Positions 1 to 64,000 of a stretch of 64,000 nucleotides of DNA are shown one piece after another. The notes beneath the pieces are model-generated. The model was not told the origin of the DNA and did not search any database. It was given only the letters and a program-made list of their open reading frames with translations. This stretch comes from Nocardia sp. BMG51109 (lineage in GTDB: Bacteria; Actinomycetota; Actinomycetes; Mycobacteriales; Mycobacteriaceae): the NCBI RefSeq assembly GCF_000526215.1, contig NZ_JAFQ01000004.1, forward strand, positions 5,580,001 to 5,644,000, given 5' to 3'. The first letter of the stretch is position 1, and each line of letters begins with the position of its first letter. A program made the translations under genes and the position numbers.

Positions 1-300
1 ACGCGCTGCCACGGTCTTGTGCGTGGCCTCGGTCGTCGTCCGTCGTGTGGCTCGTGCACCAGCGAGATCGGTGATCGGGGTCGGCGGCACCGTGGTCCGT
101 TCGCCGGCGCGTGGACTGTGGTTGTTGATGTGCCGCCGCGGCATCGCTGCTTGCCCTCCTGTTCGGCTGCGCCGCCGCGCAGGAGCCGGGGATTCTCCGG
201 TCGGCGGTGTGTGGATGCCTTCCTCGGCCGTCCTGGAGTCGGCCGTGGACTCCTCGACGCCCCGTTGTCGGCTTGCCGCAGTCTCGGCGTCGTTGCCGTG

Positions 301-416
301 TTCGACACGTCGTTGTGCACTCACTGCGGCCGACCGGACAGCCCGACGCTCGCATCATCGACACCGTGTGTGCCTCCTGTTTCGCGGATACCGATCTTGC
401 TCACATCGACCCATAA
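301..416 (+). pseudogene. possible zinc-ribbon protein remnant with a frameshift
   Basis: Two short segments in different frames join into what looks like the end of a small zinc-ribbon protein. Positions 301-345 read FDTSLCTHCGRPDSP, and from about 346 another frame reads DARIIDTVCASCFADTDLAHIDP to a TAA at 414-416. The paired Cys-x-x-Cys motifs and the good fit after one frame change are the only evidence. The rest of 1-613 shows no convincing gene. No family is recognised, and chance cannot be excluded. Confidence 0.25.
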
Positions 417-613
417 CTACTATGCGGTGTCGGGTGGGGCGGCACACCGACCCGCAGTGCCCCTCAGGTGACCAGGTGTGCCGATTCGGCACGGCTCGTC
501 AGCATTGCGGCACAGGTGGCCGGTCCGTAGCAGAACCGAGCGTCGCAGACTGGCAGTATCGGTCGACCGATACCGGGGATCCGAAGGACTCATCGGAATG
601 GCAAGGGGGTGTC

Positions 614-1273
614 GTGGCGCCCACATCAGGGCCGGATGGTGTGGCTGCACGTGTCAGCACCGTGGAGATTCGCTCGTCCACAGAGTTCTCGTCCGAGCAT
701 GCGTGCGAGCAGTGGGAGGCGTTGGTCAGCAACATATTTGTGCCGGTGTCCGTCGAGCGTGTCGGGTCGGGTGAGTTCGTCGGTAGCGTCGCCGACGTCG
801 AATTCGACCGGTTCGGCATGTCCATGGTCGGAGGTAGTCCACAGCAGGTACGACGGACGCGGCGGCAGGTCGTGCGGTCGGGGGAGCAGTACCTGGTGGC
901 GATCATGCCGACGGCGGGGAGTTGCCGGATCGAGCAGCAGAACCGGGTGACCGTCACTGTCCCGGGTTCGATAACCTTCTGTGACACCAGCCGCCCCTTC
1001 ACCTGCCGGAGCGACCAATGGGGTGAGTCCGTAGTGGTACGTGCTCCGTTGCAGCACGTACTCGACGAGACCGGTCTGTCCGGTGACGAGCTGCCGACGG
1101 CCCTCTCGATTTCGGGTAGCAGTGCGGTCGGTGTGCTGACCCGATTCTTCTCGGGGCTGGCCGAACTGAACACCGTCGATATCGATCAGGCCGCCCAGTT
1201 GGCCGGACACGGTGCCGGACTGCTGAACTCGGCGGTGCTGCTGGCGGCGCGACAGCACATGCCGTCCGGGTAG
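614..1273 (+). CDS. AraC-type regulator, N-terminal domain only (truncated)
   Basis: The 219-residue product resembles the ligand-sensing N-terminal half of AraC-family regulators of the AraC_binding_2 type. It aligns along its length with the first ~220 residues of the full regulator at 2576-3550; both share IRS, EQWE, a GAVGV/SAVGVL stretch before an R-F-F motif, and a SAVLLA stretch near the end. It stops about 20 residues after the R-F-F region and lacks the ~100-residue helix-turn-helix half. The open frame runs further upstream, but GTG 614 is chosen because AAGGGGG lies 4 nt before it and similarity begins just after it. It may be a decayed regulator or a DNA-binding-free modulator. 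No HTH coding is seen in the 116 nt after its stop. Confidence 0.6.
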   Translation: MAPTSGPDGVAARVSTVEIRSSTEFSSEHACEQWEALVSNIFVPVSVERVGSGEFVGSVADVEFDRFGMSMVGGSPQQVRRTRRQVVRSGEQYLVAIMPTAGSCRIEQQNRVTVTVPGSITFCDTSRPFTCRSDQWGESVVVRAPLQHVLDETGLSGDELPTALSISGSSAVGVLTRFFSGLAELNTVDIDQAAQLAGHGAGLLNSAVLLAARQHMPSG

Positions 1274-1440
1274 GCAGAGGTACTCGCCCGCCGCGCGGTG
1301 CCGGCCGCTCTGTAGATACGTGGAGCGTCACGAGCCGGCCATGCTGTCGGACCGAACCCGCGCCCACTGCCCACACGAACCGACTACGATTGTGGACGCG
1401 GTCGTTCGGGGCCAAACGAGCCGAAGTCGGAGTAGGAGCT

Positions 1441-2253
1441 GTGACGTCTTCTGATCCGAGTCCCACCGTCGATGTGACCATGCCGTCGACGGCCCGAATG
1501 TACGACGCGTATCTCGGCGGGAAAGACAACTACGATGTCGACCGGGCTGCGGTCGAACAGGTCAAGAAGGCATTCCCGTCGGTCGAGATCATGGCCCGCA
1601 CCAACCGGGACTTCATGCACCGCGCCACCCGATACCTCGTACGCGAGGCCGGTGTCCGGCAGTTTCTCGACATCGGCACCGGAATCCCGACCGAGCCGAA
1701 TCTGCATCAGGTGGCCCAGCAGATCGCCCCGGAATCCCGGGTGGTGTACGTGGACAACGACCCACTGGTGCTCACCTACGCACGCGCCCTCATGACCGGA
1801 ACCTTCGAAGGCCGCACTACCTACGTACACGCCGATGCCGTCGATCCCGGGGCCATCCTGGCCACACGCGCGTTGCACGAGACACTGGACTCGAGTCGGC
1901 CGGTGGCGCTGAGCCTGATTGCCCTGCTGCATTTCGTCCCGGACGACCGTGACGCCTACGGTGCGGTCGCGACGCTGATGGACGCGTTTGCACCCGGCTC
2001 CTACCTCGTGATCAGTCACGCCACCGGCGATCTGGACCCGGAAGGCACCGCACGAGCCGAGGCAGTCTACCGCGACCGCGGTCTACGCACCCGAGTCCGC
2101 ACCCACGACGAAATTGCCAAGTTCTTCACCGGCATGACTCTCGTCGACCCCGGGATCGTCGTGCCGCACCGGTGGCGGCCAACGGGTATCGAGTTACCTG
2201 CCTCGTTCGACGCGAAAGTGTCCTTCTACGCCGCGGTCGGCGCGAAAACCTGA
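1441..2253 (+). CDS. SAM-dependent methyltransferase, DUF574/Methyltransf_19 family
   Basis: The 270-residue product matches the DUF574 family, which is abundant in Nocardia and Streptomyces. Visible signatures are ARMYDAYLGGKDNY near residue 20, AVEQVKKAFPS, the SAM-binding region FLDIGTGIPT near residue 80, and VYVDNDPLVL for the second beta strand. Length is the usual ~270. The physiological methyl acceptor is unknown for nearly all members. GTG 1441 was chosen because it gives the normal family length and AGGAG lies just upstream, though the spacing of 2 nt is short; the frame also opens at a TTG at 1390. It stands alone between the two AraC-type genes, so a role in the downstream biosynthesis is possible but not shown. 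Confidence 0.85.
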   Translation: MTSSDPSPTVDVTMPSTARMYDAYLGGKDNYDVDRAAVEQVKKAFPSVEIMARTNRDFMHRATRYLVREAGVRQFLDIGTGIPTEPNLHQVAQQIAPESRVVYVDNDPLVLTYARALMTGTFEGRTTYVHADAVDPGAILATRALHETLDSSRPVALSLIALLHFVPDDRDAYGAVATLMDAFAPGSYLVISHATGDLDPEGTARAEAVYRDRGLRTRVRTHDEIAKFFTGMTLVDPGIVVPHRWRPTGIELPASFDAKVSFYAAVGAKT

Positions 2254-2575
2254 CCACGGCCTCCCCGATAGCCTCCCCGATCGTAAAGCCGTCCCCCACC
2301 ACGCCACCGCGGCAGGTTGTCCGCGAACTCTCCAGGTACCCACTCCAGGCTGCCCAGCACGCCTCGGTCGGTGTTACACGAGCGAGGACGCGCATGGGGG
2401 CCGCAGGCGTTCGGCGAGAAGCGTGGGCTGCGGTGGCGGGGGAGGTGCCAGGTACGTGATCCGGCTGTATACCCATCGGTACCGAGGCGTGATTTGTCGG
2501 TGTGGTGTTGCCGAAGTTGTGATAGGAGGCTGGATTTCGGCGCCGGTCCGACGATCCCGGTGCAAGAATTGTCGC

Positions 2576-3550
2576 GTGGGTGACGCCCCGAGGAACACGC
2601 TCGTCGACATACGATCGACACGTGAGCTTGCGCCCAAGCGGGCGCTCGAGCAATGGGAGAGTGCGCTCGCCGAGTCCTACTACCCTATGGGGATCAGTAA
2701 TCCGCAGGTGGAGAGGTTTCACTGCCGGATCAGGGCTGTCACCTACGGTGTCGTGGGCGTCTCGTTGATCGAAGGCACGCCGCAATGCGTGTACCGGTCG
2801 CGGCGGCATATGCATCGGCCCGACGAACAGTTTCTGTCGGCGCCCTTTGCGATCGCCGGCCGCGGCACCGTGGAAGGGTCCGGCCGGACGAGCGCGTTCG
2901 AGCCGGGCGGGCTACTCCTCTACGACAGCGCCCGGCCGACGGCTACGCACTTCAACAGTACGTGGGGAATAATGTCCATGCGGGCGCCGATGTCCAGCAT
3001 CGTGGAGCGGACCGGGGTGCCGATCGGTCGGCTGCCGATCAATGTCCGGATCCCGACCACCGGTGCGGTCGGTGTGATCAAGCGGTTCTTCCGGGATCTG
3101 CTGGAGGTGCAGCAGAGCGATCCGGCGGCCGCGGCGGTGCTGGGCGAGCACGCCGTCGACTTGATGGCCTCGGCGGTTCTGCTGGCGTGCGGGGCCCGGC
3201 TCACCGAACGGTCGGCGCAGGCGCTGGCCCGGCAGCAGGCACTGGCGTTCGTGTGGAGTCATCACACCGAACCGGACCTCACCATCGACCAGATCGCGCG
3301 GGCGTGCGCGGTGTCGCGGCGCACCCTGTATCGATTGTTCGAGGATGTCGAGGGTGGTGTCGGCGCGATGGTGCGGCGGCGGCGCATCGGTACCGCCCAG
3401 GCGTGGCTCTGCGCGGACGGTGTCCGGTCGCTCGAATCGATCGCCGCGGCATGCGGTTTCGCCTCGGATCGGCATTTCTACCGCGTCTTCAAGCAGGAGA
3501 CGGGAATGACGCCGGGTGAGTATCGGGCGTTGCAATACCCGGGGCGGTGA
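2576..3550 (+). CDS. AraC-family transcriptional regulator
   Basis: A 324-residue regulator. Residues ~20-215 form the AraC_binding_2-type sensor domain. The last ~100 residues form the two-helix-turn-helix AraC DNA-binding domain, with TIDQIARACAVSRRTLYRLF as the first HTH, and ESIAAACGFASDRHFYRVFK plus the end motif TGMTPGEYR as the second. It is intact, unlike the homologous truncated gene at 614-1273. GTG 2576 is a low-confidence start: it gives normal length but has no clear ribosome site, and the frame extends upstream to 2423. AraC-type regulators accompany dar genes in Pseudomonas, so control of the operon at 7.1 kb is a reasonable but unproven guess. A short GGGCGG/CCGCCC hairpin (3542-3556) spans its stop codon. 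Confidence 0.82.
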   Translation: MGDAPRNTLVDIRSTRELAPKRALEQWESALAESYYPMGISNPQVERFHCRIRAVTYGVVGVSLIEGTPQCVYRSRRHMHRPDEQFLSAPFAIAGRGTVEGSGRTSAFEPGGLLLYDSARPTATHFNSTWGIMSMRAPMSSIVERTGVPIGRLPINVRIPTTGAVGVIKRFFRDLLEVQQSDPAAAAVLGEHAVDLMASAVLLACGARLTERSAQALARQQALAFVWSHHTEPDLTIDQIARACAVSRRTLYRLFEDVEGGVGAMVRRRRIGTAQAWLCADGVRSLESIAAACGFASDRHFYRVFKQETGMTPGEYRALQYPGR

Positions 3551-4216
3551 CCGCCCGCGTAACTCGATTCGTCGGTGTCGCGGCACAGTTCAGCAGTGTG
3601 GTGTCGTGCGCGCCGACCCGGCGATGCTGGTCATCACCGGCGAGCGTCAAGCTGTTGCCTAATACGTTTCCGACAATTCCCTAGTTGTTACCGGAGACCT
3701 CGTCTCGTCAGGCCACCGACACACCAACGCAGACAGCGTCTTCCAACACACCCCAGCTGAGGCGCCCCGCAGCGGCGTCCTCAGCTCGAATCACTTTCAA
3801 AACACGGGCTAGCACCACCGGCGACGACGCAGGCGTTGGTGTTGTTCGGCAGCGAGCCGAACTGACCGGTTGCCGAGAGCATGGAGGAATGTGACGAGGA
3901 GTGCCCAGGATCTTCTGAAGTGGGTGTCGACGGGTCAATCTCACCGATGCCGAAGCGCCAGTGTGATGTTCAGGCCCTCCTGTCGGCGGGGCAGTGGTCG
4001 AGCTCGTAGGTATGAGTACCCCTCGGTCACCGATGCGGCGCTCATGTCTCGCTCCGAAGATCTCTCGTGTCAGCTATTTCGCACCGACCGCGAGTGGAAG
4101 AGGGATGTGATGATGCGTTACCCCTTTGGCGGACAAACGGGGCGGCACCGGACAGGTGACCGATATGAGTCGAAATATTCTCCACAACAACGATTTCCAG
4201 TCGAAAGGTCCCTGTA
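3551..4216. other. intergenic region holding repeat copy A
   Basis: No supported gene lies in these 666 bases. The second half carries copy A of the dispersed repeat (4006-4081). The rest shows only short overlapping frames without recognisable protein character. Confidence 0.6.
4006..4081 (+). repeat. dispersed intergenic repeat, copy A
   Basis: Begins GTAGGTATG (4006-4014), then CGGTCACCGATGCGG about 10 nt later, then CTCCGAAGATCTC and a TCAGCTATTTCG tail. Five other copies occur in this window with the same block order. It lies 203 nt upstream of the secreted-protein gene at 4217 and on the same strand. Confidence 0.75.
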
Positions 4217-4825
4217 ATGATTCGATATGGACTCGGTCTGGCGGCCGTCGCCGCCGCGGTCTGCGGCTCGGTCCTCGCGCAGGCGCCTGCGGCTTTGGCC
4301 GATCCGGTTGCCTTCTCCGGCACCATTCACGGTGCTGCTCACATGGCCGTCCAGAACCTCGACGCCCCCATCGATCCCGGCACCGCCGTAGGGAGCTTCG
4401 ATCCGGACACCGGCGACGTTACCGTCGACATCCAGTTGCCCCGGCTGATGGATCGCGGCCGCCAGTGGGGACTGATCCCCTACACCAGCCGCGACATCGG
4501 CATCGTCCCGACCGCTTCGGCCAAAGGACATGTCGATGCGAACGGACTCACCCTCACCCAGCCTTTCCGCTTTATTGTCCCCAACCTCACCCTCGACTGG
4601 ATCCCCGCGATCAACTGGTCCTCCGGCGAAGCCTGCAACACCGCCGACGACTCGGTCATGACCCTCACCGCCCCCGGCGTCACCGACCCCCGCAACGGCT
4701 TCACTGCCACCGGATCCTTCGATATGGGCCGATTCACCGGCTGCGGGCTCCTGAGTGACCCATTGTTCACGTGGACGATGACCTCACCGGGCAACAAGGT
4801 CACGCTCACCTTCGACCCGGCCTAG
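4217..4825 (+). CDS. secreted protein of unknown function
   Basis: A 202-residue protein with a clear Sec signal peptide: MIRYGLGLAAVAAAVCGSVLA, then a second A-rich stretch and ALADP, so cleavage is likely near residue 29. The mature part (~173 residues) is rich in Asp, Gly and Thr, alternates polar and hydrophobic residues as in beta-sandwich proteins, and has two Cys (in EACNT and TGCGL) that could form a disulfide. It resembles the small exported proteins common in Nocardia and mycobacteria, but no function is assigned. AAAGG sits 9 nt before the ATG. Repeat copy A lies ~200 nt upstream and may control it. Confidence 0.8.
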   Translation: MIRYGLGLAAVAAAVCGSVLAQAPAALADPVAFSGTIHGAAHMAVQNLDAPIDPGTAVGSFDPDTGDVTVDIQLPRLMDRGRQWGLIPYTSRDIGIVPTASAKGHVDANGLTLTQPFRFIVPNLTLDWIPAINWSSGEACNTADDSVMTLTAPGVTDPRNGFTATGSFDMGRFTGCGLLSDPLFTWTMTSPGNKVTLTFDPA

Positions 4826-4870
4826 CTGTACCGACCATGGACGTTGGTGACGACGTGGCGAGCTGACATG

Positions 4871-4934
4871 GCGAAGACCTCCGAGTGCAGTGCGAGCTGC
4901 CAAGCAAAGCACTCACCTGCCGGAGGTCTTCGTG
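4871..4934 (+). repeat. long inverted repeat at the IS481 remnant's start
   Basis: GCGAAGACCTCCG (4871-4883) pairs with CGGAGGTCTTCG (4921-4932), 37 nt apart, just before and overlapping the transposase start. It may be part of the element's left end or a structure limiting transposase expression. Confidence 0.6.
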
Positions 4935-5507
4935 TCCCACCGCAATGCTCCATTGTCGGAGTTGGGCCGGTTGCGGCTCGCGCGTTGTGTTGTCGAGGAG
5001 GGCCGGCCCCTGCGGCGGGCAGCTGAGCGGTTCCAGGTGTGCGCCACTACGGCCAAGCGGTGGGCCGACCGCTACCGCCTCCACGGCTGCGCCGGGATGG
5101 CGGACCGGCCCAGCCGTCCACGCCGCAGTCCGTACCGGACTCCGACGCCCCGGACCGAGCGGCGCATCATCAAAGTCCGTGTGCTGCGCCGCTTGGGGGC
5201 CGGCCCGCATCGCCTACCTGCTCGGGCTGAATCCCTCGACCGTGCACCGGGTACCGGCCCGCTACGGGCTGGCCAGGCTGCGGTGGCTGGACCGGGCCAC
5301 CGGCCGGGCGGTGCGCCGCTACGAACACCCCCGGCCCGGTGACCTGGTCCATGTCGAATGGGCCTACGCCCGCCTCTACCGCAGTGACACCGAACGCTGC
5401 ACGCCTTCACCGACTGGCTACACACCTACAATCACCACCGCGGCCACACCGCACTCGGCGGCAACCCGCCAGCCGGCCGCGTTCCCAACCTCTCAGGTCA
5501 GTACACC
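4932..5507 (+). pseudogene. IS481-family transposase, frameshifted and lacking its catalytic core
   Basis: GTG 4932 opens an IS481-type N-terminal helix-turn-helix (SELGRLRLARCVVEEGRPLR, then TAKRWADRYR and MADRPSRP). Near 5200 the reading moves to another frame, giving RIAYLLGLNPSTVHRVPARYG and PRPGDLVHVEWAYARLYRS, and near 5400 to a third frame giving FTDWLHTYNHHRGHTALGG and the end motif RVPNLSGQYT. In intact relatives roughly 150 residues of DDE catalytic domain lie between the LVHV motif and WAYARLY. Here those motifs are adjacent, so the core is deleted. The gene cannot make an active transposase. Confidence 0.85.
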
Positions 5508-6005
5508 TGGCACGACAGCTGTATTTCGTTGTCTCATAATCGTTTCTGCTGGTGGCGGAGTCGACACGGCGGCGGCCGTCGAGATCGGCTACCGGTCTGG
5601 CGGATCGGGACATCGAGCACGTAGGACGGGCACCGGGCCTCGCAGAAGGCCCGGAACCACCCGTCACGCCCGGTGGGCGCCCGGAACGGGCGCCGCAGCC
5701 CCGGAACTACGAGCAGGTGCGGGAACTGGCAAGGGGATGCGGACCGAACGTCGAACCCCAACCCGAAACTCGGACAACGAGCCGGCCGAGCCTGATGCTC
5801 CGACGACGCCACCGATCGAGTTCGACTGCGCCATGGATCCGCATGGGTATGTCCGCCCTTCGACTACCGATGCGAAATCATCGTCCCCATCCGAAGATTC
5901 CGGTTGTCGGATGTCTTCTGGCTGGGCTCGTCCCTGGGTCCGCCCGGGGACCAACTCGCCGTTGAATCACGTTGCGCCAGCAGCTCTCATTGTTCAGGAA
6001 TTCCC
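5508..6005. other. intergenic region holding repeat copy B
   Basis: No supported gene. GC-rich sequence follows the IS481 remnant, then repeat copy B (5843-5915) precedes the gene pair at 6006. Confidence 0.55.
5843..5915 (+). repeat. dispersed intergenic repeat, copy B
   Basis: Blocks in order are ATGGGTATGTCCGCCCTTCG, CTACCGATGCG, ATCGTCCCC, CCGAAGATTCCGG and GTCGGATG. It lies 155 nt upstream of the 6006 start, on the same strand. Confidence 0.78.
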
Positions 6006-6236
6006 ATGAGCCCAGATATCGCCGACGACCGCGGATCGCCACTCGATAACCTGCTCCCCGGCCCGCTGCCACCGAGTATCTCGGCCCTGCCCGCGGATCG
6101 GCACGCCGATCTCGCCGACCTGATCCGCGCCGCCGAACGGGCTCGCACCACCGACCTGGAACAGGCCGCTCACCGCGCCCTCGACAGTATCCCGGTGTTC
6201 CTCCGCCCCGCCGTGCGCAAGGCGGTCGGGCTGTGA
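6006..6236 (+). CDS. small hypothetical protein, first of a coupled pair
   Basis: A 76-residue, mostly helical and acidic protein (ADRHADLADLIRAAERARTTDLEQ is the central helix region). No family is recognised. Its stop overlaps the GTG start of the next gene in the sequence GTGA (6233-6236), so the two are probably translated together. ATG 6006 is the first ATG after repeat copy B; no strong ribosome site is seen. Confidence 0.6.
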   Translation: MSPDIADDRGSPLDNLLPGPLPPSISALPADRHADLADLIRAAERARTTDLEQAAHRALDSIPVFLRPAVRKAVGL

Positions 6237-6832
6237 CGAATTCCCTTGCCCTGCAACGACTGGCACGGGTACTCGACGTGCCGGTCGACCGGCTCGGCTA
6301 TCTCACCGACGTACCTCCCGCCGACCTCGACTCCTTCCGGCGTCGCATCTGTGATCACCTGTTCGAGATCGCCGCCCCGAGGCTGCGCCAGGCTGCGGCG
6401 GCGGCCCGTATCATTCCGCCACAGATGGTGGCGAAGATGGTCGCCCACAACGCTGCGCCGTTGATGACCGCGTATCTGGCCACCGTGCTCGATCCGGATC
6501 GAGCCACGGCCGTCGCCACGCGGCTGCCGCCGCAGTACCTCGCCCAGGTGGCAAGCCTGCTCGACCTGGACCGAACCGCACCTGTCATCCGGGGGCTGCC
6601 CGAACGGATCATGGTGTCGGTCGCCGAAAACCTTTCCGCACAACAGGACTGGTTGACCCTGTCCGGTGCTATGACGATCGTGTCCGATTCGGCCCTGTCG
6701 GCCTGCCTCGCCGCCCTCGACGAAGAGGCCATTCTCGCGATCGCACATCTGATGGACAACTCCAGCCGTGATCGCGCCGCGGCCATGCTACCGGAGCCGC
6801 TCGCGGCCCTGGTCCGAGCCGCCGGCGCCTGA
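6233..6832 (+). CDS. hypothetical helical protein, resembling MgtE N-domain repeats
   Basis: A 199-residue protein of repeated short amphipathic helices (IIPPQMVAKMVAHNAAPLMT, then TRLPPQYLAQVASLLDLD, then RGLPERIMVSVAENLSAQ). The pattern recalls the superhelical N-terminal domain of MgtE magnesium transporters, but there is no CBS or membrane part and no confident family match. No signal peptide or membrane span is visible. Overlap of 4 nt with the 6006 gene suggests the two products work together. A fragment at 21566-21784 has a similar helix pattern. Confidence 0.65.
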   Translation: MTNSLALQRLARVLDVPVDRLGYLTDVPPADLDSFRRRICDHLFEIAAPRLRQAAAAARIIPPQMVAKMVAHNAAPLMTAYLATVLDPDRATAVATRLPPQYLAQVASLLDLDRTAPVIRGLPERIMVSVAENLSAQQDWLTLSGAMTIVSDSALSACLAALDEEAILAIAHLMDNSSRDRAAAMLPEPLAALVRAAGA

Positions 6833-6986
6833 GTCGGCACTCGATCTGCCATCGGGACATTCAGCCAGCACGCGGCCGCGGTCCACCGCCGTATCCGCAC
6901 GTCACCGGTCCGGGTAGCACACCAGGTTCCATCCGGCGCGACAACGCCATGCCATTTCGACCGAAGCCGGCGACGCGGCCGAATCC

Positions 6987-7064
6987 ATAGGTATGCCAGC
7001 CCCGTCACGTACCGATGCGGGTACGTCCGCCCTGCCCGAGGATTTCGGGTGTCCGCTACCGCGG
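6987..7064 (+). repeat. dispersed intergenic repeat, copy C
   Basis: ATAGGTATG (6987-6995), TACCGATGCGG, CCCGAGGATTTCGGG and CGCTACCGCGGG. The ~34 nt before it (CATTTCGACCGA, then GACGC and GAATCC) also match the flank of copy F. It lies 139 nt upstream of the biosynthetic operon's first gene. Confidence 0.78.
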
Positions 7065-7133
7065 GCTCGACGCCCCGCTCGGACTCTCCCGTTCAGAAAT
7101 GTTACGTACGAATAGTTAGAAGAAGGTGTAATC

Positions 7134-7388
7134 ATGCGGATCGACGTTTCAGACGTTCGTCAGAATATCGGTGAGTATCTGAAAACCCATTACGACATCG
7201 ACCTGGACCAGATGGATTCGGACGCAAATCTGGCCGATATCGGTGTCGATTCGCTCGGTGTGCTCGCCGTCGCCTCTGTGATCGAGAACGACTATGGGAT
7301 CTCGCTGGACGACGAACGAATCGCATCGGTGCGCTCCTTTTCGGATCTGCTGGACCTGATCCGGATCAAAGCCGCAGAAAACGTCTGA
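7134..7388 (+). CDS. acyl carrier protein (DarC-like)
   Basis: An 84-residue acidic carrier protein. The phosphopantetheine attachment serine is S40 in the motif DIGVDSLGVL, and the usual four-helix pattern surrounds it. It should carry the fatty acyl or ketoacyl chain in the pathway encoded by the operon it starts. The start is supported by AGAAGG 8 nt before the ATG. The next gene, a ketosynthase III, begins 10 nt after the stop. Dedicated carrier proteins of this kind (DarC) accompany DarA and DarB in dialkylresorcinol clusters. Repeat copy C lies 139 nt upstream, so this is the likely promoter-proximal gene of the nine-gene operon. Confidence 0.92.
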   Translation: MRIDVSDVRQNIGEYLKTHYDIDLDQMDSDANLADIGVDSLGVLAVASVIENDYGISLDDERIASVRSFSDLLDLIRIKAAENV

Positions 7389-7397
7389 GGGGATGCT

Positions 7398-8528
7398 GTG
7401 GAAGCCTATATCACCGCGACGGGCCGGTTTCTTCCGGGTGAACCGATTTCGAATGACGAGATCGAAGACTACATCGGAAAAGTCGGTCGTGCGTCTTCGG
7501 ATCTACGTGACCAGATCGTACACAACAGCGGCATCAAGACGCGACACTACGCGATCGACAAACAACAGCGCACACTTGTGTCGAATGCGTCGATGGCCGC
7601 CTCTGCAGTGCGCAACGCGGTCGAACGCGCAAGCATCGTGCCAGGGGATGTCGAAATGCTGGCCGCAGCTACGACACTGCCGGATCTGATGGGTCCGGGG
7701 CACGCCAGCATGGTACACGGCGAGCTGGGGTTTCCGCCGATGGAGATCATTTCCACACACGGCATCTGCAGTTCGGGAATGATGGCACTGAAGAGCGCCT
7801 ATCTGCAGGTGAAGGTGGGAGAGAAACGGACCGCGGTCGCGGTCGCCAGCGAGTTGGCCTCACGCGGCTTCAAAAGCACCCGGTACGAGGATATCAAGGT
7901 GCCTGCCGATGATGGCTCGCTGCCGATGGAGACGGCCTTCCTGCGCTATATGCTCTCCGATGGCGCTGGTGCGGTGGTCGTGTCGGCGAACCCGCCCCCG
8001 GAGAGGGTCAGCCTGCGTATCGACTGGATTTCGCTGACATCGTACGCCGATACTGAGAAGGCGTGTATGTATTTCGGCAGCAGGTCCAATGAGGCGGAAA
8101 AGTGCTGGGCCGACTATCCAAATGCGGCGGCGGCAGCCGCCGATGGTGCACTGGTGGCCCGGCAAAAATTGTCGTTGCTGCCGCACCTGGTGCGTGTCGG
8201 AATAGATGAATACGAGCGACTGGCGGCTGCCGGAAAATTCGACCCGGACTCCGTCACGTGGTTCCCGGTGCATTATTCGAGTGAACGTATGCGCTCGATG
8301 CTCATCGGCGAGTTGAAGCGCCGAAACGTGTCGCCCGCCCGCCCGGAGGTGTGGTACAGCAACCTCACGCGGGTCGGCAATATCGGCAGCGCCAGCATCT
8401 ACGTCATCCTCGACGAAATGGTCACCGAGGGACTGGTGCGTCCGGGCGACACGCTCCTGTGCATGGTTCCCGAATCCGGCCGATTCGCCATCTCGTTCAT
8501 GCATTTGACAGCGGTGGTCCCGCAATGA
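7398..8528 (+). CDS. beta-ketoacyl-ACP synthase III, DarB-like
   Basis: A 376-residue thiolase-fold ketosynthase. The Cys-His-Asn triad is intact: C124 in THGICSSGMMALK, H292 in FPVHYSSERM and N328 in VGNIGSASIY. The N-terminal half follows the pattern of DarB enzymes (FLPGEPISNDEIEDYIG, then HNSGIKTRHYAIDKQ and a SNASMAASAVR helix). DarB joins two ACP-bound chains, a beta-ketoacyl and a 2-enoyl unit, to form a cyclohexanedione precursor of a dialkylresorcinol. GTG 7398 follows a GAGGGGA ribosome site. The 3' end overlaps the DarA-like gene by ATGA. General FabH housekeeping function is unlikely given the neighbours. Substrate chain lengths cannot be read from the sequence. Confidence 0.87.
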   Translation: MEAYITATGRFLPGEPISNDEIEDYIGKVGRASSDLRDQIVHNSGIKTRHYAIDKQQRTLVSNASMAASAVRNAVERASIVPGDVEMLAAATTLPDLMGPGHASMVHGELGFPPMEIISTHGICSSGMMALKSAYLQVKVGEKRTAVAVASELASRGFKSTRYEDIKVPADDGSLPMETAFLRYMLSDGAGAVVVSANPPPERVSLRIDWISLTSYADTEKACMYFGSRSNEAEKCWADYPNAAAAAADGALVARQKLSLLPHLVRVGIDEYERLAAAGKFDPDSVTWFPVHYSSERMRSMLIGELKRRNVSPARPEVWYSNLTRVGNIGSASIYVILDEMVTEGLVRPGDTLLCMVPESGRFAISFMHLTAVVPQ

Positions 8529-9430
8529 CCGGAGCCGTCGTCTTCGAGTACACCCAGACCGGCCAGCTGGCCGAGGTCGTCGACGCACTGATCGGTCCGC
8601 TGATCGATTCCGGATGGCGGGTCCGGCGGGTGCCGGTTGCTCCGGCGAACCCGTTCCCGTTCCCGTGGCCGCTCACCCGCTTTTTCGGAGTGTTTCCGGA
8701 GTGCGCGGACGAGCGTGCGACGGTACCGCTGGCCGGAGACGGCCGCGAAACTCGTTCCGAGCCCGACGAATTGGTGATCTTGGCCTATCAGGTCTGGTAT
8801 CTGGCGCCGTCACTGCCGGTGCGCGCGCTACTGACCACGCGTGCGGATGCCTTCGCGGGGCGCGATGTGCTCACAGTGATCGCTTGCCGCAACATGTGGT
8901 ACTCCGCGGCGGCGGAGGTGCGGAGGCGGCTGAACGATGCGGGCGCCAGGCATCTGGGCACCGTCGCAGCCACTGATACTCGGCCGCAGGCGATCACCTT
9001 CGTCACCACCCTGCGCTGGCTGCTGGTCGGCAACCGCGACGGCCGACTCGGACGTGCCGGGGTCGGTGCGGAGGAACTGGCGCGGGTGCGGGCCGTGGGC
9101 GAACGGATCGCAACGACCGGATCCTCGGAGGAATTGGCGAAGGTGCTCGCCGATACCGATTCAGCACCGGTGGAGCCGGTGATCGCTGCGGCGGATCTGC
9201 TGGCCGGCGCCATGTTCCGCCGCTGGGGATCGGTCGTGCGGTGGGCCGCGGACCGCGGGACCCCCGCCCGCACAGCGGCGCTAGCCGCGTTTGTCGGCTG
9301 GTTGGGAGCGAGTATCGCGATAGGGCTGCCGTCGTTGGCGCTGGCGCGGCTGGTGGCCGGACACCGCTTCGACGCGGTCGTGACCGCTCGAGTGGTAGCG
9401 GCGATCGAACCGAGAGGAGCGCGCGAATGA
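8525..9430 (+). CDS. dialkylresorcinol condensing enzyme-like flavoprotein (DarA-like)
   Basis: A 301-residue flavodoxin-like protein with the signature blocks of the DarA family: EYTQTGQLAEVVDALIGPL at the N terminus (FMN-binding start), PFPFPWPLTRFFGVFPE, LVILAYQVWYLAPSLP, and VLTVIACRNMWYSAA. DarA completes aromatisation of the DarB product to the resorcinol. It overlaps the DarB-like gene by ATGA and the next gene by ATGA. The residues after ~210 include an A/G/L-rich stretch (AALAAFVGWLGASIAIG) that could be membrane-associated. The assignment rests on remembered family motifs. A generic flavodoxin or NADPH:FMN reductase would not carry the PFPFPW and CRNMW blocks. Confidence 0.82.
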   Translation: MTGAVVFEYTQTGQLAEVVDALIGPLIDSGWRVRRVPVAPANPFPFPWPLTRFFGVFPECADERATVPLAGDGRETRSEPDELVILAYQVWYLAPSLPVRALLTTRADAFAGRDVLTVIACRNMWYSAAAEVRRRLNDAGARHLGTVAATDTRPQAITFVTTLRWLLVGNRDGRLGRAGVGAEELARVRAVGERIATTGSSEELAKVLADTDSAPVEPVIAAADLLAGAMFRRWGSVVRWAADRGTPARTAALAAFVGWLGASIAIGLPSLALARLVAGHRFDAVVTARVVAAIEPRGARE

Positions 9431-11142
9431 CGGTCCCCGTTGCGATCGTCGGTGGTGGCCCGGCCGGCCTGGCGATGGCACATTGCCTCGGCCATTACGG
9501 CGTGGAAACCATAGTGCTGGAACGTCGTTCACAGCCGTCGGCACATCCGCAGGCGACTATGGTCAACGCGCGCACCACCGAGATCTTCCGCGAACTCGGG
9601 CTGCTCGATGCTGTTCTGGCCGAGTCCACCAGTCTGGAGAGTGCCGCACGTATCCGGTTCAAGCGGGCGGTGGCAGGTCCCGAACTCGGCTGCCTCGAAT
9701 TGGTGGAGTCGACGGACAAGCTGATGCGCCTGACGGGACAGAGTCCAACGTTGCCGGTCATCTGCCCACAGAATCGCCTGCAGCAGGTCCTTGCGGGACG
9801 GCTACGTGACCGGCCTTCGGTGAGCGTCTGCACCGGGGCGGACGTCGTGGAGCTACGGCCGGAAGATGACCGGGTCGACCTGGTCTACCGTTCCGACAGC
9901 ACCACAGAGCACCATCTGCGGGCGGAGTATGTGGTGCTCGCCGAGGGCGTCCACGGCCGGTTGCGACAGACCGTCGGCATCTCCGGGACAACTGCGTCCA
10001 CCCTGGGCACGCTGCTCGATATCCACTTCCGGGCGGACCTGCGGCCGCTGCTCGACGGTATCGACAGTGTGCTGACGTGGTTGATGAACGACCTGGTACG
10101 AGGCGTACTGATCACCGTCTCGCCCGACACCGACGAGTGGCTGTTGGAACTCCCGTGCAGGAGCAGCAATTCAGAGCACGATCCGCGTACGCTCCTCCAA
10201 GCCGCACTGGGAGTGCCCGTCCACACGGCAGAGCGGTCCGCCGTCCCGGCCGGAGAACCTGCCGTGGCGGTCGAAATTCTGTCCGCCCGCAGCTGGACGA
10301 TGGCAACGACACGAATCGATCATTGGGACGACCCCTCGGGGAGGGTCCTGGTCGTCGGGGATGCGGCGCACACGTTTCCGCCGACCGGTGGGTTCGGGAT
10401 GAACACGGGAATTCAGGACGCTCACAACCTTGCCTGGAAACTGGCCGGGGTAGTGGAGGGCTGGGCGCCTGCGCAACTGTTGAGCAGCTACGAGAACGAG
10501 CGGCGCCCGGTGGCCCGGTTCAACGGCGAGCAGAGCGAGCGAAACGCACACGCTATCGAGAAGTTCGGTGACCGAGCCGCCGAGCTGACCGGTGCGGAGC
10601 ACTTCGATGCGCTGACCGAGCGGGCACGAAGGGAACTGGCAACCGGCATCGAGGCACAACGACCGCATTTCGACTTCTCCGGACAGGCCCTCGGATTCCG
10701 GTACGGTGCAACAACTGTCGTCAAGGACGTGGTGAACTACCTCCCCTGCGTCGAACCCGGTTGTCGCGCACCACATTTCTGGTTACGACGCGCGGACCGC
10801 ACACTGGTGTCCACGCTCGACCTTCCGGGCACCGAGTTCGCCGTCGTCGCGGGCACAGCGGCCGCCGAAATCTGGCTGGACGCAGTTGGATACGTGCGTC
10901 TGATGAATACGGTGCCGGTGCAGGCAGTGATCGTCGGCACCGCCGACGACGATGCCGAACTCACCGATGACTCGGGGCGCATGCTCGGCGCCTACCGCTT
11001 GCGCGACGGGGGCGCCGTGCTGCTGCGGCCGGACGCGCACGTCGCGGCCGTACTGCCCGGCGTCGATCCGTACAGCGAACTCGTCTTCGCCGTGATCGCG
11101 GCCGTGACAACAGATTCGACAAGAGAGGTGATCAGGATATGA
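9427..11142 (+). CDS. FAD-dependent aromatic hydroxylase (group A, PHBH fold)
   Basis: A 571-residue monooxygenase. The dinucleotide-binding motif IVGGGPAGLAMA is at residues ~7-18, and the second FAD motif GDAAHTFPPTGGFGMNTG lies near residue 320. The length and the C-terminal ~150 residues (after NYLPCVEPGCRAPHFW) match the thioredoxin-like domain of polyketide and phenol hydroxylases such as PgaE, RdmE and MhpA. It should use NAD(P)H and O2 to hydroxylate an aromatic ring, here most plausibly the resorcinol made by the DarA/DarB pair. ATG 9427 overlaps the previous stop by ATGA, and its own stop overlaps the next start in the same way, so translation is coupled. Substrate is inferred from context only. 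Confidence 0.87.
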   Translation: MTVPVAIVGGGPAGLAMAHCLGHYGVETIVLERRSQPSAHPQATMVNARTTEIFRELGLLDAVLAESTSLESAARIRFKRAVAGPELGCLELVESTDKLMRLTGQSPTLPVICPQNRLQQVLAGRLRDRPSVSVCTGADVVELRPEDDRVDLVYRSDSTTEHHLRAEYVVLAEGVHGRLRQTVGISGTTASTLGTLLDIHFRADLRPLLDGIDSVLTWLMNDLVRGVLITVSPDTDEWLLELPCRSSNSEHDPRTLLQAALGVPVHTAERSAVPAGEPAVAVEILSARSWTMATTRIDHWDDPSGRVLVVGDAAHTFPPTGGFGMNTGIQDAHNLAWKLAGVVEGWAPAQLLSSYENERRPVARFNGEQSERNAHAIEKFGDRAAELTGAEHFDALTERARRELATGIEAQRPHFDFSGQALGFRYGATTVVKDVVNYLPCVEPGCRAPHFWLRRADRTLVSTLDLPGTEFAVVAGTAAAEIWLDAVGYVRLMNTVPVQAVIVGTADDDAELTDDSGRMLGAYRLRDGGAVLLRPDAHVAAVLPGVDPYSELVFAVIAAVTTDSTREVIRI

Positions 11143-11666
11143 CCGAGTCCTTGGACGTCGAGGCCCTCGAGGGCGCCATTGCGCTGGCGACCCGAACCGG
11201 GAAGGCCAGCCGCGAGCAGATACAGGACCTGCTTTCCGGTGAACGTGCCCGGGTGCGTGCCGTGGTGGAGGTGCTGCCGGCGCCGGAGCTGGATTGGGCA
11301 TTGGGAACCGAGATCGGTGAGCAGGCGCTCCGCAACGCGTTCGCGCTCATGCCGGCCTACTACCGGCCCGGCGGCTTCGACACCCCGGTCACGGTGCGTT
11401 ACGAGGTGACTCGCAGCGCCGGCAACCCGGTGGAACAAGACGTGGTGTTCGGTCCCGACTTCTGCCATGTCCGCGAGGTCGATCCCGCAGTCGAACCGGA
11501 TCTGCGCATATCTCTCGACGCGATCGGATTCACCCGTATCGCCACGGCCCTGGTGCGCGGCCTGGAACTCATGATGCGCGGTGAACTGCGGGTGCAGGGC
11601 AACGTGCAGGTGGCGATGAAGATGGAAACCTTCTTCGGCCTGGCCGACCCCGGGGCAACCCGATGA
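11139..11666 (+). CDS. SCP2 sterol-carrier-like lipid-binding protein
   Basis: A 175-residue protein whose C-terminal ~100 residues have the SCP2-like pattern, including a DLRISLDAIGFTRI segment followed by MMRGELRVQGNVQVAMKME near the end. SCP2 domains bind lipids or hydrophobic ligands and have no catalytic residues. In this operon it could carry the hydrophobic pathway intermediate or product. It overlaps both neighbours by ATGA. No signal peptide or membrane segment is present, so it is cytoplasmic. Confidence 0.72.
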   Translation: MTESLDVEALEGAIALATRTGKASREQIQDLLSGERARVRAVVEVLPAPELDWALGTEIGEQALRNAFALMPAYYRPGGFDTPVTVRYEVTRSAGNPVEQDVVFGPDFCHVREVDPAVEPDLRISLDAIGFTRIATALVRGLELMMRGELRVQGNVQVAMKMETFFGLADPGATR

Positions 11667-12904
11667 GCGCGCGACGCGTGGTCATCACCGGTATCGGCCT
11701 GGTGACTCCGATCGGCATCGGCACCGATCCGTTCTGGAAACGCCTCGTCGACGGCGTCAGCGGCGCACGCCGCGTCACTGTCTTCGACCCCTCGTTCAAC
11801 GATGTCCAGATTGCCGCGGAGATACCGGATTTCGACCCAGGACAATGGCTGGAATATAAAGATGTGCGCCGCTTCGACCGAGTCGGCCACCTTGCGACGG
11901 CCGCGTCGGATCTGGCTCTGGTCGACTCCGGCCTCGACGGCCTCGACCGCGACGAAATCGCCACCGTCATCTCCAGCGGCCTCGGCGGCGCCGGGACGGC
12001 TATGACCACAATCCGGGCGCAGATGGTGGGGAAGACCGTGTCGCCGTTGTTCATTCCGATGGTGATGGCGAACTTCTCCGCCTCCACCGTTGCCTTCCGG
12101 CACAGACTCGGCGGGCCCAGCTATGCCCCGCTGAGCGCGTGCGCATCATCGGCCGACGCGGTCGGGCAAGGCTACCGAATGGTACGCGAAGGCCACGCCG
12201 CCGCGGCTGTGGTCGGTGGTGCCGAAGCCCCGGTGACTCCCGCTGTGCTGGCCGGGTTCACCAGTATGCGGGCGCTGTCGAAGCGCAACGACGACCCCCA
12301 ACGGGCGGGGCGGCCCTTCTCGGCCGACCGCGACGGGTTCGTCCTCGGCGAGGGCGCCGGAATACTGCTGCTGGAGCCCCTGGACTCGGCGCGGACCCGC
12401 GGCGCACACATCTACGCCGAGGTGTGCGGCTACGGGCCGGTGAATGACATCCATCATGTTACCGCCCCGCGAGCGAACGGCGAACGCGCAGCCAAGGCGA
12501 TGATGCTGGCCATGTACCAGGCCGGCGTCGGCCCCGCCGAGGTCGGCTACATCAATGCGCACGGCACCGGCACGCAACTGTCGGACCCGGCCGAAACCCG
12601 GGCCGTGCACCGGGCCTTCGGCGAATACGCCTGCACCGTGCCGATCAGCTCCACCAAACCGATGACCGGACACATGCTCGGCGCGACCGGAGCAGTGGAG
12701 ACCGCGATCTGCGCGCTGGTACTCGAACGCGGCCAACTGCCACCGACCATCAACTATACCGAGCCGGATTCCGAATGCGATCTGGATTACGTACCGAACA
12801 CCGCAAGGACCACGAGAGTCGATGTGGCGCTGTCGAATTCGATCGCCTTTGGCGGCCACAACGTGACCCTCGCCCTGCGCCATGTCAACGACAGCGAGGA
12901 CTGA
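11663..12904 (+). CDS. beta-ketoacyl-ACP synthase II (FabF/KAS II type)
   Basis: A 413-residue ketosynthase with the Cys-His-His triad intact: C160 in PLSACASSADA, H300 in INAHGTGT and H337 in KPMTGHMLGATG. It begins RRVVITGIGLVTPIG as in FabF. No chain-length-factor partner is adjacent, so this is not a classical type II aromatic polyketide pair. It probably elongates the chain that feeds the DarB-like enzyme. The start overlaps the SCP2-like gene by ATGA, and the next gene begins 1 nt after the stop. Confidence 0.9.
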   Translation: MSARRVVITGIGLVTPIGIGTDPFWKRLVDGVSGARRVTVFDPSFNDVQIAAEIPDFDPGQWLEYKDVRRFDRVGHLATAASDLALVDSGLDGLDRDEIATVISSGLGGAGTAMTTIRAQMVGKTVSPLFIPMVMANFSASTVAFRHRLGGPSYAPLSACASSADAVGQGYRMVREGHAAAAVVGGAEAPVTPAVLAGFTSMRALSKRNDDPQRAGRPFSADRDGFVLGEGAGILLLEPLDSARTRGAHIYAEVCGYGPVNDIHHVTAPRANGERAAKAMMLAMYQAGVGPAEVGYINAHGTGTQLSDPAETRAVHRAFGEYACTVPISSTKPMTGHMLGATGAVETAICALVLERGQLPPTINYTEPDSECDLDYVPNTARTTRVDVALSNSIAFGGHNVTLALRHVNDSED

Positions 12905-12905
12905 G

Positions 12906-13379
12906 ATGGAACTGACCCGAATCGGCACCGTCACCGCGAACCTGAAACCACCCGTGATGATCGGACCCGGCCCCCACGGTTTGCGGATATTCGTCGAGAT
13001 CCTCGACGGAGTCTTGGAGGGAGATCCGAATGTCACTGCAGTACAATCGATCACCGGAAAAGTGTTGTCCGGCGGCGGCGACTGGGCACTGATCGGCGCC
13101 GACGGCTGGGTGCGATTGGACGTGCGGGTACAGTTCCAGACCGTCGGCAGTGGCGTGATCTATGCCAATTTCCCCGGCCTCCTCGAGATGAACGACAGGG
13201 TTCAGCAGGCGTTCTCCGAGGGCTCGGCAACAGATTTCGGCGACCAGTACTTTCGAGTGACACCCAGACTGGAGACCGGTGACAACGACCTTGCTTGGGT
13301 CAATCACACCGTTTTCGTCGGTGAGGGTCGGTTCATCGAGGGATTCGGCCTGCGATACAACATGTTTCGGGTGGGGTGA
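12906..13379 (+). CDS. DUF3237 family protein
   Basis: A 157-residue protein matching DUF3237: a GPHGLRIF motif near residue 25, a SGGGDWALIGADG segment near residue 60, and the characteristic end VGEGRFIEGFGLRYNMFRVG. The family has a small beta-barrel fold and no established reaction, but members occur beside aromatic-compound genes. GAGGA lies just before the ATG, which follows the ketosynthase stop by 1 nt. Its role here could be binding or cyclising an aromatic intermediate; this is inference. Confidence 0.75.
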   Translation: MELTRIGTVTANLKPPVMIGPGPHGLRIFVEILDGVLEGDPNVTAVQSITGKVLSGGGDWALIGADGWVRLDVRVQFQTVGSGVIYANFPGLLEMNDRVQQAFSEGSATDFGDQYFRVTPRLETGDNDLAWVNHTVFVGEGRFIEGFGLRYNMFRVG

Positions 13380-13435
13380 GATTCCGGTTCGGAAAATTCT
13401 GAAGACTTCGAAAATTGATGACAAGAGGTAATTCG

Positions 13436-14497
13436 ATGGCTACTGTACTGACTGTGATCAGGCATCTGGTGCCGGCACCGTCGATGCGGGACATGAAATT
13501 CGCCGACCGCGGTTTCCCGGTAACCGCGAACGCAATGAGCCGACTGCTCGAGGGGGTGCCGAGGGCGGTAATGGAAGGTTTCGAATACGGTGCCGATATC
13601 ACCGACCCGGACGAGGTGGCGCGTCGGCTGGAGTGGGTCGACCCGCACTACCGGGGTCTCGCCTACGAGGGGGCCTTTGCGGCCCTGGCGATTCGAGATG
13701 CGATGGCGTTCGGCAGGACTCGGCTCGCCGAGGAATTCATGCGCGGTCCCGGCGAACCGTACTCCCTCCTCGCGTACATAGGCTACGGGCTGGTCATGTC
13801 ACGCCTGCCGCGCCGGATGTGGCAGCAGGCGATACCCCGGCTCGACTCCAACCCCCTGGTCGAGCAACTGCACTGGCTGGCCGTCGACGGCTACGGATTC
13901 GACCGCGCATTCTTCGACCCACAGCGCTGGCTGATCCGGCGGCAACGGCCGCCGCAGCACCGCTGGGCCGGGGACGACACCCATTTCGCGCCCGTGTTCG
14001 ACCAGGGCATCGGCCGGGCACTGTGGTTCTTCCACGGCGGAGACGCCGAGGCGGTAGCTGCCGCGGCCATGCAGTTCGATCCGGACCGACGCGCCGACAT
14101 CTGGAGCGGAATCGCCGCCGCCGCAACCTATTCCGCAAGCCCGGACAGGCCGGGACTGGAGACGCTGATCCGCGAGTCCGGCGCGTACGCCGCCGACCTC
14201 GCCGTCGGTGCGGTGATGGCCACCGCAGCCCGCCGGCACGCCGACCATGTACCCGACGGCACCGCCCTCGCCTGTGAGCTGCTGTGCGGGGATACTGTTG
14301 CCGTCATCGGGGAGCTGGCGGAAGCCGAGGCCGAGCCGCCGGCGGATCCGCAGGGCGGACCGGAGTACGCGCAGTGGCAAGCCCGGATCCGCGCCCGGTT
14401 CACCGACACCGCGGCAGACCGGCAGGACAGCCCGGCCGGGCAACGGCCGGACGTCGTACCCACCCACGCCTCGGACGCGGATGTGACGCGGTCATGA
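13436..14497 (+). CDS. DUF1702 family protein (seen in enediyne and related clusters)
   Basis: A 353-residue protein with DUF1702 hallmarks: YRGLAYEGAFAALAIRDAM near residue 75, GPGEPYSLLAYIGYGLVMSR, WLAVDGYGFDRAFFDP near residue 150, and FDQGIGRALWFFHGGDAEAV near residue 200. Members sit in enediyne polyketide clusters and other secondary-metabolite loci, without a proven reaction. AGAGG 7 nt before ATG 13436 sets the start. A 56-nt gap separates it from the DUF3237 gene, and its stop overlaps the UbiB-like gene by ATGA. The low-complexity acidic tail after residue ~310 (EAEAEPPADPQGGPE) is probably disordered. Confidence 0.78.
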   Translation: MATVLTVIRHLVPAPSMRDMKFADRGFPVTANAMSRLLEGVPRAVMEGFEYGADITDPDEVARRLEWVDPHYRGLAYEGAFAALAIRDAMAFGRTRLAEEFMRGPGEPYSLLAYIGYGLVMSRLPRRMWQQAIPRLDSNPLVEQLHWLAVDGYGFDRAFFDPQRWLIRRQRPPQHRWAGDDTHFAPVFDQGIGRALWFFHGGDAEAVAAAAMQFDPDRRADIWSGIAAAATYSASPDRPGLETLIRESGAYAADLAVGAVMATAARRHADHVPDGTALACELLCGDTVAVIGELAEAEAEPPADPQGGPEYAQWQARIRARFTDTAADRQDSPAGQRPDVVPTHASDADVTRS

Positions 14498-15912
14498 CGG
14501 CCGAACGGGTTCCCGACCGTGTCACATCGACGTTCACCGAGACAGGGCCCGGAGAGACCGGACCACCGATGGAGCGGTTCGGCCCGCGTGAACTGGTCCG
14601 GACCGCGGCAGTGGCCGGTACGCTCGGCGGCGCGGTCGGCCGGCGGATGGGCCTGCGGTTCGGGCGGTCTCCGCGGGACGCGATGGATGCCCGGGCCCGG
14701 GCACGGGTCACTGCAGACGGCGTGGTGGACGGATTCCAGGCGCTGGGCCCGATGTTCGTCAAACTCGGCCAGCTGATCGGCTCCTCGCCCGGAGTGTTCC
14801 CGAGCCCGCTCGCGGATGCCTGCCTACGCTGCCTCGACGACCTGCAGCCGTTCTCCGCAGCCGAAGCCCGCGCCGTGATAGAAGCCGATCTGGGGCAACC
14901 GATGTCGGCCATGTTCCGCGATTTCGAGGACGAGCCACTGTCGGCGGCCTCGGTGGCGCAGGTACACGCCTGTGTACTCGCCGACGGCCGCGAGGCGGTG
15001 ATGAAAGTGCAACGCCCGGGCATCGCCCGTCGCATGATCGTCGACCTACGAGTGGCATGGAAACTGGCCACCCTGCTGGAGCGGCGATACGAGTCGGCCC
15101 GTATCGCCAACGCCGTCGGCGTCGCCCACGACCTGTACCGATCCACGATCACCGAGCTGGACTTCCGGGCCGAGGCAGACAACCAGGCGAGGATCCGGGA
15201 GAACCTGTCGACGTTCGGCGACAACGACGGCGTCGTCATACCGGAGGTGTATCCACGGTACTGCGGCACCCGCACGATCTGCATGCAGCGCGTTCACGGG
15301 GTGCCATTGGACCGGTTCGACACCGTACGTTCGACGCATCCGAATCCCGAGCTGCTGATTCGACGACTGGTGAAGGCATGGATGGAAAGCGTGATGGTGC
15401 ACGGACTGTTCCACGGCGACGTGCACGCGGGAAATCTTTGGCTACTGCACGACGGCCGGCTGGCGATATTGGATTTCGGCATCGTCGGCACCATGCCACG
15501 GGCGTGGCGCGCACTACTGCAGGCGATGTTCCACGCCAGCGCCATCGACGGCGACTACACCCCGGTCGCGCGGGCCCTGCGAGAACTGGAACTGTTCGAG
15601 GACCACAACGCCGACGACGCCGCGATCGGCGCGCAGTTGGCGATCGTGCTGGGCCCGCTCCTGTCCGGCGAACTGGCGCATTTGGATTTGGGTACGCTCA
15701 CCGGGCAACTGGTCGAGTTCGGCCGTCGACGTGGCATGATCGGCCCCCAACCGCTCATCCTGATGGGTAAACAACTCAGCTATTTCGAGCGCTACGCAGT
15801 AGCCCTCGCCCCGCGCTGGCGCCTGGGCAGCGACCTTTACCTGTTCCGCAACATCTTCCCTGCCGCCGTCACTGCCGCAGCTGCCCGCGCGGGTACGGAC
15901 CTTCCCGACTGA
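14494..15912 (+). CDS. ABC1/UbiB/ADCK-family atypical kinase-like protein
   Basis: A 472-residue member of the UbiB family. Motifs in order are FVKLGQLIGSSPGVFP (KxGQ extension, near residue 88), AASVAQVHACVL (A-rich loop), AVMKVQRPG (catalytic Lys), MVHGLFHGDVHAGNLW (catalytic loop) and ILDFGIVG (metal-binding DFG). UbiB-type ATPases act on or extract prenyl and other lipid intermediates at membranes, as in quinone biosynthesis. Here it closes the operon and could help a lipophilic phenol reach membrane enzymes. No C-terminal membrane pair is obvious. It overlaps the DUF1702 gene by ATGA. Confidence 0.87.
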   Translation: MTAERVPDRVTSTFTETGPGETGPPMERFGPRELVRTAAVAGTLGGAVGRRMGLRFGRSPRDAMDARARARVTADGVVDGFQALGPMFVKLGQLIGSSPGVFPSPLADACLRCLDDLQPFSAAEARAVIEADLGQPMSAMFRDFEDEPLSAASVAQVHACVLADGREAVMKVQRPGIARRMIVDLRVAWKLATLLERRYESARIANAVGVAHDLYRSTITELDFRAEADNQARIRENLSTFGDNDGVVIPEVYPRYCGTRTICMQRVHGVPLDRFDTVRSTHPNPELLIRRLVKAWMESVMVHGLFHGDVHAGNLWLLHDGRLAILDFGIVGTMPRAWRALLQAMFHASAIDGDYTPVARALRELELFEDHNADDAAIGAQLAIVLGPLLSGELAHLDLGTLTGQLVEFGRRRGMIGPQPLILMGKQLSYFERYAVALAPRWRLGSDLYLFRNIFPAAVTAAAARAGTDLPD

Positions 15913-16088
15913 TCGGCCGACCAACGGCCGGGACTACCGCCGCACAACGCAACCGCTCGGCCTTGCCCTCGTCACGACGTCTTGGGTAGTTCGCCGGGCG
16001 GTATCAGCACGCCCATGGCGGGTCGGAGCCGATGCTCCGCGGCGATTGCGGTGCGAATGATGGAACGGGATCGGCGCCTCGTTCCCCC

Positions 16089-16163
16089 GTAGGTATGCCC
16101 GCTCTTCATCCATTGATGCGGGGACATCGTCGTTCCCTGACGATTTCAGTGTCGGTTATCGGG
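16089..16163 (+). repeat. dispersed intergenic repeat, copy D
   Basis: GTAGGTATGCCCGCTCTTC, ATTGATGCGG, GACATCGTCG, CTGACGATTTCAG and GTCGGTTATCGGG. Relative to copy C, the small palindrome reads CTGA/TCAG instead of CCGA/TCGG. It lies ~620 nt upstream of the LuxR-type regulator on the same strand. Confidence 0.78.
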
Positions 16164-16461
16164 AACTACGGCGAGCGACATCGATGCCGGCACACGCATA
16201 TGCAGGCGGCAACGACGCCGTGGCCGCGACGGTGCGACCGAGCATGTGTGCCGGGATCGGCACCGCTGCGGAGATAGCTCGGGCCCGATAGTGCTCAGCG
16301 CAGCGGTCGGCTGCGTGCGCCGACACCCAGGTAGATGTCGGTGGCGCGGTGACCGGAAGCCACCAGCGCGTGCCCGGATCCGGCTGTGTGGCAAATGGTT
16401 CGGTTTCCTGTGCCTTCTCGCCGGTCCGGTCGGCCTCCGGTAGTTTCACCTCGCTCGGCAT
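16156..16461 (-). CDS. possible small hypothetical protein
   Basis: An open frame of 101 residues starting ATGCCGAGCGAGGTG on the minus strand. It shows mostly G/C third positions and a balanced composition (WWLPVTAPPTSTWVSAHAAD in the middle), which argues mildly for coding. No family is recognised, there is no strong ribosome site, and the 3' end overlaps repeat copy D. It may be spurious. Confidence 0.3.
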   Translation of the reverse strand: MPSEVKLPEADRTGEKAQETEPFATQPDPGTRWWLPVTAPPTSTWVSAHAADRCAEHYRARAISAAVPIPAHMLGRTVAATASLPPAYACAGIDVARRSSR

Positions 16462-16701
16462 CGTATAGCCCGCCCGACGGTCGCGTATCGAGACCGGAGT
16501 CGGGCCGGGGCCTGGCACGGGATCCTCGGATGCGAAGCAGGAGGCGGCCGGCGAACTCGGATGTGGTTGGGCGGCAGTGAATTTCGGTGGCGGATTCGAC
16601 AGTGACGGCACCGGGTACGTTGTCGTAGTCGGCGGTCCGCGACGGCCGATTGCAAACGTTCGTACCCCGGTCGGGTTGTGGTCGGTCGAATGGCCGGTGG
16701 T

Positions 16702-16707
16702 TACACT
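16702..16707 (+). promoter_or_regulatory. -10-like TACACT before a probably leaderless start
   Basis: TACACT ends 8 nt before ATG 16716, with no ribosome site between, which is typical of leaderless actinobacterial transcripts. Confidence 0.45.
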
Positions 16708-16715
16708 TCGGCGGT

Positions 16716-19364
16716 ATGTCGGCGTCGCGCCGAGAACGCGTGGGGGACGCGGCGGCTACGGATCGGTTTGTGGGCCGGGAGCCGGAGCGGGACAGGACCA
16801 GTGTTCTGCTGCTGGGTTCGGCCCGGTTGATTACGTTGATCGGCCCGGGTGGGATCGGGAAGACGCGGCTCGCGGCCGAGACTGTGCGTCGTTTCCGGAA
16901 GGCCACCGACACTCCGGTGTTTTGGGTGCGGCTGCTGCGGTTGCCCAAGGATTCCGATGTGGTCGCGGTGGAGGAGGAAGTCGCGCGGTCGGTGGTGGAG
17001 GCCGATTTCTCCGGCCGGTCGGCATGGGAGGCGCTTGTCGACGCGCTGACCCGGGCCGACGGGACAGGGCGCAGCCTGCAGACGGTGCTGGTGATGGACA
17101 ACTGCGAGCACGTCCTGGTCGGTGCCGGCCGTGTGATCGCGCAGTTGCTGGAGGTGGTGCCGGGGTTGACCATTCTGGCGACCAGCCGGGAGGCCGTGGG
17201 GTGGGCCGACGAGAATCTGGTGGCGATTCCCCCATTGACGCAAGGGCAGGCGTTGATATTGTTCCGGCAGCGTGCCGAACTCACCGGTCACCCGGTCGCC
17301 GAGGGGGAGCAGGCCGCGATCGCCGGTGAAATCTGCCGGCATGTGCACGGTAATCCGTTGTATATCCGGTTGGCGGCGGCGCGGCTGTTGCGGCAGCCGC
17401 TGACGGGGATCCTGGCCGAGCTCAGTGGCGAGCCGACCGACAGGCGGATGCGGTGGTCACACGGGCCGCGGGTGGGCGCCGACGAACGGCACCGCGGCGT
17501 GCGTGACGTGATCGCCTGGTCCTATGACCTGTGCAGCGACAAGGAACAGCTGCTGCTCGACCGGATGTCGGTATTCGCCGCGGGATACGACACCAACCCC
17601 GAGGGCCACACCGCTTCGGCCCTGGACGTCGGCGCCGACCTCGAAGCCATCGAAGCGGTCTGCGCCGACGACGATCCGGGCCCCGGACACGATCAAGACA
17701 CCGCACGCAGCAGCGACGCGCCGGACGTCAGCCTGAGCGAGCAGGAGGTTGAGAGCCTGCTGGAGCGGCTGGCCGACCAGTCGCTGGTGACCGTGCACCT
17801 CACCCCGACCACGGTGCGATACTCCCTACCGGAAAGCATCCGGCTTTTCGCGCAGCAACGGCTGACCGAACACTCCACAGACACGGTGGACGAACCGGCA
17901 CGACTGGCCCAGCGTCACCGCCGATACTACCGAGACAAAGTCGCTCAGGTACGGCTCGAGTGGTTCGGTTCTGCCGAGCAGGACCTGCAGTTGTGGGCTC
18001 GTGGCGCGCGGGCCGACATTGTGACCGCGATCGAGTCGAGCCTCACCGCGGGCGAGCCCACACTCGGTCTGGAAATCGCCATGGGCCTTAGGGGCCTGCA
18101 TATATTCAGACGCTCACTGTGGGAAATCCGCGCGTGGACCGAGCGCACGCTGCAGGCGACCCGCACGCTGACCCCGCAGCCGACTGAACTTCACATCGAG
18201 GCCATGGCCTGGATCGCGTGGCTGGCCGTGTTCCAGGGCAGGATCGAGGACGCTGAACGGCTGCTCGAAGGCTGCGTCGCCGCCTGTATCGGCGACCCGA
18301 AGGCCGGACAGAGCTGGCGGCACACCCCGGAAACCGACATCGGCCTACCCCCTCCCGTCGAACTCGCATGGGGAACGATACTGATGCACGCGCATCGAGA
18401 TCCGAGGGCCGTGACCGTGTTGGGCCGCGCTCGCGAAAAATACCGTGACCTCGGCGATCTCCGCGGCGAGGCGTGGAGCGAGCTGCATGAGGCGTTGGCC
18501 GCGAGCTTCTTGGGGCCGGCCCAGCAGGCCCTGGAGTTCACCCGGCGTCACCTCGATCACGCCACCGGGACCGAGGTCGGGTGGGCGAAAGCATGGGCCG
18601 AGTTGACGTGGGCGATCGCGTTGACCAGACACGGTGATCCCACCGAGGCGTTGGCCGTCGGGCGCACCGCTCTGGCATATCAGGTCGCTGCGCGCGACGC
18701 ATGGGGTGCGAATTTGGCGGTGCGCATTCGGATGTGGTCGTTGGCACAGATCATCACGGACTCGATCGCGGCCGGGAACGCCGACCGGGCCAGGCTCAGC
18801 GCATTGGCCACCGAGGTCGCTCACCTCGCGGGAGGAACCACACGGGAGCTGGTGGAGATGGGCATCGATATCAATGGTTTGGGACCTGTCGCCGACGAAA
18901 CGAGCAACGCGATCGACGTTGCCCGCCGAGTACTGGGCCGTGAGGCATGCACGGCTGCCGAAACACAGGGCGCCCTGTTACGGCCCGAGCTGGGCGAGGT
19001 GCAGCTCCTCGCCCTGGGCACGCTGCCCGCAGACAAGCTGCCGGCCAACCAGTCCGTCAAGCCGGACCATTCCGCCCCGAAGAAGTCCGTCCGCTCGCTG
19101 TGGGACGAGCTGTCGGGTGCCGAGCAGCAGGTCGCCATCCTGGCGGCGGCGGGGTGGGCAAACTCTGCGATCGCGGCCCGCCGGGGTAGTTCCCGCAAGA
19201 CCGTCGACGCGCAGATGGCCGCGATCCTGCAGAAATTGATGGTCTCCTCCCGCGAGGACATCATCGGTCTTGTTCCGCGAGACCGGATCGGTCAGGTCTG
19301 GGCGGAAGTAGCCAGCAGGCCCCGCCGAACAGGCGAACGACCACGTAAGCCACGGCAACAGTGA
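16716..19364 (+). CDS. large ATP-binding LuxR-family transcriptional regulator
   Basis: An 882-residue regulator of the ATPase/TPR/LuxR type. Walker A is GPGGIGKTRLAAE near residue 40. A Walker B-like TVLVMDNCEHVL and sensor LTILATSRE follow, as in NB-ARC/AfsR-like ATPases. The middle ~400 residues are helical repeats of TPR character. The last ~80 residues contain a LuxR-type HTH (ELSGAEQQVAILAAAGWANS, then IAARRGSSRKTVDAQMAAIL). Such proteins often activate secondary-metabolite operons, and it lies 0.8 kb beyond the dar-like operon on the same strand. ATG 16716 is supported by the TACACT box; the open frame extends upstream to 16650. Confidence 0.85.
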   Translation: MSASRRERVGDAAATDRFVGREPERDRTSVLLLGSARLITLIGPGGIGKTRLAAETVRRFRKATDTPVFWVRLLRLPKDSDVVAVEEEVARSVVEADFSGRSAWEALVDALTRADGTGRSLQTVLVMDNCEHVLVGAGRVIAQLLEVVPGLTILATSREAVGWADENLVAIPPLTQGQALILFRQRAELTGHPVAEGEQAAIAGEICRHVHGNPLYIRLAAARLLRQPLTGILAELSGEPTDRRMRWSHGPRVGADERHRGVRDVIAWSYDLCSDKEQLLLDRMSVFAAGYDTNPEGHTASALDVGADLEAIEAVCADDDPGPGHDQDTARSSDAPDVSLSEQEVESLLERLADQSLVTVHLTPTTVRYSLPESIRLFAQQRLTEHSTDTVDEPARLAQRHRRYYRDKVAQVRLEWFGSAEQDLQLWARGARADIVTAIESSLTAGEPTLGLEIAMGLRGLHIFRRSLWEIRAWTERTLQATRTLTPQPTELHIEAMAWIAWLAVFQGRIEDAERLLEGCVAACIGDPKAGQSWRHTPETDIGLPPPVELAWGTILMHAHRDPRAVTVLGRAREKYRDLGDLRGEAWSELHEALAASFLGPAQQALEFTRRHLDHATGTEVGWAKAWAELTWAIALTRHGDPTEALAVGRTALAYQVAARDAWGANLAVRIRMWSLAQIITDSIAAGNADRARLSALATEVAHLAGGTTRELVEMGIDINGLGPVADETSNAIDVARRVLGREACTAAETQGALLRPELGEVQLLALGTLPADKLPANQSVKPDHSAPKKSVRSLWDELSGAEQQVAILAAAGWANSAIAARRGSSRKTVDAQMAAILQKLMVSSREDIIGLVPRDRIGQVWAEVASRPRRTGERPRKPRQQ

Positions 19365-19474
19365 CAGCTCGGCCACCGACCTGCCGGGCTGATGCCCCTC
19401 ACGTCCCATCCGATGTGGCAGATCGGGCCGATTTCGCAGTCGCTGACGGCGGACCGCGGTGCCGGAGGTCGGGA

Positions 19475-19642
19475 TCACTCGGGTGTGGAGGACGGTCTCG
19501 TCTCCGTTGACGAGACCGTCGTCCACACGCGAATGACCTCGCCCGCCGCCAACGAGGTGATAGTCCGGTCGGACTGCGAACACCGCATGCGGGCGAACGC
19601 GACACTACGGTCGCCGCCACCGAGCTTGACCGTACCGTTCAT
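19475..19642 (-). CDS. small hypothetical protein, probably frameshifted
   Basis: A minus-strand ATG at 19642 follows a good ribosome site (GAGGAGAAAGG) and encodes MNGTVKLGGGDRSVAFARMR before ending at 55 residues. From 19583 the neighbouring frame reads VFAVRPDYHLVGGGRGHSRV and then DDGLVNGDETVLHTRVIP, which looks more protein-like. One missing base near 19584 would join the two parts. A hairpin (GACGGTCTCGTC and GACGAGACCGTC, near 19490-19519) falls inside the second part. Repeat copy E lies ~170 nt upstream on the same strand. No family is recognised. Confidence 0.4.
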   Translation of the reverse strand: MNGTVKLGGGDRSVAFARMRCSQSDRTITSLAAGEVIRVWTTVSSTETRPSSTPE

Positions 19643-19744
19643 TTCTACCTTTCTCCTCAGCAGTAAGACCGCGGTGCGGAATGCCGATGAGCGCTCCCAC
19701 AATGTACGTGCGCCGTACTGTAGTCTCTTTCCGTCATGGCCCCA

Positions 19745-19819
19745 TGGCCGATACCAGAATTCAATTATTGGATCACGACGACGTCCACACATCGGTAGCC
19801 GAAGGGCGGGCATACCTAT
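19745..19819 (-). repeat. dispersed intergenic repeat, copy E (minus strand)
   Basis: On the minus strand: CATAGGTATGCCCGCCCTTC, GGCTACCGATG, GGACGTCGTCG, then CCAATAATTGAATTCTGG and TATCGGCC. The first half matches the consensus closely and the second half is more divergent. It lies ~170 nt upstream of the small minus-strand gene starting at 19642. Confidence 0.72.
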
Positions 19820-20006
19820 GTAGTCACCCCGACCATGCTTTGTGGGCCGAGGGTGTGCACCGACTCGTAGACCAGGCAATTGGTGTTCTCGGATTCGGGT
19901 TGCGACAGGGGAAGGCTCGCCCAGGGCCGCGCTCTGCTTTTTTCGTGCCGCCGAGCTGGACACTGTGGTGCGCATTTCGACCGAGATCCAGGACGCAGGC
20001 GAGTCT

Positions 20007-20083
20007 GTAGGTATGTCCGCCCTGTCGGCTACCGATGCGTGATGCTGGTCCTGTTCCCAAGATTTGCGGTATCGGCTATCGGG
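20007..20083 (+). repeat. dispersed intergenic repeat, copy F
   Basis: GTAGGTATGTCCGCCCTGTC, GGCTACCGATGCG, CCCAAGATTTGCGG and TATCGGCTATCGGGG. Its upstream flank (CATTTCGACCGAG, then GACGC and GAGTCT) matches the flank of copy C. It lies 98 nt before the PNPOx-like start. Confidence 0.8.
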
Positions 20084-20112
20084 GATTTGCTCCAAGCGAA
20101 GGAGAGCAGAGA

Positions 20113-20706
20113 ATGGACGGCGCCGGATTCGACAGCGGTGGTCATGCCATCGTCGATCTTGATCGTGCTCAGGCCATGGGGCTGTTGGCGAGTACCGGCT
20201 ACGGACGAATTGTGTTCAGCCGCGGCGTATTGCCTGCGATACGCCCGGTCAATCACCTTGTCGCCGACGGCAAGATCATCGTCTGCCTCCGAGTGATCTC
20301 GTCCTCCGAGGGCGCGATGTTCGTCCGCGACCGCGGAACCGACCGCGGAACCGTGGTCGCGTACGAGGCCGACAATCTCGATCCGGTCCACCACACCGGA
20401 TGGAGCGTGATGGTCACCGGCCTGGCCCGCATCGTCACCGCTCCGGATCGAGTGGACCACTACCTGCAGGCCCTACACCCCTGGATAGGTCCCGCCGAGA
20501 ACACTGTCGCCGCCATCGAACCCCGCATTGTCACCGGGATCCGGCTTGCGCTGAACACGAGGTGCGCGGACGAGCCGCGCACGCGCCACCAGCCACCCCA
20601 CAACCATGCCGACAACACATGCGGCGGCTACCGGCAACGATCCGCCAACGCCCATGCGGTTCGCGCCTGTGACAAGCCCCGCGAACCGAGAAGAGGCCAG
20701 CCGTGA
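20113..20706 (+). CDS. pyridoxamine 5'-phosphate oxidase-fold flavin/heme-binding protein
   Basis: A 197-residue protein. Residues ~15-145 match the split-barrel PNPOx-like family: LLASTGYGRIVFSRG, AIRPVNHLVADGKIIVCLR, then GWSVMVTGLARIVTAP and a final TGIRL. Such proteins bind FMN, F420 or heme, and many actinobacterial members reduce quinones or protect against stress. The last ~45 residues (after ALNTRC) are Arg/His/Asn-rich and unlike the family, possibly a tail gained by loss of the original stop. AAGGAG 9 nt before the ATG supports the start. The stop overlaps the next gene as GTGA. Confidence 0.78.
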   Translation: MDGAGFDSGGHAIVDLDRAQAMGLLASTGYGRIVFSRGVLPAIRPVNHLVADGKIIVCLRVISSSEGAMFVRDRGTDRGTVVAYEADNLDPVHHTGWSVMVTGLARIVTAPDRVDHYLQALHPWIGPAENTVAAIEPRIVTGIRLALNTRCADEPRTRHQPPHNHADNTCGGYRQRSANAHAVRACDKPREPRRGQP

Positions 20707-21488
20707 TCAGCCTCACCAACTCGCTGCACCGCGGCGACCGCTACCTTGCTACATCGATCCTTGTCGACCTGGGACACCCGGACAAGGCGACCGTGCCGGC
20801 TACCGCACGCTTCGGCTCCGACCGCGACGCCTTGATCTGGTTGCGCGACCGCGCGCGGCGAATGACATTCGCGGATGACGCGATCGTCGGCGCAAGCATC
20901 GTCATCGACCAATCCCGTGTACAACGGCTGCGCCCGATCCGCCACATGGGTGTCGGCACGGCCCTCGCGATGGCCCGGCAACTCGACGACTTGGTGCTTT
21001 CGCCGACATCGGATGGGCGCAGCAGCCGGACCGCAAGATCCGTCAACGTCCCGGCAGACCCGGCGCGCAAGGCAGTGGCGGCATTGGATCGGGTGCTCGA
21101 CCAAGGCCTGACCGTCCGGTTCACCGACCCCGCAGAACCACGCCGAGTCATGACCATCGGGATGATCGACCGTGCGTGGACGGCTGTCGAATACCGGCAG
21201 AGCGATTCCCTGACAGCTTGCCGGCTCCGCAAGATCGGCCCCGTTGGATTACCCCACTACGCGCGGGTCACCGACCTGTTCGACGATCTCGCACTCGGTG
21301 CCCCCTATTGCTGCGAAGACCGCGTCGGCCAACATCTACCACCCATGGCCGTACCACCGGACGTCCGAGCAGACCTCACCGCGTTGCAAAGACGCATCGA
21401 CACCCTCACCGCGGAAGTCCGCTACTGCGCCTGCGACAATCCAGAGGCCCTCCACATCCAGCCCCAGCACACAGTGTCGGCCGCGTAG
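20703..21488 (+). CDS. hypothetical protein, coupled to the PNPOx-like gene
   Basis: A 261-residue soluble protein starting GTG at 20703, overlapping the previous stop by 4 nt. It has no signal peptide or membrane span. Features are an RDALIWLRDRARRMTFADD segment, a VIDQSRVQRLRPIRHMGVG stretch and two Cys pairs near the C terminus (GAPYCCEDR and VRYCACDN). No family is recognised. Coupled translation suggests a partner role with the PNPOx-like protein. Confidence 0.68.
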   Translation: MISLTNSLHRGDRYLATSILVDLGHPDKATVPATARFGSDRDALIWLRDRARRMTFADDAIVGASIVIDQSRVQRLRPIRHMGVGTALAMARQLDDLVLSPTSDGRSSRTARSVNVPADPARKAVAALDRVLDQGLTVRFTDPAEPRRVMTIGMIDRAWTAVEYRQSDSLTACRLRKIGPVGLPHYARVTDLFDDLALGAPYCCEDRVGQHLPPMAVPPDVRADLTALQRRIDTLTAEVRYCACDNPEALHIQPQHTVSAA

Positions 21489-22155
21489 CGCGATCGCCGA
21501 ACGGCCAAATCAACCACCGTCATCCCGGCACATCGGCCGAACGCCGACCGCGGGTGGCCGCCACCATGCTCGTCGACATGAACCCCGAAGTGGTCAGTGA
21601 GGTCATCTCCCAGCTTCCGCCGCCGGCCTCGGCGAAGATCCTGACCGTGGTGCTCGAATTGCACTGGGACAGAAAGACGTACTGCCCACCGCCGGTCCCG
21701 CAGCGCATGGAGCCGAGTCCCACAGCGGGCTTGCCCGACGGTATCTGCACCCACCGGAATCGAACTGAGGTAGCGCCCCGGTAGGCGCCCGAGGAAACCT
21801 GTAGGTCCACAGAAATCTCGTTCGGCCTGCATTCGCGCTCGCCCGCACATGTGGCACCGGTTGCTGCGCATCTCCCTCGACGGCCTGCGCTGATCAACCT
21901 CGTGGTTCCGGGCTCCGGCAAGGGTCCGCCAGACCGTCTACGACACACTCCACGCACGCGGTCACCAAAGGAGTCCTCATCTGTGAACAATTTCCCGAGC
22001 TACGAGGCCCCCGAAAGCACCAGAACCGAACCCCCGGAAGGCGGCGGTGGTTTCGATCAGGAGGCGGTATCGACAGCAGCTGACCAATCCGTCGGCACCT
22101 GGCTGCGGACCGCTCGGTTGGCGAGCGGACCATGGGTCGGCGCGGTATATGCCTG
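21489..22155. other. low-information region with two gene-like fragments
   Basis: About 670 nt between the 20703 gene and the pentapeptide-repeat gene. It holds two short plus-strand frames with some protein character (21566-21784 and 21983-22195), listed separately. Nothing else is supported. Confidence 0.5.
21566..21784 (+). CDS. possible fragment of a helical MgtE-N-like protein
   Basis: A 72-residue frame starting MLVDMNPEVVSEVISQLPPP and continuing ASAKILTVVLEL. This amphipathic pattern resembles one repeat of the helical protein at 6233-6832. The last ~35 residues look random, suggesting a broken gene. GTG 21556 is an alternative start. Low confidence. Confidence 0.3.
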   Translation: MLVDMNPEVVSEVISQLPPPASAKILTVVLELHWDRKTYCPPPVPQRMEPSPTAGLPDGICTHRNRTEVAPR

Positions 22156-22195
22156 TTACGGGCTTGCAAGCTGGTCCGGGAATGGGGAGCCTTGA
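21983..22195 (+). CDS. possible N-terminal fragment of a larger protein
   Basis: A 70-residue frame from GTG 21983 starting VNNFPSYEAPESTRTEPPEG and then a glycine run. Such Pro/Gly-rich starts are typical of actinobacterial membrane proteins before the first helix, but the frame ends soon after. Its 3' end overlaps the 3' end of the minus-strand pentapeptide gene, so this may be a deletion junction. Confidence 0.25.
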   Translation: MNNFPSYEAPESTRTEPPEGGGGFDQEAVSTAADQSVGTWLRTARLASGPWVGAVYACYGLASWSGNGEP

Positions 22196-23037
22196 GCGAA
22201 GGTGGCGGTGCGCACGTTGCGTTCGCCGGTCCACTCCACGTCTTCGAAGGTGGCTCGGCGTTCGAACGTTGCTTGGGCGAACAAGGCCATACTTTTGAAT
22301 GTCGCGTTGCGGAATGAGGCGTTGCCCTCGAACACTGCCTTGCGGAATGAGGCGTTGCCCTCGAATGTCGCCTCGCGGAACGAGACGTCGTCTCCGAACA
22401 TCGTGCCGATGCATACGCACCGGTCTATTGTGCAGCCGCTGAAGTCGGCCGGGTCGTCCAAGCGCGCTCCGGAGAGGTCGATCACTGCGTGATGCCAGAA
22501 TCCGGGGTGATCGGGCCGCAACCGGTTCGCCAGCTCTCTGACTATGGTGTCGCGAACGTGGCGTTCACCCGGGACAACGGCCTCGTCGCCGGCGGCGAGA
22601 CGGAGGTAGGTACACAGTAGACTGAGGCAGGTCGGCCGGTCACGAGCAGAATCGTCGGCAATGCGGACCAGGGCGGTGACGCCGCCGAGGCGGATCGCCG
22701 GTGCAGAGTGACCGAGTTGCTCGACGGCCTTGGTGTAGCGCTCGGTGAACAGCCTGTCTTGCTCGCGAAGGCTGTTGGCCTCGTCGGTGCGTTGCTTGCG
22801 ATACGAGACATAGAGCGCCGCTCCGGCACCGGATCCTGCGACAACGGCAAGCGCGGTCTTGATCACGTCCAGACGCGCGGCTGTGTGGTCGAGCTGATGC
22901 AACAAGAGGTAGGCGACAAAGGAACCGAGCAGCCCAAGTGCCAGCATCCCGGTGTAGGTGATGGCGAATGGGGCCGGGCTGTAGTCTTGGCGGTCGTTCC
23001 CGTTGCGATCGCGCCACTGAATTCTCTTGGGCCACAT
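22156..23037 (-). CDS. membrane-anchored pentapeptide-repeat protein
   Basis: A 293-residue protein. Two hydrophobic segments near the N terminus (ITYTGMLALGLLGSFVAYLL and VIKTALAVVAGSGAGAALYV) are followed by a coiled region (EQDRLFTERYTKAVEQLG). The last ~85 residues contain tandem pentapeptides of A(D/N)xx-F type (ATFEGNASFRKAVFEGNASF and similar), which form a right-handed beta-helix. Actinobacteria carry many such proteins and their function is usually unknown. The repeat array is short and ends in a non-repeat tail (QGSPFPDQLASP), so the C terminus may be truncated at the junction near 22.2 kb. Confidence 0.75.
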   Translation of the reverse strand: MWPKRIQWRDRNGNDRQDYSPAPFAITYTGMLALGLLGSFVAYLLLHQLDHTAARLDVIKTALAVVAGSGAGAALYVSYRKQRTDEANSLREQDRLFTERYTKAVEQLGHSAPAIRLGGVTALVRIADDSARDRPTCLSLLCTYLRLAAGDEAVVPGERHVRDTIVRELANRLRPDHPGFWHHAVIDLSGARLDDPADFSGCTIDRCVCIGTMFGDDVSFREATFEGNASFRKAVFEGNASFRNATFKSMALFAQATFERRATFEDVEWTGERNVRTATFAQGSPFPDQLASP

Positions 23038-23315
23038 GGACGCTGACGATACCCGGGGGCGCTACACGGCGATCACGCATCAGCGGGGCGCAGCCACTTG
23101 CTCGCGGAACGTGTTGCAGCAGCCCATTGTCGGGCCCCCGTCGACCTCCTCGAGGAAAGTCCGGGGGCCACTTGTACGGCCGTGCCGGATTTTGGCTACT
23201 TCGACACTGGATACTCCTTTGTGGACCGCGGCCGGTTACCACCGAAGTGCGGCACAGCCAGATCTCGGACAGTCTCTCGGGCGTGTGAGGTTCACCCCGA
23301 ACCGTGGACAGTTGG
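23038..23315. other. intergenic, no supported feature
   Basis: Sequence between the pentapeptide gene and the IS3 fragments. No family is recognisable in any frame. Confidence 0.4.
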
Positions 23316-23606
23316 TTACGCACCGTTCGCTGCGACTGTCGTGATGGACTGCTCGTAGCGTATGGGGCTGATGCCGCCGATCGCGGAGTGCCGTCTCGTA
23401 GTGTTGTACCAGTGTATCCACTTGTCAGCTGCGGCAACGAGTTCGGGCTTCCGGGTGAAGGTGTGGCGGTAGTAGAACTCGTGTTTCAGGGTTGACCACA
23501 GCGATTCGGAGGGGCTGTTGTCCCAGCATATGCCGGTAGCGCCCATCGACCGGCGAAGGCCGTGACGTTCGCAGGCTTTCGCGGTGAGGTGGGCGGTGAA
23601 CTCGAC
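23316..23606 (-). pseudogene. IS3-family transposase C-terminal fragment
   Basis: The minus strand encodes the end of an IS3-type (rve) transposase: VEFTAHLTAKACERHGLRRS, then MGATGICWDNSPSESLWSTL, KHEFYYRHTF and TRRHSAIGGISPIRYEQS. The WDN...E motif carries the last acidic catalytic residue. Everything N-terminal is missing, with the break near 23606 where a second, oppositely oriented fragment begins. Confidence 0.88.
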
Positions 23607-23623
23607 CGATTGAATCCGGCCAT

Positions 23624-23905
23624 CACACCGCGCAGGCCACCGCTGCCGCCTGCGCCCGGCACGGCCTGCTCCGCTCTGCCGGCGCCACCGGCATATGCTG
23701 GGACAACGCCGGCGCCGAGAGCCTGTGGTCGAGTTTCAAGCACGAATGCTACTACCGGCACACCTACGCTACGAAGACCGAACTCGTTGCCGCAGTTGAT
23801 AATTGGATGCATTTCTACAATCATCAGCGGCGGCACTCGGCGATCGGGATGCTCTCACCCATCGACTACGAGCAGTCCCTCAACGTCGCCCCCGAAGCAA
23901 GCTAA
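23624..23905 (+). pseudogene. second IS3-family transposase C-terminal fragment, inverted
   Basis: The plus strand reads HTAQATAAACARHGLLRSAG, then ATGICWDNAGAESLWSSFKH, YYRHTYATKTELVAAVDNWM and RRHSAIGMLSPIDYEQS, ending TAA 23903-23905. It begins at nearly the same codon as the minus-strand fragment but differs in sequence, so it comes from a related but separate element. GTCCACTTTTTCGGGGG (23912-23928) just downstream looks like the element's terminal repeat. Confidence 0.85.
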
Positions 23906-23943
23906 CCGCGTCCACTTTTTCGGGGGAACCCACCCAGCAGGAC

Positions 23944-24414
23944 ATGAACGGTGTGTGCGACCAATGCCAGGACTGGCGGCAGCTACGCGACGGACTGTGT
24001 ATCGAGTGTCACCCCGGGCTTGACGGAGAACCTTCTCCGGCCGGAAGCCCGGTGCAGTCGAATGGCAACGGCCTCATGCCGCGCCCGGCAGACAAGGCGG
24101 GCGGCGCAGAGACCGAGGACGCCGTAGTCCGGTCCACAACCTCCCTGCAAAGTTCCAAACAATCTGGGAAACAACAGGATCCAGACTCGACCGGACCGTA
24201 CAGGCGTTCGGCGGACAGAACACGTACAGGGTACGGCGAGAAGGATCTGGCGACGGCGTCGAGAGACTCCCATCGCCGTAGGACCGAGCCGGGCGTCGAA
24301 GGCGCCAAGCCGGCGGCGGTCGCCGACATCTCGCGGGTCGACCCGGATCCACGTCGCCGAGCACAATGGCGGCAACCCGTGCGATCACCGCAACGTTCGT
24401 CACGGTTACGATGA
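23944..24414 (+). CDS. possible small zinc-ribbon hypothetical protein
   Basis: A 156-residue frame whose start MNGVCDQCQDWRQLRDGLC continues IEC, giving two Cys-x-x-Cys pairs 11 residues apart, a plausible treble-clef zinc site. The remainder is Ser/Arg/Gln-rich and low in predicted structure. AGCAGGA lies 3-9 nt before the ATG. It starts right after the IS3 terminal repeat. The N terminus looks real; the length is uncertain. Confidence 0.35.
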   Translation: MNGVCDQCQDWRQLRDGLCIECHPGLDGEPSPAGSPVQSNGNGLMPRPADKAGGAETEDAVVRSTTSLQSSKQSGKQQDPDSTGPYRRSADRTRTGYGEKDLATASRDSHRRRTEPGVEGAKPAAVADISRVDPDPRRRAQWRQPVRSPQRSSRLR

Positions 24415-24462
24415 AGCGGCAGCCCCTGGCTGGATCGGAATTGATTACCCTTGGGCCGGATG

Positions 24463-24512
24463 CCTGCCCGGACGCCACCGTTCCGGAGACGTGGCGGTGG
24501 CGTCCGGGCAGG
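24463..24512 (-). terminator. strong hairpin terminator after the DapA-type gene
   Basis: An 18-bp perfect stem, CCTGCCCGGACGCCACCG (24463-24480) with CGGTGGCGTCCGGGCAGG (24495-24512), around a 14-nt loop. It begins 8 nt past the minus-strand stop at 24520. No T-run follows, as is usual in actinobacteria. Confidence 0.8.
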
Positions 24513-24519
24513 AAGTCTG

Positions 24520-25401
24520 TCAGACGAACGGTGCCAGCGCCGCTTCGAGCGCGGCATGCTGCGCGGTGGGCAGCGGAGCTCCGGGCGAACGCTGCGGCCC
24601 AGCGGGGCGGCCGATGATTTCCATACCGGCCTTGATCGCGGCGTTGTAGCCGCCGCTGACGAAGTTGCTCATGACCGGGAAGATGCTGTGCCACTGTTTG
24701 CGGGCGAGTATGAGATCGCCGGCGGTGACCGCGTCGTAGACCTCGACCAGTTGCCTGGGCACGACGTTGGCGGCGCCGATAACGGAGCCTGCCGCGCCTT
24801 CGAGTAGCGCGGCGCAGAACAGCGTGTCCCAGCCGACGAACACCGACACCTTGTCGCCGAACTCGTGAATGAGCTGGGCGGCGGCGGTGAAGTCGCCGCT
24901 GGTGTCCTTGACGTATTGCACGTTGGGTACTTCGTCGATGAGTTCGCCCAGGATGGCGGGGGTGAGGTTGACGCCGGTGGCCGCCGGCAGGTTGTAGGCC
25001 ATGACCGGGATCGACACCGACGCGGCGACATCCTTGTAGTAGCTCTTGATCTCCTCGACGCTGAACGGCTCGTAGTACGGTGCCACGACCATGATGGCCT
25101 GGGCGCCGAGGCGTTCGGCGTGCTTGGACAAGGCGATGGCCTCGGCGGTGCTGGTGGCGCCGGTTTGCGGGACGACGGGAACCCGGCTGTCGGCCGCCTC
25201 GATCACCACTTCGAGCACCTCTTCGCGCTCGGCTCGGGACAGGGTCGAGAACTCACCGGTGGATCCGCAGGGAACGAGGCCGTGCACGCCTTCGGAGAGG
25301 GTGTGGTCGACCAGGGTGCGCAGACGAGCGGTATCGAGCTTCTCATCGGCTGTGAAAGGCGTGGCAACCGCCGAGTACACGCCGGCGAGCTTGGTAGCCA
25401 T
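24520..25401 (-). CDS. DapA/DHDPS-family aldolase or hydroxyproline-pathway deaminase
   Basis: A 293-residue class I aldolase-family enzyme. The Schiff-base lysine is K165 in VQYVKDTSGD, the partner tyrosine is Y136 in VMAYNLPA, and the GSTGEFSTLS loop is at residues ~47-56. Family members include dihydrodipicolinate synthase, N-acetylneuraminate lyase and 1-pyrroline-4-hydroxy-2-carboxylate deaminase. With a proline-racemase-family gene and aldehyde dehydrogenases nearby, the last activity (giving 2-oxoglutarate semialdehyde) is the most attractive, but a lyase for another 2-keto acid is possible. A terminator lies between this gene and the dehydrogenase genes upstream, so it is probably transcribed separately. 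A strong hairpin follows the stop. Confidence 0.82.
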   Translation of the reverse strand: MATKLAGVYSAVATPFTADEKLDTARLRTLVDHTLSEGVHGLVPCGSTGEFSTLSRAEREEVLEVVIEAADSRVPVVPQTGATSTAEAIALSKHAERLGAQAIMVVAPYYEPFSVEEIKSYYKDVAASVSIPVMAYNLPAATGVNLTPAILGELIDEVPNVQYVKDTSGDFTAAAQLIHEFGDKVSVFVGWDTLFCAALLEGAAGSVIGAANVVPRQLVEVYDAVTAGDLILARKQWHSIFPVMSNFVSGGYNAAIKAGMEIIGRPAGPQRSPGAPLPTAQHAALEAALAPFV

Positions 25402-25494
25402 GGTTTCCTCCAATGTGGTTGGTGCTGACCATGTTTCGGACAGCGGAGTTGGGTTGCGGTAGCCGTGTGGTCTGGCCGCGGGGTGCAAGGTTGT

Positions 25495-25599
25495 TCAGGC
25501 ACGTCCTGCGCGTAATGCCACGGCGTCGCCTTCGGGCGCCTCCGAGTCCTCGCCCGGGCGCGCGACGAGCAGGTAGACCAGGCCGGCCACGATTGTCTT
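25495..25599 (-). pseudogene. remnant of the last ~34 codons of a membrane transporter
   Basis: The minus strand reads KTIVAGLVYLLVARPGEDSE and then APEGDAVALRAGRA before a TGA at 25495-25497. A final membrane helix followed by an acidic cytoplasmic tail is typical of permease C termini. The fragment begins immediately next to the terminator hairpin at 25608-25652, so the rest of the gene has been deleted. Catabolic operons of this type often include such a permease. Confidence 0.5.
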
Positions 25600-25607
25600 G
25601 TGTAAAA

Positions 25608-25652
25608 GGGCCCGCCGATGCTCTACCCGAGGGATGACTCACCGGCGGGCCC
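25608..25652 (-). terminator. rho-independent terminator of the dehydrogenase operon
   Basis: On the minus strand GGGCCCGCCG (25652-25643) pairs with CGGCGGGCCC (25617-25608) and is followed by TTTTACA. It lies 41 nt beyond the stop of the aldehyde dehydrogenase at 25693. Confidence 0.8.
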
Positions 25653-25692
25653 GAGCTGCTCGCGCCGGGGAGCGCTTCGGTGCGGCGGTGTC

Positions 25693-27180
25693 CTACATCG
25701 TGTTGGTGAAAACCATTCGGTGCCAAGGCTTGTGGGCCTCGGCGGTGATGTCGGTCATCACGTGTTTGATGTTGGTGTACTCGTCCAGTGAGTAGGTGGA
25801 CATGTCCTTGCCGTAGCCGGATGCCTTGTATCCGCCGTGCGGCATCTCGCTGATGATCGGGATGTGATCGTTGATCCACACGCACCCCGCCTGGATGTCG
25901 CGTGCGGCGCGGCCCGCCCGGTATATGTCCTTGGTCCATGCCGAGGCGGCGAGTCCGTAGACGGTGTCGTTGGCCAATGCGAGGCCGTCGTCGTCGCTGT
26001 CGAACGGCAGGGCCACCAGGACCGGGCCGAACACCTCCTGCTGGACGATCTCGCTGTCCTGACGAGCATCGGCGATCAGCGTGGGAGCGTAGTAGCTGCC
26101 CGCGTCGAGATCATCACCGGGAATCGTTGCCCCGCAGACTATTCGGGCACCGTCATCGCGCGCCCGGTCGACCATCGCCGCGACCCGGTGCTGCTGGGTC
26201 CATGAGATCAACGGTCCCAGGTCGGTGTCGTGGTCGCCGGTCGGGCCGAGGGTCACCGCCGACATGATCGTGGCGACCCGGTCGAGGAACTTCTCGTACA
26301 GGGGTCGCTGCACGTAGGCGCGAGTGGCCGCGGTGCAGTCCTGGCCGGTGTTGATCAGCGCGGCGGCGACCGCGCCCTGGGCCGCGGCCTCCAGGTCGGC
26401 ATCGTCGAAAACGACGAAGGGCGCCTTACCGCCCAGCTCCAGATGCAGGCGTTTGCCGGGCACCGTCGCGGCGATAGCCTGCCCCACCGGCGTCGATCCG
26501 GTGAACGAGACCATCGAGACGTCCGGATGGGTCACCAGCGCCTGCCCGGCACCGCGGCCGGAGCCGGTCACCACGTTGATCACCCCGTCCGGGATACCGG
26601 CGCGGGTGGCCGCCTCGGCGAACATCAGCGACGTCAGCGGCGTGAGTTCGGCCGGCTTCAGCACGATGGTGTTGCCCGCCGCGACCGCGGGCAGAATCTT
26701 CCACGCCGCCATCTGCAACGGGTAGTTCCAGGGGGCGATGGATCCGATCACTCCGATGGGTTCGCGCCGAATCGTCGACGTGTGCTCGGGTGAGTATTCA
26801 CCGGCCGCCTTACCCTCGAGATTGCGGGCGGCACCGGCGAAGAACGACACGTTGTCGATAACGCCGGGCACATCGAAGTTCATGGTCAACCGGATCGGCT
26901 TACCGGCCTGTCGCGATTCCACGGCGGCCAGGTCGTCGCGGATACGTTCGAGCTCTCGAGCCCAGGCGAGCATGAGACCGGACCGCTCGCCGGGGGTGGC
27001 CCGGCTCCAGCCGCGGAAGGCCGCACCGGCGGCCGCGACCGCGGCGTCGACGTCGGCGGCATCAGCGGCCGGGCCCTTGGCCAGTTCGGCTCCGGTCGAG
27101 GGGTCGATCACGATCACCTCGCCGGTCCCGGTGCCGTCGGCGAAGCGGCCGTTGACGAACTGAAGTGGTTCTTTCCACAT
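25693..27180 (-). CDS. aldehyde dehydrogenase, gamma-aminobutyraldehyde/betaine-aldehyde type
   Basis: A 495-residue NAD(P)-dependent aldehyde dehydrogenase. The general-base Glu is in HLELGGKAPFVVF and the catalytic Cys is in INTGQDCTAATRAYVQ, a variant typical of aminobutyraldehyde dehydrogenases (PatD/YdcW type). The cofactor loop FTGSTPVG and the C-terminal GYGKDMSTYSLDEYTNIKHV are intact. It would oxidise an amino- or keto-aldehyde to the acid. It lies 19 nt downstream of a second aldehyde dehydrogenase in the same operon, with a terminator after it. A role in oxidising 2-oxoglutarate semialdehyde is possible from context but not proven. Confidence 0.87.
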   Translation of the reverse strand: MWKEPLQFVNGRFADGTGTGEVIVIDPSTGAELAKGPAADAADVDAAVAAAGAAFRGWSRATPGERSGLMLAWARELERIRDDLAAVESRQAGKPIRLTMNFDVPGVIDNVSFFAGAARNLEGKAAGEYSPEHTSTIRREPIGVIGSIAPWNYPLQMAAWKILPAVAAGNTIVLKPAELTPLTSLMFAEAATRAGIPDGVINVVTGSGRGAGQALVTHPDVSMVSFTGSTPVGQAIAATVPGKRLHLELGGKAPFVVFDDADLEAAAQGAVAAALINTGQDCTAATRAYVQRPLYEKFLDRVATIMSAVTLGPTGDHDTDLGPLISWTQQHRVAAMVDRARDDGARIVCGATIPGDDLDAGSYYAPTLIADARQDSEIVQQEVFGPVLVALPFDSDDDGLALANDTVYGLAASAWTKDIYRAGRAARDIQAGCVWINDHIPIISEMPHGGYKASGYGKDMSTYSLDEYTNIKHVMTDITAEAHKPWHRMVFTNTM

Positions 27181-27199
27181 GTGTGTAGTCCTTCCGCCG

Positions 27200-28681
27200 C
27201 TAGCGCGTGTCGACCATGACGTGCTTGAGCCGGGTGAACTCGAGCAGTCCGAGTTCGGCGTTCTCGGTGCCGACTCCGGAGGCGCCGAATCCGCTGACCG
27301 GCAGATCCGCGGCGAACACCAGATGATTGTTGACCCAGACCGTGCCGAAGTTCAGTGCGTTCTGCACCCGTTGCGCGCGCCCGACATCGGTGGTGAATAC
27401 GGACGCGGCCAGTCCGTACCGCGTGCCGTTGGCCTTGGCCAGGGCGTCGTCCTCGGAATCGAAGGACTGCACCGTGAACACCGGGCCGAAGATCTCCTCG
27501 ACCACCAATTCCTCGTCGTCGCGGACGTCGGTGACGACCGTGGGGGCGAGCAGGTAGCCGGGCCCTTCGACGATCCCGCCGCCCGTGACGATCCGTGCGC
27601 CGGGGCTGCGTCCCGCGATCTTGTCCAGCACGCGATCGCGCTGCGCGAGAGAGTTCATCGGGCCGATCGTGGTGGCCGGGTCGAGGATGTCGCCGACCTT
27701 CTCGCGTTCGCACCGGACCTTCAGGCCCTCGACGACCGCGTCGACGATCGAGGAGTGCGCGATGACGCGGCTGGCCGCCATGCATTCCTGGCCGGTGTTG
27801 TACAGGCCGCCGGCGGCGATCGCGTCGAGCGCGGACTCGAGATCGGCGTCGTCGAAGACGAGGACCGGCGAGTTGCCGCCCAGCTCCATGATCGACTTCT
27901 TCACCCCGTCGGCGGCGGCCGCGCCGACGCGTCGCCCGGTCTCGATGGATCCGGTGAACGACACCGCGGCCACCGCCGGATGCCGGGTCAAGGCGTCCCC
28001 GGCCACGGCCCCGGTGCCGAACACGACGTTGAAAACACCCGGCGGCAACTGCTCGGCGATCGCTTCGGCGAGCAGGGCGGTGGAGTACGGGGTGGTCTCG
28101 GCCGGTTTGAGGACGAAGGTGTTGCCGGTGGCGAGTGCGGGGAAGACTTTGGCGACGGCCTGTAGCAGCGGGTAGTTCCACGGGGTGATGCCCGCGATCA
28201 CGCCGAGCGGTTCACGCCGCATGATCGAGGTGACGCCGTCGAGATAGTCGCCGCCGGCGGGCGCGGGCAGGGTGCGTGCCGCACCGGCGAAGAACCGCAT
28301 GGCGTCCACGACGCCGGGCAGTTCCTCGTCGACGACGACCTGGAGCGGCTTACCCGCGTCGATCGCCTCGACGTAGGAGAATTCGGGCAGGCGCGCTTCG
28401 ATGGCTGCCGCCACGTCGAGCAGCAGTTTGCTGCGCCGCCCGGGTGTCAGTGCCGCCCAGCCGGGCTGGGCGCGGCGGGCCGCCTCGACCGCGCCGGCCA
28501 CGTCGGCCGGTGTGGAGGCCGGTACCCGGCCGAGTTCGCCGCCGGTCGAGGGATTGAACACGGTGATGCGTTCGGTGGTGTCGGCTTGCTGCCATGTGCC
28601 GTCGATGAAATTGGCGCCGTCGATACGGCGGGCTATCGCCGTCAGTGCCTGGTCGTAGCCGGTTTCGGTGACCGCGGTCAT
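27200..28681 (-). CDS. aldehyde dehydrogenase family protein
   Basis: A 493-residue aldehyde dehydrogenase, only moderately similar to its neighbour. Catalytic Cys is in LYNTGQECMAASRVIAH, general base in SIMELGGNSPVLVFDDADL, and PWNYPLLQ is the substrate-tunnel motif. The start (ATG 28681) follows AAGGAG with good spacing; a longer open frame upstream has no support. The start overlaps the stop of the subunit-3-like gene by ATGA, tying it to the GMC oxidoreductase pair, which probably generates its aldehyde substrate. Confidence 0.87.
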   Translation of the reverse strand: MTAVTETGYDQALTAIARRIDGANFIDGTWQQADTTERITVFNPSTGGELGRVPASTPADVAGAVEAARRAQPGWAALTPGRRSKLLLDVAAAIEARLPEFSYVEAIDAGKPLQVVVDEELPGVVDAMRFFAGAARTLPAPAGGDYLDGVTSIMRREPLGVIAGITPWNYPLLQAVAKVFPALATGNTFVLKPAETTPYSTALLAEAIAEQLPPGVFNVVFGTGAVAGDALTRHPAVAAVSFTGSIETGRRVGAAAADGVKKSIMELGGNSPVLVFDDADLESALDAIAAGGLYNTGQECMAASRVIAHSSIVDAVVEGLKVRCEREKVGDILDPATTIGPMNSLAQRDRVLDKIAGRSPGARIVTGGGIVEGPGYLLAPTVVTDVRDDEELVVEEIFGPVFTVQSFDSEDDALAKANGTRYGLAASVFTTDVGRAQRVQNALNFGTVWVNNHLVFAADLPVSGFGASGVGTENAELGLLEFTRLKHVMVDTR

Positions 28682-29130
28682 GGAATGCTCCTTATCGTCT
28701 GGTCGAAATCGGGTGGGCGTCGAAAGCCGCCGTGATAGGCCGTCGCGCCGTCGAAAACCTCGTCGGAGAGTTCGTCGGCGGCCAGCGAGACCGGTGCCGG
28801 CCTGCGCTCCTGGCCGGGGTAGCCGATGAGGTCGCGAACGATCGGCGTCATGTAGTACGCCCCGGCGACGACGCCCGCGAGGGTGTCGAACAGCTCGCGG
28901 TGGTCGTCGCGGAGAGCGCGTAGGTCGGCGTCGAGTGAATTGCTGTCGGTGAGCCGATCCAGCAGGGCGGTGAGTTCGGTGGCCATGTCGTCGCGAGCGC
29001 GCAGTGCTCGCGCGAGCCACTCGTGATCGGGGTCGGCCGACCGCAGTGCGGGCCGGTCGGTGGTTTCCGGCACCAGGACATCGGCGATGGCCAGCGCGGT
29101 CTTCAGTTGCGGTGCTGTCAGCGCGATCAT
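28678..29130 (-). CDS. gluconate 2-dehydrogenase subunit 3-like small subunit
   Basis: A 150-residue protein with the family motif GAYYMTPIVRDLIGYPGQER near residue 90. In known gluconate/sorbitol dehydrogenases this subunit accompanies a GMC flavoprotein and often carries a Tat signal; no Tat signal is visible here, so the complex may be cytoplasmic. Overlaps of ATGA with the GMC gene before it and the aldehyde dehydrogenase after it indicate coupled translation and a stoichiometric complex. Confidence 0.8.
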   Translation of the reverse strand: MIALTAPQLKTALAIADVLVPETTDRPALRSADPDHEWLARALRARDDMATELTALLDRLTDSNSLDADLRALRDDHRELFDTLAGVVAGAYYMTPIVRDLIGYPGQERRPAPVSLAADELSDEVFDGATAYHGGFRRPPDFDQTIRSIP

Positions 29131-30761
29131 TGGGCTACCTCGACATTCTTGGCTGTTTCGGCGAGATGTTCCGCAGCGCGCAGGGCCAGCGCGGTGATCG
29201 TGGCGGTCGGGTTGACCGCGCCGGAGGTGGTCATGACGCTGCCGTCGACGATCGCCAGGTTGGGCACGTCGTGGGTGATGTTCCAGCGGTCGACCACCGA
29301 GCGCGCCGGATCGTCACCCATCGCGGCGGTGCCCAGTAGATGCCCTGGCTGGTCCGGCCACAGATCGGTCGCCATGGTGGCCACGGCACCGGCGGCGCGG
29401 TGCGCCTCGGTGGCGCGCTCGATGTTGAACGCGAGCAGCTTGCGGGTGTTGTCCGACAATCGGTACCGGATGCGTGGTGCCGGGATGCCGTTGCTGTCGG
29501 TGAGTTCCGGGTCCAGATCGACAGTGTTGGATTCCTCGGGCATGTCCTGGGAGTTGATCCCCCATTGCAGGCTGCGTCCCAAGGTCTCGTCGATGCGCCG
29601 GTGCACGGCCGGTCCCCACTGGGTGTCGAAATCGTCGCGGTCGTACAGCGACAGCGCCCGCAGCGGACCGCCCGTGGGCATGACCTGCCATTTCGCCCCA
29701 CCCGCGAATCCACGCGACAGGTCGGTCTCGTAGAACTCCAGTGAATGGATCGACTGCCCGGCCGGGCCGAGCCAGCTTTCCAGCGGTTCGTCGTAGACGC
29801 CGGTGACCTCGGCGTTGGGGTGCAGCATCAGCCGTTTGCCCACCAATCCGGAGGAGTTGGCCAGCCCGTCCGGTGCGCCCGGGTGCGCCGACAGATGCAG
29901 TAGCCGGGGCGTGCCGATGCCATTGGCGGCCAGCACCACGAAGCGCGCACGCTGGCGATGCTCGGTGCCGTCGGCGTCGAAGTACAGCGCGCCGTCGGCT
30001 CGGCCACGGTCGTCCACGAGGATCTTGTGGACCCGGGCGCCGGTGACCAGCTTCGCGCCGTGTTTGATGGCGGTCGGCCAGTGCGTGATGTCGAACGAGG
30101 CCTTGGCGCCCTCCGGGCATCCGGTCTCACAGGTGCCCCATCGGACACACCGTGCGCGTTCGCCGATCCGCTGGGAGGCGATGGCGTTGGGCGCCGGCCA
30201 CCAGTGCCAGCCGAGTTTGTTCATCCCGCGGGCCGCGATACGGCCGACCGCGCCGATGGGATGCGGCGGCATCGGCACCTCCATCGGCGGATACATCGGA
30301 TCGCCCTCGACCCCGGCGACACCGACTGCCCGATCGATGCGGTCGTAGTACGGTGCGAGTTCCCCGTAGGAGATCGGCCAGTCCTCGGCGACACCGTCGA
30401 GGGTGTAGGTCCGGAAGTCCGACGGCAGCAACCGCATCCAATGCCCGCCGTAGAGCAGGGTGCTGCCACCGACGCCGCCGAGCATCACCGGATGGACATC
30501 CGATTCCGAGACGTTGGTCGGATAATCGGTGGCCAGCGCACGGATGTTGGGTTCGTGATGCCACTTCTGCTGCGACAACAGCTCCCACTCCGGCTTGTCA
30601 CCGGGAAACTCGGTGGGATTGAACCATCGGCTCTGCTCGAGGCAGGTGACCGAGAACCCGTGCTGAGCCATGTGCTGAGCGACCACAGCGCCCGAGGGGC
30701 CCGCGCCGATGATGAGGACGTCGACACGGTCGGCTTCGGTTGTGGACACACTCCTGCTCAT
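29127..30761 (-). CDS. GMC-family FAD oxidoreductase
   Basis: A 544-residue flavoprotein. The ADP-binding motif is VLIIGAGPSGAVVAQH near residue 15. GGVGGSTLLYGGHWMRL is the FAD-contact region. The catalytic His/Asn pair is in GHLLGTAAMGDDP and SGAVNPTATITALAL near the C terminus. A Cys-rich segment (RCVRWGTCETGC) near residue 205 recalls sugar-alcohol and gluconate dehydrogenases of this family. It probably oxidises an alcohol (or amine) to the aldehyde used by the next enzymes, with electrons passing to a quinone or cytochrome rather than O2. First gene of a four-gene minus-strand operon, with an operator-like palindrome 42 nt upstream. Confidence 0.85.
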   Translation of the reverse strand: MSRSVSTTEADRVDVLIIGAGPSGAVVAQHMAQHGFSVTCLEQSRWFNPTEFPGDKPEWELLSQQKWHHEPNIRALATDYPTNVSESDVHPVMLGGVGGSTLLYGGHWMRLLPSDFRTYTLDGVAEDWPISYGELAPYYDRIDRAVGVAGVEGDPMYPPMEVPMPPHPIGAVGRIAARGMNKLGWHWWPAPNAIASQRIGERARCVRWGTCETGCPEGAKASFDITHWPTAIKHGAKLVTGARVHKILVDDRGRADGALYFDADGTEHRQRARFVVLAANGIGTPRLLHLSAHPGAPDGLANSSGLVGKRLMLHPNAEVTGVYDEPLESWLGPAGQSIHSLEFYETDLSRGFAGGAKWQVMPTGGPLRALSLYDRDDFDTQWGPAVHRRIDETLGRSLQWGINSQDMPEESNTVDLDPELTDSNGIPAPRIRYRLSDNTRKLLAFNIERATEAHRAAGAVATMATDLWPDQPGHLLGTAAMGDDPARSVVDRWNITHDVPNLAIVDGSVMTTSGAVNPTATITALALRAAEHLAETAKNVEVAQ

Positions 30762-30802
30762 CGGAACTCCTTCGGTGCGAGAGGTGCCATAAGGCTAAAT
30801 CA

Positions 30803-30822
30803 AATAGCCATTAATGGCAATT
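30803..30822. promoter_or_regulatory. palindromic operator before the GMC operon
   Basis: AATAGCCATTAATGGCAATT is palindromic at 18 of 20 positions, with a perfect GCCATTAATGGC core (30807-30818). Placed just upstream of the GMC gene and close to the FadR-type gene, it is a likely binding site of that regulator. Confidence 0.55.
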
Positions 30823-30985
30823 ACCGTGTCCGCAACCGCGGTGGAGGGATGCAGGCAGGGCTACGTGCGGTGGACACTCCAGCGGCGGGAAACGACACGG
30901 TCACCGGGCGCTCCGGGGCACGGTCGTCCGCAGGGTTCATCGGCGTCGAGTGACGGCACGCCGGGCATGCCGCCACCGAGGCGGA

Positions 30986-31741
30986 TCAGGCGTCGGCGAC
31001 GACGAAGTCCGGCTTCTGGCGGCGCGGGGCTTGCCGCAGCACATCGGCCACGATCGACTCGAAATGGCCCAGGTGGCGATACATCTCTTGCTCGATCTCG
31101 GCCGGATCGCCCCGGCGGAGCGCGGCCAGTGTGGCTGTGTGCAGCTCGATGCCGGCCGTGTAGTCCTCGGGCGTCCGCAGCATCATGTCGTGGATCGGGG
31201 TGAGCTCTTTTTCCAGGCCGAGCATCATCGCCTGCAGCGACGCGTTGCGCGCCGCCCGCCACATGATCCGATGGAACAGAGACTCCGCCTGAGCGGCGCG
31301 GGTGATGTTGTCGCTGTTGGCGGCGAGTAGGTCGATCGACTCCTGGAGCTCGGTGAAGTCTTGCTCGGTGGCGCGGAACGCGGCGAGCTGGGCGATGCGA
31401 GGCTCGAGCGTCTTGCGTGCTTCGAGGATGCGGAAGGTATCGTCGGGTTTCAGTTCGCCCCCGTCGAGCTGAGGGCTGTCGATCAGCCCATCGGGGATCC
31501 AGATCGAGACGATCTCGGAGTTGCCGTTGCGTCCGGGCCGGCGGGTGATGATCCCGGCATCGGCCAACCGTGTCATCGCGACACTCACGGTGGGGCGGGA
31601 GACGTCCATCTGGGTGGCCAGGGTTCGCTCACCCGGCAAGACGTCGCCGACCTTGAGTTCCCCGGCGCGGATCCGGTCGGCGATCTGGTTGATGACGTCC
31701 GTTGTGACACTTCGTGTTCGGACCGGATGAAACTCCGCCAT
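30986..31741 (-). CDS. FadR-type GntR-family transcriptional regulator
   Basis: A 251-residue regulator. The winged HTH is at residues ~10-70 (VINQIADRIRAGELKVGDVL, then GERTLATQMDVSRPTVSVAM), followed by an all-helical FCD ligand-binding domain in which FHRIMWRAARN and a later HLGHFESIV contribute His/Asp metal-site candidates. Such regulators sense small carboxylates. AGGAGG lies 13 nt before ATG 31741 but only 4 nt before a GTG at 31750, so the true start may be three codons earlier. It is divergent from the proline-racemase-family gene and probably controls both directions. Confidence 0.85.
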   Translation of the reverse strand: MAEFHPVRTRSVTTDVINQIADRIRAGELKVGDVLPGERTLATQMDVSRPTVSVAMTRLADAGIITRRPGRNGNSEIVSIWIPDGLIDSPQLDGGELKPDDTFRILEARKTLEPRIAQLAAFRATEQDFTELQESIDLLAANSDNITRAAQAESLFHRIMWRAARNASLQAMMLGLEKELTPIHDMMLRTPEDYTAGIELHTATLAALRRGDPAEIEQEMYRHLGHFESIVADVLRQAPRRQKPDFVVADA

Positions 31742-31860
31742 CGCAACCACACTGCCTCCTGTCGCGCCTGTATGCAAATGGTAAACAAGACTTGCCGATC
31801 GCGGGAGCCCGACAATCTCGCCCCGTGGCCGACGCTGGTCCTGGATCGTCAGTTTACATA

Positions 31861-31882
31861 AAGGCTATTCTAACTTACCTTT
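31861..31882. promoter_or_regulatory. possible operator in the divergent regulator/racemase promoter
   Basis: AAGGCTATTC...TACCTTT forms an inverted AAGG/CCTT pair. GGCTATT (31863-31869) is the same half-site, inverted, as AATAGCC in the palindrome at 30803-30822. It lies 78-99 nt before the 31960 start. Confidence 0.4.
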
Positions 31883-31959
31883 AAGGGTGATTTCTGGTTC
31901 GCTGACGGTGTTCGGCGGCCCTCATCGGCCATCGCGCCGCCAATCCGGATGGAGGACCT

Positions 31960-33009
31960 GTGAAGTTCAGTCGGATGCTCAATGTTGTCGACTGTCACGC
32001 CGAGGGGGAATCGGGCAAGGTTGTGGTGGGGGGCGTCGGCAACGTTCCCGGTGAGACCATGTTCGACAAGCGCGTGTATCTGGAGACCCACCTCGACCAG
32101 CTGCGTGAGCTGCTGTTGTTCGAGCCGCGCGGTGCGGTATGGCACAACGCCAACATCGTGCTGCCCTCCGGCAACCCGGCCGCCCAGCTGGGTTATGTGA
32201 TCCTCGAGTCGACCGAATATCCGGCCATGTCCGGGTCCAACACGATGTGTGTCGCGACGGTTCTGCTCGAGACCGGCATGCTGCCCATGACCGAACCGGT
32301 CACCGAGCTGGTACTCGAATCTCCCGCGGGCCTGATTCGCGTCGAGTGCGAATGCCGGGACGGAAAGGTGTTGCGTGCCAAGCTGTTCAACCAGCCCGCT
32401 TTCGTCTACCACCAGCAGCAGAGCATCGACGTACCCGGTATCGGCTCGCTCGTCGTCGATGTCGCCTACGGGGGCATGACCTATGTCCTGGTCGAGGCCG
32501 CCAAGGTCGGCTTCGACCTGGTGCCGTCGGAGGCCCGCGCGCTGTGTGAGGCCGGTCAGCGCATCAAGGTCGCCGCGGCCGAGCAACTGCCGGTCCGGCA
32601 TCCGGTGAATCCCGACATTCCGGGGATTACGCAGACCGCGTTCACCGGTCCTGTCTTCCGCGAGCGCGACGAGGACGGCACGGAATTCCTGCGGTCGAAG
32701 AACGCGGTGATCGTTTCGCCCGGGCGCGTGGACCGATCGCCCTGTGGCACCGGCACCTCCGCGCGGCTGGCGCTGCTGCACGCCCGCGGCGAGATCGAGG
32801 TGGGGCAGCTGTTCCGGCACGAGTCGCTGATCGGATCGGAATTCGATTCCCGGGTGGAGGAGACCACTGCGGTCGGCGACTATCCGGCAGTGGTGCCCAG
32901 CGTCTCCGGCCGGTCGTGGATCACCTCGTTCAATCAGCTCGTCCTGGATCCCTCCGATCCGTTTCCGCACGGTTACACGCCCAGCGACACTTGGATGAAC
33001 CAGGACTGA
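31960..33009 (+). CDS. proline racemase-family enzyme (hydroxyproline epimerase or dehydratase)
   Basis: A 349-residue member of the proline racemase superfamily. The second catalytic position is Cys (C262 in DRSPCGTGTSARLALL). The first is Ser (S91 in YPAMSGSNTM) instead of the Cys of true proline racemases. Ser/Cys members are known that epimerise 4-hydroxyproline or dehydrate trans-3-hydroxyproline, so a hydroxyproline substrate is most likely. The conserved DCHAEGE start and VLPSGNPAAQLG block are present. GTG 31960 follows GGAGG by 4 nt. It is divergent from the FadR-type regulator and followed by another GntR regulator, consistent with an inducible catabolic function. Confidence 0.83.
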   Translation: MKFSRMLNVVDCHAEGESGKVVVGGVGNVPGETMFDKRVYLETHLDQLRELLLFEPRGAVWHNANIVLPSGNPAAQLGYVILESTEYPAMSGSNTMCVATVLLETGMLPMTEPVTELVLESPAGLIRVECECRDGKVLRAKLFNQPAFVYHQQQSIDVPGIGSLVVDVAYGGMTYVLVEAAKVGFDLVPSEARALCEAGQRIKVAAAEQLPVRHPVNPDIPGITQTAFTGPVFRERDEDGTEFLRSKNAVIVSPGRVDRSPCGTGTSARLALLHARGEIEVGQLFRHESLIGSEFDSRVEETTAVGDYPAVVPSVSGRSWITSFNQLVLDPSDPFPHGYTPSDTWMNQD

Positions 33010-33090
33010 GCGCTCGACGCTGCTGCGCCGCTGCAGAGCGGCATCGGCACAGCAGAAGCGTCTGCACCGATCGAGACCCGTTGCACGTAA

Positions 33091-33105
33091 GATTGTCAGG
33101 CAATC
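33091..33105. promoter_or_regulatory. GntR-type operator candidate
   Basis: GATTGTCAGGCAATC has arms GATTG/CAATC and resembles the TTGTCNGACAA sites of FCD-type GntR regulators with one mismatch. It lies 54 nt before the GntR gene at 33159, suggesting autoregulation. Confidence 0.45.
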
Positions 33106-33158
33106 GGGCTGTCTCGGCGCGGGTCGGCCCCCAGCGATGCAAGCTGGATGGAGTTCTG

Positions 33159-33851
33159 GTGGTTGACGAGGCCAACGTATCCCCGCGGCGCGGTTTGGCG
33201 CCGATACCGACATCGACGCGAGTGGATGCGGTGATCGCCGAGGTTCGGCGAGCAATCGTATTGGGCCGGATCAAACCTGGAGAGAAGCTCACGGAGGCGT
33301 ATCTGTGCAGCTCCCTGGGCGTCAGCCGACCTACGGTGCGCGAGGCGTTGACCAAGATGTCGCGGCACGGGCTGCTCGTTCAGGAGCCGTATCGGGGCCT
33401 GCGGGTGACCGATCTGGATCCGCAAAAGATCCTGGACATCGCCGCCGTCCGGGTCGCCCTCGACCTGCAAGCCGCTGAAGCGATTCTCGCCGACCGCAGC
33501 GGGCGGCGGATGGCACGATTGAGAGATGTCTGGAACGCCTACCAGCGCCAGGCACGCTCCACCGACCCGCTGGTTCTGCACGAAACCCATATCACTTTTC
33601 ACCGGGGCATGTGGGAGGCATCGGAGAACTCGTTCCTCATGGCGCTGTGGCCGGCGACCGAGGCGCATATGACGGTGGTCCTGGCGCACGATCAGGCGAC
33701 CCGGCAGGACGGTGAGCGGGCTTTGGCCATGCACAAGGCGCTGGTCGACGCGGTCGAATCCGGACAGCGAGATCTCATTCGGGATGCCTTCGCGGCGCAC
33801 ACTCTCGAGAGTGCGCAGTTTCTGGCACGGACGCTGAGCGAGGCGGGGTAG
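33159..33851 (+). CDS. GntR-family regulator with FCD domain
   Basis: A 230-residue regulator. The HTH is at residues ~20-85 (AEVRRAIVLGRIKPGEKLTE, then LGVSRPTVREALTKMSRHGL), and the FCD sensor domain follows with ETHITFHRGMWEAS contributing a conserved His/Asp-type site and AMHKALVDAVESG near the end. GGAG lies 5 nt before GTG 33159. It lies 149 nt after the proline-racemase-family gene on the same strand and has its own upstream palindrome, so it may be a second, effector-specific control layer. Confidence 0.84.
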   Translation: MVDEANVSPRRGLAPIPTSTRVDAVIAEVRRAIVLGRIKPGEKLTEAYLCSSLGVSRPTVREALTKMSRHGLLVQEPYRGLRVTDLDPQKILDIAAVRVALDLQAAEAILADRSGRRMARLRDVWNAYQRQARSTDPLVLHETHITFHRGMWEASENSFLMALWPATEAHMTVVLAHDQATRQDGERALAMHKALVDAVESGQRDLIRDAFAAHTLESAQFLARTLSEAG

Positions 33852-33878
33852 GGAGTCCGGCCGTCGTCGGCAGTGCGG

Positions 33879-34217
33879 TCAGGGAACGTGCCAGATTTGT
33901 GTGCACGGCTGAGAACCGTGCAGATGCGACAACACTTTTCGCAGGAATCGGATGGCGCGCGAGAGCCACCGGCCGTGGATCGATGCGATGTCGATCGAGA
34001 CGAACGCCTCGGCGATGAGCAGGCGTGCCGTACAGGATTCACAGGCCAGGTCGTGCCCGATGCCCTCACTGCGAAAACAGTCGGGGCAATCGATCCGGTC
34101 GCCGACGGCGGGCAGGTCCGCGACCCGTCGGCAGCGGCGGGCGGGTGCCGCTGCCGGGTCGGCTCGGTGATGGATGACGGTGTGGTCGGCCGGAGGACAG
34201 TAGCCGGACAGGTGCAT
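33879..34217 (-). CDS. small zinc-ribbon hypothetical protein
   Basis: A 112-residue protein with two Cys-x-x-Cys pairs (IDCPDCFRSEG and ACESCTARL) 13 residues apart, a plausible zinc-ribbon, plus an N-terminal C/H-rich region (YCPPADHTVIHHRADP). ATG 34217 starts 24 nt after the pyruvate carboxylase stop on the same strand, so it may be co-transcribed. No function is recognised. Confidence 0.5.
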   Translation of the reverse strand: MHLSGYCPPADHTVIHHRADPAAAPARRCRRVADLPAVGDRIDCPDCFRSEGIGHDLACESCTARLLIAEAFVSIDIASIHGRWLSRAIRFLRKVLSHLHGSQPCTQIWHVP

Positions 34218-34241
34218 GGGATGTGGTCCTGATCGCCGGGG

Positions 34242-37200
34242 TCAGACAGAAAGTTCGCTGGTCCGGCCATGGTCGGTGCTGATTTCGACGAGTAGGTCAC
34301 CGCCTTCGACCTGTTGCACCGCGCCGATGGCGACGCGGTGGATATGATCCGTGCGGGGCGCGGTGATGGCGGCTTCCATCTTCATCGCTTCGATGGTCGC
34401 GATGGTGTCACCCACGCTGACCACATCGCCGACGTCGGCGATGAGGCTGACGACACCGGCGAAGGGGGCCGCGATGTGACCGGGATTGTTCTGGTCGGCC
34501 TTCTCCGCCGCCGGTACCTCGGCCGCGATGGACCGGTCGCGGACGGCGATGGGGCGCAGTTGTCCGTTGAGAATGCACATCACAGTGCGCATCCCGTGCT
34601 CGTCGGGTTCGGAGATCGCTTCGAGACCGATCATGAGGACGACGCCGGGTTCGAGCCGGACCTGGTGTTCCTCGCCGTGGCGCAGGCCGTAGAAGAACTG
34701 GTTGGTCGACAACAGTGCGGTGTCGCCATACTTTTCGCGATGGGTCAGGAATTCGGCGGTGGGACCGGGGAACAGCAGCCGGTTCAGCGTGGCGCGGCGG
34801 CCGGTCGAATCACCGTCGAGCGCGGCTTCGTCCGCGCGGTCCAGGCTGTGTTCTCGGGTGGCGCGCCGGACTTCGGTGCGCTCTTCGAGTGCCTTGGTGC
34901 GGAAGGGCTCCGGCCAGCCGCCGGCCGGTGTGCCGAGTTCGCCACGCAGGAAACCGATTACGGAATCGGGGATGTCGAAGCGGCCCGGGTCGCTCGCGAA
35001 CTCGTCGACTGTCACACCCGAACCCACCAGTGACAGCGCTAGGTCCCCGACCACCTTGGACGACGGCGTCACCTTCACCAGCCGTCCCAGCAACCGGTCC
35101 GCCGCAGCGTATTTGGCTTCCACCTCTTCGAACCGGTCGCCCAGACCCAGCGCGATGGCCTGCTGCCGCAGATTGGACAGCTGCCCGCCCGGAATCTCGT
35201 GGTGGTAGACCCGCCCGGTCGGCCCCGGCAGCCCGGATTCGAACGGCGCGTACACCTTTCGCAGCGCCTCCCAGTACGGCTCCAGATCGCACACGTTCTG
35301 CAGGTCGAGTCCGGTGTCGAACGGCGAATTCGCCGCCGCCGCAACGATTGCCGACAACGCGGGCTGAGACGTGGTGCCCGCCATCGGCGCCGACGCCCCG
35401 TCGACCGCGTCGGCCCCGGCGTGCCAGGCCGCCAGGTACGTCGCCAGCTGGCCACCCGGGGTGTCGTGGGTGTGCACGTGCACCGGCAGGTCGAAGTTCT
35501 CCCGCAGCGCGGTCACCAGGGTGTGGGCGGCGGGTGGGCGCAGCAGCCCGGCCATGTCCTTGACAGCGATGACGTGCGCCCCGGCGTCCACGATCTGCTC
35601 GGCCAGCTTCAAGTAGTAGTCGAGTGTATAGAGGTTCTCGCTCGGGTCGGCCAGGTCACCGGTGTAGCTCATCGCCACTTCCGCTATGCCCGTGCCGGTT
35701 TCGCGCACCGCGTCGATCGCCGGTCGCATCTGGTCGACGTTGTTCAGCGCGTCGAAGATGCGGAAGATGTCGACACCGGTCGCGGTCGCCTCGGAAACGA
35801 ATGCGCGCGTGACCTTTTCCGGATACGGCGTGTATCCGACGGTATTGCGCCCGCGCAGCAGCATCTGCAAACAGATGTTGGGCACCGCCTCGCGCAGCGC
35901 GGCCAGCCGCTCCCACGGGTCTTCGTGCAGAAACCGCAGCGCCACATCGTAAGTCGCGCCACCCCAGCACTCGATCGACAGGAGTTCCGGAGTCATCCGC
36001 GCGACATGCCCCGCGACGTCGAGCAGGCTGGCGGTGCGCACGCGGGTGGCCAGCAGCGACTGGTGTGCGTCGCGGAAGGTGGTATCGGTGACCGCGAGCG
36101 CCTCCTGGTCGCGCAGGGCCCGGGCGAAGCCCTCGGGTCCCAGGGCGAGCAGTTTCTGCCGGGATCCCGGGGGCGGCGCGGTGGTGAGGTCGATCTCGGG
36201 CAGTTTGGCGTGCGGGTAGATCGGTGTCGGGCGCTCACCGTGCGGCTTGTTGACCGTGACGTCGGCAAGATAGTGCAGGATCTTCGATGCGCGGTCGGCC
36301 GAACCGCGGGAGGTGAGCAGCTGTGGGTGCTGTTCGATGAACGATGTCGTGGCCGGTCCGGCGCGGAAGTCGGGGTCGTCCAGCAGTGCCTGCAGGAACG
36401 GGATGTTCGTGGCGACGCCGCGAATGCGGAACTCGGCGACCGCGCGCCGCGCCCGTGCCAGCGCGGTGGGGAAGTCACGCCCGCGGCAGGTCAGCTTCAC
36501 CAGCATGGAATCGAAGTGCGCGCTGATCTCGCCGCCGAGGTTCGCGCCGCCGTCGAGCCGAATGCCCGCGCCGCCGGGCGCCCGGTAGGCGGTGATGCGG
36601 CCGGTGTCGGGCCGCCACCCGTTGGCCGGGTCCTCGGTGGTGATGCGGCACTGCAATGCCGCGCCCCGCACCGTGATCCGGTCCTGACTCACCCCGAGAT
36701 CGGCCAGCGATTCCCCGGCGGCGATCCGTAGTTGCGCCTGCACCAGATCGATATCGGTGATCTCCTCGGTGACGGTGTGTTCGACCTGGATGCGCGGGTT
36801 CATCTCGATGAAGACATGATTGCCGCGAGCGTCGAGCAGGAACTCGACCGTGCCGGCGCACGAGTAGCCGATGTGGCGGGCGAAGGCCACCGCATCGGCG
36901 CAGATCCGGTCTCGGACGGCGGCGTCCAGGTTCGGCGCGGGCGCCAACTCGATCACCTTCTGGTGCCGGCGCTGCAGCGAACAATCACGTTCGTACAGGT
37001 GCACGACGTCGCCGTGCTGGTCGGCGAGAATCTGGACCTCGATATGACGCGGATCGATCACGGCCTGCTCGAGGAACACTGTCGGATCGCCGAACGCGGA
37101 TTCGGCCTCCCGCGACGCGGCCTCGATCGCCGCACGCAACCGGTCGCGGTCGGTAACCCGGCGCATCCCGCGACCGCCGCCACCGGCGACGGCCTTGACG

Positions 37201-37679
37201 AATACCGGCACGTCCATGTTCTCCGCCGCCGCGAGCAGTTCCTCGACATCCGCGGACGGCGCCGACGAGGCGAGCACGGGCAGGCCCGCCGCGCGCGCCG
37301 CGGCAACCGCGTGCGCCTTGTTCCCGGTCAGCTCGAGTACCTCCGGCGTGGGCCCGACGAAGGTGATGCCGTCGGCACGGCACGCCCGCGCCAGATCCGG
37401 ATTCTCCGACAGGAACCCGTACCCGGGATAGACGGCGTCGGCGCCGGAATGCCGTGCGGCAGAGACGATCTCGTGGACGGAGAGATAGGAGCGGACCGGG
37501 TGGCCGACCTCGCCGATCTGATACGCCGCATCGGCCTTCATCCGGTGCACCGAGTTGCGGTCTTCGTGCGGGAATACCGCGACCGTGTCGATGCCGAGTT
37601 CGTAGGCGGCTCGGAAGGCGCGGATGGCGATCTCGCCGCGGTTCGCCACCAGTACCTTGGCGAAGCGTGCGGCGGTCAT
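34242..37679 (-). CDS. pyc: pyruvate carboxylase
   Basis: A 1145-residue biotin enzyme that carboxylates pyruvate to oxaloacetate. The domain order is normal. Biotin carboxylase comes first (KVLVANRGEIAIRAFRA at the N terminus; ATP-grasp loop KAVAGGGGRGMRRV near residue 160; EMNPRIQVEHTVTEEI). The carboxyltransferase barrel is in the middle (VTDTTFRDAHQSLLATR; metal-site VHVHTHDTPGG). The biotin carrier domain is at the end, with the biotinylated lysine K1100 in EAMKMEA. Length is as expected. ATG 37679 is the start, and the longer frame upstream lacks support. It could provide oxaloacetate when amino acids are degraded to C3 units. Confidence 0.95.
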   Translation of the reverse strand: MTAARFAKVLVANRGEIAIRAFRAAYELGIDTVAVFPHEDRNSVHRMKADAAYQIGEVGHPVRSYLSVHEIVSAARHSGADAVYPGYGFLSENPDLARACRADGITFVGPTPEVLELTGNKAHAVAAARAAGLPVLASSAPSADVEELLAAAENMDVPVFVKAVAGGGGRGMRRVTDRDRLRAAIEAASREAESAFGDPTVFLEQAVIDPRHIEVQILADQHGDVVHLYERDCSLQRRHQKVIELAPAPNLDAAVRDRICADAVAFARHIGYSCAGTVEFLLDARGNHVFIEMNPRIQVEHTVTEEITDIDLVQAQLRIAAGESLADLGVSQDRITVRGAALQCRITTEDPANGWRPDTGRITAYRAPGGAGIRLDGGANLGGEISAHFDSMLVKLTCRGRDFPTALARARRAVAEFRIRGVATNIPFLQALLDDPDFRAGPATTSFIEQHPQLLTSRGSADRASKILHYLADVTVNKPHGERPTPIYPHAKLPEIDLTTAPPPGSRQKLLALGPEGFARALRDQEALAVTDTTFRDAHQSLLATRVRTASLLDVAGHVARMTPELLSIECWGGATYDVALRFLHEDPWERLAALREAVPNICLQMLLRGRNTVGYTPYPEKVTRAFVSEATATGVDIFRIFDALNNVDQMRPAIDAVRETGTGIAEVAMSYTGDLADPSENLYTLDYYLKLAEQIVDAGAHVIAVKDMAGLLRPPAAHTLVTALRENFDLPVHVHTHDTPGGQLATYLAAWHAGADAVDGASAPMAGTTSQPALSAIVAAAANSPFDTGLDLQNVCDLEPYWEALRKVYAPFESGLPGPTGRVYHHEIPGGQLSNLRQQAIALGLGDRFEEVEAKYAAADRLLGRLVKVTPSSKVVGDLALSLVGSGVTVDEFASDPGRFDIPDSVIGFLRGELGTPAGGWPEPFRTKALEERTEVRRATREHSLDRADEAALDGDSTGRRATLNRLLFPGPTAEFLTHREKYGDTALLSTNQFFYGLRHGEEHQVRLEPGVVLMIGLEAISEPDEHGMRTVMCILNGQLRPIAVRDRSIAAEVPAAEKADQNNPGHIAAPFAGVVSLIADVGDVVSVGDTIATIEAMKMEAAITAPRTDHIHRVAIGAVQQVEGGDLLVEISTDHGRTSELSV

Positions 37680-38033
37680 CGCTGGACTCCTGTCCGCTCG
37701 GCTCCTGCCTGCGTTCGGCCGATGGGTGCGCGCGCCGGCCAAGGGCATGGATCGGTGAGTGTGGCGATGGTCCAGCTCATGTGGTCTTGTCCGCTTTCGG
37801 TGCAGGGGAGTTGGCGAGGGCACTCGTCTCATGAGGCGGGCGGCGGCTCCGTGGCAAACGAATCCGAGTCAGGTCGGCAGCGATTCCCCACGACCTGGTA
37901 AACATCGGATGTCTGACAATCAGACAGTGCTGGCGATTACTATGCGGGTGGCAGCGTGGTCATGTCAACCGAGCCGGCGAGTTGCCCTCCGGCAAGCGCG
38001 TCCTCGGTCGCGGTGCGATGGGGGTTGGCGGGA
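37680..38033. other. intergenic region upstream of pyc
   Basis: This 354-nt gap between the PucR gene and pyc (both minus strand) contains the pyc promoter region and a palindrome at 37910-37926. No gene is supported. Confidence 0.5.
37910..37926. promoter_or_regulatory. palindrome upstream of pyc
   Basis: TGTCTGACAATCAGACA has 7-bp arms around a 3-nt centre and contains GTCTGAC, the core of FCD-type GntR operators. It lies 231 nt upstream of the pyc start. Confidence 0.4.
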
Positions 38034-39653
38034 TCAGGATCCCGCCGGGGCCGGTGCCGGTTGGGCGTCGAGGATCATCAGCGCTACGTGCAAGGACGTC
38101 ATCGACTCGCCATCGGTGAGGTCGACGCCGAGCAGCGTTTCGATGCGGTCGAGCTTGGTGTACAGGGCGGGCCTGCTCATATGCAGCCGGTGCGCGAGGG
38201 CGGACTTGTTACCTGCCGACTCCAGATAGCCGCGCAGAACGTCGAGGTAGCGATCGCCGGTCTCGAGGTCGTGCAGGATCAGCGCCCGCAGTTCGGTTTC
38301 GGCGAACCGCTGCACGCGGGGATCGGTGCGCAGGAGCGTCACCAGGCCGCGTAGCCGGATGTCGGCGACGCGGAAGTAGCTGCGCTCGCGGGTGGGCATG
38401 GCGAGCGCGACCTCGGCGACGTGAGCTGCGTCGGCGATCTGCTGGATGGCCTCGACCAGGCCGGATGCCGGTGCCGCGACGCCGAGGACGAGATCACCGG
38501 CGCCGGTGGCGCGTTCGGTATCGCGGCGCAGGGAGTCACCGAGTGCGGTCAGCACGTGGTGCTGGGACCGGCCGCGGCCGGTCCGTAACGACAGCACCAT
38601 TCCGACCTCACCCGGGCTGCGCAGCGAGAACAGGCCGGTGTGCCCGGATGCGCGCACCGCCCGCACGATCGTGTCGAGCAGGCGCGTGTTGTGCCGGTGG
38701 GCGGTGACCGGGTCGCCGTCTTGCGGCCAGCCGCCGACCCGCACGGCCGCCGGCAGGTACTCCGGTGCCGCGCGCAATCCGAGCGCGAAGGCGCGCGCCG
38801 TGGCGTCCTCTTCGGTGCGGATGCGTTCGCGCAGGACGTCGTCGAGCAGTCCGGCCTGGGCCTGGTGTTCGATGTCGAAGCGGCCGCGTTCGGCCATGCG
38901 GTGCATCGCCAGCGCCTGCGCGGCGCGTTCGAGCACCATGGTGGTCCGGGGTGAGGCGGCCGCGCGCAAGGCGATCAGCCGTCCCCACGACTCGCCGCCG
39001 CGACCGACCGGGGTGTCGACCCATTCCCGCGTTTCGGGCCGATCGGCGTCGGCGGCGTGCAAGCGCGAGCGGCGGCCCCAGTCGTGCAGCAGTTCCGCGG
39101 TGAGATGTCCGGCCGCGGCCACGGCGACCGCCTGGTGGGACAGGTCTTCGAGGACGATCGGTGCGTCGAGCAGCTGGGCGGTCGCGTCGACGATGTCGGC
39201 GGGTGACCCGCGGCGCATCCCGAGGTCGGTGAAAACCTCGTGCACCCGGCGGGCGAAGGCGACCTCCTCGTATTGATCGTTGACGATCGCGCGGTGGACC
39301 TGCTCGGTGACCTCGACGAACCGGATCACTCGAGGCAGCGCCACCATCGCCAGGCCGAGCTCATCAGCGATATCGCCGACGACGGTCGGCAGCGGGCCGG
39401 CCGGTCCCAGTTCGACGATCACGCCCACCGCATGCGCCGCCGCGATCGCGGAGAGGTACCGGTGCGGATCGGTGCGCAGCGCCGAGCCGGTGGTGAGGAC
39501 CAGCTCGCCCCCTTGAAGCAGGCCGGACAGGTCGGCGACATCGCTGACGTGCACCCACCGGACTCTGGTGTCGAATCCGCGGGCGCTGAGGATCGCGGGT
39601 TCGCCGCGCTGGATCACCGGCAGCGCGACGATCTCGGCCACGGTCAGCGTCAC
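38034..39653 (-). CDS. PucR-family transcriptional regulator
   Basis: A 539-residue regulator. The N-terminal PucR sensor domain occupies residues ~1-120 (VAEIVALPVIQRGEPAILSA and GLLQGGELVLTTGSAL). A GGDEF-like middle follows, and the C-terminal PucR HTH reads LRGYLESAGNKSALAHRLHM then SRPALYTKLDRIETLLGVDL. GTG 39653 lies 7 nt after a -10-like TACACT (39666-39661), implying a leaderless transcript; frames upstream are unsupported. It is divergent from the mmsA operon by 132 nt, the normal arrangement for PucR regulators of amine and amino-acid catabolism, and probably activates that operon. Confidence 0.88.
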   Translation of the reverse strand: MTLTVAEIVALPVIQRGEPAILSARGFDTRVRWVHVSDVADLSGLLQGGELVLTTGSALRTDPHRYLSAIAAAHAVGVIVELGPAGPLPTVVGDIADELGLAMVALPRVIRFVEVTEQVHRAIVNDQYEEVAFARRVHEVFTDLGMRRGSPADIVDATAQLLDAPIVLEDLSHQAVAVAAAGHLTAELLHDWGRRSRLHAADADRPETREWVDTPVGRGGESWGRLIALRAAASPRTTMVLERAAQALAMHRMAERGRFDIEHQAQAGLLDDVLRERIRTEEDATARAFALGLRAAPEYLPAAVRVGGWPQDGDPVTAHRHNTRLLDTIVRAVRASGHTGLFSLRSPGEVGMVLSLRTGRGRSQHHVLTALGDSLRRDTERATGAGDLVLGVAAPASGLVEAIQQIADAAHVAEVALAMPTRERSYFRVADIRLRGLVTLLRTDPRVQRFAETELRALILHDLETGDRYLDVLRGYLESAGNKSALAHRLHMSRPALYTKLDRIETLLGVDLTDGESMTSLHVALMILDAQPAPAPAGS

Positions 39654-39660
39654 GTTACAA

Positions 39661-39666
39661 AGTGTA
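39661..39666 (-). promoter_or_regulatory. -10-like TACACT of the PucR gene
   Basis: On the minus strand TACACT ends 7 nt before GTG 39653, with no ribosome site between, supporting a leaderless start. Confidence 0.45.
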
Positions 39667-39785
39667 TCGCGGAATCGGTCTGCCAATACAGATTGCTCGC
39701 CTCCGGGTGGTGTCGGCGGGGGGAGGCTGAATGCCGACGGGACACGCGCAGCCTGCGTGGCACCACGATCGAGGAAGGGCTATCC

Positions 39786-41279
<1,494 letters not shown>

Positions 41280-41294
41280 TCGAGAGGACTGATC

Positions 41295-42680
41295 ATGGCA
41301 CTCACCACAGACACCGGTCACCTGCCCGCCGAAACGACGCCGGAATCATTGCGCGCCGAGGCCGACCGGGCCTACAGCCTCGATCGTGCCCATGTTTTCC
41401 ACTCGTGGTCGGCCCAGGCACAGATCAACCCGATGGCCATCACCGCCGCCGAAGGCTGCTATGTGTGGGACGGCGATGGCAATCGGCTGCTCGATTTCTC
41501 GTCGCAGCTGGTGAACACCAATATCGGGCATCAGCATCCGCGTGTGGTCGAGGCGATCCAGCAACAGGCCGCGAAGCTGTGCACGATCGCACCGCAGCAT
41601 GCCAACAGCGCCCGCTCGGAAGCGGCGCGACTGATCGCCGACCGCACCCCGGGCGAGCTGAACAAGATCTTCTTCACCAATGGCGGCGCAGACGCCAATG
41701 AACACGCGGTCCGGATGGCTCGGCTGCACACCGGCCGGTACAAAGTGCTGTCGCGGTACCGCTCGTACCACGGCGGCACCGATACCGCGGTCAACCTGAC
41801 CGGTGATCCGCGACGCTGGCCCAACGACTACGCCAACAGCGGCGTCGTCCATTTCTTCGGCCCGTTCCTGTACCGGTCGCATTTCCACGCGACCACCGAG
41901 GTCGAGGAAACCGAACGGGCGCTCGCGCATCTGGACGAGGTGATCCGGCTCGAGGGGCCGTCCACCATCGCCGCGATCGTGCTCGAATCGATTCCGGGCA
42001 CCGCGGGCATCATGATCCCGCCGCCCGGCTACCTGGCCGGTGTGCGGGAACTGTGCGACCGGTACGGCATCGTCTTCATCGCGGACGAGGTGATGGCCGG
42101 CTTCGGCCGCTCCGGGAAATGGTTCGCGATCGACCATGTCGACGTCGTCCCGGATCTGCTCACCTTCGCCAAGGGCGTGAACTCCGGCTACGTGCCCCTG
42201 GGCGGTGTTGCGATCAGCCCGGCCATCGCCGCCACCTTCGCCGACCGGTCCTATCCCGGTGGGTTGACCTACTCCGGTCACCCGCTGGCCACGGCCGCCG
42301 CCGTCGCGGCCATCAACGCGATGACCGAGGAGTGCGTGGTGGAGAACGCGGCCCGGGTGGGCGAGCAGATCCTCGGCCCCGGACTGCGGGAGCTGGCCGA
42401 CCGGCACCCCAGCATCGGTGACGTGCGCGGCACCGGCGTGTTCTGGGCGATCGAGCTGGTCGCCGACCGGGCCACCCGGGAGCCGCTGGCACCCTACGGC
42501 GGATCGAGCCCGGCGATGAATGCCGTGCTCGCCGACTGCAAGGCACGCGGGCTGCTGCCGTTCGCGAACTTCAACCGCATCCACGTGGTGCCGCCCTGCA
42601 CGGTCACCGATGAACAGGCGCGGGAGGGCCTGGCGATCCTCGACGCCGCGCTCGACCTCGCCGATCAGAGTCTGCGCTGA
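41295..42680 (+). CDS. class III (omega) aminotransferase
   Basis: A 461-residue PLP enzyme. The PLP lysine is K293 in LLTFAKGVNSGYVPLGG, the cofactor-nitrogen Asp is D264 in FIADEVMAGFGR, and FTNGGADANEHAVRMAR is the phosphate-binding region. It transfers the terminal amino group of an omega-amino acid to pyruvate or 2-oxoglutarate. Directly upstream of it, mmsA points to beta-alanine or beta-aminoisobutyrate as substrates, though taurine or GABA cannot be excluded. GAGAGGACTG before ATG 41295 contains the ribosome site. Confidence 0.88.
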   Translation: MALTTDTGHLPAETTPESLRAEADRAYSLDRAHVFHSWSAQAQINPMAITAAEGCYVWDGDGNRLLDFSSQLVNTNIGHQHPRVVEAIQQQAAKLCTIAPQHANSARSEAARLIADRTPGELNKIFFTNGGADANEHAVRMARLHTGRYKVLSRYRSYHGGTDTAVNLTGDPRRWPNDYANSGVVHFFGPFLYRSHFHATTEVEETERALAHLDEVIRLEGPSTIAAIVLESIPGTAGIMIPPPGYLAGVRELCDRYGIVFIADEVMAGFGRSGKWFAIDHVDVVPDLLTFAKGVNSGYVPLGGVAISPAIAATFADRSYPGGLTYSGHPLATAAAVAAINAMTEECVVENAARVGEQILGPGLRELADRHPSIGDVRGTGVFWAIELVADRATREPLAPYGGSSPAMNAVLADCKARGLLPFANFNRIHVVPPCTVTDEQAREGLAILDAALDLADQSLR

Positions 42681-42719
42681 GCGCGACCACGCCTTACGCG
42701 ATATCCGGGTGGAGGACCC

Positions 42720-45700
42720 ATGAGTTCGTTCGACGTAGCGGCCGAGCCGGTCGTGGCGCACGGAGCTGCCGACATCCGCAGCAGCCGTGCGATGTTCGAC
42801 ACCGACGCGATCGAGAACCTGTCTCCGGACGCTATCGAGATCAGCGTGGACGCACCCGACATCGCCGACGGGCGGTTGTGGTTCACGCTGTACGCACGTC
42901 GGCCCGTGCCGCTACGCCGAATCCTGCCACTGCTCGAGAGCCTCGACCTCGAGGCTCTCGACGAGCACACCACCGTGCTGGCCGAGGCCTCCACGGTGTA
43001 TGTGTACCGGCTGACGCTGCAGGCGGGCGAACTCGCGGCCGCGGCCGTTCACAGTGGTGACGTCACCGGCCCGGTGCGGTTGGTGTTCGAGGCCATGTGG
43101 CTCGGGCTCGCCGAGGCCGACCGGCTCAACGCGCTGATCCTCGCCGCGGGCCTGAGCTGGCGTCAGGTCGCGGTGCTGCGCTGTCTGGGCCGCTATCTGC
43201 GGCAGTCGCGGCTGCCCTACGGCCAGGCCAGGATTCGTGACGTCCTGCTGGACAACCCGGAGGCGGCCCATCGGCTGGTCGAGCTGCTCGACGCGCGCTT
43301 TGCCGACCCGGGCATCGACGCGGCAGACCCCGCACGCGTCGAGCGGATCGTCGCGGCCCGTCAGCGGCTCGACGAGTGCGTCCGGCAGGTGATCAATCTC
43401 GACGCCGACCGCATCCTGCGCGGCTACCGCAGCGTCATCGATGCCGGCGTGCGCACCAACGCCTACCGCGAGGGCGTGCTCAGCACGCAGTGCCCGTACC
43501 TCGCGTTCAAGATCCGCGGTGAGCTGGTCGGCGAGCTGCCGCACCCGCGCCCCGCGTTCGAAACCTTCGTCTACTCGCCGGCGACCGAGGGGCTGCATCT
43601 GCGGTTCGGCCCGGTGGCGCGTGGCGGTATCCGCTGGTCGGACCGCGTGGACGACTACCGCACCGAAGTTCTGGGGCTGGTGAAGGCGCAGGCGGTGAAG
43701 AACGCCGTCATCGTCCCCGCCGGCGCGAAGGGCGCGTTCATCGCGAAATCGCCGGGCACAGCGGCAGATCGGGCGACCCGCTCCCCACACACCTCCCTCG
43801 AGCACGGGTTGCACAGCTACCGGGAATTCATCGGCGGCCTGCTCGACCTCACCGACAACCGCGACGGCGACACGATCGTCGCGCCCGCATCGGTCGTCTG
43901 CCACGACGACCCCGACCCCTACCTCGTAGTGGCCGCCGACAAGGGCACCGCGCGGTTCTCCGATACCGCCAACGAGATCGCGACCCGGCGCGGATTCTGG
44001 CTCGGCGACGCCTTCGCCTCCGGCGGATCGGCCGGCTACGACCACAAGGCCATGGGCATCACCGCCCGGGGCGCCTGGGTCAGCGCCACCCACCACCTGG
44101 GTGAGCTGGGAATCGACGTCACCACCGACGATTTCACCGTCGTCGGCATCGGCGATATGAGCGGCGACGTCTTCGGCAACGGCATGCTGCTCAGCACCCA
44201 CATCCGGCTCGTCGCCGCCTTCGATCACCGGCACATCTTCCTCGACCCGGATCCCGACCCGGACACCTCGTTCCAGGAACGCCTCCGCTTGTTCCAGCTG
44301 CCCGGATCCAGCTGGGACGACTACGACCGCACGGTGATCAGCGCCAGCGGCGGCGTGTGGGCACGCGAAGCCAAGGCCGTGCCGGTCACCGCACAGCTGC
44401 GCGCGGCACTCGGTATCGCCGACGGCGTCACGGAGCTCACCCCGGACCAGGTGATCAGCGCCGTGCTCAGCGCGCCGGTCGACCTGCTGTGGAACGGCGG
44501 CGTCGGCACCTACATCAAGGGAAGCGCCGAACCGCACTCCGAGGTCGGCGACAAGGTCAACGACTCGGTGCGCGTCGACGCCGCCGACGTTCGCGCCAAG
44601 GTCATCGTCGAAGGGGGCAACCTCGGCGTATCCCCGCGCGGACGGATCGAATTCGCCCGTCGCGGCGGCCGGATCAACAGCGACGCCATCGACAACGCCG
44701 CCGGTGTCGACTGCTCCGACCACGAGGTGAACATCAAGATCCTCCTGGACGCGACGGCGAGCAGCGGACGGATTCCCGGCCACCGTGGCGACCTGCTCGC
44801 ATCGATGACCGACGAGGTGGCAGCACTGGTGCTCACCAACAACCGCGACCACAACAACGTCCTCGGCGAGTCCCGTGACGAGGCTGCCCGGATGGTCGAG
44901 GTGCACGCTCGGATGGTCGAGCACCTCGAAGCTCGCCGGGGCCTGCGCCGCAAACTCGAAAACCTGCCCGAGCCGGACGAATTCGCCGAACTCGCCGCCC
45001 GCGGCGAGGGACTCACCGCACCCCAGCTCGCCACCCTGCTCGCCCACGTCAAGCTCGACCTGAAGGCCGACCTCGCCGGCAGCGACCTGTTCGACCAGCC
45101 CTACTTCTCGACCCTGCTGCAGGAGTACTTCCCGCACCGGCTCACCGAACTCCTCGGCGAGGACATCCACCGGCATCCACTGCGCCGGGAAATCCTGGTC
45201 ACCGTTGTGGTCAACCGGATCGTCGCGATCGGCGGACCGACCTTCACGGCCCGCCTGATGGACGAAACCGCTGCGGACACCGCCGATGCCGTGCGGGCCT
45301 GCACCATCGCCGCCGAGATCTTCGATATCGAGTCCCGCATCCGGGCCATCCGCGACGCCGGCCTGCCGTCGCCGCTGACGAACTCGCTGATCGCCGAGAC
45401 CCGGCGCCTGCTGGACCGCTCCGCTCGCTGGTTCCTCGGAAACCGGCCCCAGCCGCTCGATATCGAGGCCGAGATCGCACGGTTCGCCGAGGACGTCGCC
45501 CTCCTCGAAGGCAAGGTCGGGGCCATGCTGCGCGGCCAGGAGGCCGACACCGTGGCGGCCGCGCGCCGCTGCTACCGCGACGCCGGTGTGCCCGACCCCA
45601 TCGCGCGAGCGCTGAGTGAAGCGCTGTACACATACAGCCTCCTCGACATCATCGAGGCCGCCCACTTGGACGGAACCGGCCGGCCGGAAGAGCTGGCCGC

Positions 45701-46037
45701 GACCTACTACGCACTCTCGGACCACCTCGGCATCGACGTCCTGTTGCTGGCCGTGTCCTCGCTGCCCCGCGGCGACCGATGGCATGCATTGGCGCGGCTC
45801 GCGCTACGCGAAGACCTCTATCGTTCCCTGCGCACACTCACCGTCGACGTCGCACGGACGGTACCGGATCACCGTCCGGGTCCGGCCGGGAACATCGGTG
45901 CCTGGGAGCAGCGCAACCGCCCACTGCTCGAACGCTCCCGGCGCACCCTCGCCGAACTGCGCGCCACCGAAACCCATAACCTGGCGGCGCTGTCTGTCGC
46001 GGCGACCCACATCCGCCGCATGTCGGGAATCAATTGA
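42720..46037 (+). CDS. NAD-specific glutamate dehydrogenase, large type with short N terminus
   Basis: A 1105-residue member of the bacterial large NAD-GDH family, which deaminates glutamate to 2-oxoglutarate. Core motifs are LHLRFGPVARGGIRWSDR, DDYRTEVLGLVKAQAVKNAV (catalytic lysines), GGSAGYDHKAMGITARGAW and VVGIGDMSGDVFGNGML (nucleotide fold). Standard members are ~1600 residues, so ~500 residues of the N-terminal ACT-like regulatory region are missing. The start (ATG 42720) has a good GGTGGAGGA ribosome site, so this is a genuine short form rather than a misread start. It would remove glutamate formed by the adjacent aminotransferase. Possible differences in allosteric control are inferred. 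Confidence 0.9.
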   Translation: MSSFDVAAEPVVAHGAADIRSSRAMFDTDAIENLSPDAIEISVDAPDIADGRLWFTLYARRPVPLRRILPLLESLDLEALDEHTTVLAEASTVYVYRLTLQAGELAAAAVHSGDVTGPVRLVFEAMWLGLAEADRLNALILAAGLSWRQVAVLRCLGRYLRQSRLPYGQARIRDVLLDNPEAAHRLVELLDARFADPGIDAADPARVERIVAARQRLDECVRQVINLDADRILRGYRSVIDAGVRTNAYREGVLSTQCPYLAFKIRGELVGELPHPRPAFETFVYSPATEGLHLRFGPVARGGIRWSDRVDDYRTEVLGLVKAQAVKNAVIVPAGAKGAFIAKSPGTAADRATRSPHTSLEHGLHSYREFIGGLLDLTDNRDGDTIVAPASVVCHDDPDPYLVVAADKGTARFSDTANEIATRRGFWLGDAFASGGSAGYDHKAMGITARGAWVSATHHLGELGIDVTTDDFTVVGIGDMSGDVFGNGMLLSTHIRLVAAFDHRHIFLDPDPDPDTSFQERLRLFQLPGSSWDDYDRTVISASGGVWAREAKAVPVTAQLRAALGIADGVTELTPDQVISAVLSAPVDLLWNGGVGTYIKGSAEPHSEVGDKVNDSVRVDAADVRAKVIVEGGNLGVSPRGRIEFARRGGRINSDAIDNAAGVDCSDHEVNIKILLDATASSGRIPGHRGDLLASMTDEVAALVLTNNRDHNNVLGESRDEAARMVEVHARMVEHLEARRGLRRKLENLPEPDEFAELAARGEGLTAPQLATLLAHVKLDLKADLAGSDLFDQPYFSTLLQEYFPHRLTELLGEDIHRHPLRREILVTVVVNRIVAIGGPTFTARLMDETAADTADAVRACTIAAEIFDIESRIRAIRDAGLPSPLTNSLIAETRRLLDRSARWFLGNRPQPLDIEAEIARFAEDVALLEGKVGAMLRGQEADTVAAARRCYRDAGVPDPIARALSEALYTYSLLDIIEAAHLDGTGRPEELAATYYALSDHLGIDVLLLAVSSLPRGDRWHALARLALREDLYRSLRTLTVDVARTVPDHRPGPAGNIGAWEQRNRPLLERSRRTLAELRATETHNLAALSVAATHIRRMSGIN

Positions 46038-46100
46038 CCAGTCCCCGGTACATCCGGGCGAGCGTCCGGCCGCCGGTGGCATACACAGGAGGAGCAGTAC

Positions 46101-46697
46101 ATGAAGATTTTGTTGGTGGGAGCGACGGGCACGATCGGCCGCGCGGTCGCCGATCACCTCAGCGACAGCCACGACGTCGTGCGCGCATCCCGTCGCGGCC
46201 TCAACCCCGTCGACATCCGCGATCCGGCATCCATCGAGGCCCTCTACCAGACGATCGGCCCCGTCGACGCCGTCGTCTGCACCGCCGGCGGCGCCCCGTT
46301 CGTCGCCCTGCCCGACGCCACCCCCGCCGACTTCGGCAACGGATTCGCCGACAAACTCGGCGGTCAGATCAACCTCGTACTCCACGGATTGCCCCACATC
46401 CGCGACAACGGGTCGTTCACTCTGATCACCGGCATCCTCGCCCACGAACCGATCGCCACCGGGACGATCTCCGCGACCGTCAACGGCGGCCTCGAATCCT
46501 TCGTCGCCGCGGCAGCGACCGAACTGCCCCGAGGTGTGCGCATCAACGCCGTCAGCCCGACCGTGGTCGAAGAAGCCCTGCCCAAGTACGGCGCGTTCTT
46601 CCCCGGATTCGCACCCACGCCGGCCCGAGAAGTGGCCCGCGCCTTCGTGAAATCGGTCGAAGGCGTGCACACAGGCCGCGTCTACAACGTCGGCTGA
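46101..46697 (+). CDS. short-chain dehydrogenase/reductase, compact form
   Basis: A 198-residue SDR. The cofactor motif is LLVGATGTIGRAVADH at the N terminus, with an ASRRG segment after the second strand suggesting NADP preference. VCTAGGAPF replaces the usual NAG motif. The catalytic Tyr-x-x-x-Lys is not evident (GTISATVNGGLESFVAAA occupies its position), so activity is uncertain. Similar compact SDRs of unknown substrate are widespread. AGGAGGAGCAGTAC precedes ATG 46101. Last gene of the mmsA operon. Confidence 0.8.
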   Translation: MKILLVGATGTIGRAVADHLSDSHDVVRASRRGLNPVDIRDPASIEALYQTIGPVDAVVCTAGGAPFVALPDATPADFGNGFADKLGGQINLVLHGLPHIRDNGSFTLITGILAHEPIATGTISATVNGGLESFVAAAATELPRGVRINAVSPTVVEEALPKYGAFFPGFAPTPAREVARAFVKSVEGVHTGRVYNVG

Positions 46698-47701
46698 CCG
46701 CAGCCGACCGAGCGTAGCGACGGCGCCCACTGCCTCGGCGGACCCGCTGAGCCATGATCGTGCATTCCTGCATTTCCGAACGCCCACTCCGCTTCCCTCG
46801 AGGCAGTCTCGAAGTGCCTCAGCCCCTCAGGTAGGGCGACCCGGTGCACACCCGGCCATGGCCAACTGTGGCCGCCTTGGCGAATGCCGGGAGCTCCGGC
46901 TCCATAGCCGGAGCCCTCCGCGCTCGACGAGGGCACCCCCGACGTCGAAACCGGTAACCCGGCTGCCCGTCCTTCGCGACATGTGGCCGGAGACGGGTGG
47001 CTAGTAGAGCTGACCTTCTGTGACGCAGGATTCGCAGGCCGTCGGAGGAGTTGCAAGGAATTAACCCACATTCCTTGCCTTTAAAGGTCTGTTCACTTAG
47101 CCTACTGAGGGTAAGCCCGATCACACTCGGGTCTTGGTGCTCGTCAGTCCAGGCCGGACTCCGCCTGGTTCGACAGATCGGATCGATAATGTCGCACTTC
47201 ACGGATTTGCTCGCTGAGCGGCCGAGCGCGGCCGAATCCGTCGCAGACGAGTACCGCCCGCCGGTCAGGCAGCCAGGTAGTCCTGCGATGTCACAGTTCC
47301 GCGAGGCGTCCTCGTTGTCGGCGCAGTGCTCGCGCGTGCAGATGAGGGGTATGCGCGGCAGTTCCGCAACTTCAGCCGGCCGGATGACCTGGGAGGCACC
47401 GTCGGGCTGCAGATCGTTGTTGCCGAACATTCGTGAACCGAGGAGCAGCAGAATGAAGAGTCGCCGTCACCGGAGGTGGGGGCCGAATCGGAAGCGCTCG
47501 GCACGACCAGCTGACCGGCCACGGACACGATCTCGTCACCGCGCACCGCTCCGACCGGCGGAACTCGATGAATCTGGCCGACTGACTCGTGACGCCTACT
47601 TATCGAGTCTTGCCCACAATTCGACCCGCTGAGCGCTCCACCGTCCCACTTCGAATATTGTCCTCGGCCACCGGGGAAGCAAAGATATCAGGCAGGTTGC
47701 C
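46698..47701. other. 1-kb intergenic region, no supported gene
   Basis: Several frames are open on both strands (for example 47189-47632 plus and 46819-47430 minus), but none shows family motifs, a ribosome site and codon bias together. A perfect hairpin lies at 47053-47078. The region may hold decayed genes and the promoter of the APC permease operon. Confidence 0.5.
47053..47078. promoter_or_regulatory. perfect inverted repeat of unknown role
   Basis: GCAAGGAAT (47053-47061) and ATTCCTTGC (47070-47078) flank TAACCCAC, followed at once by the palindrome CTTTAAAG. It is unusually AT-rich for the region. It could be an operator or terminator between the SDR and permease genes. Confidence 0.45.
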
Positions 47702-49342
47702 ATGTCCGATGAATCCGCCCATCCGCGTACTCTTACCGCCGAAGAAGAGCATCTCCGGTCGCTGGGCTACGAGCAGAATTTCGATCGCAAGATGAGTCTC
47801 TGGGCGAACTTCGCGCTCGGGTTCCTGTACCTGTCCCCGATGGTCGGTGTCTTCTCGCTGTTCGGACTGGGACTCACCACGGCGGGCCCGCCGTCGATCT
47901 TCTGGATCGTCATTGTCGGGGTGGGCCAGTTCCTGGTCGTCCTGGTGTTCGGGGAAATCGTGTCGCAGTATCCCCTCGCCGGAGGTCTCTATCAATGGGC
48001 AAGGCGACTGTGGAGTGGGCGATATGCCTGGATCGTGTCCTGGATCTACGTGTTCGCGGTCATCGTGGCCATCACGACGACGGCGCTGTTCAGCCCCGAT
48101 TTCGTCCTGGCGTTGTTCTCCGACGCCGATTCGCTCGATACCGGAGCGAGCCCGCTGGCCCGGGTGCTCATCGCGGGCGGGATGGTTGCGGTCTGTTTCT
48201 TGCTGAGCACCAGGGGCACGACGACGCTGGCCCGCTTCGCCAAGATCGGCCTCGTCGCCGAGTTGGGCGGCGTCATCGTGGTGGGCCTGTACCTGTTGGT
48301 TTTCGAGCGCAAGCAGTCGTTCTCGGTGCTGTTCGACACACTGGGTGCCGGCCATGGCCAGGGCTACGCGGGTGCCTTCATCGGTGCTGCGCTGGTCGGC
48401 TTGTTGCTGTGCTACGGATTCGAGGCGTGTGGTGAGGTGGCCGAGGAGGTGGCCGATCCGGGCCGCCGGATTCCCCGCGCCATGCAGTTGACGGTTGTGG
48501 TCGGCTGTGGTGCCGCCTTCTTTTCCTTCCTCGGATATCTGCTGGCTGCGCCCGATCTGGCTGCGATCGTGTCCGGCGCGGTCGGCAATCCGATTCCGGC
48601 CATCCTCGAGGCGAGCCTGGGTGTGATCGGGATGAAGGTGTTCCTGGTCATCGCGCTGACTTCGTTCCTGGCCTGCGTCATGGGCCAGCAGTCCGCGGCG
48701 AGTCGCTTGGTGTACTCGTTCGCCCGCGACAACATGTTCCCGGGAAGCGCCCGCTTCGCCCGCATGTCGAAGAAGCACAAGGTGCCGGTGAACGCACTCA
48801 TTGCGGTGAATATCATTCCGGCGCTGCTGATCTTCTTCGTCTATTTCGCACCCGATGCGGTGTACCGCATCGCGGCTTTCCAAGTGGTCGCCGTCTATGT
48901 CGCTTTCCAGATGGTGGTCTTCGCGAGCCTGCGGATGCGGCTGCGTGGTTGGAAGCCCGCGGGCGCCTTCGGCCTGGGTCGCCTCGGGCTGCCGATCACG
49001 ATCGCGGCGCTGGTCTACGGCGTGTTCTCGATCGTGGTGCTGTGTATGCCGTCCGGTGACGGACCCTTCTACGACCGATGGATCGCCCTGATCGGTTTCG
49101 TAGTGGTGGCGGGTGTCGGAGCGATCTACCTGTTCACCCGGAACCCCGATGCGAACGCTACCGGTCCGGAAGGGGACGCGATCGCCGTCGCCGAGCAGAT
49201 GCGGGCGACTGCTGCGGCCCACGACGCGCACGGTGCGCTCGCACCCGGCGTTATCCACGAGACGAGCGCAGCGCCCAGGTCCGATGGCGCCGCCGACGCG
49301 ACCCGTGTGACGGGACCGAATGAAAGGACCTTGCGAGCATGA
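47702..49342 (+). CDS. APC-superfamily amino acid permease
   Basis: A 546-residue integral membrane protein with about 12 hydrophobic spans. It begins EQNFDRKMSLWANFALGFLY with the first helix unwound at SPMVGVF, as in APC transporters. A later FEACGEVAEEVADPGRRIPR loop and QSAASRLVYSFARDNMFPGS are typical of the amino-acid/choline-type APC branch. The ~60-residue C-terminal tail is cytoplasmic and Ala/Asp-rich. It overlaps the aconitase X large-subunit gene by ATGA, so its substrate is probably the one that enzyme uses, most likely a hydroxyproline. Confidence 0.86.
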   Translation: MSDESAHPRTLTAEEEHLRSLGYEQNFDRKMSLWANFALGFLYLSPMVGVFSLFGLGLTTAGPPSIFWIVIVGVGQFLVVLVFGEIVSQYPLAGGLYQWARRLWSGRYAWIVSWIYVFAVIVAITTTALFSPDFVLALFSDADSLDTGASPLARVLIAGGMVAVCFLLSTRGTTTLARFAKIGLVAELGGVIVVGLYLLVFERKQSFSVLFDTLGAGHGQGYAGAFIGAALVGLLLCYGFEACGEVAEEVADPGRRIPRAMQLTVVVGCGAAFFSFLGYLLAAPDLAAIVSGAVGNPIPAILEASLGVIGMKVFLVIALTSFLACVMGQQSAASRLVYSFARDNMFPGSARFARMSKKHKVPVNALIAVNIIPALLIFFVYFAPDAVYRIAAFQVVAVYVAFQMVVFASLRMRLRGWKPAGAFGLGRLGLPITIAALVYGVFSIVVLCMPSGDGPFYDRWIALIGFVVVAGVGAIYLFTRNPDANATGPEGDAIAVAEQMRATAAAHDAHGALAPGVIHETSAAPRSDGAADATRVTGPNERTLRA

Positions 49343-50604
49343 CCGCCTCGCCCGCACTCGTTCTCGACGCTCGAGACCGGTCCTACCTTGCCGGTGATCA
49401 CGGACCGGGTGCCGCCCTCGCGATGCGGGTACTCGTGGCCGTCGCTCGCGCTATGGGTGCCGAGAGGCTGATCGATATAGACAGTGCGCACGTCGACGGC
49501 TGTATCTACATCGGGCCGGTGTCCATCGATTTCGCTCGTCGGCTCGTCGAGGGCGGTGCGAAGGTTTCGGTACCCACCACGCTGAACGTCGGCGCTGTCG
49601 ACCTGCTGCACCCCGAACTGTGGAACGGTGACGCCGAACTGGCGGCCCGCGGCCGTGAGCTCATGGACTTGTACGCTGCGCTGGGTTGTTCGCCCACCTG
49701 GACGTGCGCGCCCTATCAGCTCTCCGAGCGTCCCGGGCTCGGCGCTCACGTGGCCTGGGGGGAATCGAACGCGATCGTGTTCGCCAACAGCGTCCTGGGA
49801 GCGCGAACTCAGCGTTACGGGGATTTCGTCGATATCGCTGCCGCGATCGTCGGACGCGCACCGCTGGCGGGTCTGCACCTCGACAGCGGTCGCCGGGCCG
49901 AAGTCGTCATCGATGTCCGCGGGTTGCCGCCGACCGCGTTCGACGACGACGCCGTGTTTCCGTTGCTCGGCCACGTGGTAGGTGAGATCTGCGGCAGCCG
50001 AATTCCGGTCGTGGTCGGCGTACCGGAGGCGAACGAGGATCAGTTGAAAGCGTTCGGTGCCGCCTCGGCCTCCTCCGGTGCGGTCGCGCTCTTCCATGTC
50101 GTCGGGGTGACCCCCGAAGCCCCCACGCTGGAATCGGTGCTGCCGGAGGGAGATCGGTTGCCGATCGTCGATATCGGTGTCGCCGATCTGCGGCGGGCAT
50201 TCGAGCAGCTGTGCACCCGCGCCGACGGAAGACTGGCAGCGGTATGCCTCGGCACCCCGCATTATTCGATACGGCAGTTCGAAATTCTGCTCGACATGCT
50301 GGACGACCGTCGGGTTCACGAGAACTCGCCGCTGTACGTGAACACCGGCCGGTTCGTGTACCACGAGATCGAAACTCGAGGGTGGGCCGCTGCCCTGGGG
50401 GAGCTGGGTGTTCGAATCGTGACGGACACCTGCACCTACAACACGCCGATCCTGGGCAAGCTGGACGGCCTGGTCATGACCGACTCGGCGAAATGGGCCT
50501 GGTACGCCCCCCGCAACGTCGGGGTCGACGTGCTGTTCGCGAACCTGCGCAGTTGTGTCGAATCGGCGGTGGAAGGACGGATCGTCCGTGAGCACGCACT
50601 CTGA
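49339..50604 (+). CDS. aconitase X large subunit (cis-3-hydroxyproline dehydratase type)
   Basis: A 421-residue protein of the AcnX (DUF521) family. Features are IDIDSAHVDGCIYIGP near residue 50, PTTLNVGAVDLLHPELW, CSPTWTCAPYQLSERPGLG near residue 115, WGESNAIVFANSVLGARTQR near residue 140, and TDTCTYNTPILG plus TDSAKWAWYAP near the C terminus. Bacterial AcnX pairs characterised to date dehydrate cis-3-hydroxy-L-proline, while archaeal ones act on mevalonate 5-phosphate. With a permease upstream and hydroxyproline-type enzymes nearby, the former fits. ATGA overlap with the permease; 17-nt overlap with the small subunit. Confidence 0.88.
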   Translation: MTASPALVLDARDRSYLAGDHGPGAALAMRVLVAVARAMGAERLIDIDSAHVDGCIYIGPVSIDFARRLVEGGAKVSVPTTLNVGAVDLLHPELWNGDAELAARGRELMDLYAALGCSPTWTCAPYQLSERPGLGAHVAWGESNAIVFANSVLGARTQRYGDFVDIAAAIVGRAPLAGLHLDSGRRAEVVIDVRGLPPTAFDDDAVFPLLGHVVGEICGSRIPVVVGVPEANEDQLKAFGAASASSGAVALFHVVGVTPEAPTLESVLPEGDRLPIVDIGVADLRRAFEQLCTRADGRLAAVCLGTPHYSIRQFEILLDMLDDRRVHENSPLYVNTGRFVYHEIETRGWAAALGELGVRIVTDTCTYNTPILGKLDGLVMTDSAKWAWYAPRNVGVDVLFANLRSCVESAVEGRIVREHAL

Positions 50605-51028
50605 ACTCCACCTGGCCGCGACCGCCCTTGTCGACGGCCGTGGAGCCGGCACCGCCTGCGTGCTCACCGAACCGCTGAACGCATGGGGCGGACTGGACCC
50701 GGCTACCGGTGTAATCGTTCATCACAGTCATCCGCAACGAGACACCGACATCACCGGCTGTGTGCTCGTGCTGGAGGAGACGCGGGGGTCGGGCACCAAC
50801 GCCCAGGTTCTCGCCCAGACCTGGGCCTCGGGTCATGGCCCCGCGGCCGTCGTACTCGCGCGCCCCGACTTCGTACTGTGCGTCGGCGCCGTTGTCGGCG
50901 ACGAACTCTACGGCGTGCGATGCCCTGTGGTAGTCGTCGGTGAAGCGGAGTACAGGCTCTTGCAGAGCGGTAGTCGTGTCGAGGTGGTTGCCGACCGAGG
51001 CGAAGGCACCGTCACGATCTCCGGCTGA
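50588..51028 (+). CDS. aconitase X small (swivel) subunit
   Basis: A 146-residue protein of the AcnX swivel-domain family (DUF126). It has LTEPLNAWGGLDPATGVIVH at residues ~25-45, HPQRDTDITGCVLVLEETRG, and a GSGTNAQVL loop at the family's SGRGSG position. It forms the active site together with the large subunit. GTG 50588 lies inside the end of the large-subunit gene. A 13-bp terminator hairpin follows 20 nt after the stop, closing the permease-AcnX operon. Confidence 0.88.
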   Translation: MSTHSELHLAATALVDGRGAGTACVLTEPLNAWGGLDPATGVIVHHSHPQRDTDITGCVLVLEETRGSGTNAQVLAQTWASGHGPAAVVLARPDFVLCVGAVVGDELYGVRCPVVVVGEAEYRLLQSGSRVEVVADRGEGTVTISG

Positions 51029-51047
51029 GACTCTGCCCAGCCGGAAC

Positions 51048-51085
51048 GAGGGCGTGCTCCCCGTGCGAATTCGGAGCACGCCCTC
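51048..51085 (+). terminator. hairpin terminator of the permease-AcnX operon
   Basis: GAGGGCGTGCTCC (51048-51060) pairs perfectly with GGAGCACGCCCTC (51073-51085) across a 12-nt loop, 20 nt after the stop at 51028. Confidence 0.85.
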
Positions 51086-51130
51086 AATTCATCGCTGGCG
51101 CACCGTGTCCCGGGATTCGCGTGCCGTCGA

Positions 51131-51268
51131 CACTACGGGCATGAGGGAAAGTTGCGCTATCTCGAAGCGGGCAGCAGTGCTCCGCTGGTCCTGCTGCACA
51201 TGGTCCGGACACAGGCGGAGTACTTTCGCGCCCTGATCCCGCTGGTGTCGGAGAGATACACCGTGTAG
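51131..51268 (+). pseudogene. alpha/beta hydrolase N-terminal fragment
   Basis: A 45-codon segment reads HYGHEGKLRYLEAGSSAPLV, then LLHMVRTQAEYFRALIPLVS and ERYTV before a TAG. LVLLH followed by FRALIPLVSERYTV is the first strand-turn-strand of alpha/beta hydrolases. The rest, including the nucleophile elbow, is gone. Confidence 0.55.
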
Positions 51269-51301
51269 CCCTGGCCACCGCGGGAGCCCGCTGGTGGATT
51301 G

Positions 51302-51322
51302 AGTGAGATAAATCGTTTCACT
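51302..51322. promoter_or_regulatory. LacI-type operator candidate, distal
   Basis: AGTGA (51302-51306) and TCACT (51318-51322) flank an AAATCGTTT-type centre with the central CG common in LacI sites. It lies 98 nt before the SDR at 51420, whose transcription unit includes a LacI regulator. Confidence 0.35.
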
Positions 51323-51395
51323 GCTATGAGTCGGAGTTTCTCCTGCTCAAATCTTGCTCTCATCGTGTTGATCTGGCATTCTGCGATACAAGTTA

Positions 51396-51408
51396 GTTAA
51401 TCGATTTA
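51396..51408. promoter_or_regulatory. LacI-type operator candidate, proximal
   Basis: AATCGATT (51399-51406) is a perfect palindrome within GTTAATCGATTTAC, 12 nt before the ATG at 51420 and just ahead of the GGAGG site. It is well placed for repression. Confidence 0.35.
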
Positions 51409-51419
51409 CCTGGAGGGTC

Positions 51420-52232
51420 ATGTCTACCGAGAACCAGCAACGGCCGGACACTTCTCGCGAGTTCGCAGGTGAGGTCTTTGTCGTCACCGGGGCCGCGCAG
51501 GGGCTGGGCCGAGAGATCGCCGTGGAGGCGGCTCGACGTGGCGCCGACGTGGCGGTGTGCGACCTGGACGGCGATAAGGCGCGGGCCGTCGCGACGGAGC
51601 TCGGTTCGGCGCACGGTGTACGCGCCCTCGCTCAGCAGTGCGATGTGAGCGCGCCGGCGGAGGTGGCGGCTCTCGCCGAGCGAGTGGTCGCGGAGTTCGG
51701 CCGCATCGATCATTGGATCAACAACGCCGGCACTCTGCACATCGGCCCGATCGTCGACACCGAACCGCAGGCGTTCCGGCGGGTCGTCGATGTCAACGTC
51801 ACCGGCGTGTTCCTCGGTATGCGCGCGGTGCTGCCGATCATGAAGGCCCAGGGCCGCGGAAGCATCGTCAACCTCTCCTCGCTGGCAGGCAAGAAGGGCA
51901 TGGTCAACCTGGCCGGTTACTGTGCCTCGAAGGCGGCGGTGATCTCGTTGACCCAGACCGCAGCGCTGGAGGCCGCGCCGGAAATCCGGGTCAATGCGGT
52001 GTGCCCCGGCGTCGTGAACACCGAGATGCAACAGCGGGAGTACCAGATCATCTCCGGCCTGACCGGCGAGGATCCGAAGGCCATCGAGCAGAACTGGCTG
52101 AAGGACATGCCGCTCGGCGAGTTCCAGGAGCCCGGTGACATCGCCGATGCCGTGTGTTTCCTCTCGTCCCGTCGTGCCCGCCAGATCACCGGCGAGGCGA
52201 TCAACGTCAACGGCGGTCTGCTGATGGATTGA
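51420..52232 (+). CDS. short-chain dehydrogenase/reductase
   Basis: A 270-residue classical SDR. The cofactor motif VVTGAAQGLGREIAVE is near residue 22, CDLDGDKA suggests NAD preference (Asp after the second strand), NNAG is near residue 101, and the catalytic set is S (NLSSLAG), Y and K (GYCASKAAVISLTQ). The VNVTGVFLGMRAVLPIMK helix and ITGEAINVNGGLLMD end are typical of polyol or 3-hydroxyacyl dehydrogenases. Good ribosome site GGAGG before ATG 51420. The substrate is unknown. It starts a three-gene set ending in a LacI regulator, which suggests a sugar or polyol. Confidence 0.9.
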   Translation: MSTENQQRPDTSREFAGEVFVVTGAAQGLGREIAVEAARRGADVAVCDLDGDKARAVATELGSAHGVRALAQQCDVSAPAEVAALAERVVAEFGRIDHWINNAGTLHIGPIVDTEPQAFRRVVDVNVTGVFLGMRAVLPIMKAQGRGSIVNLSSLAGKKGMVNLAGYCASKAAVISLTQTAALEAAPEIRVNAVCPGVVNTEMQQREYQIISGLTGEDPKAIEQNWLKDMPLGEFQEPGDIADAVCFLSSRRARQITGEAINVNGGLLMD

Positions 52233-52287
52233 TTCCGGGCTGCCCGGGATCAATCTCCCACTTCATCATTCGAGAAGGAGAACTCTC

Positions 52288-53076
52288 ATGACCTCATGCG
52301 CAGGGATGGCCGGTCTGGTGACCGGTGCGTCCGGTGGGCTCGGCCGCGCGACCGCTCTCGCGCTCGCCGCCGCCGGCGCCGATGTGCTGGCGTTGAGCCG
52401 CAATATGGATGGTCTGAGCGAAACCGCCGCTCTGGCAGAAGGTCTCGCCGGCTCGGTGATCGCCCGGCAGGGTGATGTCGGCGACGAAGAGCAGGTCCGC
52501 GCCGCGATCAAGGCCGTCGAGCAGCAGTTCGGCGCGCTGCGCTACGTGGTCAACAATGCCGGCCGCCAGATCGAGCGCGACTTCCTGGAGACCACGAACG
52601 AGGATTGGGACGAGATCGACCGCACCAATGTTCGCGGCGCGTTCTGGGTCTGCAAGTACGGTGCGCAGGCGATGCTGCGGGCGCGGACCGGCGGGAGCAT
52701 CGTCAATATCGCCTCGGTGCTGTCGGTGTCCGCGGATCCCATGCTGACCGCCTACACCACGAGCAAGCACGCCGTGCTGGGGCTCACCCGCAGCATTGCG
52801 GTCACCCGTTCGCTCGCTCGCAGTGGAATCCGCGCGAACGCGGTGCTACCCGGCGATATGGACACCCCGATGGTGCAGCAGTACTTCGCCGCTCACGACG
52901 ATCCGGAGGAGGCGCGCAGACAGGTCGCGTCGGCATACCCGGTGGAGCGGATCGCCGACCCTGCCGAGGTCGCCAATGTCGTCCGTTTCCTCGTTTCGGA
53001 CGAGTCGTCTTTCGTTAATGGCGCCGCGATTGTGGTCGACGGCGGCCTGGGCGCCGCGCTGTACACCAACGCCTGA
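52288..53076 (+). CDS. short-chain dehydrogenase/reductase
   Basis: A 262-residue SDR. It has VTGASGGLGRATALAL at residues ~11-26, SRNMDG suggesting NADP preference, NNAG near residue 91, and the catalytic S (NIASVLSVS), Y and K (LTAYTTSKHAVLGLTR). It lies 55 nt after the previous SDR with GAGAAGGAG before the ATG. Two successive SDRs followed by a LacI regulator suggest interconversion of a polyol or sugar-acid. The substrate cannot be read from the sequence. Confidence 0.9.
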   Translation: MTSCAGMAGLVTGASGGLGRATALALAAAGADVLALSRNMDGLSETAALAEGLAGSVIARQGDVGDEEQVRAAIKAVEQQFGALRYVVNNAGRQIERDFLETTNEDWDEIDRTNVRGAFWVCKYGAQAMLRARTGGSIVNIASVLSVSADPMLTAYTTSKHAVLGLTRSIAVTRSLARSGIRANAVLPGDMDTPMVQQYFAAHDDPEEARRQVASAYPVERIADPAEVANVVRFLVSDESSFVNGAAIVVDGGLGAALYTNA

Positions 53077-53129
53077 TCCACTCGTCCGGTGTCCTGTGAA
53101 CGCCGTATTGTTCTCGAGGAGGTGTTCAC

Positions 53130-54209
53130 ATGGTGCTGACGATGAAGGAGATCGCCGCGGCTACCGGGGTGTCGGTGGCCACGGTGTCGAATGCCTTCAA
53201 TCATCCGGAGCGGTTGTCGAAATCCAAACGCGCCGAAATCCTCGCTGCGGCGGAATCGCTGGGGTACGGCGGGCCGCACCCCGGCGCGAGCAGCCTGCGG
53301 ACGGGGACGGTCGGTTCGATCGGATTCATGATCACGGACTGGCTGTCATACGCGGTCGACGACCCCGCGAGCACCCTGCTCCTGCAGGGGATCGCGCACT
53401 CGAGCCAGACCGCGGACACGGTACTCGCACTGCTGCCGCTCGGTGGGGCGGCCGGCCGCGGCGGCCGGTCGGAGAGCGAGCGTGCGCGGTCGATACTGCA
53501 ACGGGCGGTGGTCGACGGGTTCATCGCGTTCAATCTGCCCGATGAGCATCCCGCTGTCGGCAGCGTGCGGCAGCGGGGTGCGCCACTCGTCATTGTCGAC
53601 GCGCCGAAGATCCAGGGAGTCGGCTGGGTCGGCATCGATGAGCGTGCCGCCGCCGGCGCTGCGGCCGAACACCTGCTCGCGCAGGGGCATCGACGCATCG
53701 GTGTACTGGTCGACCGGCTCTCGCCGGACGGCTACGTCGGCGCGGTATCGGAGGCTCGAGTGAGCCGCGGCCGCGATCTCGTGGCGAGGGAACGCCTGCG
53801 CGGCTACGCCGACGCCTTCGCCGACCGGGGGCTGCCGATCGCCGAGGTGCCGATCGTGGAGGCCGGCGGGTACTCCTCGACGCACGCACGGCGGGCTGCG
53901 GAAATCCTACTGAGCCACGAATCGGCGGTCTCGGCGGTTCTGGCGATCAGCGACGTCATGGCCGTAGGGGTTCTCGACATCTGTGCCGAACGGGGGATAG
54001 GCGTTCCCACCGCGCTGTCGGTGGTCGGCTTCGACGATATCCCTGCTGCCGAGCACCGGGGACTGACGACGGTGCACCAACCACTGATGGACAAGGGACA
54101 ATGGGCGGCGGAGATGCTGTTCGCCGCGATCAACGGCGCGCCGACCGGACACCTGGGCCTGCCGTGGAACCTCACAATCCGGGAGACCACCGGCCCGCCG
54201 CACTCGTGA
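53130..54209 (+). CDS. LacI-family transcriptional regulator
   Basis: A 359-residue regulator. HTH and hinge helix are at residues ~4-60 (TMKEIAAATGVSVATVSNAF), and a periplasmic-binding-protein-like sensor follows with EHLLAQGHRRIGVLVDR and AISDVMAVGVLDICAERGIG, ending in TLSV-like VVGFDDIPAAEHRGLTTVHQ. The sensor suggests a sugar-like effector. The ATG follows GAGGAGGTGTTCAC, and a GTGAAC/GTTCAC pair (53097-53129) brackets the ribosome site. Its stop codon directly abuts an IS1380 fragment. Confidence 0.9.
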   Translation: MVLTMKEIAAATGVSVATVSNAFNHPERLSKSKRAEILAAAESLGYGGPHPGASSLRTGTVGSIGFMITDWLSYAVDDPASTLLLQGIAHSSQTADTVLALLPLGGAAGRGGRSESERARSILQRAVVDGFIAFNLPDEHPAVGSVRQRGAPLVIVDAPKIQGVGWVGIDERAAAGAAAEHLLAQGHRRIGVLVDRLSPDGYVGAVSEARVSRGRDLVARERLRGYADAFADRGLPIAEVPIVEAGGYSSTHARRAAEILLSHESAVSAVLAISDVMAVGVLDICAERGIGVPTALSVVGFDDIPAAEHRGLTTVHQPLMDKGQWAAEMLFAAINGAPTGHLGLPWNLTIRETTGPPHS

Positions 54210-54558
54210 CCGGGCCGAACACCCCCGGCTGGTCCCGCAGCACCATCACATCCGACACGCAGTCCGCGCCCGCGGCCACAGCGATCGTCAGATCCAGCAC
54301 GGTCTTGCCCGGATCATGTGTCGCAAGCGGCTTCTGCCACGGCGCCAGCACCTCGGACAGGCTCTTCACCAGCCCGATCCTCTCCGCCGTACGCACCAGC
54401 AGCACCGCCCCAGCCTGCGACACCAGACCGGCACCGTCCCCGTCGGCGGCCAGCCGCGGGTACCACGTAGAATCCCTCACCAGAAAGGTGCTCCTGCAAA
54501 CTCGAAAATCCAGCCCTCAGCACGCTGAATTATCGCAGTTCAGAGCACCTTTCGCCAT
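54208..54558 (-). mobile_element. IS1380-family element, 5' end with transposase N-terminal fragment
   Basis: The minus strand encodes the N terminus of an IS1380-type transposase from GTG 54480: VRDSTWYPRLAADGDGAGLV, then SQAGAVLLVRTAERIGLVKS and later VAAGADCVSDVMVLRDQPGV, cut off after FGPV where the LacI gene's stop begins. The outer part (54481-54558) is the element's end, with an inverted GAAAGGTGCTC/GAGCACCTTTC pair. Positions 54434-54558 are repeated identically at 58013-58137. Confidence 0.87.
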
Positions 54559-54700
54559 CATCGATACGAACCCGGCGGTTGTCCGGATGCTCGGTCGTGC
54601 CCATCGGCCCTGCACGGGAGGATCGCGAATGCGACGCTGAACCCTCTCACCGGCCCGGACGGGACACCCGAGCGGACCTGACTGGGTCATGTGGCGGCAC

Positions 54701-55297
54701 TCAACGCGGGTTGTGCCGACTCCGGTAGGCCGCGACGCTGGCCCGGTGCGCGCAGGTTCGGGTGCAGTACTGCTTCGAGCCGTTGCGTGAGAGGTCCACG
54801 AAAGTGGCCCGGCAGTTCGGCCCGGCACATACGCCGAGACGAGTCGGACCGAGCGTGGCGATCACGGAGGCCAGTGCGCTGAGCGTGGCCGCGGCCAGGT
54901 GCGCCGAGCAGTGGTCGGTGTCGGAGGTGACCTCGGTCCACCAGCGGTCGTGATCGTGGCGCAGCGCCGGGGTGGCGCGGCTGTGACGCAGGCCGTCATT
55001 GATCAGGGCTGCGGCCCCAACCGGGTCGGTGCTCGCTTGTTCGAGCACGGCACGAACCGTCTCCCGCAACGCGCGGACCTCCGCTAGGTCGGCGCGGGTG
55101 AGACGCTGCCGCATACCGGCCCATCGGTCTGCGGCCGAACTCGGAGGCTCGACCGGGCCTGCGGGGAAATGCTCATCGAGGAAGTCCCGGAGTTGCTCCA
55201 CGGTTTCGAGCGCGTCCTCTCCCTTGATCGGCTTCAAGGTGTTGGCAAGATCGACGGCCGTCTGGACCGCCGAGGCGGTGTAACACGCATCAAGCAT
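54701..55297 (-). CDS. CGNR zinc-finger/ABATE-domain transcriptional regulator
   Basis: A 198-residue protein. The N-terminal ABATE-type domain covers residues ~5-130. The CGNR zinc finger at the end reads VCAGPNCRATFVDLSRNGSK, then QYCTRTCAHRASVAAYR, with four Cys ligands. Such stress-linked regulators often control adjacent exporters. ATG 55297 follows GAGGAG by 9 nt; longer frames reach 55348. It is divergent from the MFS exporter across an inverted repeat, so it probably represses both. Confidence 0.85.
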   Translation of the reverse strand: MLDACYTASAVQTAVDLANTLKPIKGEDALETVEQLRDFLDEHFPAGPVEPPSSAADRWAGMRQRLTRADLAEVRALRETVRAVLEQASTDPVGAAALINDGLRHSRATPALRHDHDRWWTEVTSDTDHCSAHLAAATLSALASVIATLGPTRLGVCAGPNCRATFVDLSRNGSKQYCTRTCAHRASVAAYRSRHNPR

Positions 55298-55325
55298 TTG
55301 ACGTGTCTCCTCATTGCTCCGTAAC

Positions 55326-55355
55326 GTGACACCCATAGTAGCTTTCACATGTCAC
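55326..55355. promoter_or_regulatory. inverted repeat in the CGNR/MFS divergent promoter
   Basis: GTGACA (55326-55331) and TGTCAC (55350-55355) are separated by 18 nt between the two divergent starts, with an ACGT outside each arm. It is a candidate operator for the CGNR regulator. Confidence 0.45.
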
Positions 55356-55379
55356 AACGTACCTGGGGAGGAGACGACG

Positions 55380-56798
55380 ATGCCGCAGACGATCCCGTCC
55401 GGAAGGGCCCTCAGCGGCGTGTCGAACCACGGCCCCGATGGGCGCTGGCTGGGGCTGGCCCTGGGGATACTGGTGCTGCCACAGTACGTAGCGCTGGGAG
55501 CGCCGTCGGTGGCGCTGCCGGCCATCGGCCGCGCGCTCGCGGTGCCGTTCGGGGCCACGGCATGGATTCTTGCCGCATGGTCGTTGACCTCCGCGCTTGC
55601 GATGCCGGTCGCGGGTCGGCTGATGGCCCGGTGGAGCCCCTTCCGGGTACTCGTCGCCGGGGTCGTGGCACTCGCCGCGGGCTCGGCGCTCGCGGGAGCC
55701 GGCCCGACACTGCCGGTCGTGATCGTCGGTCGACTGATCGGTGGCGCCGGTGCGGGCGCGACCGTGATCGCCGTCTTCGCTGCGGCCACCGCACTTCCCG
55801 GGCGGGAACGGATCCGCGCGCTGGGAGTCATTGCCGCCGCCAGCGCGACGGCGTCGGCGTGCGGGACCCTGTTGGGCGGGGCGGTGACCGCATGGCTGGG
55901 GTGGCGTGCCGTGCTCGCGATCCCGGTCCTCGCGCTGCCCCTTCTGCTGGCCGCAATGGCGGGTAGGCGCACATTCACGCGGATCGGTGGCGGCGAGTGG
56001 GACGGCTCGGCCGGGCGACTCGACATCGCCGGCGCGGCCGTGCTTTCGGTACTCGCCGGCTCGGTGATCACGTTGCTGCAGGCGCATTCGGTCGGGCTGC
56101 CCGCTCCGATCACGCTCGTCGTGGCTGCCGCCGGGGCGCTCGCCGCCGTGGGGCTTTGGTGGCGCGTGCGACGCACGCCCGACGGGTTCGTGCCTCGGCG
56201 GGTGATATCGGCCCGCGGCTTCCTGTCGGCCGGGCTCGTCGGCGGGACGGTCTTCGCCGGCTACTACGGGGTGCTGTTCCTCGCCCCGTCCCTGATCGAG
56301 CAGGCCACGGGCGGTGGCGCCCTCGAAGCCGGCGCACTCTTGGTCCCGGCCGCCGCCTGCTCGGTGCTGGCAGGGCGGCTGGTCGGCACCTTGACCGACC
56401 GGTTCACCGGTTGGCAGGTGTCGGCCGGGCTCGCGGCACTCACCGTCGTCGGCGTGCTCGTGGTCGCGGTCTTCACCGGGCCGATCTCGGTTGTCGCCGG
56501 CGCGGCGCTGACCGTGTGTGGGTTCGCCGGCGCTCAGGCCGTTCTGGTGAGCCTCGCGCCGGAACTGGTCGCCACGCGCGACCGCAACACCGCACAGGGC
56601 CTGCTCAACTTCATGATCTTCCTGGGTGGCGGGATCGGTCCGGCCGCTGTCGCAGGCCTGTCCGGCGTCGTGTCCGTGCCGGTGGCGCTCGCCGTGCTCG
56701 CGGCACTTCCCTTAACCGGACTCGTCCTCAGCCTGACCCGGCGCCCTGGCGCCGGCCGCCGACCCGAACCTGACGACACGTGTGGGAGCCCGCGATGA
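55380..56798 (+). CDS. MFS multidrug exporter (DHA2-like)
   Basis: A 472-residue membrane transporter with roughly 14 hydrophobic spans. It has a motif-A-like RLMARWSPFRVLVAGVVAL between helices 2 and 3, a GRLIGGAGAGATVIAVFAAA motif C region, and a later TDRFTGWQVSAGLA loop. Such proteins export drugs or metabolites by proton antiport. ATG 55380 has a strong GGGGAGGAG site. It is paired with a divergent CGNR regulator and followed by an epoxide hydrolase, inside an IS1380-flanked cassette. Confidence 0.88.
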   Translation: MPQTIPSGRALSGVSNHGPDGRWLGLALGILVLPQYVALGAPSVALPAIGRALAVPFGATAWILAAWSLTSALAMPVAGRLMARWSPFRVLVAGVVALAAGSALAGAGPTLPVVIVGRLIGGAGAGATVIAVFAAATALPGRERIRALGVIAAASATASACGTLLGGAVTAWLGWRAVLAIPVLALPLLLAAMAGRRTFTRIGGGEWDGSAGRLDIAGAAVLSVLAGSVITLLQAHSVGLPAPITLVVAAAGALAAVGLWWRVRRTPDGFVPRRVISARGFLSAGLVGGTVFAGYYGVLFLAPSLIEQATGGGALEAGALLVPAAACSVLAGRLVGTLTDRFTGWQVSAGLAALTVVGVLVVAVFTGPISVVAGAALTVCGFAGAQAVLVSLAPELVATRDRNTAQGLLNFMIFLGGGIGPAAVAGLSGVVSVPVALAVLAALPLTGLVLSLTRRPGAGRRPEPDDTCGSPR

Positions 56799-56886
56799 CG
56801 GTCCACACCTCGGAGCCGATCGACGGCTTCACCCTGTGACCTACATCTGATCCGATAACGTCTTGCCGAGGAAAAGGAGCCCCGCT

Positions 56887-58008
56887 GTGGCCGCCGAGCC
56901 GTTCCAGGTCAGCATCACCGAAGCCGAGATCGCGGATCTGCGCGAACGGTTGCGACGGACGCGGTGGCCCGAGCCCGAGCCGGTGGACGACTGGTCGCAG
57001 GGATTGCCGCTAGCTTATGCACAGGAGCTTTGCCGCAGCTGGGCCGACGACTACGACTTCGGGTTCGCCGAGCGGCTGAACGTTTTCCCGCAGTACCGCG
57101 ACACAATCGACGGGTTGGGCATCCACTTCCTGCACGTCCGCTCGCCGGAGCCGGAGGCGTTCCCGCTGGTGCTCACGCACGGGTGGCCGGGTTCGGTGCT
57201 CGAGTTCCTGGAGGTCCTCGGCCCGCTGACCGACCCGCGCGCACACGGCGGGGACCCGGCGGACGCATTCCACGTGGTCGCGCCGTCGTTGCCCGGATAC
57301 GGCTGGAGTGACAAGCCGTCGACGACCGGGTGGGGCATCACTCGCATCGCGCGCGCCTGGGACACATTGATGGTTTCGCTGGGTTACGAGCGGTACGGCG
57401 CGCAGGGCGGTGACTGGGGTTCGGCGGTGTCCGGCGCGCTGGGCGAGGTGGCGCCCGACCGGGTTGCCGGCGTGCACCTGAACTTGGGGTCCGTGACGGC
57501 GGGCACGTTCGACGACCCGACGCCCGCGGAGCTGGCGAACCTCGAGGCCGAGAAGGAGTTCCAGCGCACCGGCCGGGGGTACTCGGCGCTGCAGGCGAGC
57601 CGGCCGCAGACGCTCGGCTACGGCCTCACCGACTCCCCGGCGGGCCAGGCCGCCTGGATCGCCGAGAAGTTCTGGGCCTGGACGGACAACAACGGCCACC
57701 CCGAGGACGCGGTGTCGCGGCAGACGATCCTCGACGAGATCTCGGTCTATTGGTTCACCGCGTCGGCCACGTCATCGGCGCGCCTGTATTGGGAGAGTTT
57801 CGCCAACTTCCGGGACAAGGTCACCGCGCCGTCCGGGCTGTCGGTCTACCCGCGCGACATAACCCGCCCGTCGCGGCGGGAGGCCGAGCTGCGGTTCACC
57901 GACCTGCGCTGGTTCGAAGAACTGCCGCGAGGCGGCCACTTCGCCGCGCTGGAGCAGCCGGAGTCACTGGTCGAGCAGGTCCGCGGGTTCTTCCGCCTCT
58001 TCCGCTGA
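56887..58008 (+). CDS. epoxide hydrolase, microsomal-type (EHN plus alpha/beta hydrolase)
   Basis: A 373-residue enzyme that hydrolyses epoxides to diols. The N-terminal EHN domain is at residues ~4-110 (FQVSITEAEIADLRERLRRT and WADDYDFGF). The alpha/beta hydrolase has the oxyanion motif THGWPGSVLEF, nucleophile D176 in GAQGGDWGSAVSG and catalytic H351 in PRGGHFAALEQPE. The ring-opening tyrosine is probably in YWFTASATSS or nearby. GTG 56887 follows AAAAGGAG by 7 nt. It lies 88 nt after the MFS gene; 4 nt after its stop begins the second IS1380 copy. It may detoxify an epoxide that the MFS protein also handles. Confidence 0.9.
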   Translation: MAAEPFQVSITEAEIADLRERLRRTRWPEPEPVDDWSQGLPLAYAQELCRSWADDYDFGFAERLNVFPQYRDTIDGLGIHFLHVRSPEPEAFPLVLTHGWPGSVLEFLEVLGPLTDPRAHGGDPADAFHVVAPSLPGYGWSDKPSTTGWGITRIARAWDTLMVSLGYERYGAQGGDWGSAVSGALGEVAPDRVAGVHLNLGSVTAGTFDDPTPAELANLEAEKEFQRTGRGYSALQASRPQTLGYGLTDSPAGQAAWIAEKFWAWTDNNGHPEDAVSRQTILDEISVYWFTASATSSARLYWESFANFRDKVTAPSGLSVYPRDITRPSRREAELRFTDLRWFEELPRGGHFAALEQPESLVEQVRGFFRLFR

Positions 58009-58012
58009 CTGC

Positions 58013-58137
58013 CCGTCCCCGTCGGCGGCCAGCCGCGGGTACCACGTAGAATCCCTCACCAGAAAGGTGCTCCTGCAAACTCGAAAATCCAGCCCTCAGC
58101 ACGCTGAATTATCGCAGTTCAGAGCACCTTTCGCCAT
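58013..58137 (-). repeat. second IS1380 end, 125-bp direct repeat
   Basis: Identical over 125 bp to 54434-54558, in the same orientation. It contains the first ~16 codons of the IS1380 transposase (VRDSTWYPRL onward) and the element's outer end, cut off at 58013. Together the copies bracket the CGNR-MFS-epoxide hydrolase genes. Confidence 0.9.
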
Positions 58138-58289
58138 TTTCCGGGGCACCGTCGGCTCACCAGCGTGAATCGCCAAGGTTAAGAACGAGTCACCCTCGCT
58201 CGTAGTACTGCCAGGGCGAGACATCGGCGCAACTCGCGGTCCAACACGGGCTCACTCGCACGGAATCCATATGGTCAACAGACCAGATG

Positions 58290-60047
58290 TCAACTACCGA
58301 TAGCAGTTTTAGGGTGATCGCTGGTCCGTGATTCGCAAGAGCGCCGCGCTTCGAGTGCATATAGCAAGAGGATAGAGGCTCCGAAGTACGCCACGGTGAG
58401 GATTAGAACCGCCGTCTGATAAGTCGTGGAGGTGACTTCTCCGGCTGCCCATAGTGCCGACACGACGACTACCAGAGCCAAAGTGGTCGTCGCCATCATG
58501 GTGAGCACGACCCTCGCCTGTGGCCGCCGCGTCAGTCCGTCGATGAAGGAGGCTTCGACCACCTTTGGCGTCGCTTCTCCGGCTGTGCGCGCGGCCGCGG
58601 TTGCCTCCTCGTCAAGGGCTTGCAATTGCAGAGATTCCGTGGGGTAGCTCCTCCGCGCGCCCGCCATACCCGCCAGAATCGTGTAGAGCACGGCGGCAAA
58701 GATATAGATGATGGGAAAGAGGAAGTACATGTGGATCGGCGACCACACGATGAGTGCGGTCGTGAGGAGTGCACTGATGAGCCAGGTCGCGAACGCAGCG
58801 GGGTTACAGCGATTTCCCTTGAAGTAGGACCAGTATCGTGTAAAACGAATCCTGGGAAATATCCAGTGTTCGACGGAAACGAGTGCGCCGACGGGAATGA
58901 GGACCAGTCCGTATATTGCGATGATATCGACGAGTTTATTGAAGACCAAGGGGAAGCATGCGATGAAGGTGACAGTGAGTCCTGTTGCGAAGATAGCCTT
59001 CTTCTCGCTGAATCCTGGCTTGAGTGATTGAAATGCGAGTCCAGCGCGATAGATGGCAGGGTTGCTGGTACTCCAGCCGGAAATGATGACGACCACGATC
59101 CCGAATATCCCTAGCGTGGAATAGGCCAGGGTTCCGGCGTCGAGTTGACCAATGGTCGTTTCGAGAGAGAAGGCTGCCGCTGCCCCCATCGCACCGGCGC
59201 TGATCCAGGACAGCACGAAGCCGCCGAACTGGCCGGTCGCGGAGGCAAGGCCGTACCAGGTGCTCTTCGCGTATCGCATGACGGCCATATCGGTCAGACC
59301 GAGATGGAATACGACGGTCACGCCCCAGGTATACGCAGCGACGTGCCAGAAGGTGAGCCCCTCACCGACTCCGGACGGCCAGATCATCGATGAACTGACG
59401 TCACCGATGCTATTCCACAAGCCGCCGCTCGTGTCTGAACCCTGGATCAGGGTGCCATAGGAGACGATGAGCCCTACGACGAAAACAACCACCAGCCACG
59501 GGGTGCACACCGTGGCGAACTTGGCGACAGAGTTGAATCCATAAGCAGCGACGACCGTGATGAGTAGGCCGACGGCGACAACCACTAGTACGTAGCTGAC
59601 GCTCGAGGGGAACCACTCGGTCTGCGGTGGTATACCAAGTACGATTCGGATCGCCGAAGCCGCGACGGCGATCATCGCGCCCGCCATGATGCAGGAGATG
59701 ACGCCATTGGTGATGTTGTAGACCCTGGTAAACCATGGGCCGGCTATTCGTTTGAGGTAGGTATAAAGGGTAACGCGTACATCTACACTGATCCTGGTGG
59801 TGACAAGTGTGTAACTCAGCACTCCCAGCGTTGCGCCGACCAGCATGCCCGCAAGCGTCTGTACGACTCCGGCACCCCATGCCACAAAGGACGCGCCGAT
59901 GACGAAGGCGGTGCCGGCAATGTTTTCACCTGCGAAAAATCCCAGGAAGTAACTGAGTGGCCGGTGCTGCTCTTCGAGCACCGGAAGGTCCTCTGGAGGG
60001 ATGGATGGTTTTGAGGCATGCTGAAGCGTCATTGATTCGTCAGACAT
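58290..60047 (-). CDS. NCS1-type purine/cytosine permease family transporter
   Basis: A 585-residue membrane protein with ~12 spans and two extra C-terminal helices. NCS1-like features are the early LSYFLGFFAGENIAGTAFVI, TRISVDVRVTLYTYLKRIAG, YGFNSVAKFATVCTPWLVVV, and LVSWISAGAMGAAAAF-type helices. NCS1 proteins import nucleobases, hydantoins, allantoin and similar amides. Base composition is clearly less GC-rich than the neighbours (for example 58.9-59.1 kb), a sign of recent transfer. ATG 60047 lies 68 nt after the DMFase-like stop, so the two probably form an uptake-hydrolysis operon. Confidence 0.83.
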   Translation of the reverse strand: MSDESMTLQHASKPSIPPEDLPVLEEQHRPLSYFLGFFAGENIAGTAFVIGASFVAWGAGVVQTLAGMLVGATLGVLSYTLVTTRISVDVRVTLYTYLKRIAGPWFTRVYNITNGVISCIMAGAMIAVAASAIRIVLGIPPQTEWFPSSVSYVLVVVAVGLLITVVAAYGFNSVAKFATVCTPWLVVVFVVGLIVSYGTLIQGSDTSGGLWNSIGDVSSSMIWPSGVGEGLTFWHVAAYTWGVTVVFHLGLTDMAVMRYAKSTWYGLASATGQFGGFVLSWISAGAMGAAAAFSLETTIGQLDAGTLAYSTLGIFGIVVVIISGWSTSNPAIYRAGLAFQSLKPGFSEKKAIFATGLTVTFIACFPLVFNKLVDIIAIYGLVLIPVGALVSVEHWIFPRIRFTRYWSYFKGNRCNPAAFATWLISALLTTALIVWSPIHMYFLFPIIYIFAAVLYTILAGMAGARRSYPTESLQLQALDEEATAAARTAGEATPKVVEASFIDGLTRRPQARVVLTMMATTTLALVVVVSALWAAGEVTSTTYQTAVLILTVAYFGASILLLYALEARRSCESRTSDHPKTAIGS

Positions 60048-60115
60048 AATCGTAGGTCCTGCCGGGTCTGCCGGTGTATGTTCGCGTAATTGGATACGAG
60101 ATCGTTGGTCAATCG

Positions 60116-62335
60116 TCAGCTAGCTGAATCCTTCAGGGAGCGACGACTCAGGAAGCCGCGAAGGACGTTCAACGTCAATTTTGCGACATTGTTGTCATAT
60201 TTGTTGTAAGCCAGGCTTCCTGCCCACGAGATAGAGCCGACGCTGAAGACGGCGCCCCCAGAGGAGGTCTCGACTACGGTGATGTCGGCTCGGACGTTGG
60301 GGTTCTTCGTGCCGCCTTGTCCGGGGACGAAGACGCTGTGCTCCTCGCTCACAGGTTGGTAGTAGTCGGAGAAGCCCGTGGTAGTCGCCAGGATGACGGT
60401 GTGAGGTGGGGTGCCCGCCGCAGTGTTGGCTCGATCGAGTTCGTCGCCGCCCGCGGCACCGAGCACGAGTCCGAAGTCGCCGATGGTTTCCTCGGACCCG
60501 ATGCCGTCGAACACCCAGTCGTACGCGCTCGGCTCGGCACGCTTGTATCCTGATCCCCTTGACCAGCCATTGGCCGTGTAGCCGACACCGGTGAGCTCGT
60601 TCGGTGTTCGTCCGCGCAGTCGCCAGATGCCGCCCATCTCGCCGGTGGTGGAGTGCCGGGCTTCGCCGTAGGGCGATCGGAAGTCGGCGTTTCCGGCGTA
60701 GCCGCGGCGCACTTCGATGACGTGGCGTCGTTCGGGGTCGTAGCTCGTGACCCAGTAGAAGCCGTTGCCGCCGAGATACATCATTCGGCCGCCGCGCTCG
60801 GTGAATTCCTCGAGCGAGTCCAGCATTTTGCCGGTGTAGTACTCGGGATGGGAGCCGGTGATGACGACCTTGTACTGGTTCAGGAGGTCGGTTCCTTCGG
60901 CATCGAGGTCCTCGTCGGTGGCTATGTCGACCGTAAAGCCTTCGTGGGCGAGCCAACCGATGATGTAAAAGTCTGCCGCGTAGTGCCGGGGTGCGCTGGT
61001 GAGCCATGCGCTGTAGTCAGGCCGCCAGGTAAGAATGGGGCGCCGGGCGGACGAGTAACGCACTCCGACTCCGTCGGCGTGCAGGTCGTACAGCGAGAGG
61101 CCGTACTCCGGATGCTGCGCGAGGTAGTGGTCATAGCTGTTGCCGACGATGGGCTCGTCTTTCATCAGCGACAGCGAGCTTTCCGCAGCGTCGTTCTGGT
61201 ATTGCTGGTTGCCGTAGGCCAGGTAGGTGTTCGTCGGTGCGAGAAAGAGGACGTCGCCGGACGCGATGCGGGGACGGACGTAGAAGGGCACGTACTCTGT
61301 GGACTCGGCGTCGGTGAGGGCGGCAACGTAGGCGCCGCTGTCCCAGCCTTCAGGAATCGTGAGCTCGAGGGATGGCTGCCAGCGCGCGTCCTCGAGGTCT
61401 TCGTGGTGAAAGTGGATGGCATCGTAGTGCTCCGGGTAGTGCCGGAAGTCATGTTCGGTGCCGTCCCACTTCGGGCCGGTGACCGCGCGGGCGGGAAGAT
61501 TGACCGTCCGTGCGTGCAGCTCGTTTCCTGAGACGTCGCGGACGCGGTCGGCGTGCGGCTCGGCGGCGAAGTCCCAGGCGGCCGCGACGGCGCGGTGGCG
61601 ATGCGGGGTCCGGTCTGTCAGCAACAAGTCGAGCTCGTCCTCGGAGCGGTTGCCTCGTGTCAGAACGGGGGAGGACACCTTGCCGTCGAAGAGCCGAGCT
61701 GGTCGTTCTGCTCCCATCGTGGCGGCCACGAACAGCTCGCCCGATCCGAACTCGAACGAGCTGGCTACGGCGCTCACGCGGATGCTCGTCGCTCCTGTGC
61801 GACGTGCAGGAGAGCTACGGATGATCAGATCCACCGCGCTGCTACCAGCATTCTGCACCCGCCGGCCGAGGACCACGTCGTACCAGCGGCCACATTCGAC
61901 CGGCAGCTTCGCGGTGAGTGCTGTGTGTTCACCGGACTCGAGGTAGGTGAACTCGAAGCCGCTTGGCGAAACGTACAGTCCGACGTCCGCCGTGCCCGCC
62001 GCTCGTGTCAGCACAGGTGTGCGCTCTTCCCGTGACAGTCTCGACGGCTGGACCGCGAGGGCCAGCGCCCAACCCTCGTCGCCATCGAGCACGCCAGGAG
62101 CGGGAGCGACAAGGTATGACCCCGACACGATCTCCTGCGGCTGTCCAGCATGGTTGCCGTCGATCGGGCTCGGGACATCCTGTTCGGACCATCCCGGCGC
62201 GTGGGGGCGATCGTCGACGCTGAAGAGTCGTTTGACCTGGCAGTCGTAGCGGCCACGCGGGGCGTTCACAAAGAAGGTGATCGATTCGCCGTTCTTGACG
62301 CTGAGCTTGTCGGCGTATCCGGTCAGACGTGTCAA
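60116..62335 (-). CDS. N,N-dimethylformamidase large-subunit-like amidohydrolase
   Basis: A 739-residue protein resembling the large (beta) subunit of N,N-dimethylformamidase. The N-terminal half is beta-rich with a LamG-like region (AAWDFAAEPHADRVRDVSGN). The C-terminal half is a glutamine-amidotransferase-like fold, with DVLFLAPTNTYLAYGNQQYQ, SLYDLHADGVGVRYSS, RPILTWRPDYSAW, EYYTGKMLDSLEEFTERGGR and GNGFYWVTSYDP. The known enzyme uses a mononuclear iron bound by two Tyr and one Glu, and several Tyr and Glu here could serve. No small-subunit gene is seen beside it, so it may differ in subunit makeup or substrate. It is upstream of, and probably co-transcribed with, the NCS1 permease. Confidence 0.8.
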   Translation of the reverse strand: MTRLTGYADKLSVKNGESITFFVNAPRGRYDCQVKRLFSVDDRPHAPGWSEQDVPSPIDGNHAGQPQEIVSGSYLVAPAPGVLDGDEGWALALAVQPSRLSREERTPVLTRAAGTADVGLYVSPSGFEFTYLESGEHTALTAKLPVECGRWYDVVLGRRVQNAGSSAVDLIIRSSPARRTGATSIRVSAVASSFEFGSGELFVAATMGAERPARLFDGKVSSPVLTRGNRSEDELDLLLTDRTPHRHRAVAAAWDFAAEPHADRVRDVSGNELHARTVNLPARAVTGPKWDGTEHDFRHYPEHYDAIHFHHEDLEDARWQPSLELTIPEGWDSGAYVAALTDAESTEYVPFYVRPRIASGDVLFLAPTNTYLAYGNQQYQNDAAESSLSLMKDEPIVGNSYDHYLAQHPEYGLSLYDLHADGVGVRYSSARRPILTWRPDYSAWLTSAPRHYAADFYIIGWLAHEGFTVDIATDEDLDAEGTDLLNQYKVVITGSHPEYYTGKMLDSLEEFTERGGRMMYLGGNGFYWVTSYDPERRHVIEVRRGYAGNADFRSPYGEARHSTTGEMGGIWRLRGRTPNELTGVGYTANGWSRGSGYKRAEPSAYDWVFDGIGSEETIGDFGLVLGAAGGDELDRANTAAGTPPHTVILATTTGFSDYYQPVSEEHSVFVPGQGGTKNPNVRADITVVETSSGGAVFSVGSISWAGSLAYNKYDNNVAKLTLNVLRGFLSRRSLKDSAS

Positions 62336-62667
62336 CGATTTACTCCTTGGGTCGGCGGCTCGTCAATCTTCGGTGCTGGCGGTGGTCGCCGAAGGACTCC
62401 TTCGTCCACCACTGACTGCGGAACGACCGGCGGTTCGGGTGGGGCCTTACGCGAGCCGACAGTTGGTGTCAGCTTGGCGTCGGCCTGTGTGCGTGCCGCC
62501 GTCGATGATGTTGGAAGGATAGATGAAGTGACCGTTAATGGCAACAGTTATTGCGATCAACTTTGTCCATACGAGAGTATTTATTGCGGTGGTGAGCAGC
62601 GGATTTCATCACCTGGCTGGACATGCGAGGCGCGGTTGGTTCGATAAGAATGGTAAGTTCAGCTGTC
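62336..62667. other. intergenic region upstream of the DMFase-like gene
   Basis: This 332-nt gap holds the promoter of the minus-strand DMFase-like operon. TTAATGGCAA at 62535-62544 matches one side of the operator at 30803-30822, but no full palindrome is present. No gene is supported. Confidence 0.4.
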
Positions 62668-63477
62668 CTATTGTTGTCCACTTTGGTTCGGGAGCCGTGT
62701 CGACGGGCGGTACCGCTTGGGTGGGGTTCGCGCTGACGATCTTGCGAAGTGGTTCGTTTGCGAGGTGGCTACGTGGCAGAGGCCGACGGACCCGAAGTCG
62801 ACACCGATGCAGCCTTTTGCCTTGCCGTTGCCGGGTGCGGCGCTCGGTGCGGTCAGGAATTGCTGTTGCCGAGCCAGCGGCTGGAATCGTTGTTCGGGAC
62901 GCATCAGATAGTTGGTGACCAGCGCGTCGGGCAGTGTGGCCTGTGAGGGCTGGTCGAGGGTGTGTTCTATGCTGTCGGCGGTGATCATGAAGGCTCGATC
63001 GGTGCCGTTTTCGTCCCGGGCGGCGAGGTAGAGCTGGACGTGGTGGAAGATGTCGCCGACGACAGCGATGATCGGCCGCGCCTGAGAGCGCGAGTAGATC
63101 AGGATGTGCGTGTAGCCGTAGAGGCCGCGCACGGCCAGTTCGCTGGTGTCGAGGGGGTCGACGAGGACGCACAGGTCGGGGTCGGTTTCGTCGCCGATGA
63201 CTTCGGGGTCGGCTTCTTCGGAGGCGTAGACGAAGGCTGGAATGTGTTCGACCAGTAGGTCTTTGTAGCGTTGGTGCATCCACAGGTCGTAGTCGGACAG
63301 GAAGTTGTCGGTGTGGCGCAGGTTCTCGTTTTCCGCGCGGCGGCCGGTGAGGGCGGCGTCGATCAGTCGTGGCCGGAGTTCGAGCATCATCCGACGTACG
63401 AGGCCGGCGATGTTCTGCGCGAGGTCGGGGATGGTGTTCGGTTCGGTCGCTGGCTGAACGCTTTCTTGGTGAGCCAT
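62668..63477 (-). CDS. inositol monophosphatase-family protein, C terminus truncated
   Basis: A 269-residue protein. FIG/IMPase-family features are FVYASEEADPE (first metal-binding Glu) near residue 75, CVLVDPLDTSELAVRG (D-P-x-D metal motif) near residue 95, and CIGVDFGSVGLCHVA near residue 225. Family members continue with a further 60-80 residues containing a WD-type motif; here the sequence turns into SQTNHFARSSARTPPKRYRP and ends. The C terminus has probably been lost by frameshift or deletion. It overlaps the end of the frameshifted gene before it. The substrate is unknown. Confidence 0.6.
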   Translation of the reverse strand: MAHQESVQPATEPNTIPDLAQNIAGLVRRMMLELRPRLIDAALTGRRAENENLRHTDNFLSDYDLWMHQRYKDLLVEHIPAFVYASEEADPEVIGDETDPDLCVLVDPLDTSELAVRGLYGYTHILIYSRSQARPIIAVVGDIFHHVQLYLAARDENGTDRAFMITADSIEHTLDQPSQATLPDALVTNYLMRPEQRFQPLARQQQFLTAPSAAPGNGKAKGCIGVDFGSVGLCHVATSQTNHFARSSARTPPKRYRPSTRLPNQSGQQ

Positions 63478-64000
63478 CGCAACTCCAGCGGGGGCTCGAT
63501 TCCGGGCGGGCTCCTTGTGGCAGCGATGAAGACGGCTTCGAGGTCGGCGGCGTGCATGATTTTCGCTCCGGTCAGGTCGTCGAAGCTTGTCACTCGCAGG
63601 TCGCGGCTCTTGGTCATGGCGCCGAACACGGCGAAGTACAGGTCTGCGGTCGGGTAGTGTTCGCGCACTCGGCAGGTGAGGTATCCGATGACGTCGGCGT
63701 GCTTGATCTCGAAATCGCAGATGAAGATGGTGGTGGCTGTTTCGGTGGCGGGGAAGAACGAGGCGTCGTCGAGGTCGATGCCGTCGCGGAATCTTGTTGC
63801 CGCGCAGGTAGCCGATCTTGCAGCGGGAGAAGCGGGACGACGCCAGGAAGCTGGCCATCACTAGACCGGCCTCGTTGACCCCGAAGCACACATCGACGTC
63901 GAGCCGTCGTCCGACATTCTTGATCTGCGCGGACAGCCGTTCCACGCCGTAGCCGAACGGTGGCCCAGGTCAGGTCCAACAGCTGCCCCGGACGAGGGTT
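63387..64000 (-). pseudogene. frameshifted gene, possibly phosphoribosyltransferase-like, running off the window
   Basis: On the minus strand one frame reads FGVNEAGLVMASFLASSRFS and RCKIGYLRGNK to about 63793, then a second frame continues FRDGIDLDDASFFPATETAT, TIFICDFEIKHADVIGYLTC and LYFAVFGAMTKSRDL. The pieces fit as one protein after a single frameshift; a second shift is likely near 63945. The alternating strand-helix pattern and the short IFICDFEI strand recall type I phosphoribosyltransferases, without a clear PRPP motif. The 5' end lies outside the window. Real decay and sequencing error cannot be told apart here. Confidence 0.45.

Follow-up and report, generated by a model that had tools for sequence, protein, structure and literature searches.

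In the window analysed here, a 64,000-nucleotide stretch of the Nocardia sp. BMG51109 genome (C4:5580001-5644000; genome size 8.79 Mb), nine genes at positions 7134-15912 appear to link dialkylresorcinol formation to oxidation of the aromatic ring. On balance we favour a reading, based on gene content and on analogy with known pathways, in which DarB and DarA, together with an acyl carrier protein (ACP), would make a 2,5-dialkylresorcinol. An FAD-dependent hydroxylase (FMO) acting with an SCP2-fold protein would then oxidize the ring of this lipid, giving either a dialkyl-hydroxyquinol or a hydroxybenzoquinone. The noteworthy part is this variant with its conserved hydroxylase and SCP2 protein; the organism itself is not special. 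The genes are listed in Table 1.

Table 1. Genes of the run at 7134-15912 (positions refer to the window).
Product	Position	Strand	Features
Acyl carrier protein, 84 aa	7134..7388	+	DSL serine motif; PF00550 E 7.3e-10
DarB/StlD-type ketosynthase, 376 aa	7398..8528	+	GTG start; C124, H292, N322
DarA homologue, 301 aa	8525..9430	+	Predicted flavodoxin-fold domain 1-205, TQTGQ at 10-14; helices 218-294
FAD-dependent aromatic-ring hydroxylase (FMO), 571 aa	9427..11142	+	PF01494 E 3.6e-75; C-terminal Rng_hyd_C PF21274 E 2.5e-6
SCP2-fold protein, 175 aa, likely lipid carrier	11139..11666	+	Fold match
FabF-type ketosynthase (KSII), 413 aa	11663..12904	+	TIGR03150 502.8 bits; SACAS, NAHGTGT, TGH
DUF3237 protein	12906..13379 (alternative start 12882)	+	PF11578 E 2.1e-34, translation from 12900
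DUF1702 protein	13418..14497 (start 13418 or 13436)	+	PF08012 E 6.1e-99, ORF from 13415
ABC1/UbiB-like atypical kinase/ATPase, 472 aa	14494..15912	+	PF03109 E 4.3e-57

ATGA overlaps join the stop of darB to the start of darA (8525-8528) and the stop of darA to the start of the FMO gene (9427-9430), and the FMO/SCP2, SCP2/KSII and DUF1702/ABC1 junctions are of the same kind. The intergenic gaps comprise 9 bases between the ACP and DarB genes, 1 between KSII and DUF3237, and 38 between DUF3237 and DUF1702 (starts 12906 and 13418). Because of these overlaps and short gaps we treated the nine genes as one unit, and we infer that they are co-transcribed. The ACP probably takes the role of DarC. The original prediction had described a core of consecutive ACP, DarB-like and DarA-like genes at 7134-9430. 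The three reading frames lie at these positions, the last two sharing the ATGA, and all four motifs named for the third protein (YTQTGQL, PFPFPW, YQVWYLAPSLP, CRNMW) are found in the sequence; the gene run, however, extends to 15912, so that the predicted span was too short. A role of an AraC-type gene 3.6 kb upstream (2558-3550) as regulator of the operon is not supported, as this gene is unmatched in the mapped relatives.

Related loci were collected by a scan of genome contigs with the seeds ACRNMWY and [IV][LF]AY[QP]VWY (80 of 85 confirmed stretches kept), so that part of the conservation at the seed places follows from the selection itself, and DarAs of greater divergence were missed. Actinobacteria contributed 22 of the 79 loci kept, the other 57 being non-actinobacterial. 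Within the genus, 12 of 118 genomes carry DarA (at least four of the 12 judged to be the same genomes as named loci), and within the phylum two of 396, the own genome being included in both counts. Of 201 genomes of the family 13 gave matches, three of them strong (own included) and ten weak, at 25-40% and over part of the length. Three of 72,556 records in a plasmid collection carry DarA, all from Streptomyces; two of the three were read. With 22 of 79 loci actinobacterial and 12 genomes of its own genus positive, the core is not special to this organism.

Thirty actinobacterial loci were mapped with tblastn, namely the 22 from the scan, the window, two plasmids, and G174, G085, G686, G624 and G588; the third plasmid, G597, G606 and G621 lie outside this map. 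DarA is kept with DarB in all 30. The block ACP-DarB-DarA-FMO-SCP2-KSII occurs in 16 of them, each time in the same order and on the same strand, in Nocardia, Streptomycetaceae (plasmids included), Micromonosporaceae and Pseudonocardiaceae; two of the 16 (L020 and L021) are near-identical, so that not all are independent. SCP2 is found in exactly those 16 loci, the ones in which a close FMO match extends over both domains. Its absence from the other 14 loci indicates that the oxidation step is not universal.

Five architectures can be distinguished. The first, in Nocardia, has the gene set of the window. The second, found in Streptomyces, Streptacidiphilus, Paractinoplanes, Dactylosporangium, Actinosynnema and Saccharopolyspora, consists of the six-gene core followed by a P450 match and other genes, and several Streptomyces-type loci have an LLM-class F420-type oxidoreductase besides the P450. 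In the third, Mycolicibacterium-type form (seven loci), an AMP-ligase and a polyketide synthase of the KS-AT-ACP type are matched after DarB-DarA (Pfam scan of L025 only), and six of the seven have an FMO of 29-32% somewhere in the locus. The fourth, in five named Nocardia species, has divergent DarB and DarA, and its DarA reading frame (418-483 aa) extends without a frame change through the FMO's C-terminal domain, approximately residues 440 to 571 of the FMO. This continuation is a direct DarA-FMO link; in a Pfam search of two such loci Rng_hyd_C was matched in L038 (E 1.2e-5, below the cut-off) and nothing in L035. The fifth form (L147, L148) is more distant, and L147 has KSII without FMO or SCP2. 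In L059 the FMO, DarA and KSII matches are each broken into several pieces. Among the 57 non-actinobacterial loci, of which seven are shorter than 12 kb, none has SCP2, and FMO was matched in six at E 1e-3, once well (L076, 30%, E 2e-37) and five times weakly, four of the weak matches spanning short N-terminal stretches.

The FMO and KSII resemble their cluster partners in other families more closely than their paralogues. The FMO is 44-48% identical to its cluster partners in other families and 34-35% to its best full-length paralogue in the own genome; the corresponding values for KSII are 51-57% and 44%. The paralogue values are for full-length sequences; over short stretches around the GD motif, identities of up to 64% occur with other paralogues. 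KSII scores above the TIGR03150 cut-off of 493.75 bits. Relatives of the FMO in the PDB are RubL, GrhO5, RdmE and 2-hydroxybiphenyl 3-monooxygenase. In all 14 aligned sequences the FMO has the motif AEG, where relatives carry a DG motif, and its chemistry may therefore differ. The SCP2 protein has no sequence match among solved structures and was recognized by fold only; UbiJ was among the matches of this search but not the top one, other SCP2 structures fitting better.

The dialkylresorcinol might also stay a resorcinol, with the FMO tailoring a side chain (by epoxidation or a Baeyer-Villiger reaction) or an ester partner, and the SCP2 and DUF3237 proteins only carrying or exporting the lipid. 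Two of the closest solved FMOs, RubL and GrhO5, come from complex polyketide tailoring, which fits this alternative, as do the additional P450 and F420-type enzymes of the Streptomyces-type loci. It also accords with the description of a dialkylresorcinol as what the dar genes of Pseudomonas produce (PMC6403133). We nevertheless regard side-chain tailoring as unlikely, given that several solved relatives of the FMO are by name phenol or aromatic-polyketide hydroxylases, that the predicted resorcinol ring is an aromatic phenol, and that SCP2 is found only together with the FMO.

DarB scores 375 bits (E 3.4e-112) against the StlD/DarB model NF005293, whose cut-off is 450, and 321 bits against the DarB model NF053539, whose cut-off is 550. 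Its scores against FabH-type models do not exceed 93.4 bits (E 1.3e-26 or weaker). Three further actinobacterial DarBs and that of L022 are likewise under both NCBIfam cut-offs, and that of Pseudomonas L061 exceeds the first only. These scores make the window DarB a member of a divergent branch and not of the NCBIfam-defined subfamily. Its best match among solved sequences is StlD (5gk0; E 7.1e-74, residues 3-373), with which Cys124, His292 and Asn322 align; the triad is kept in 82 of 82 aligned sequences, StlD included. In a quick tree of 86 sequences the 82 DarB/StlD proteins separate from four KSIII paralogues of the own genome with an SH-aLRT value of 100, although the outgroup branches are long and the root is therefore unsure. 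A branch with an SH-aLRT value of 99 sets apart thirty actinobacterial DarBs together with one sequence from a Pseudoalteromonas plasmid; within this set the window DarB clusters with five sequences from its own genus (96); StlD clusters with two Pseudomonas sequences (94). By homology, DarB is thus of the StlD/DarB type, as originally predicted, and not FabH-type.

The separate actinobacterial branch and the scores below the StlD/DarB cut-offs leave some room for a cyclized product of DarB and DarA other than a resorcinol, such as a cyclohexanedione or a pyrone, on which the FMO would act. Another class of head-to-head ketosynthases makes pyrones (PMC4578411). We consider such a product improbable, and more so than side-chain tailoring, because the DarB triad is conserved, DarA accompanies DarB throughout the mapped actinobacterial loci, and darA mutants of Pseudomonas are described as lacking the resorcinol (PMC6403133).

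DarA has no Pfam match at E 0.01 and none in NCBIfam at E 1, whereby HMMER filters discard most matches above about 0.1. In tblastn searches it matched the 57 non-actinobacterial loci with 26-40% identity and E-values of 3e-47 to 1e-29, which are relative to the candidate stretches searched only. The reference loci (Pseudomonas, Flavobacterium) were taken as DarA by gene content, not as characterized sequences. A DarB match is present in 50 of these 57 loci and in 22 of the 22 actinobacterial loci of the scan, never more than 529 bases from DarA. Structure prediction gave, besides the flavodoxin-fold domain, a hydrophobic helical tail. A hydrophobic segment (Kyte-Doolittle at least 1.6) occurs in the tail of 59 of 60 DarA sequences, compared with six of 60 for the first 200 residues, and DarA is probably membrane-attached through this predicted tail. 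Judged by its sequence relationships, the window protein is a full-length DarA homologue that belongs with Gram-negative DarA and not with flavodoxin families. Grouping with ordinary flavodoxins or NADPH:FMN reductases, the outcome named beforehand as speaking against DarA, was not seen; there was no family match, and the full-length relatives adjoin darB. The predicted flavodoxin fold of DarA might be cited for a chance arrangement, in which an ACP merely adjoins a common ketosynthase of the FabH type and a flavodoxin or an NADPH:FMN reductase. This is contradicted by the DarA homologues, the missing flavodoxin family match of the window protein, the DarB scores and tree, and the conservation of the dar neighbourhood across families, and can practically be dismissed.

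For ring oxidation we propose the following sequence of steps. KSII and the ACP would provide a β-ketoacyl-ACP, and DarB, whose reactions proceed in the order Michael, then Claisen, would couple it with an α,β-unsaturated acyl unit to a 4-carboxy-2,5-dialkylcyclohexane-1,3-dione. Diones of this type are given as the DarB product in PMC5515871. DarA, termed a DAR-aromatase in PMC3949708, would aromatize the dione, and the FMO would hydroxylate or decarboxylatively hydroxylate the ring. The two free ring positions of a 2,5-dialkylresorcinol are equivalent, so that a single hydroxylation product is expected, 3,6-dialkylbenzene-1,2,4-triol, which would oxidize to 2-hydroxy-3,6-dialkyl-1,4-benzoquinone. 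The SCP2 protein would keep the hydrophobic substrate bound for use by the FMO, a part played by UbiJ with the intermediates of ubiquinone synthesis (PMC6747719). The ABC1/UbiB-like protein of the Nocardia form may have an assisting role, which is the weakest link of the proposal. We propose a hydroxyquinol or benzoquinone lipid because the gene set unites DarB and DarA with Ubi-type parts, and because conversion of type-III-PKS resorcinols to electron-carrying benzoquinones has a precedent in actinobacteria (PMC9927152). The resorcinol lipid of the original prediction would then be an intermediate: the DarB/DarA/ACP set would likely make one, but as hydroxylase and SCP2 are part of the conserved block a plain resorcinol is probably not the end product.

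Downstream of KSII, the DUF3237 protein has three structure matches, uncharacterized or UPF0311, and DUF1702 has no solved relative by sequence. DUF1702 was matched in 41 of the 118 genus genomes, at 46% or more in six, all of which have DarA 5-7 kb upstream; the next match (42%) is from a genome without DarA, and four further DarA genomes (G588, G621, G624, G669) have matches of at most 36% only. ABC1 scores 260 bits against the UbiB model TIGR01982, below the cut-off of 487.55, and its likeness to UbiB is therefore a claim about how it may work only. It follows DUF1702 in four mapped relatives from the genus; L146 has an AMP-ligase match at its place, and the L034 contig ends before it. ABC1 matches occur in all 118 genus genomes, with close copies common outside dar loci; two such copies that were inspected adjoin lipase or esterase genes, not quinone genes. 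A UbiB-type helper as a member of the core was rejected, since ABC1 is unmatched in mapped loci outside the genus. In six relatives from the genus (L024, L032, L033, L034, L052, L146) a pair of ABC transporter genes is located after DUF3237 or between it and DUF1702. The window has none. The closest pair that a genome-wide search gave (63% and 52%) is situated at C4:5336049-5337559; none of the other query genes was matched in the 20 kb taken there, so that it looks like a paralogue.

If ring oxidation is confirmed, dialkylresorcinol chemistry would no longer be a speciality of Gram-negative bacteria but a pathway that recurs among actinobacteria, with this branch wired to quinone formation, and Nocardia and Streptomyces would possess a new class of lipoquinones beside menaquinones and polyketide quinones. 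The compact operon would also offer a test, outside ubiquinone synthesis, of an SCP2 protein feeding a flavin hydroxylase. More tentatively, one may speculate on a second, type-III-PKS-free actinobacterial route to benzoquinones, in which a resorcinol made at the membrane by DarB and DarA would undergo ubiquinone-style oxidation by the flavin hydroxylase and the SCP2 carrier, in Nocardia with the UbiB-like ATPase as well. The resulting 2-hydroxy-3,6-dialkyl-1,4-benzoquinone would act as a redox or respiratory lipid, and the core would be spread on Streptomyces plasmids.

We found no paper in the open-licence literature that joins DarA, DarB and Nocardia. A compound of this kind, 2-hexyl-5-methylresorcinol, appears in a Streptomyces metabolomics table (PMC13127372) and a resorcinol gene-cluster family in a survey of lichen actinomycetes (PMC10134820), so that such compounds and clusters have been annotated before. 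An aryl-polyene family described for 82 of 101 Nocardia genomes (PMC7413640) was rejected as a counterpart of the window cluster, being too widespread compared with DarA in 12 of 118.

Pseudomonas chlororaphis darABC, which specifies 2-hexyl-5-propyl resorcinol, likewise has DarA, DarB and an ACP together, but in the order DarA-DarB-ACP instead of ACP-DarB-DarA, and unlike in that cluster the core in the window is followed by FMO, SCP2, KSII, DUF3237, DUF1702 and ABC1. In two Pseudomonas loci (L060, L061) DarA and DarB are each 37-39% identical to the window proteins, and in L061 a PP-binding protein follows DarB. Flexirubin and arcuflavin clusters have DarA and DarB in common with the window (PMC3992019, PMC3949708), whereas an ammonia-lyase, a dehydratase and a second KSII, as needed for a polyene, are absent from its nine products. 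StlD of Photorhabdus, which functions in isopropylstilbene formation, is the closest solved sequence to the window DarB and has the same triad, yet it falls outside the actinobacterial DarB branch. Ubiquinone hydroxylation relies on FMOs (UbiI/H/F), the SCP2 protein UbiJ, which binds the intermediates, and the ATPase UbiB (PMC6747719), and the window operon similarly pairs an SCP2-fold protein with an FMO. The predicted logic is also that of pkqA-C and the phenolic-lipid operon of S. griseus, where a resorcinol lipid is converted to a benzoquinone by a co-encoded oxidoreductase, alkylresorcinol being the substrate in S. griseus; in mycobacteria and in Streptomyces the polyketide quinones are described as carrying electrons (PMC9927152). 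In contrast to these systems the ring in the window pathway is predicted to arise from two acyl chains via DarB and DarA and not from a type III PKS, the product would have two alkyl chains, and the operon has SCP2 and lacks a methyltransferase. None of the nine window products is a type III PKS, three Chal_sti_synt_C matches lying elsewhere in the genome. By this analogy, the product of the operon would best be read as a type-III-PKS-free counterpart of the polyketide quinones.

The six-gene core (ACP, DarB, DarA, FMO, SCP2 and KSII) is also present on linear Streptomyces plasmids (loci L020:11331-33119 and L021). Genes annotated as phenylalanine aminomutase, prephenate dehydratase, DAHP synthase, chorismate mutase, a dehydratase and additional ACPs lie near the L020 core, which suggests that this plasmid-borne cluster uses an aryl starter. 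In the locus of Streptomyces diastatochromogenes (L059:10001-13828) DarA, FMO and KSII each seem to be split into several pieces, reflecting either decay or assembly errors.

In five Nocardia species, the DarA frame extends without a break into the cluster FMO's C-terminal domain, and the FAD domain is absent from the fusion. Further matches in these loci are to a polyketide synthase of the KS-AT type and to an amine-oxidase-like protein.

Coordinates of the DarA-FMO C-terminal fusions in Nocardia
Feature	Locus and positions
DarA-FMO C-terminal fusion	L035:9962-11260
DarA-FMO C-terminal fusion	L038:9977-11233
DarA-FMO C-terminal fusion	L040:9956-11407
DarA-FMO C-terminal fusion	L041:9959-11248
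DarA-FMO C-terminal fusion	L046:9956-11332

A separate dar cluster type, found in mycobacteria-like genomes, is represented by the Mycolicibacterium-type loci, where the genes after DarB and DarA match a polyketide synthase of the KS-AT-ACP type and an AMP-ligase (L025:10826-15729 and six other loci). StlD/DarB-type ketosynthases encoded on plasmids of Pseudoalteromonas (L022:14992-16092) and Prevotella (L023:7986-9122) have no DarA match beside them; the former adjoins an iron-containing redox enzyme and the latter a TetR regulator. Stretches L027-L031, from genomes G158, G178, G113, G148 and G188, hold ORFs that resemble DarA distantly (26-29% across a portion of the length). The same stretches match a polyketide synthase of the KS-AT type as well as ABC ATPases, and no DarB match was found in them.

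The genome of strain BMG51109 itself contains three type III PKS (Chal_sti_synt_C) matches on contig C4 (at 3840949, 4494826 and 3854143); therefore a polyketide-quinone route may also exist in this organism. Very long open frames of up to 4542 aa with ketosynthase matches (C4:5674400-5715044), which start about 30 kb past the right end of the window, are probably modular PKS genes. The ABC transporter pair that six relatives have after DUF3237 is missing from the window (13379-13418); its closest copies in the genome (C4:5336049-5337559; 63% and 52% identity) are located about 245 kb away.

Upstream of the dar run lies an AraC-type regulator, preceded by an ORF giving a 34% tblastn match (window 17-1273, 2423-3550). 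No match to this regulator was found in the mapped relatives. In Pseudomonas, dar genes are controlled by AraC regulators.
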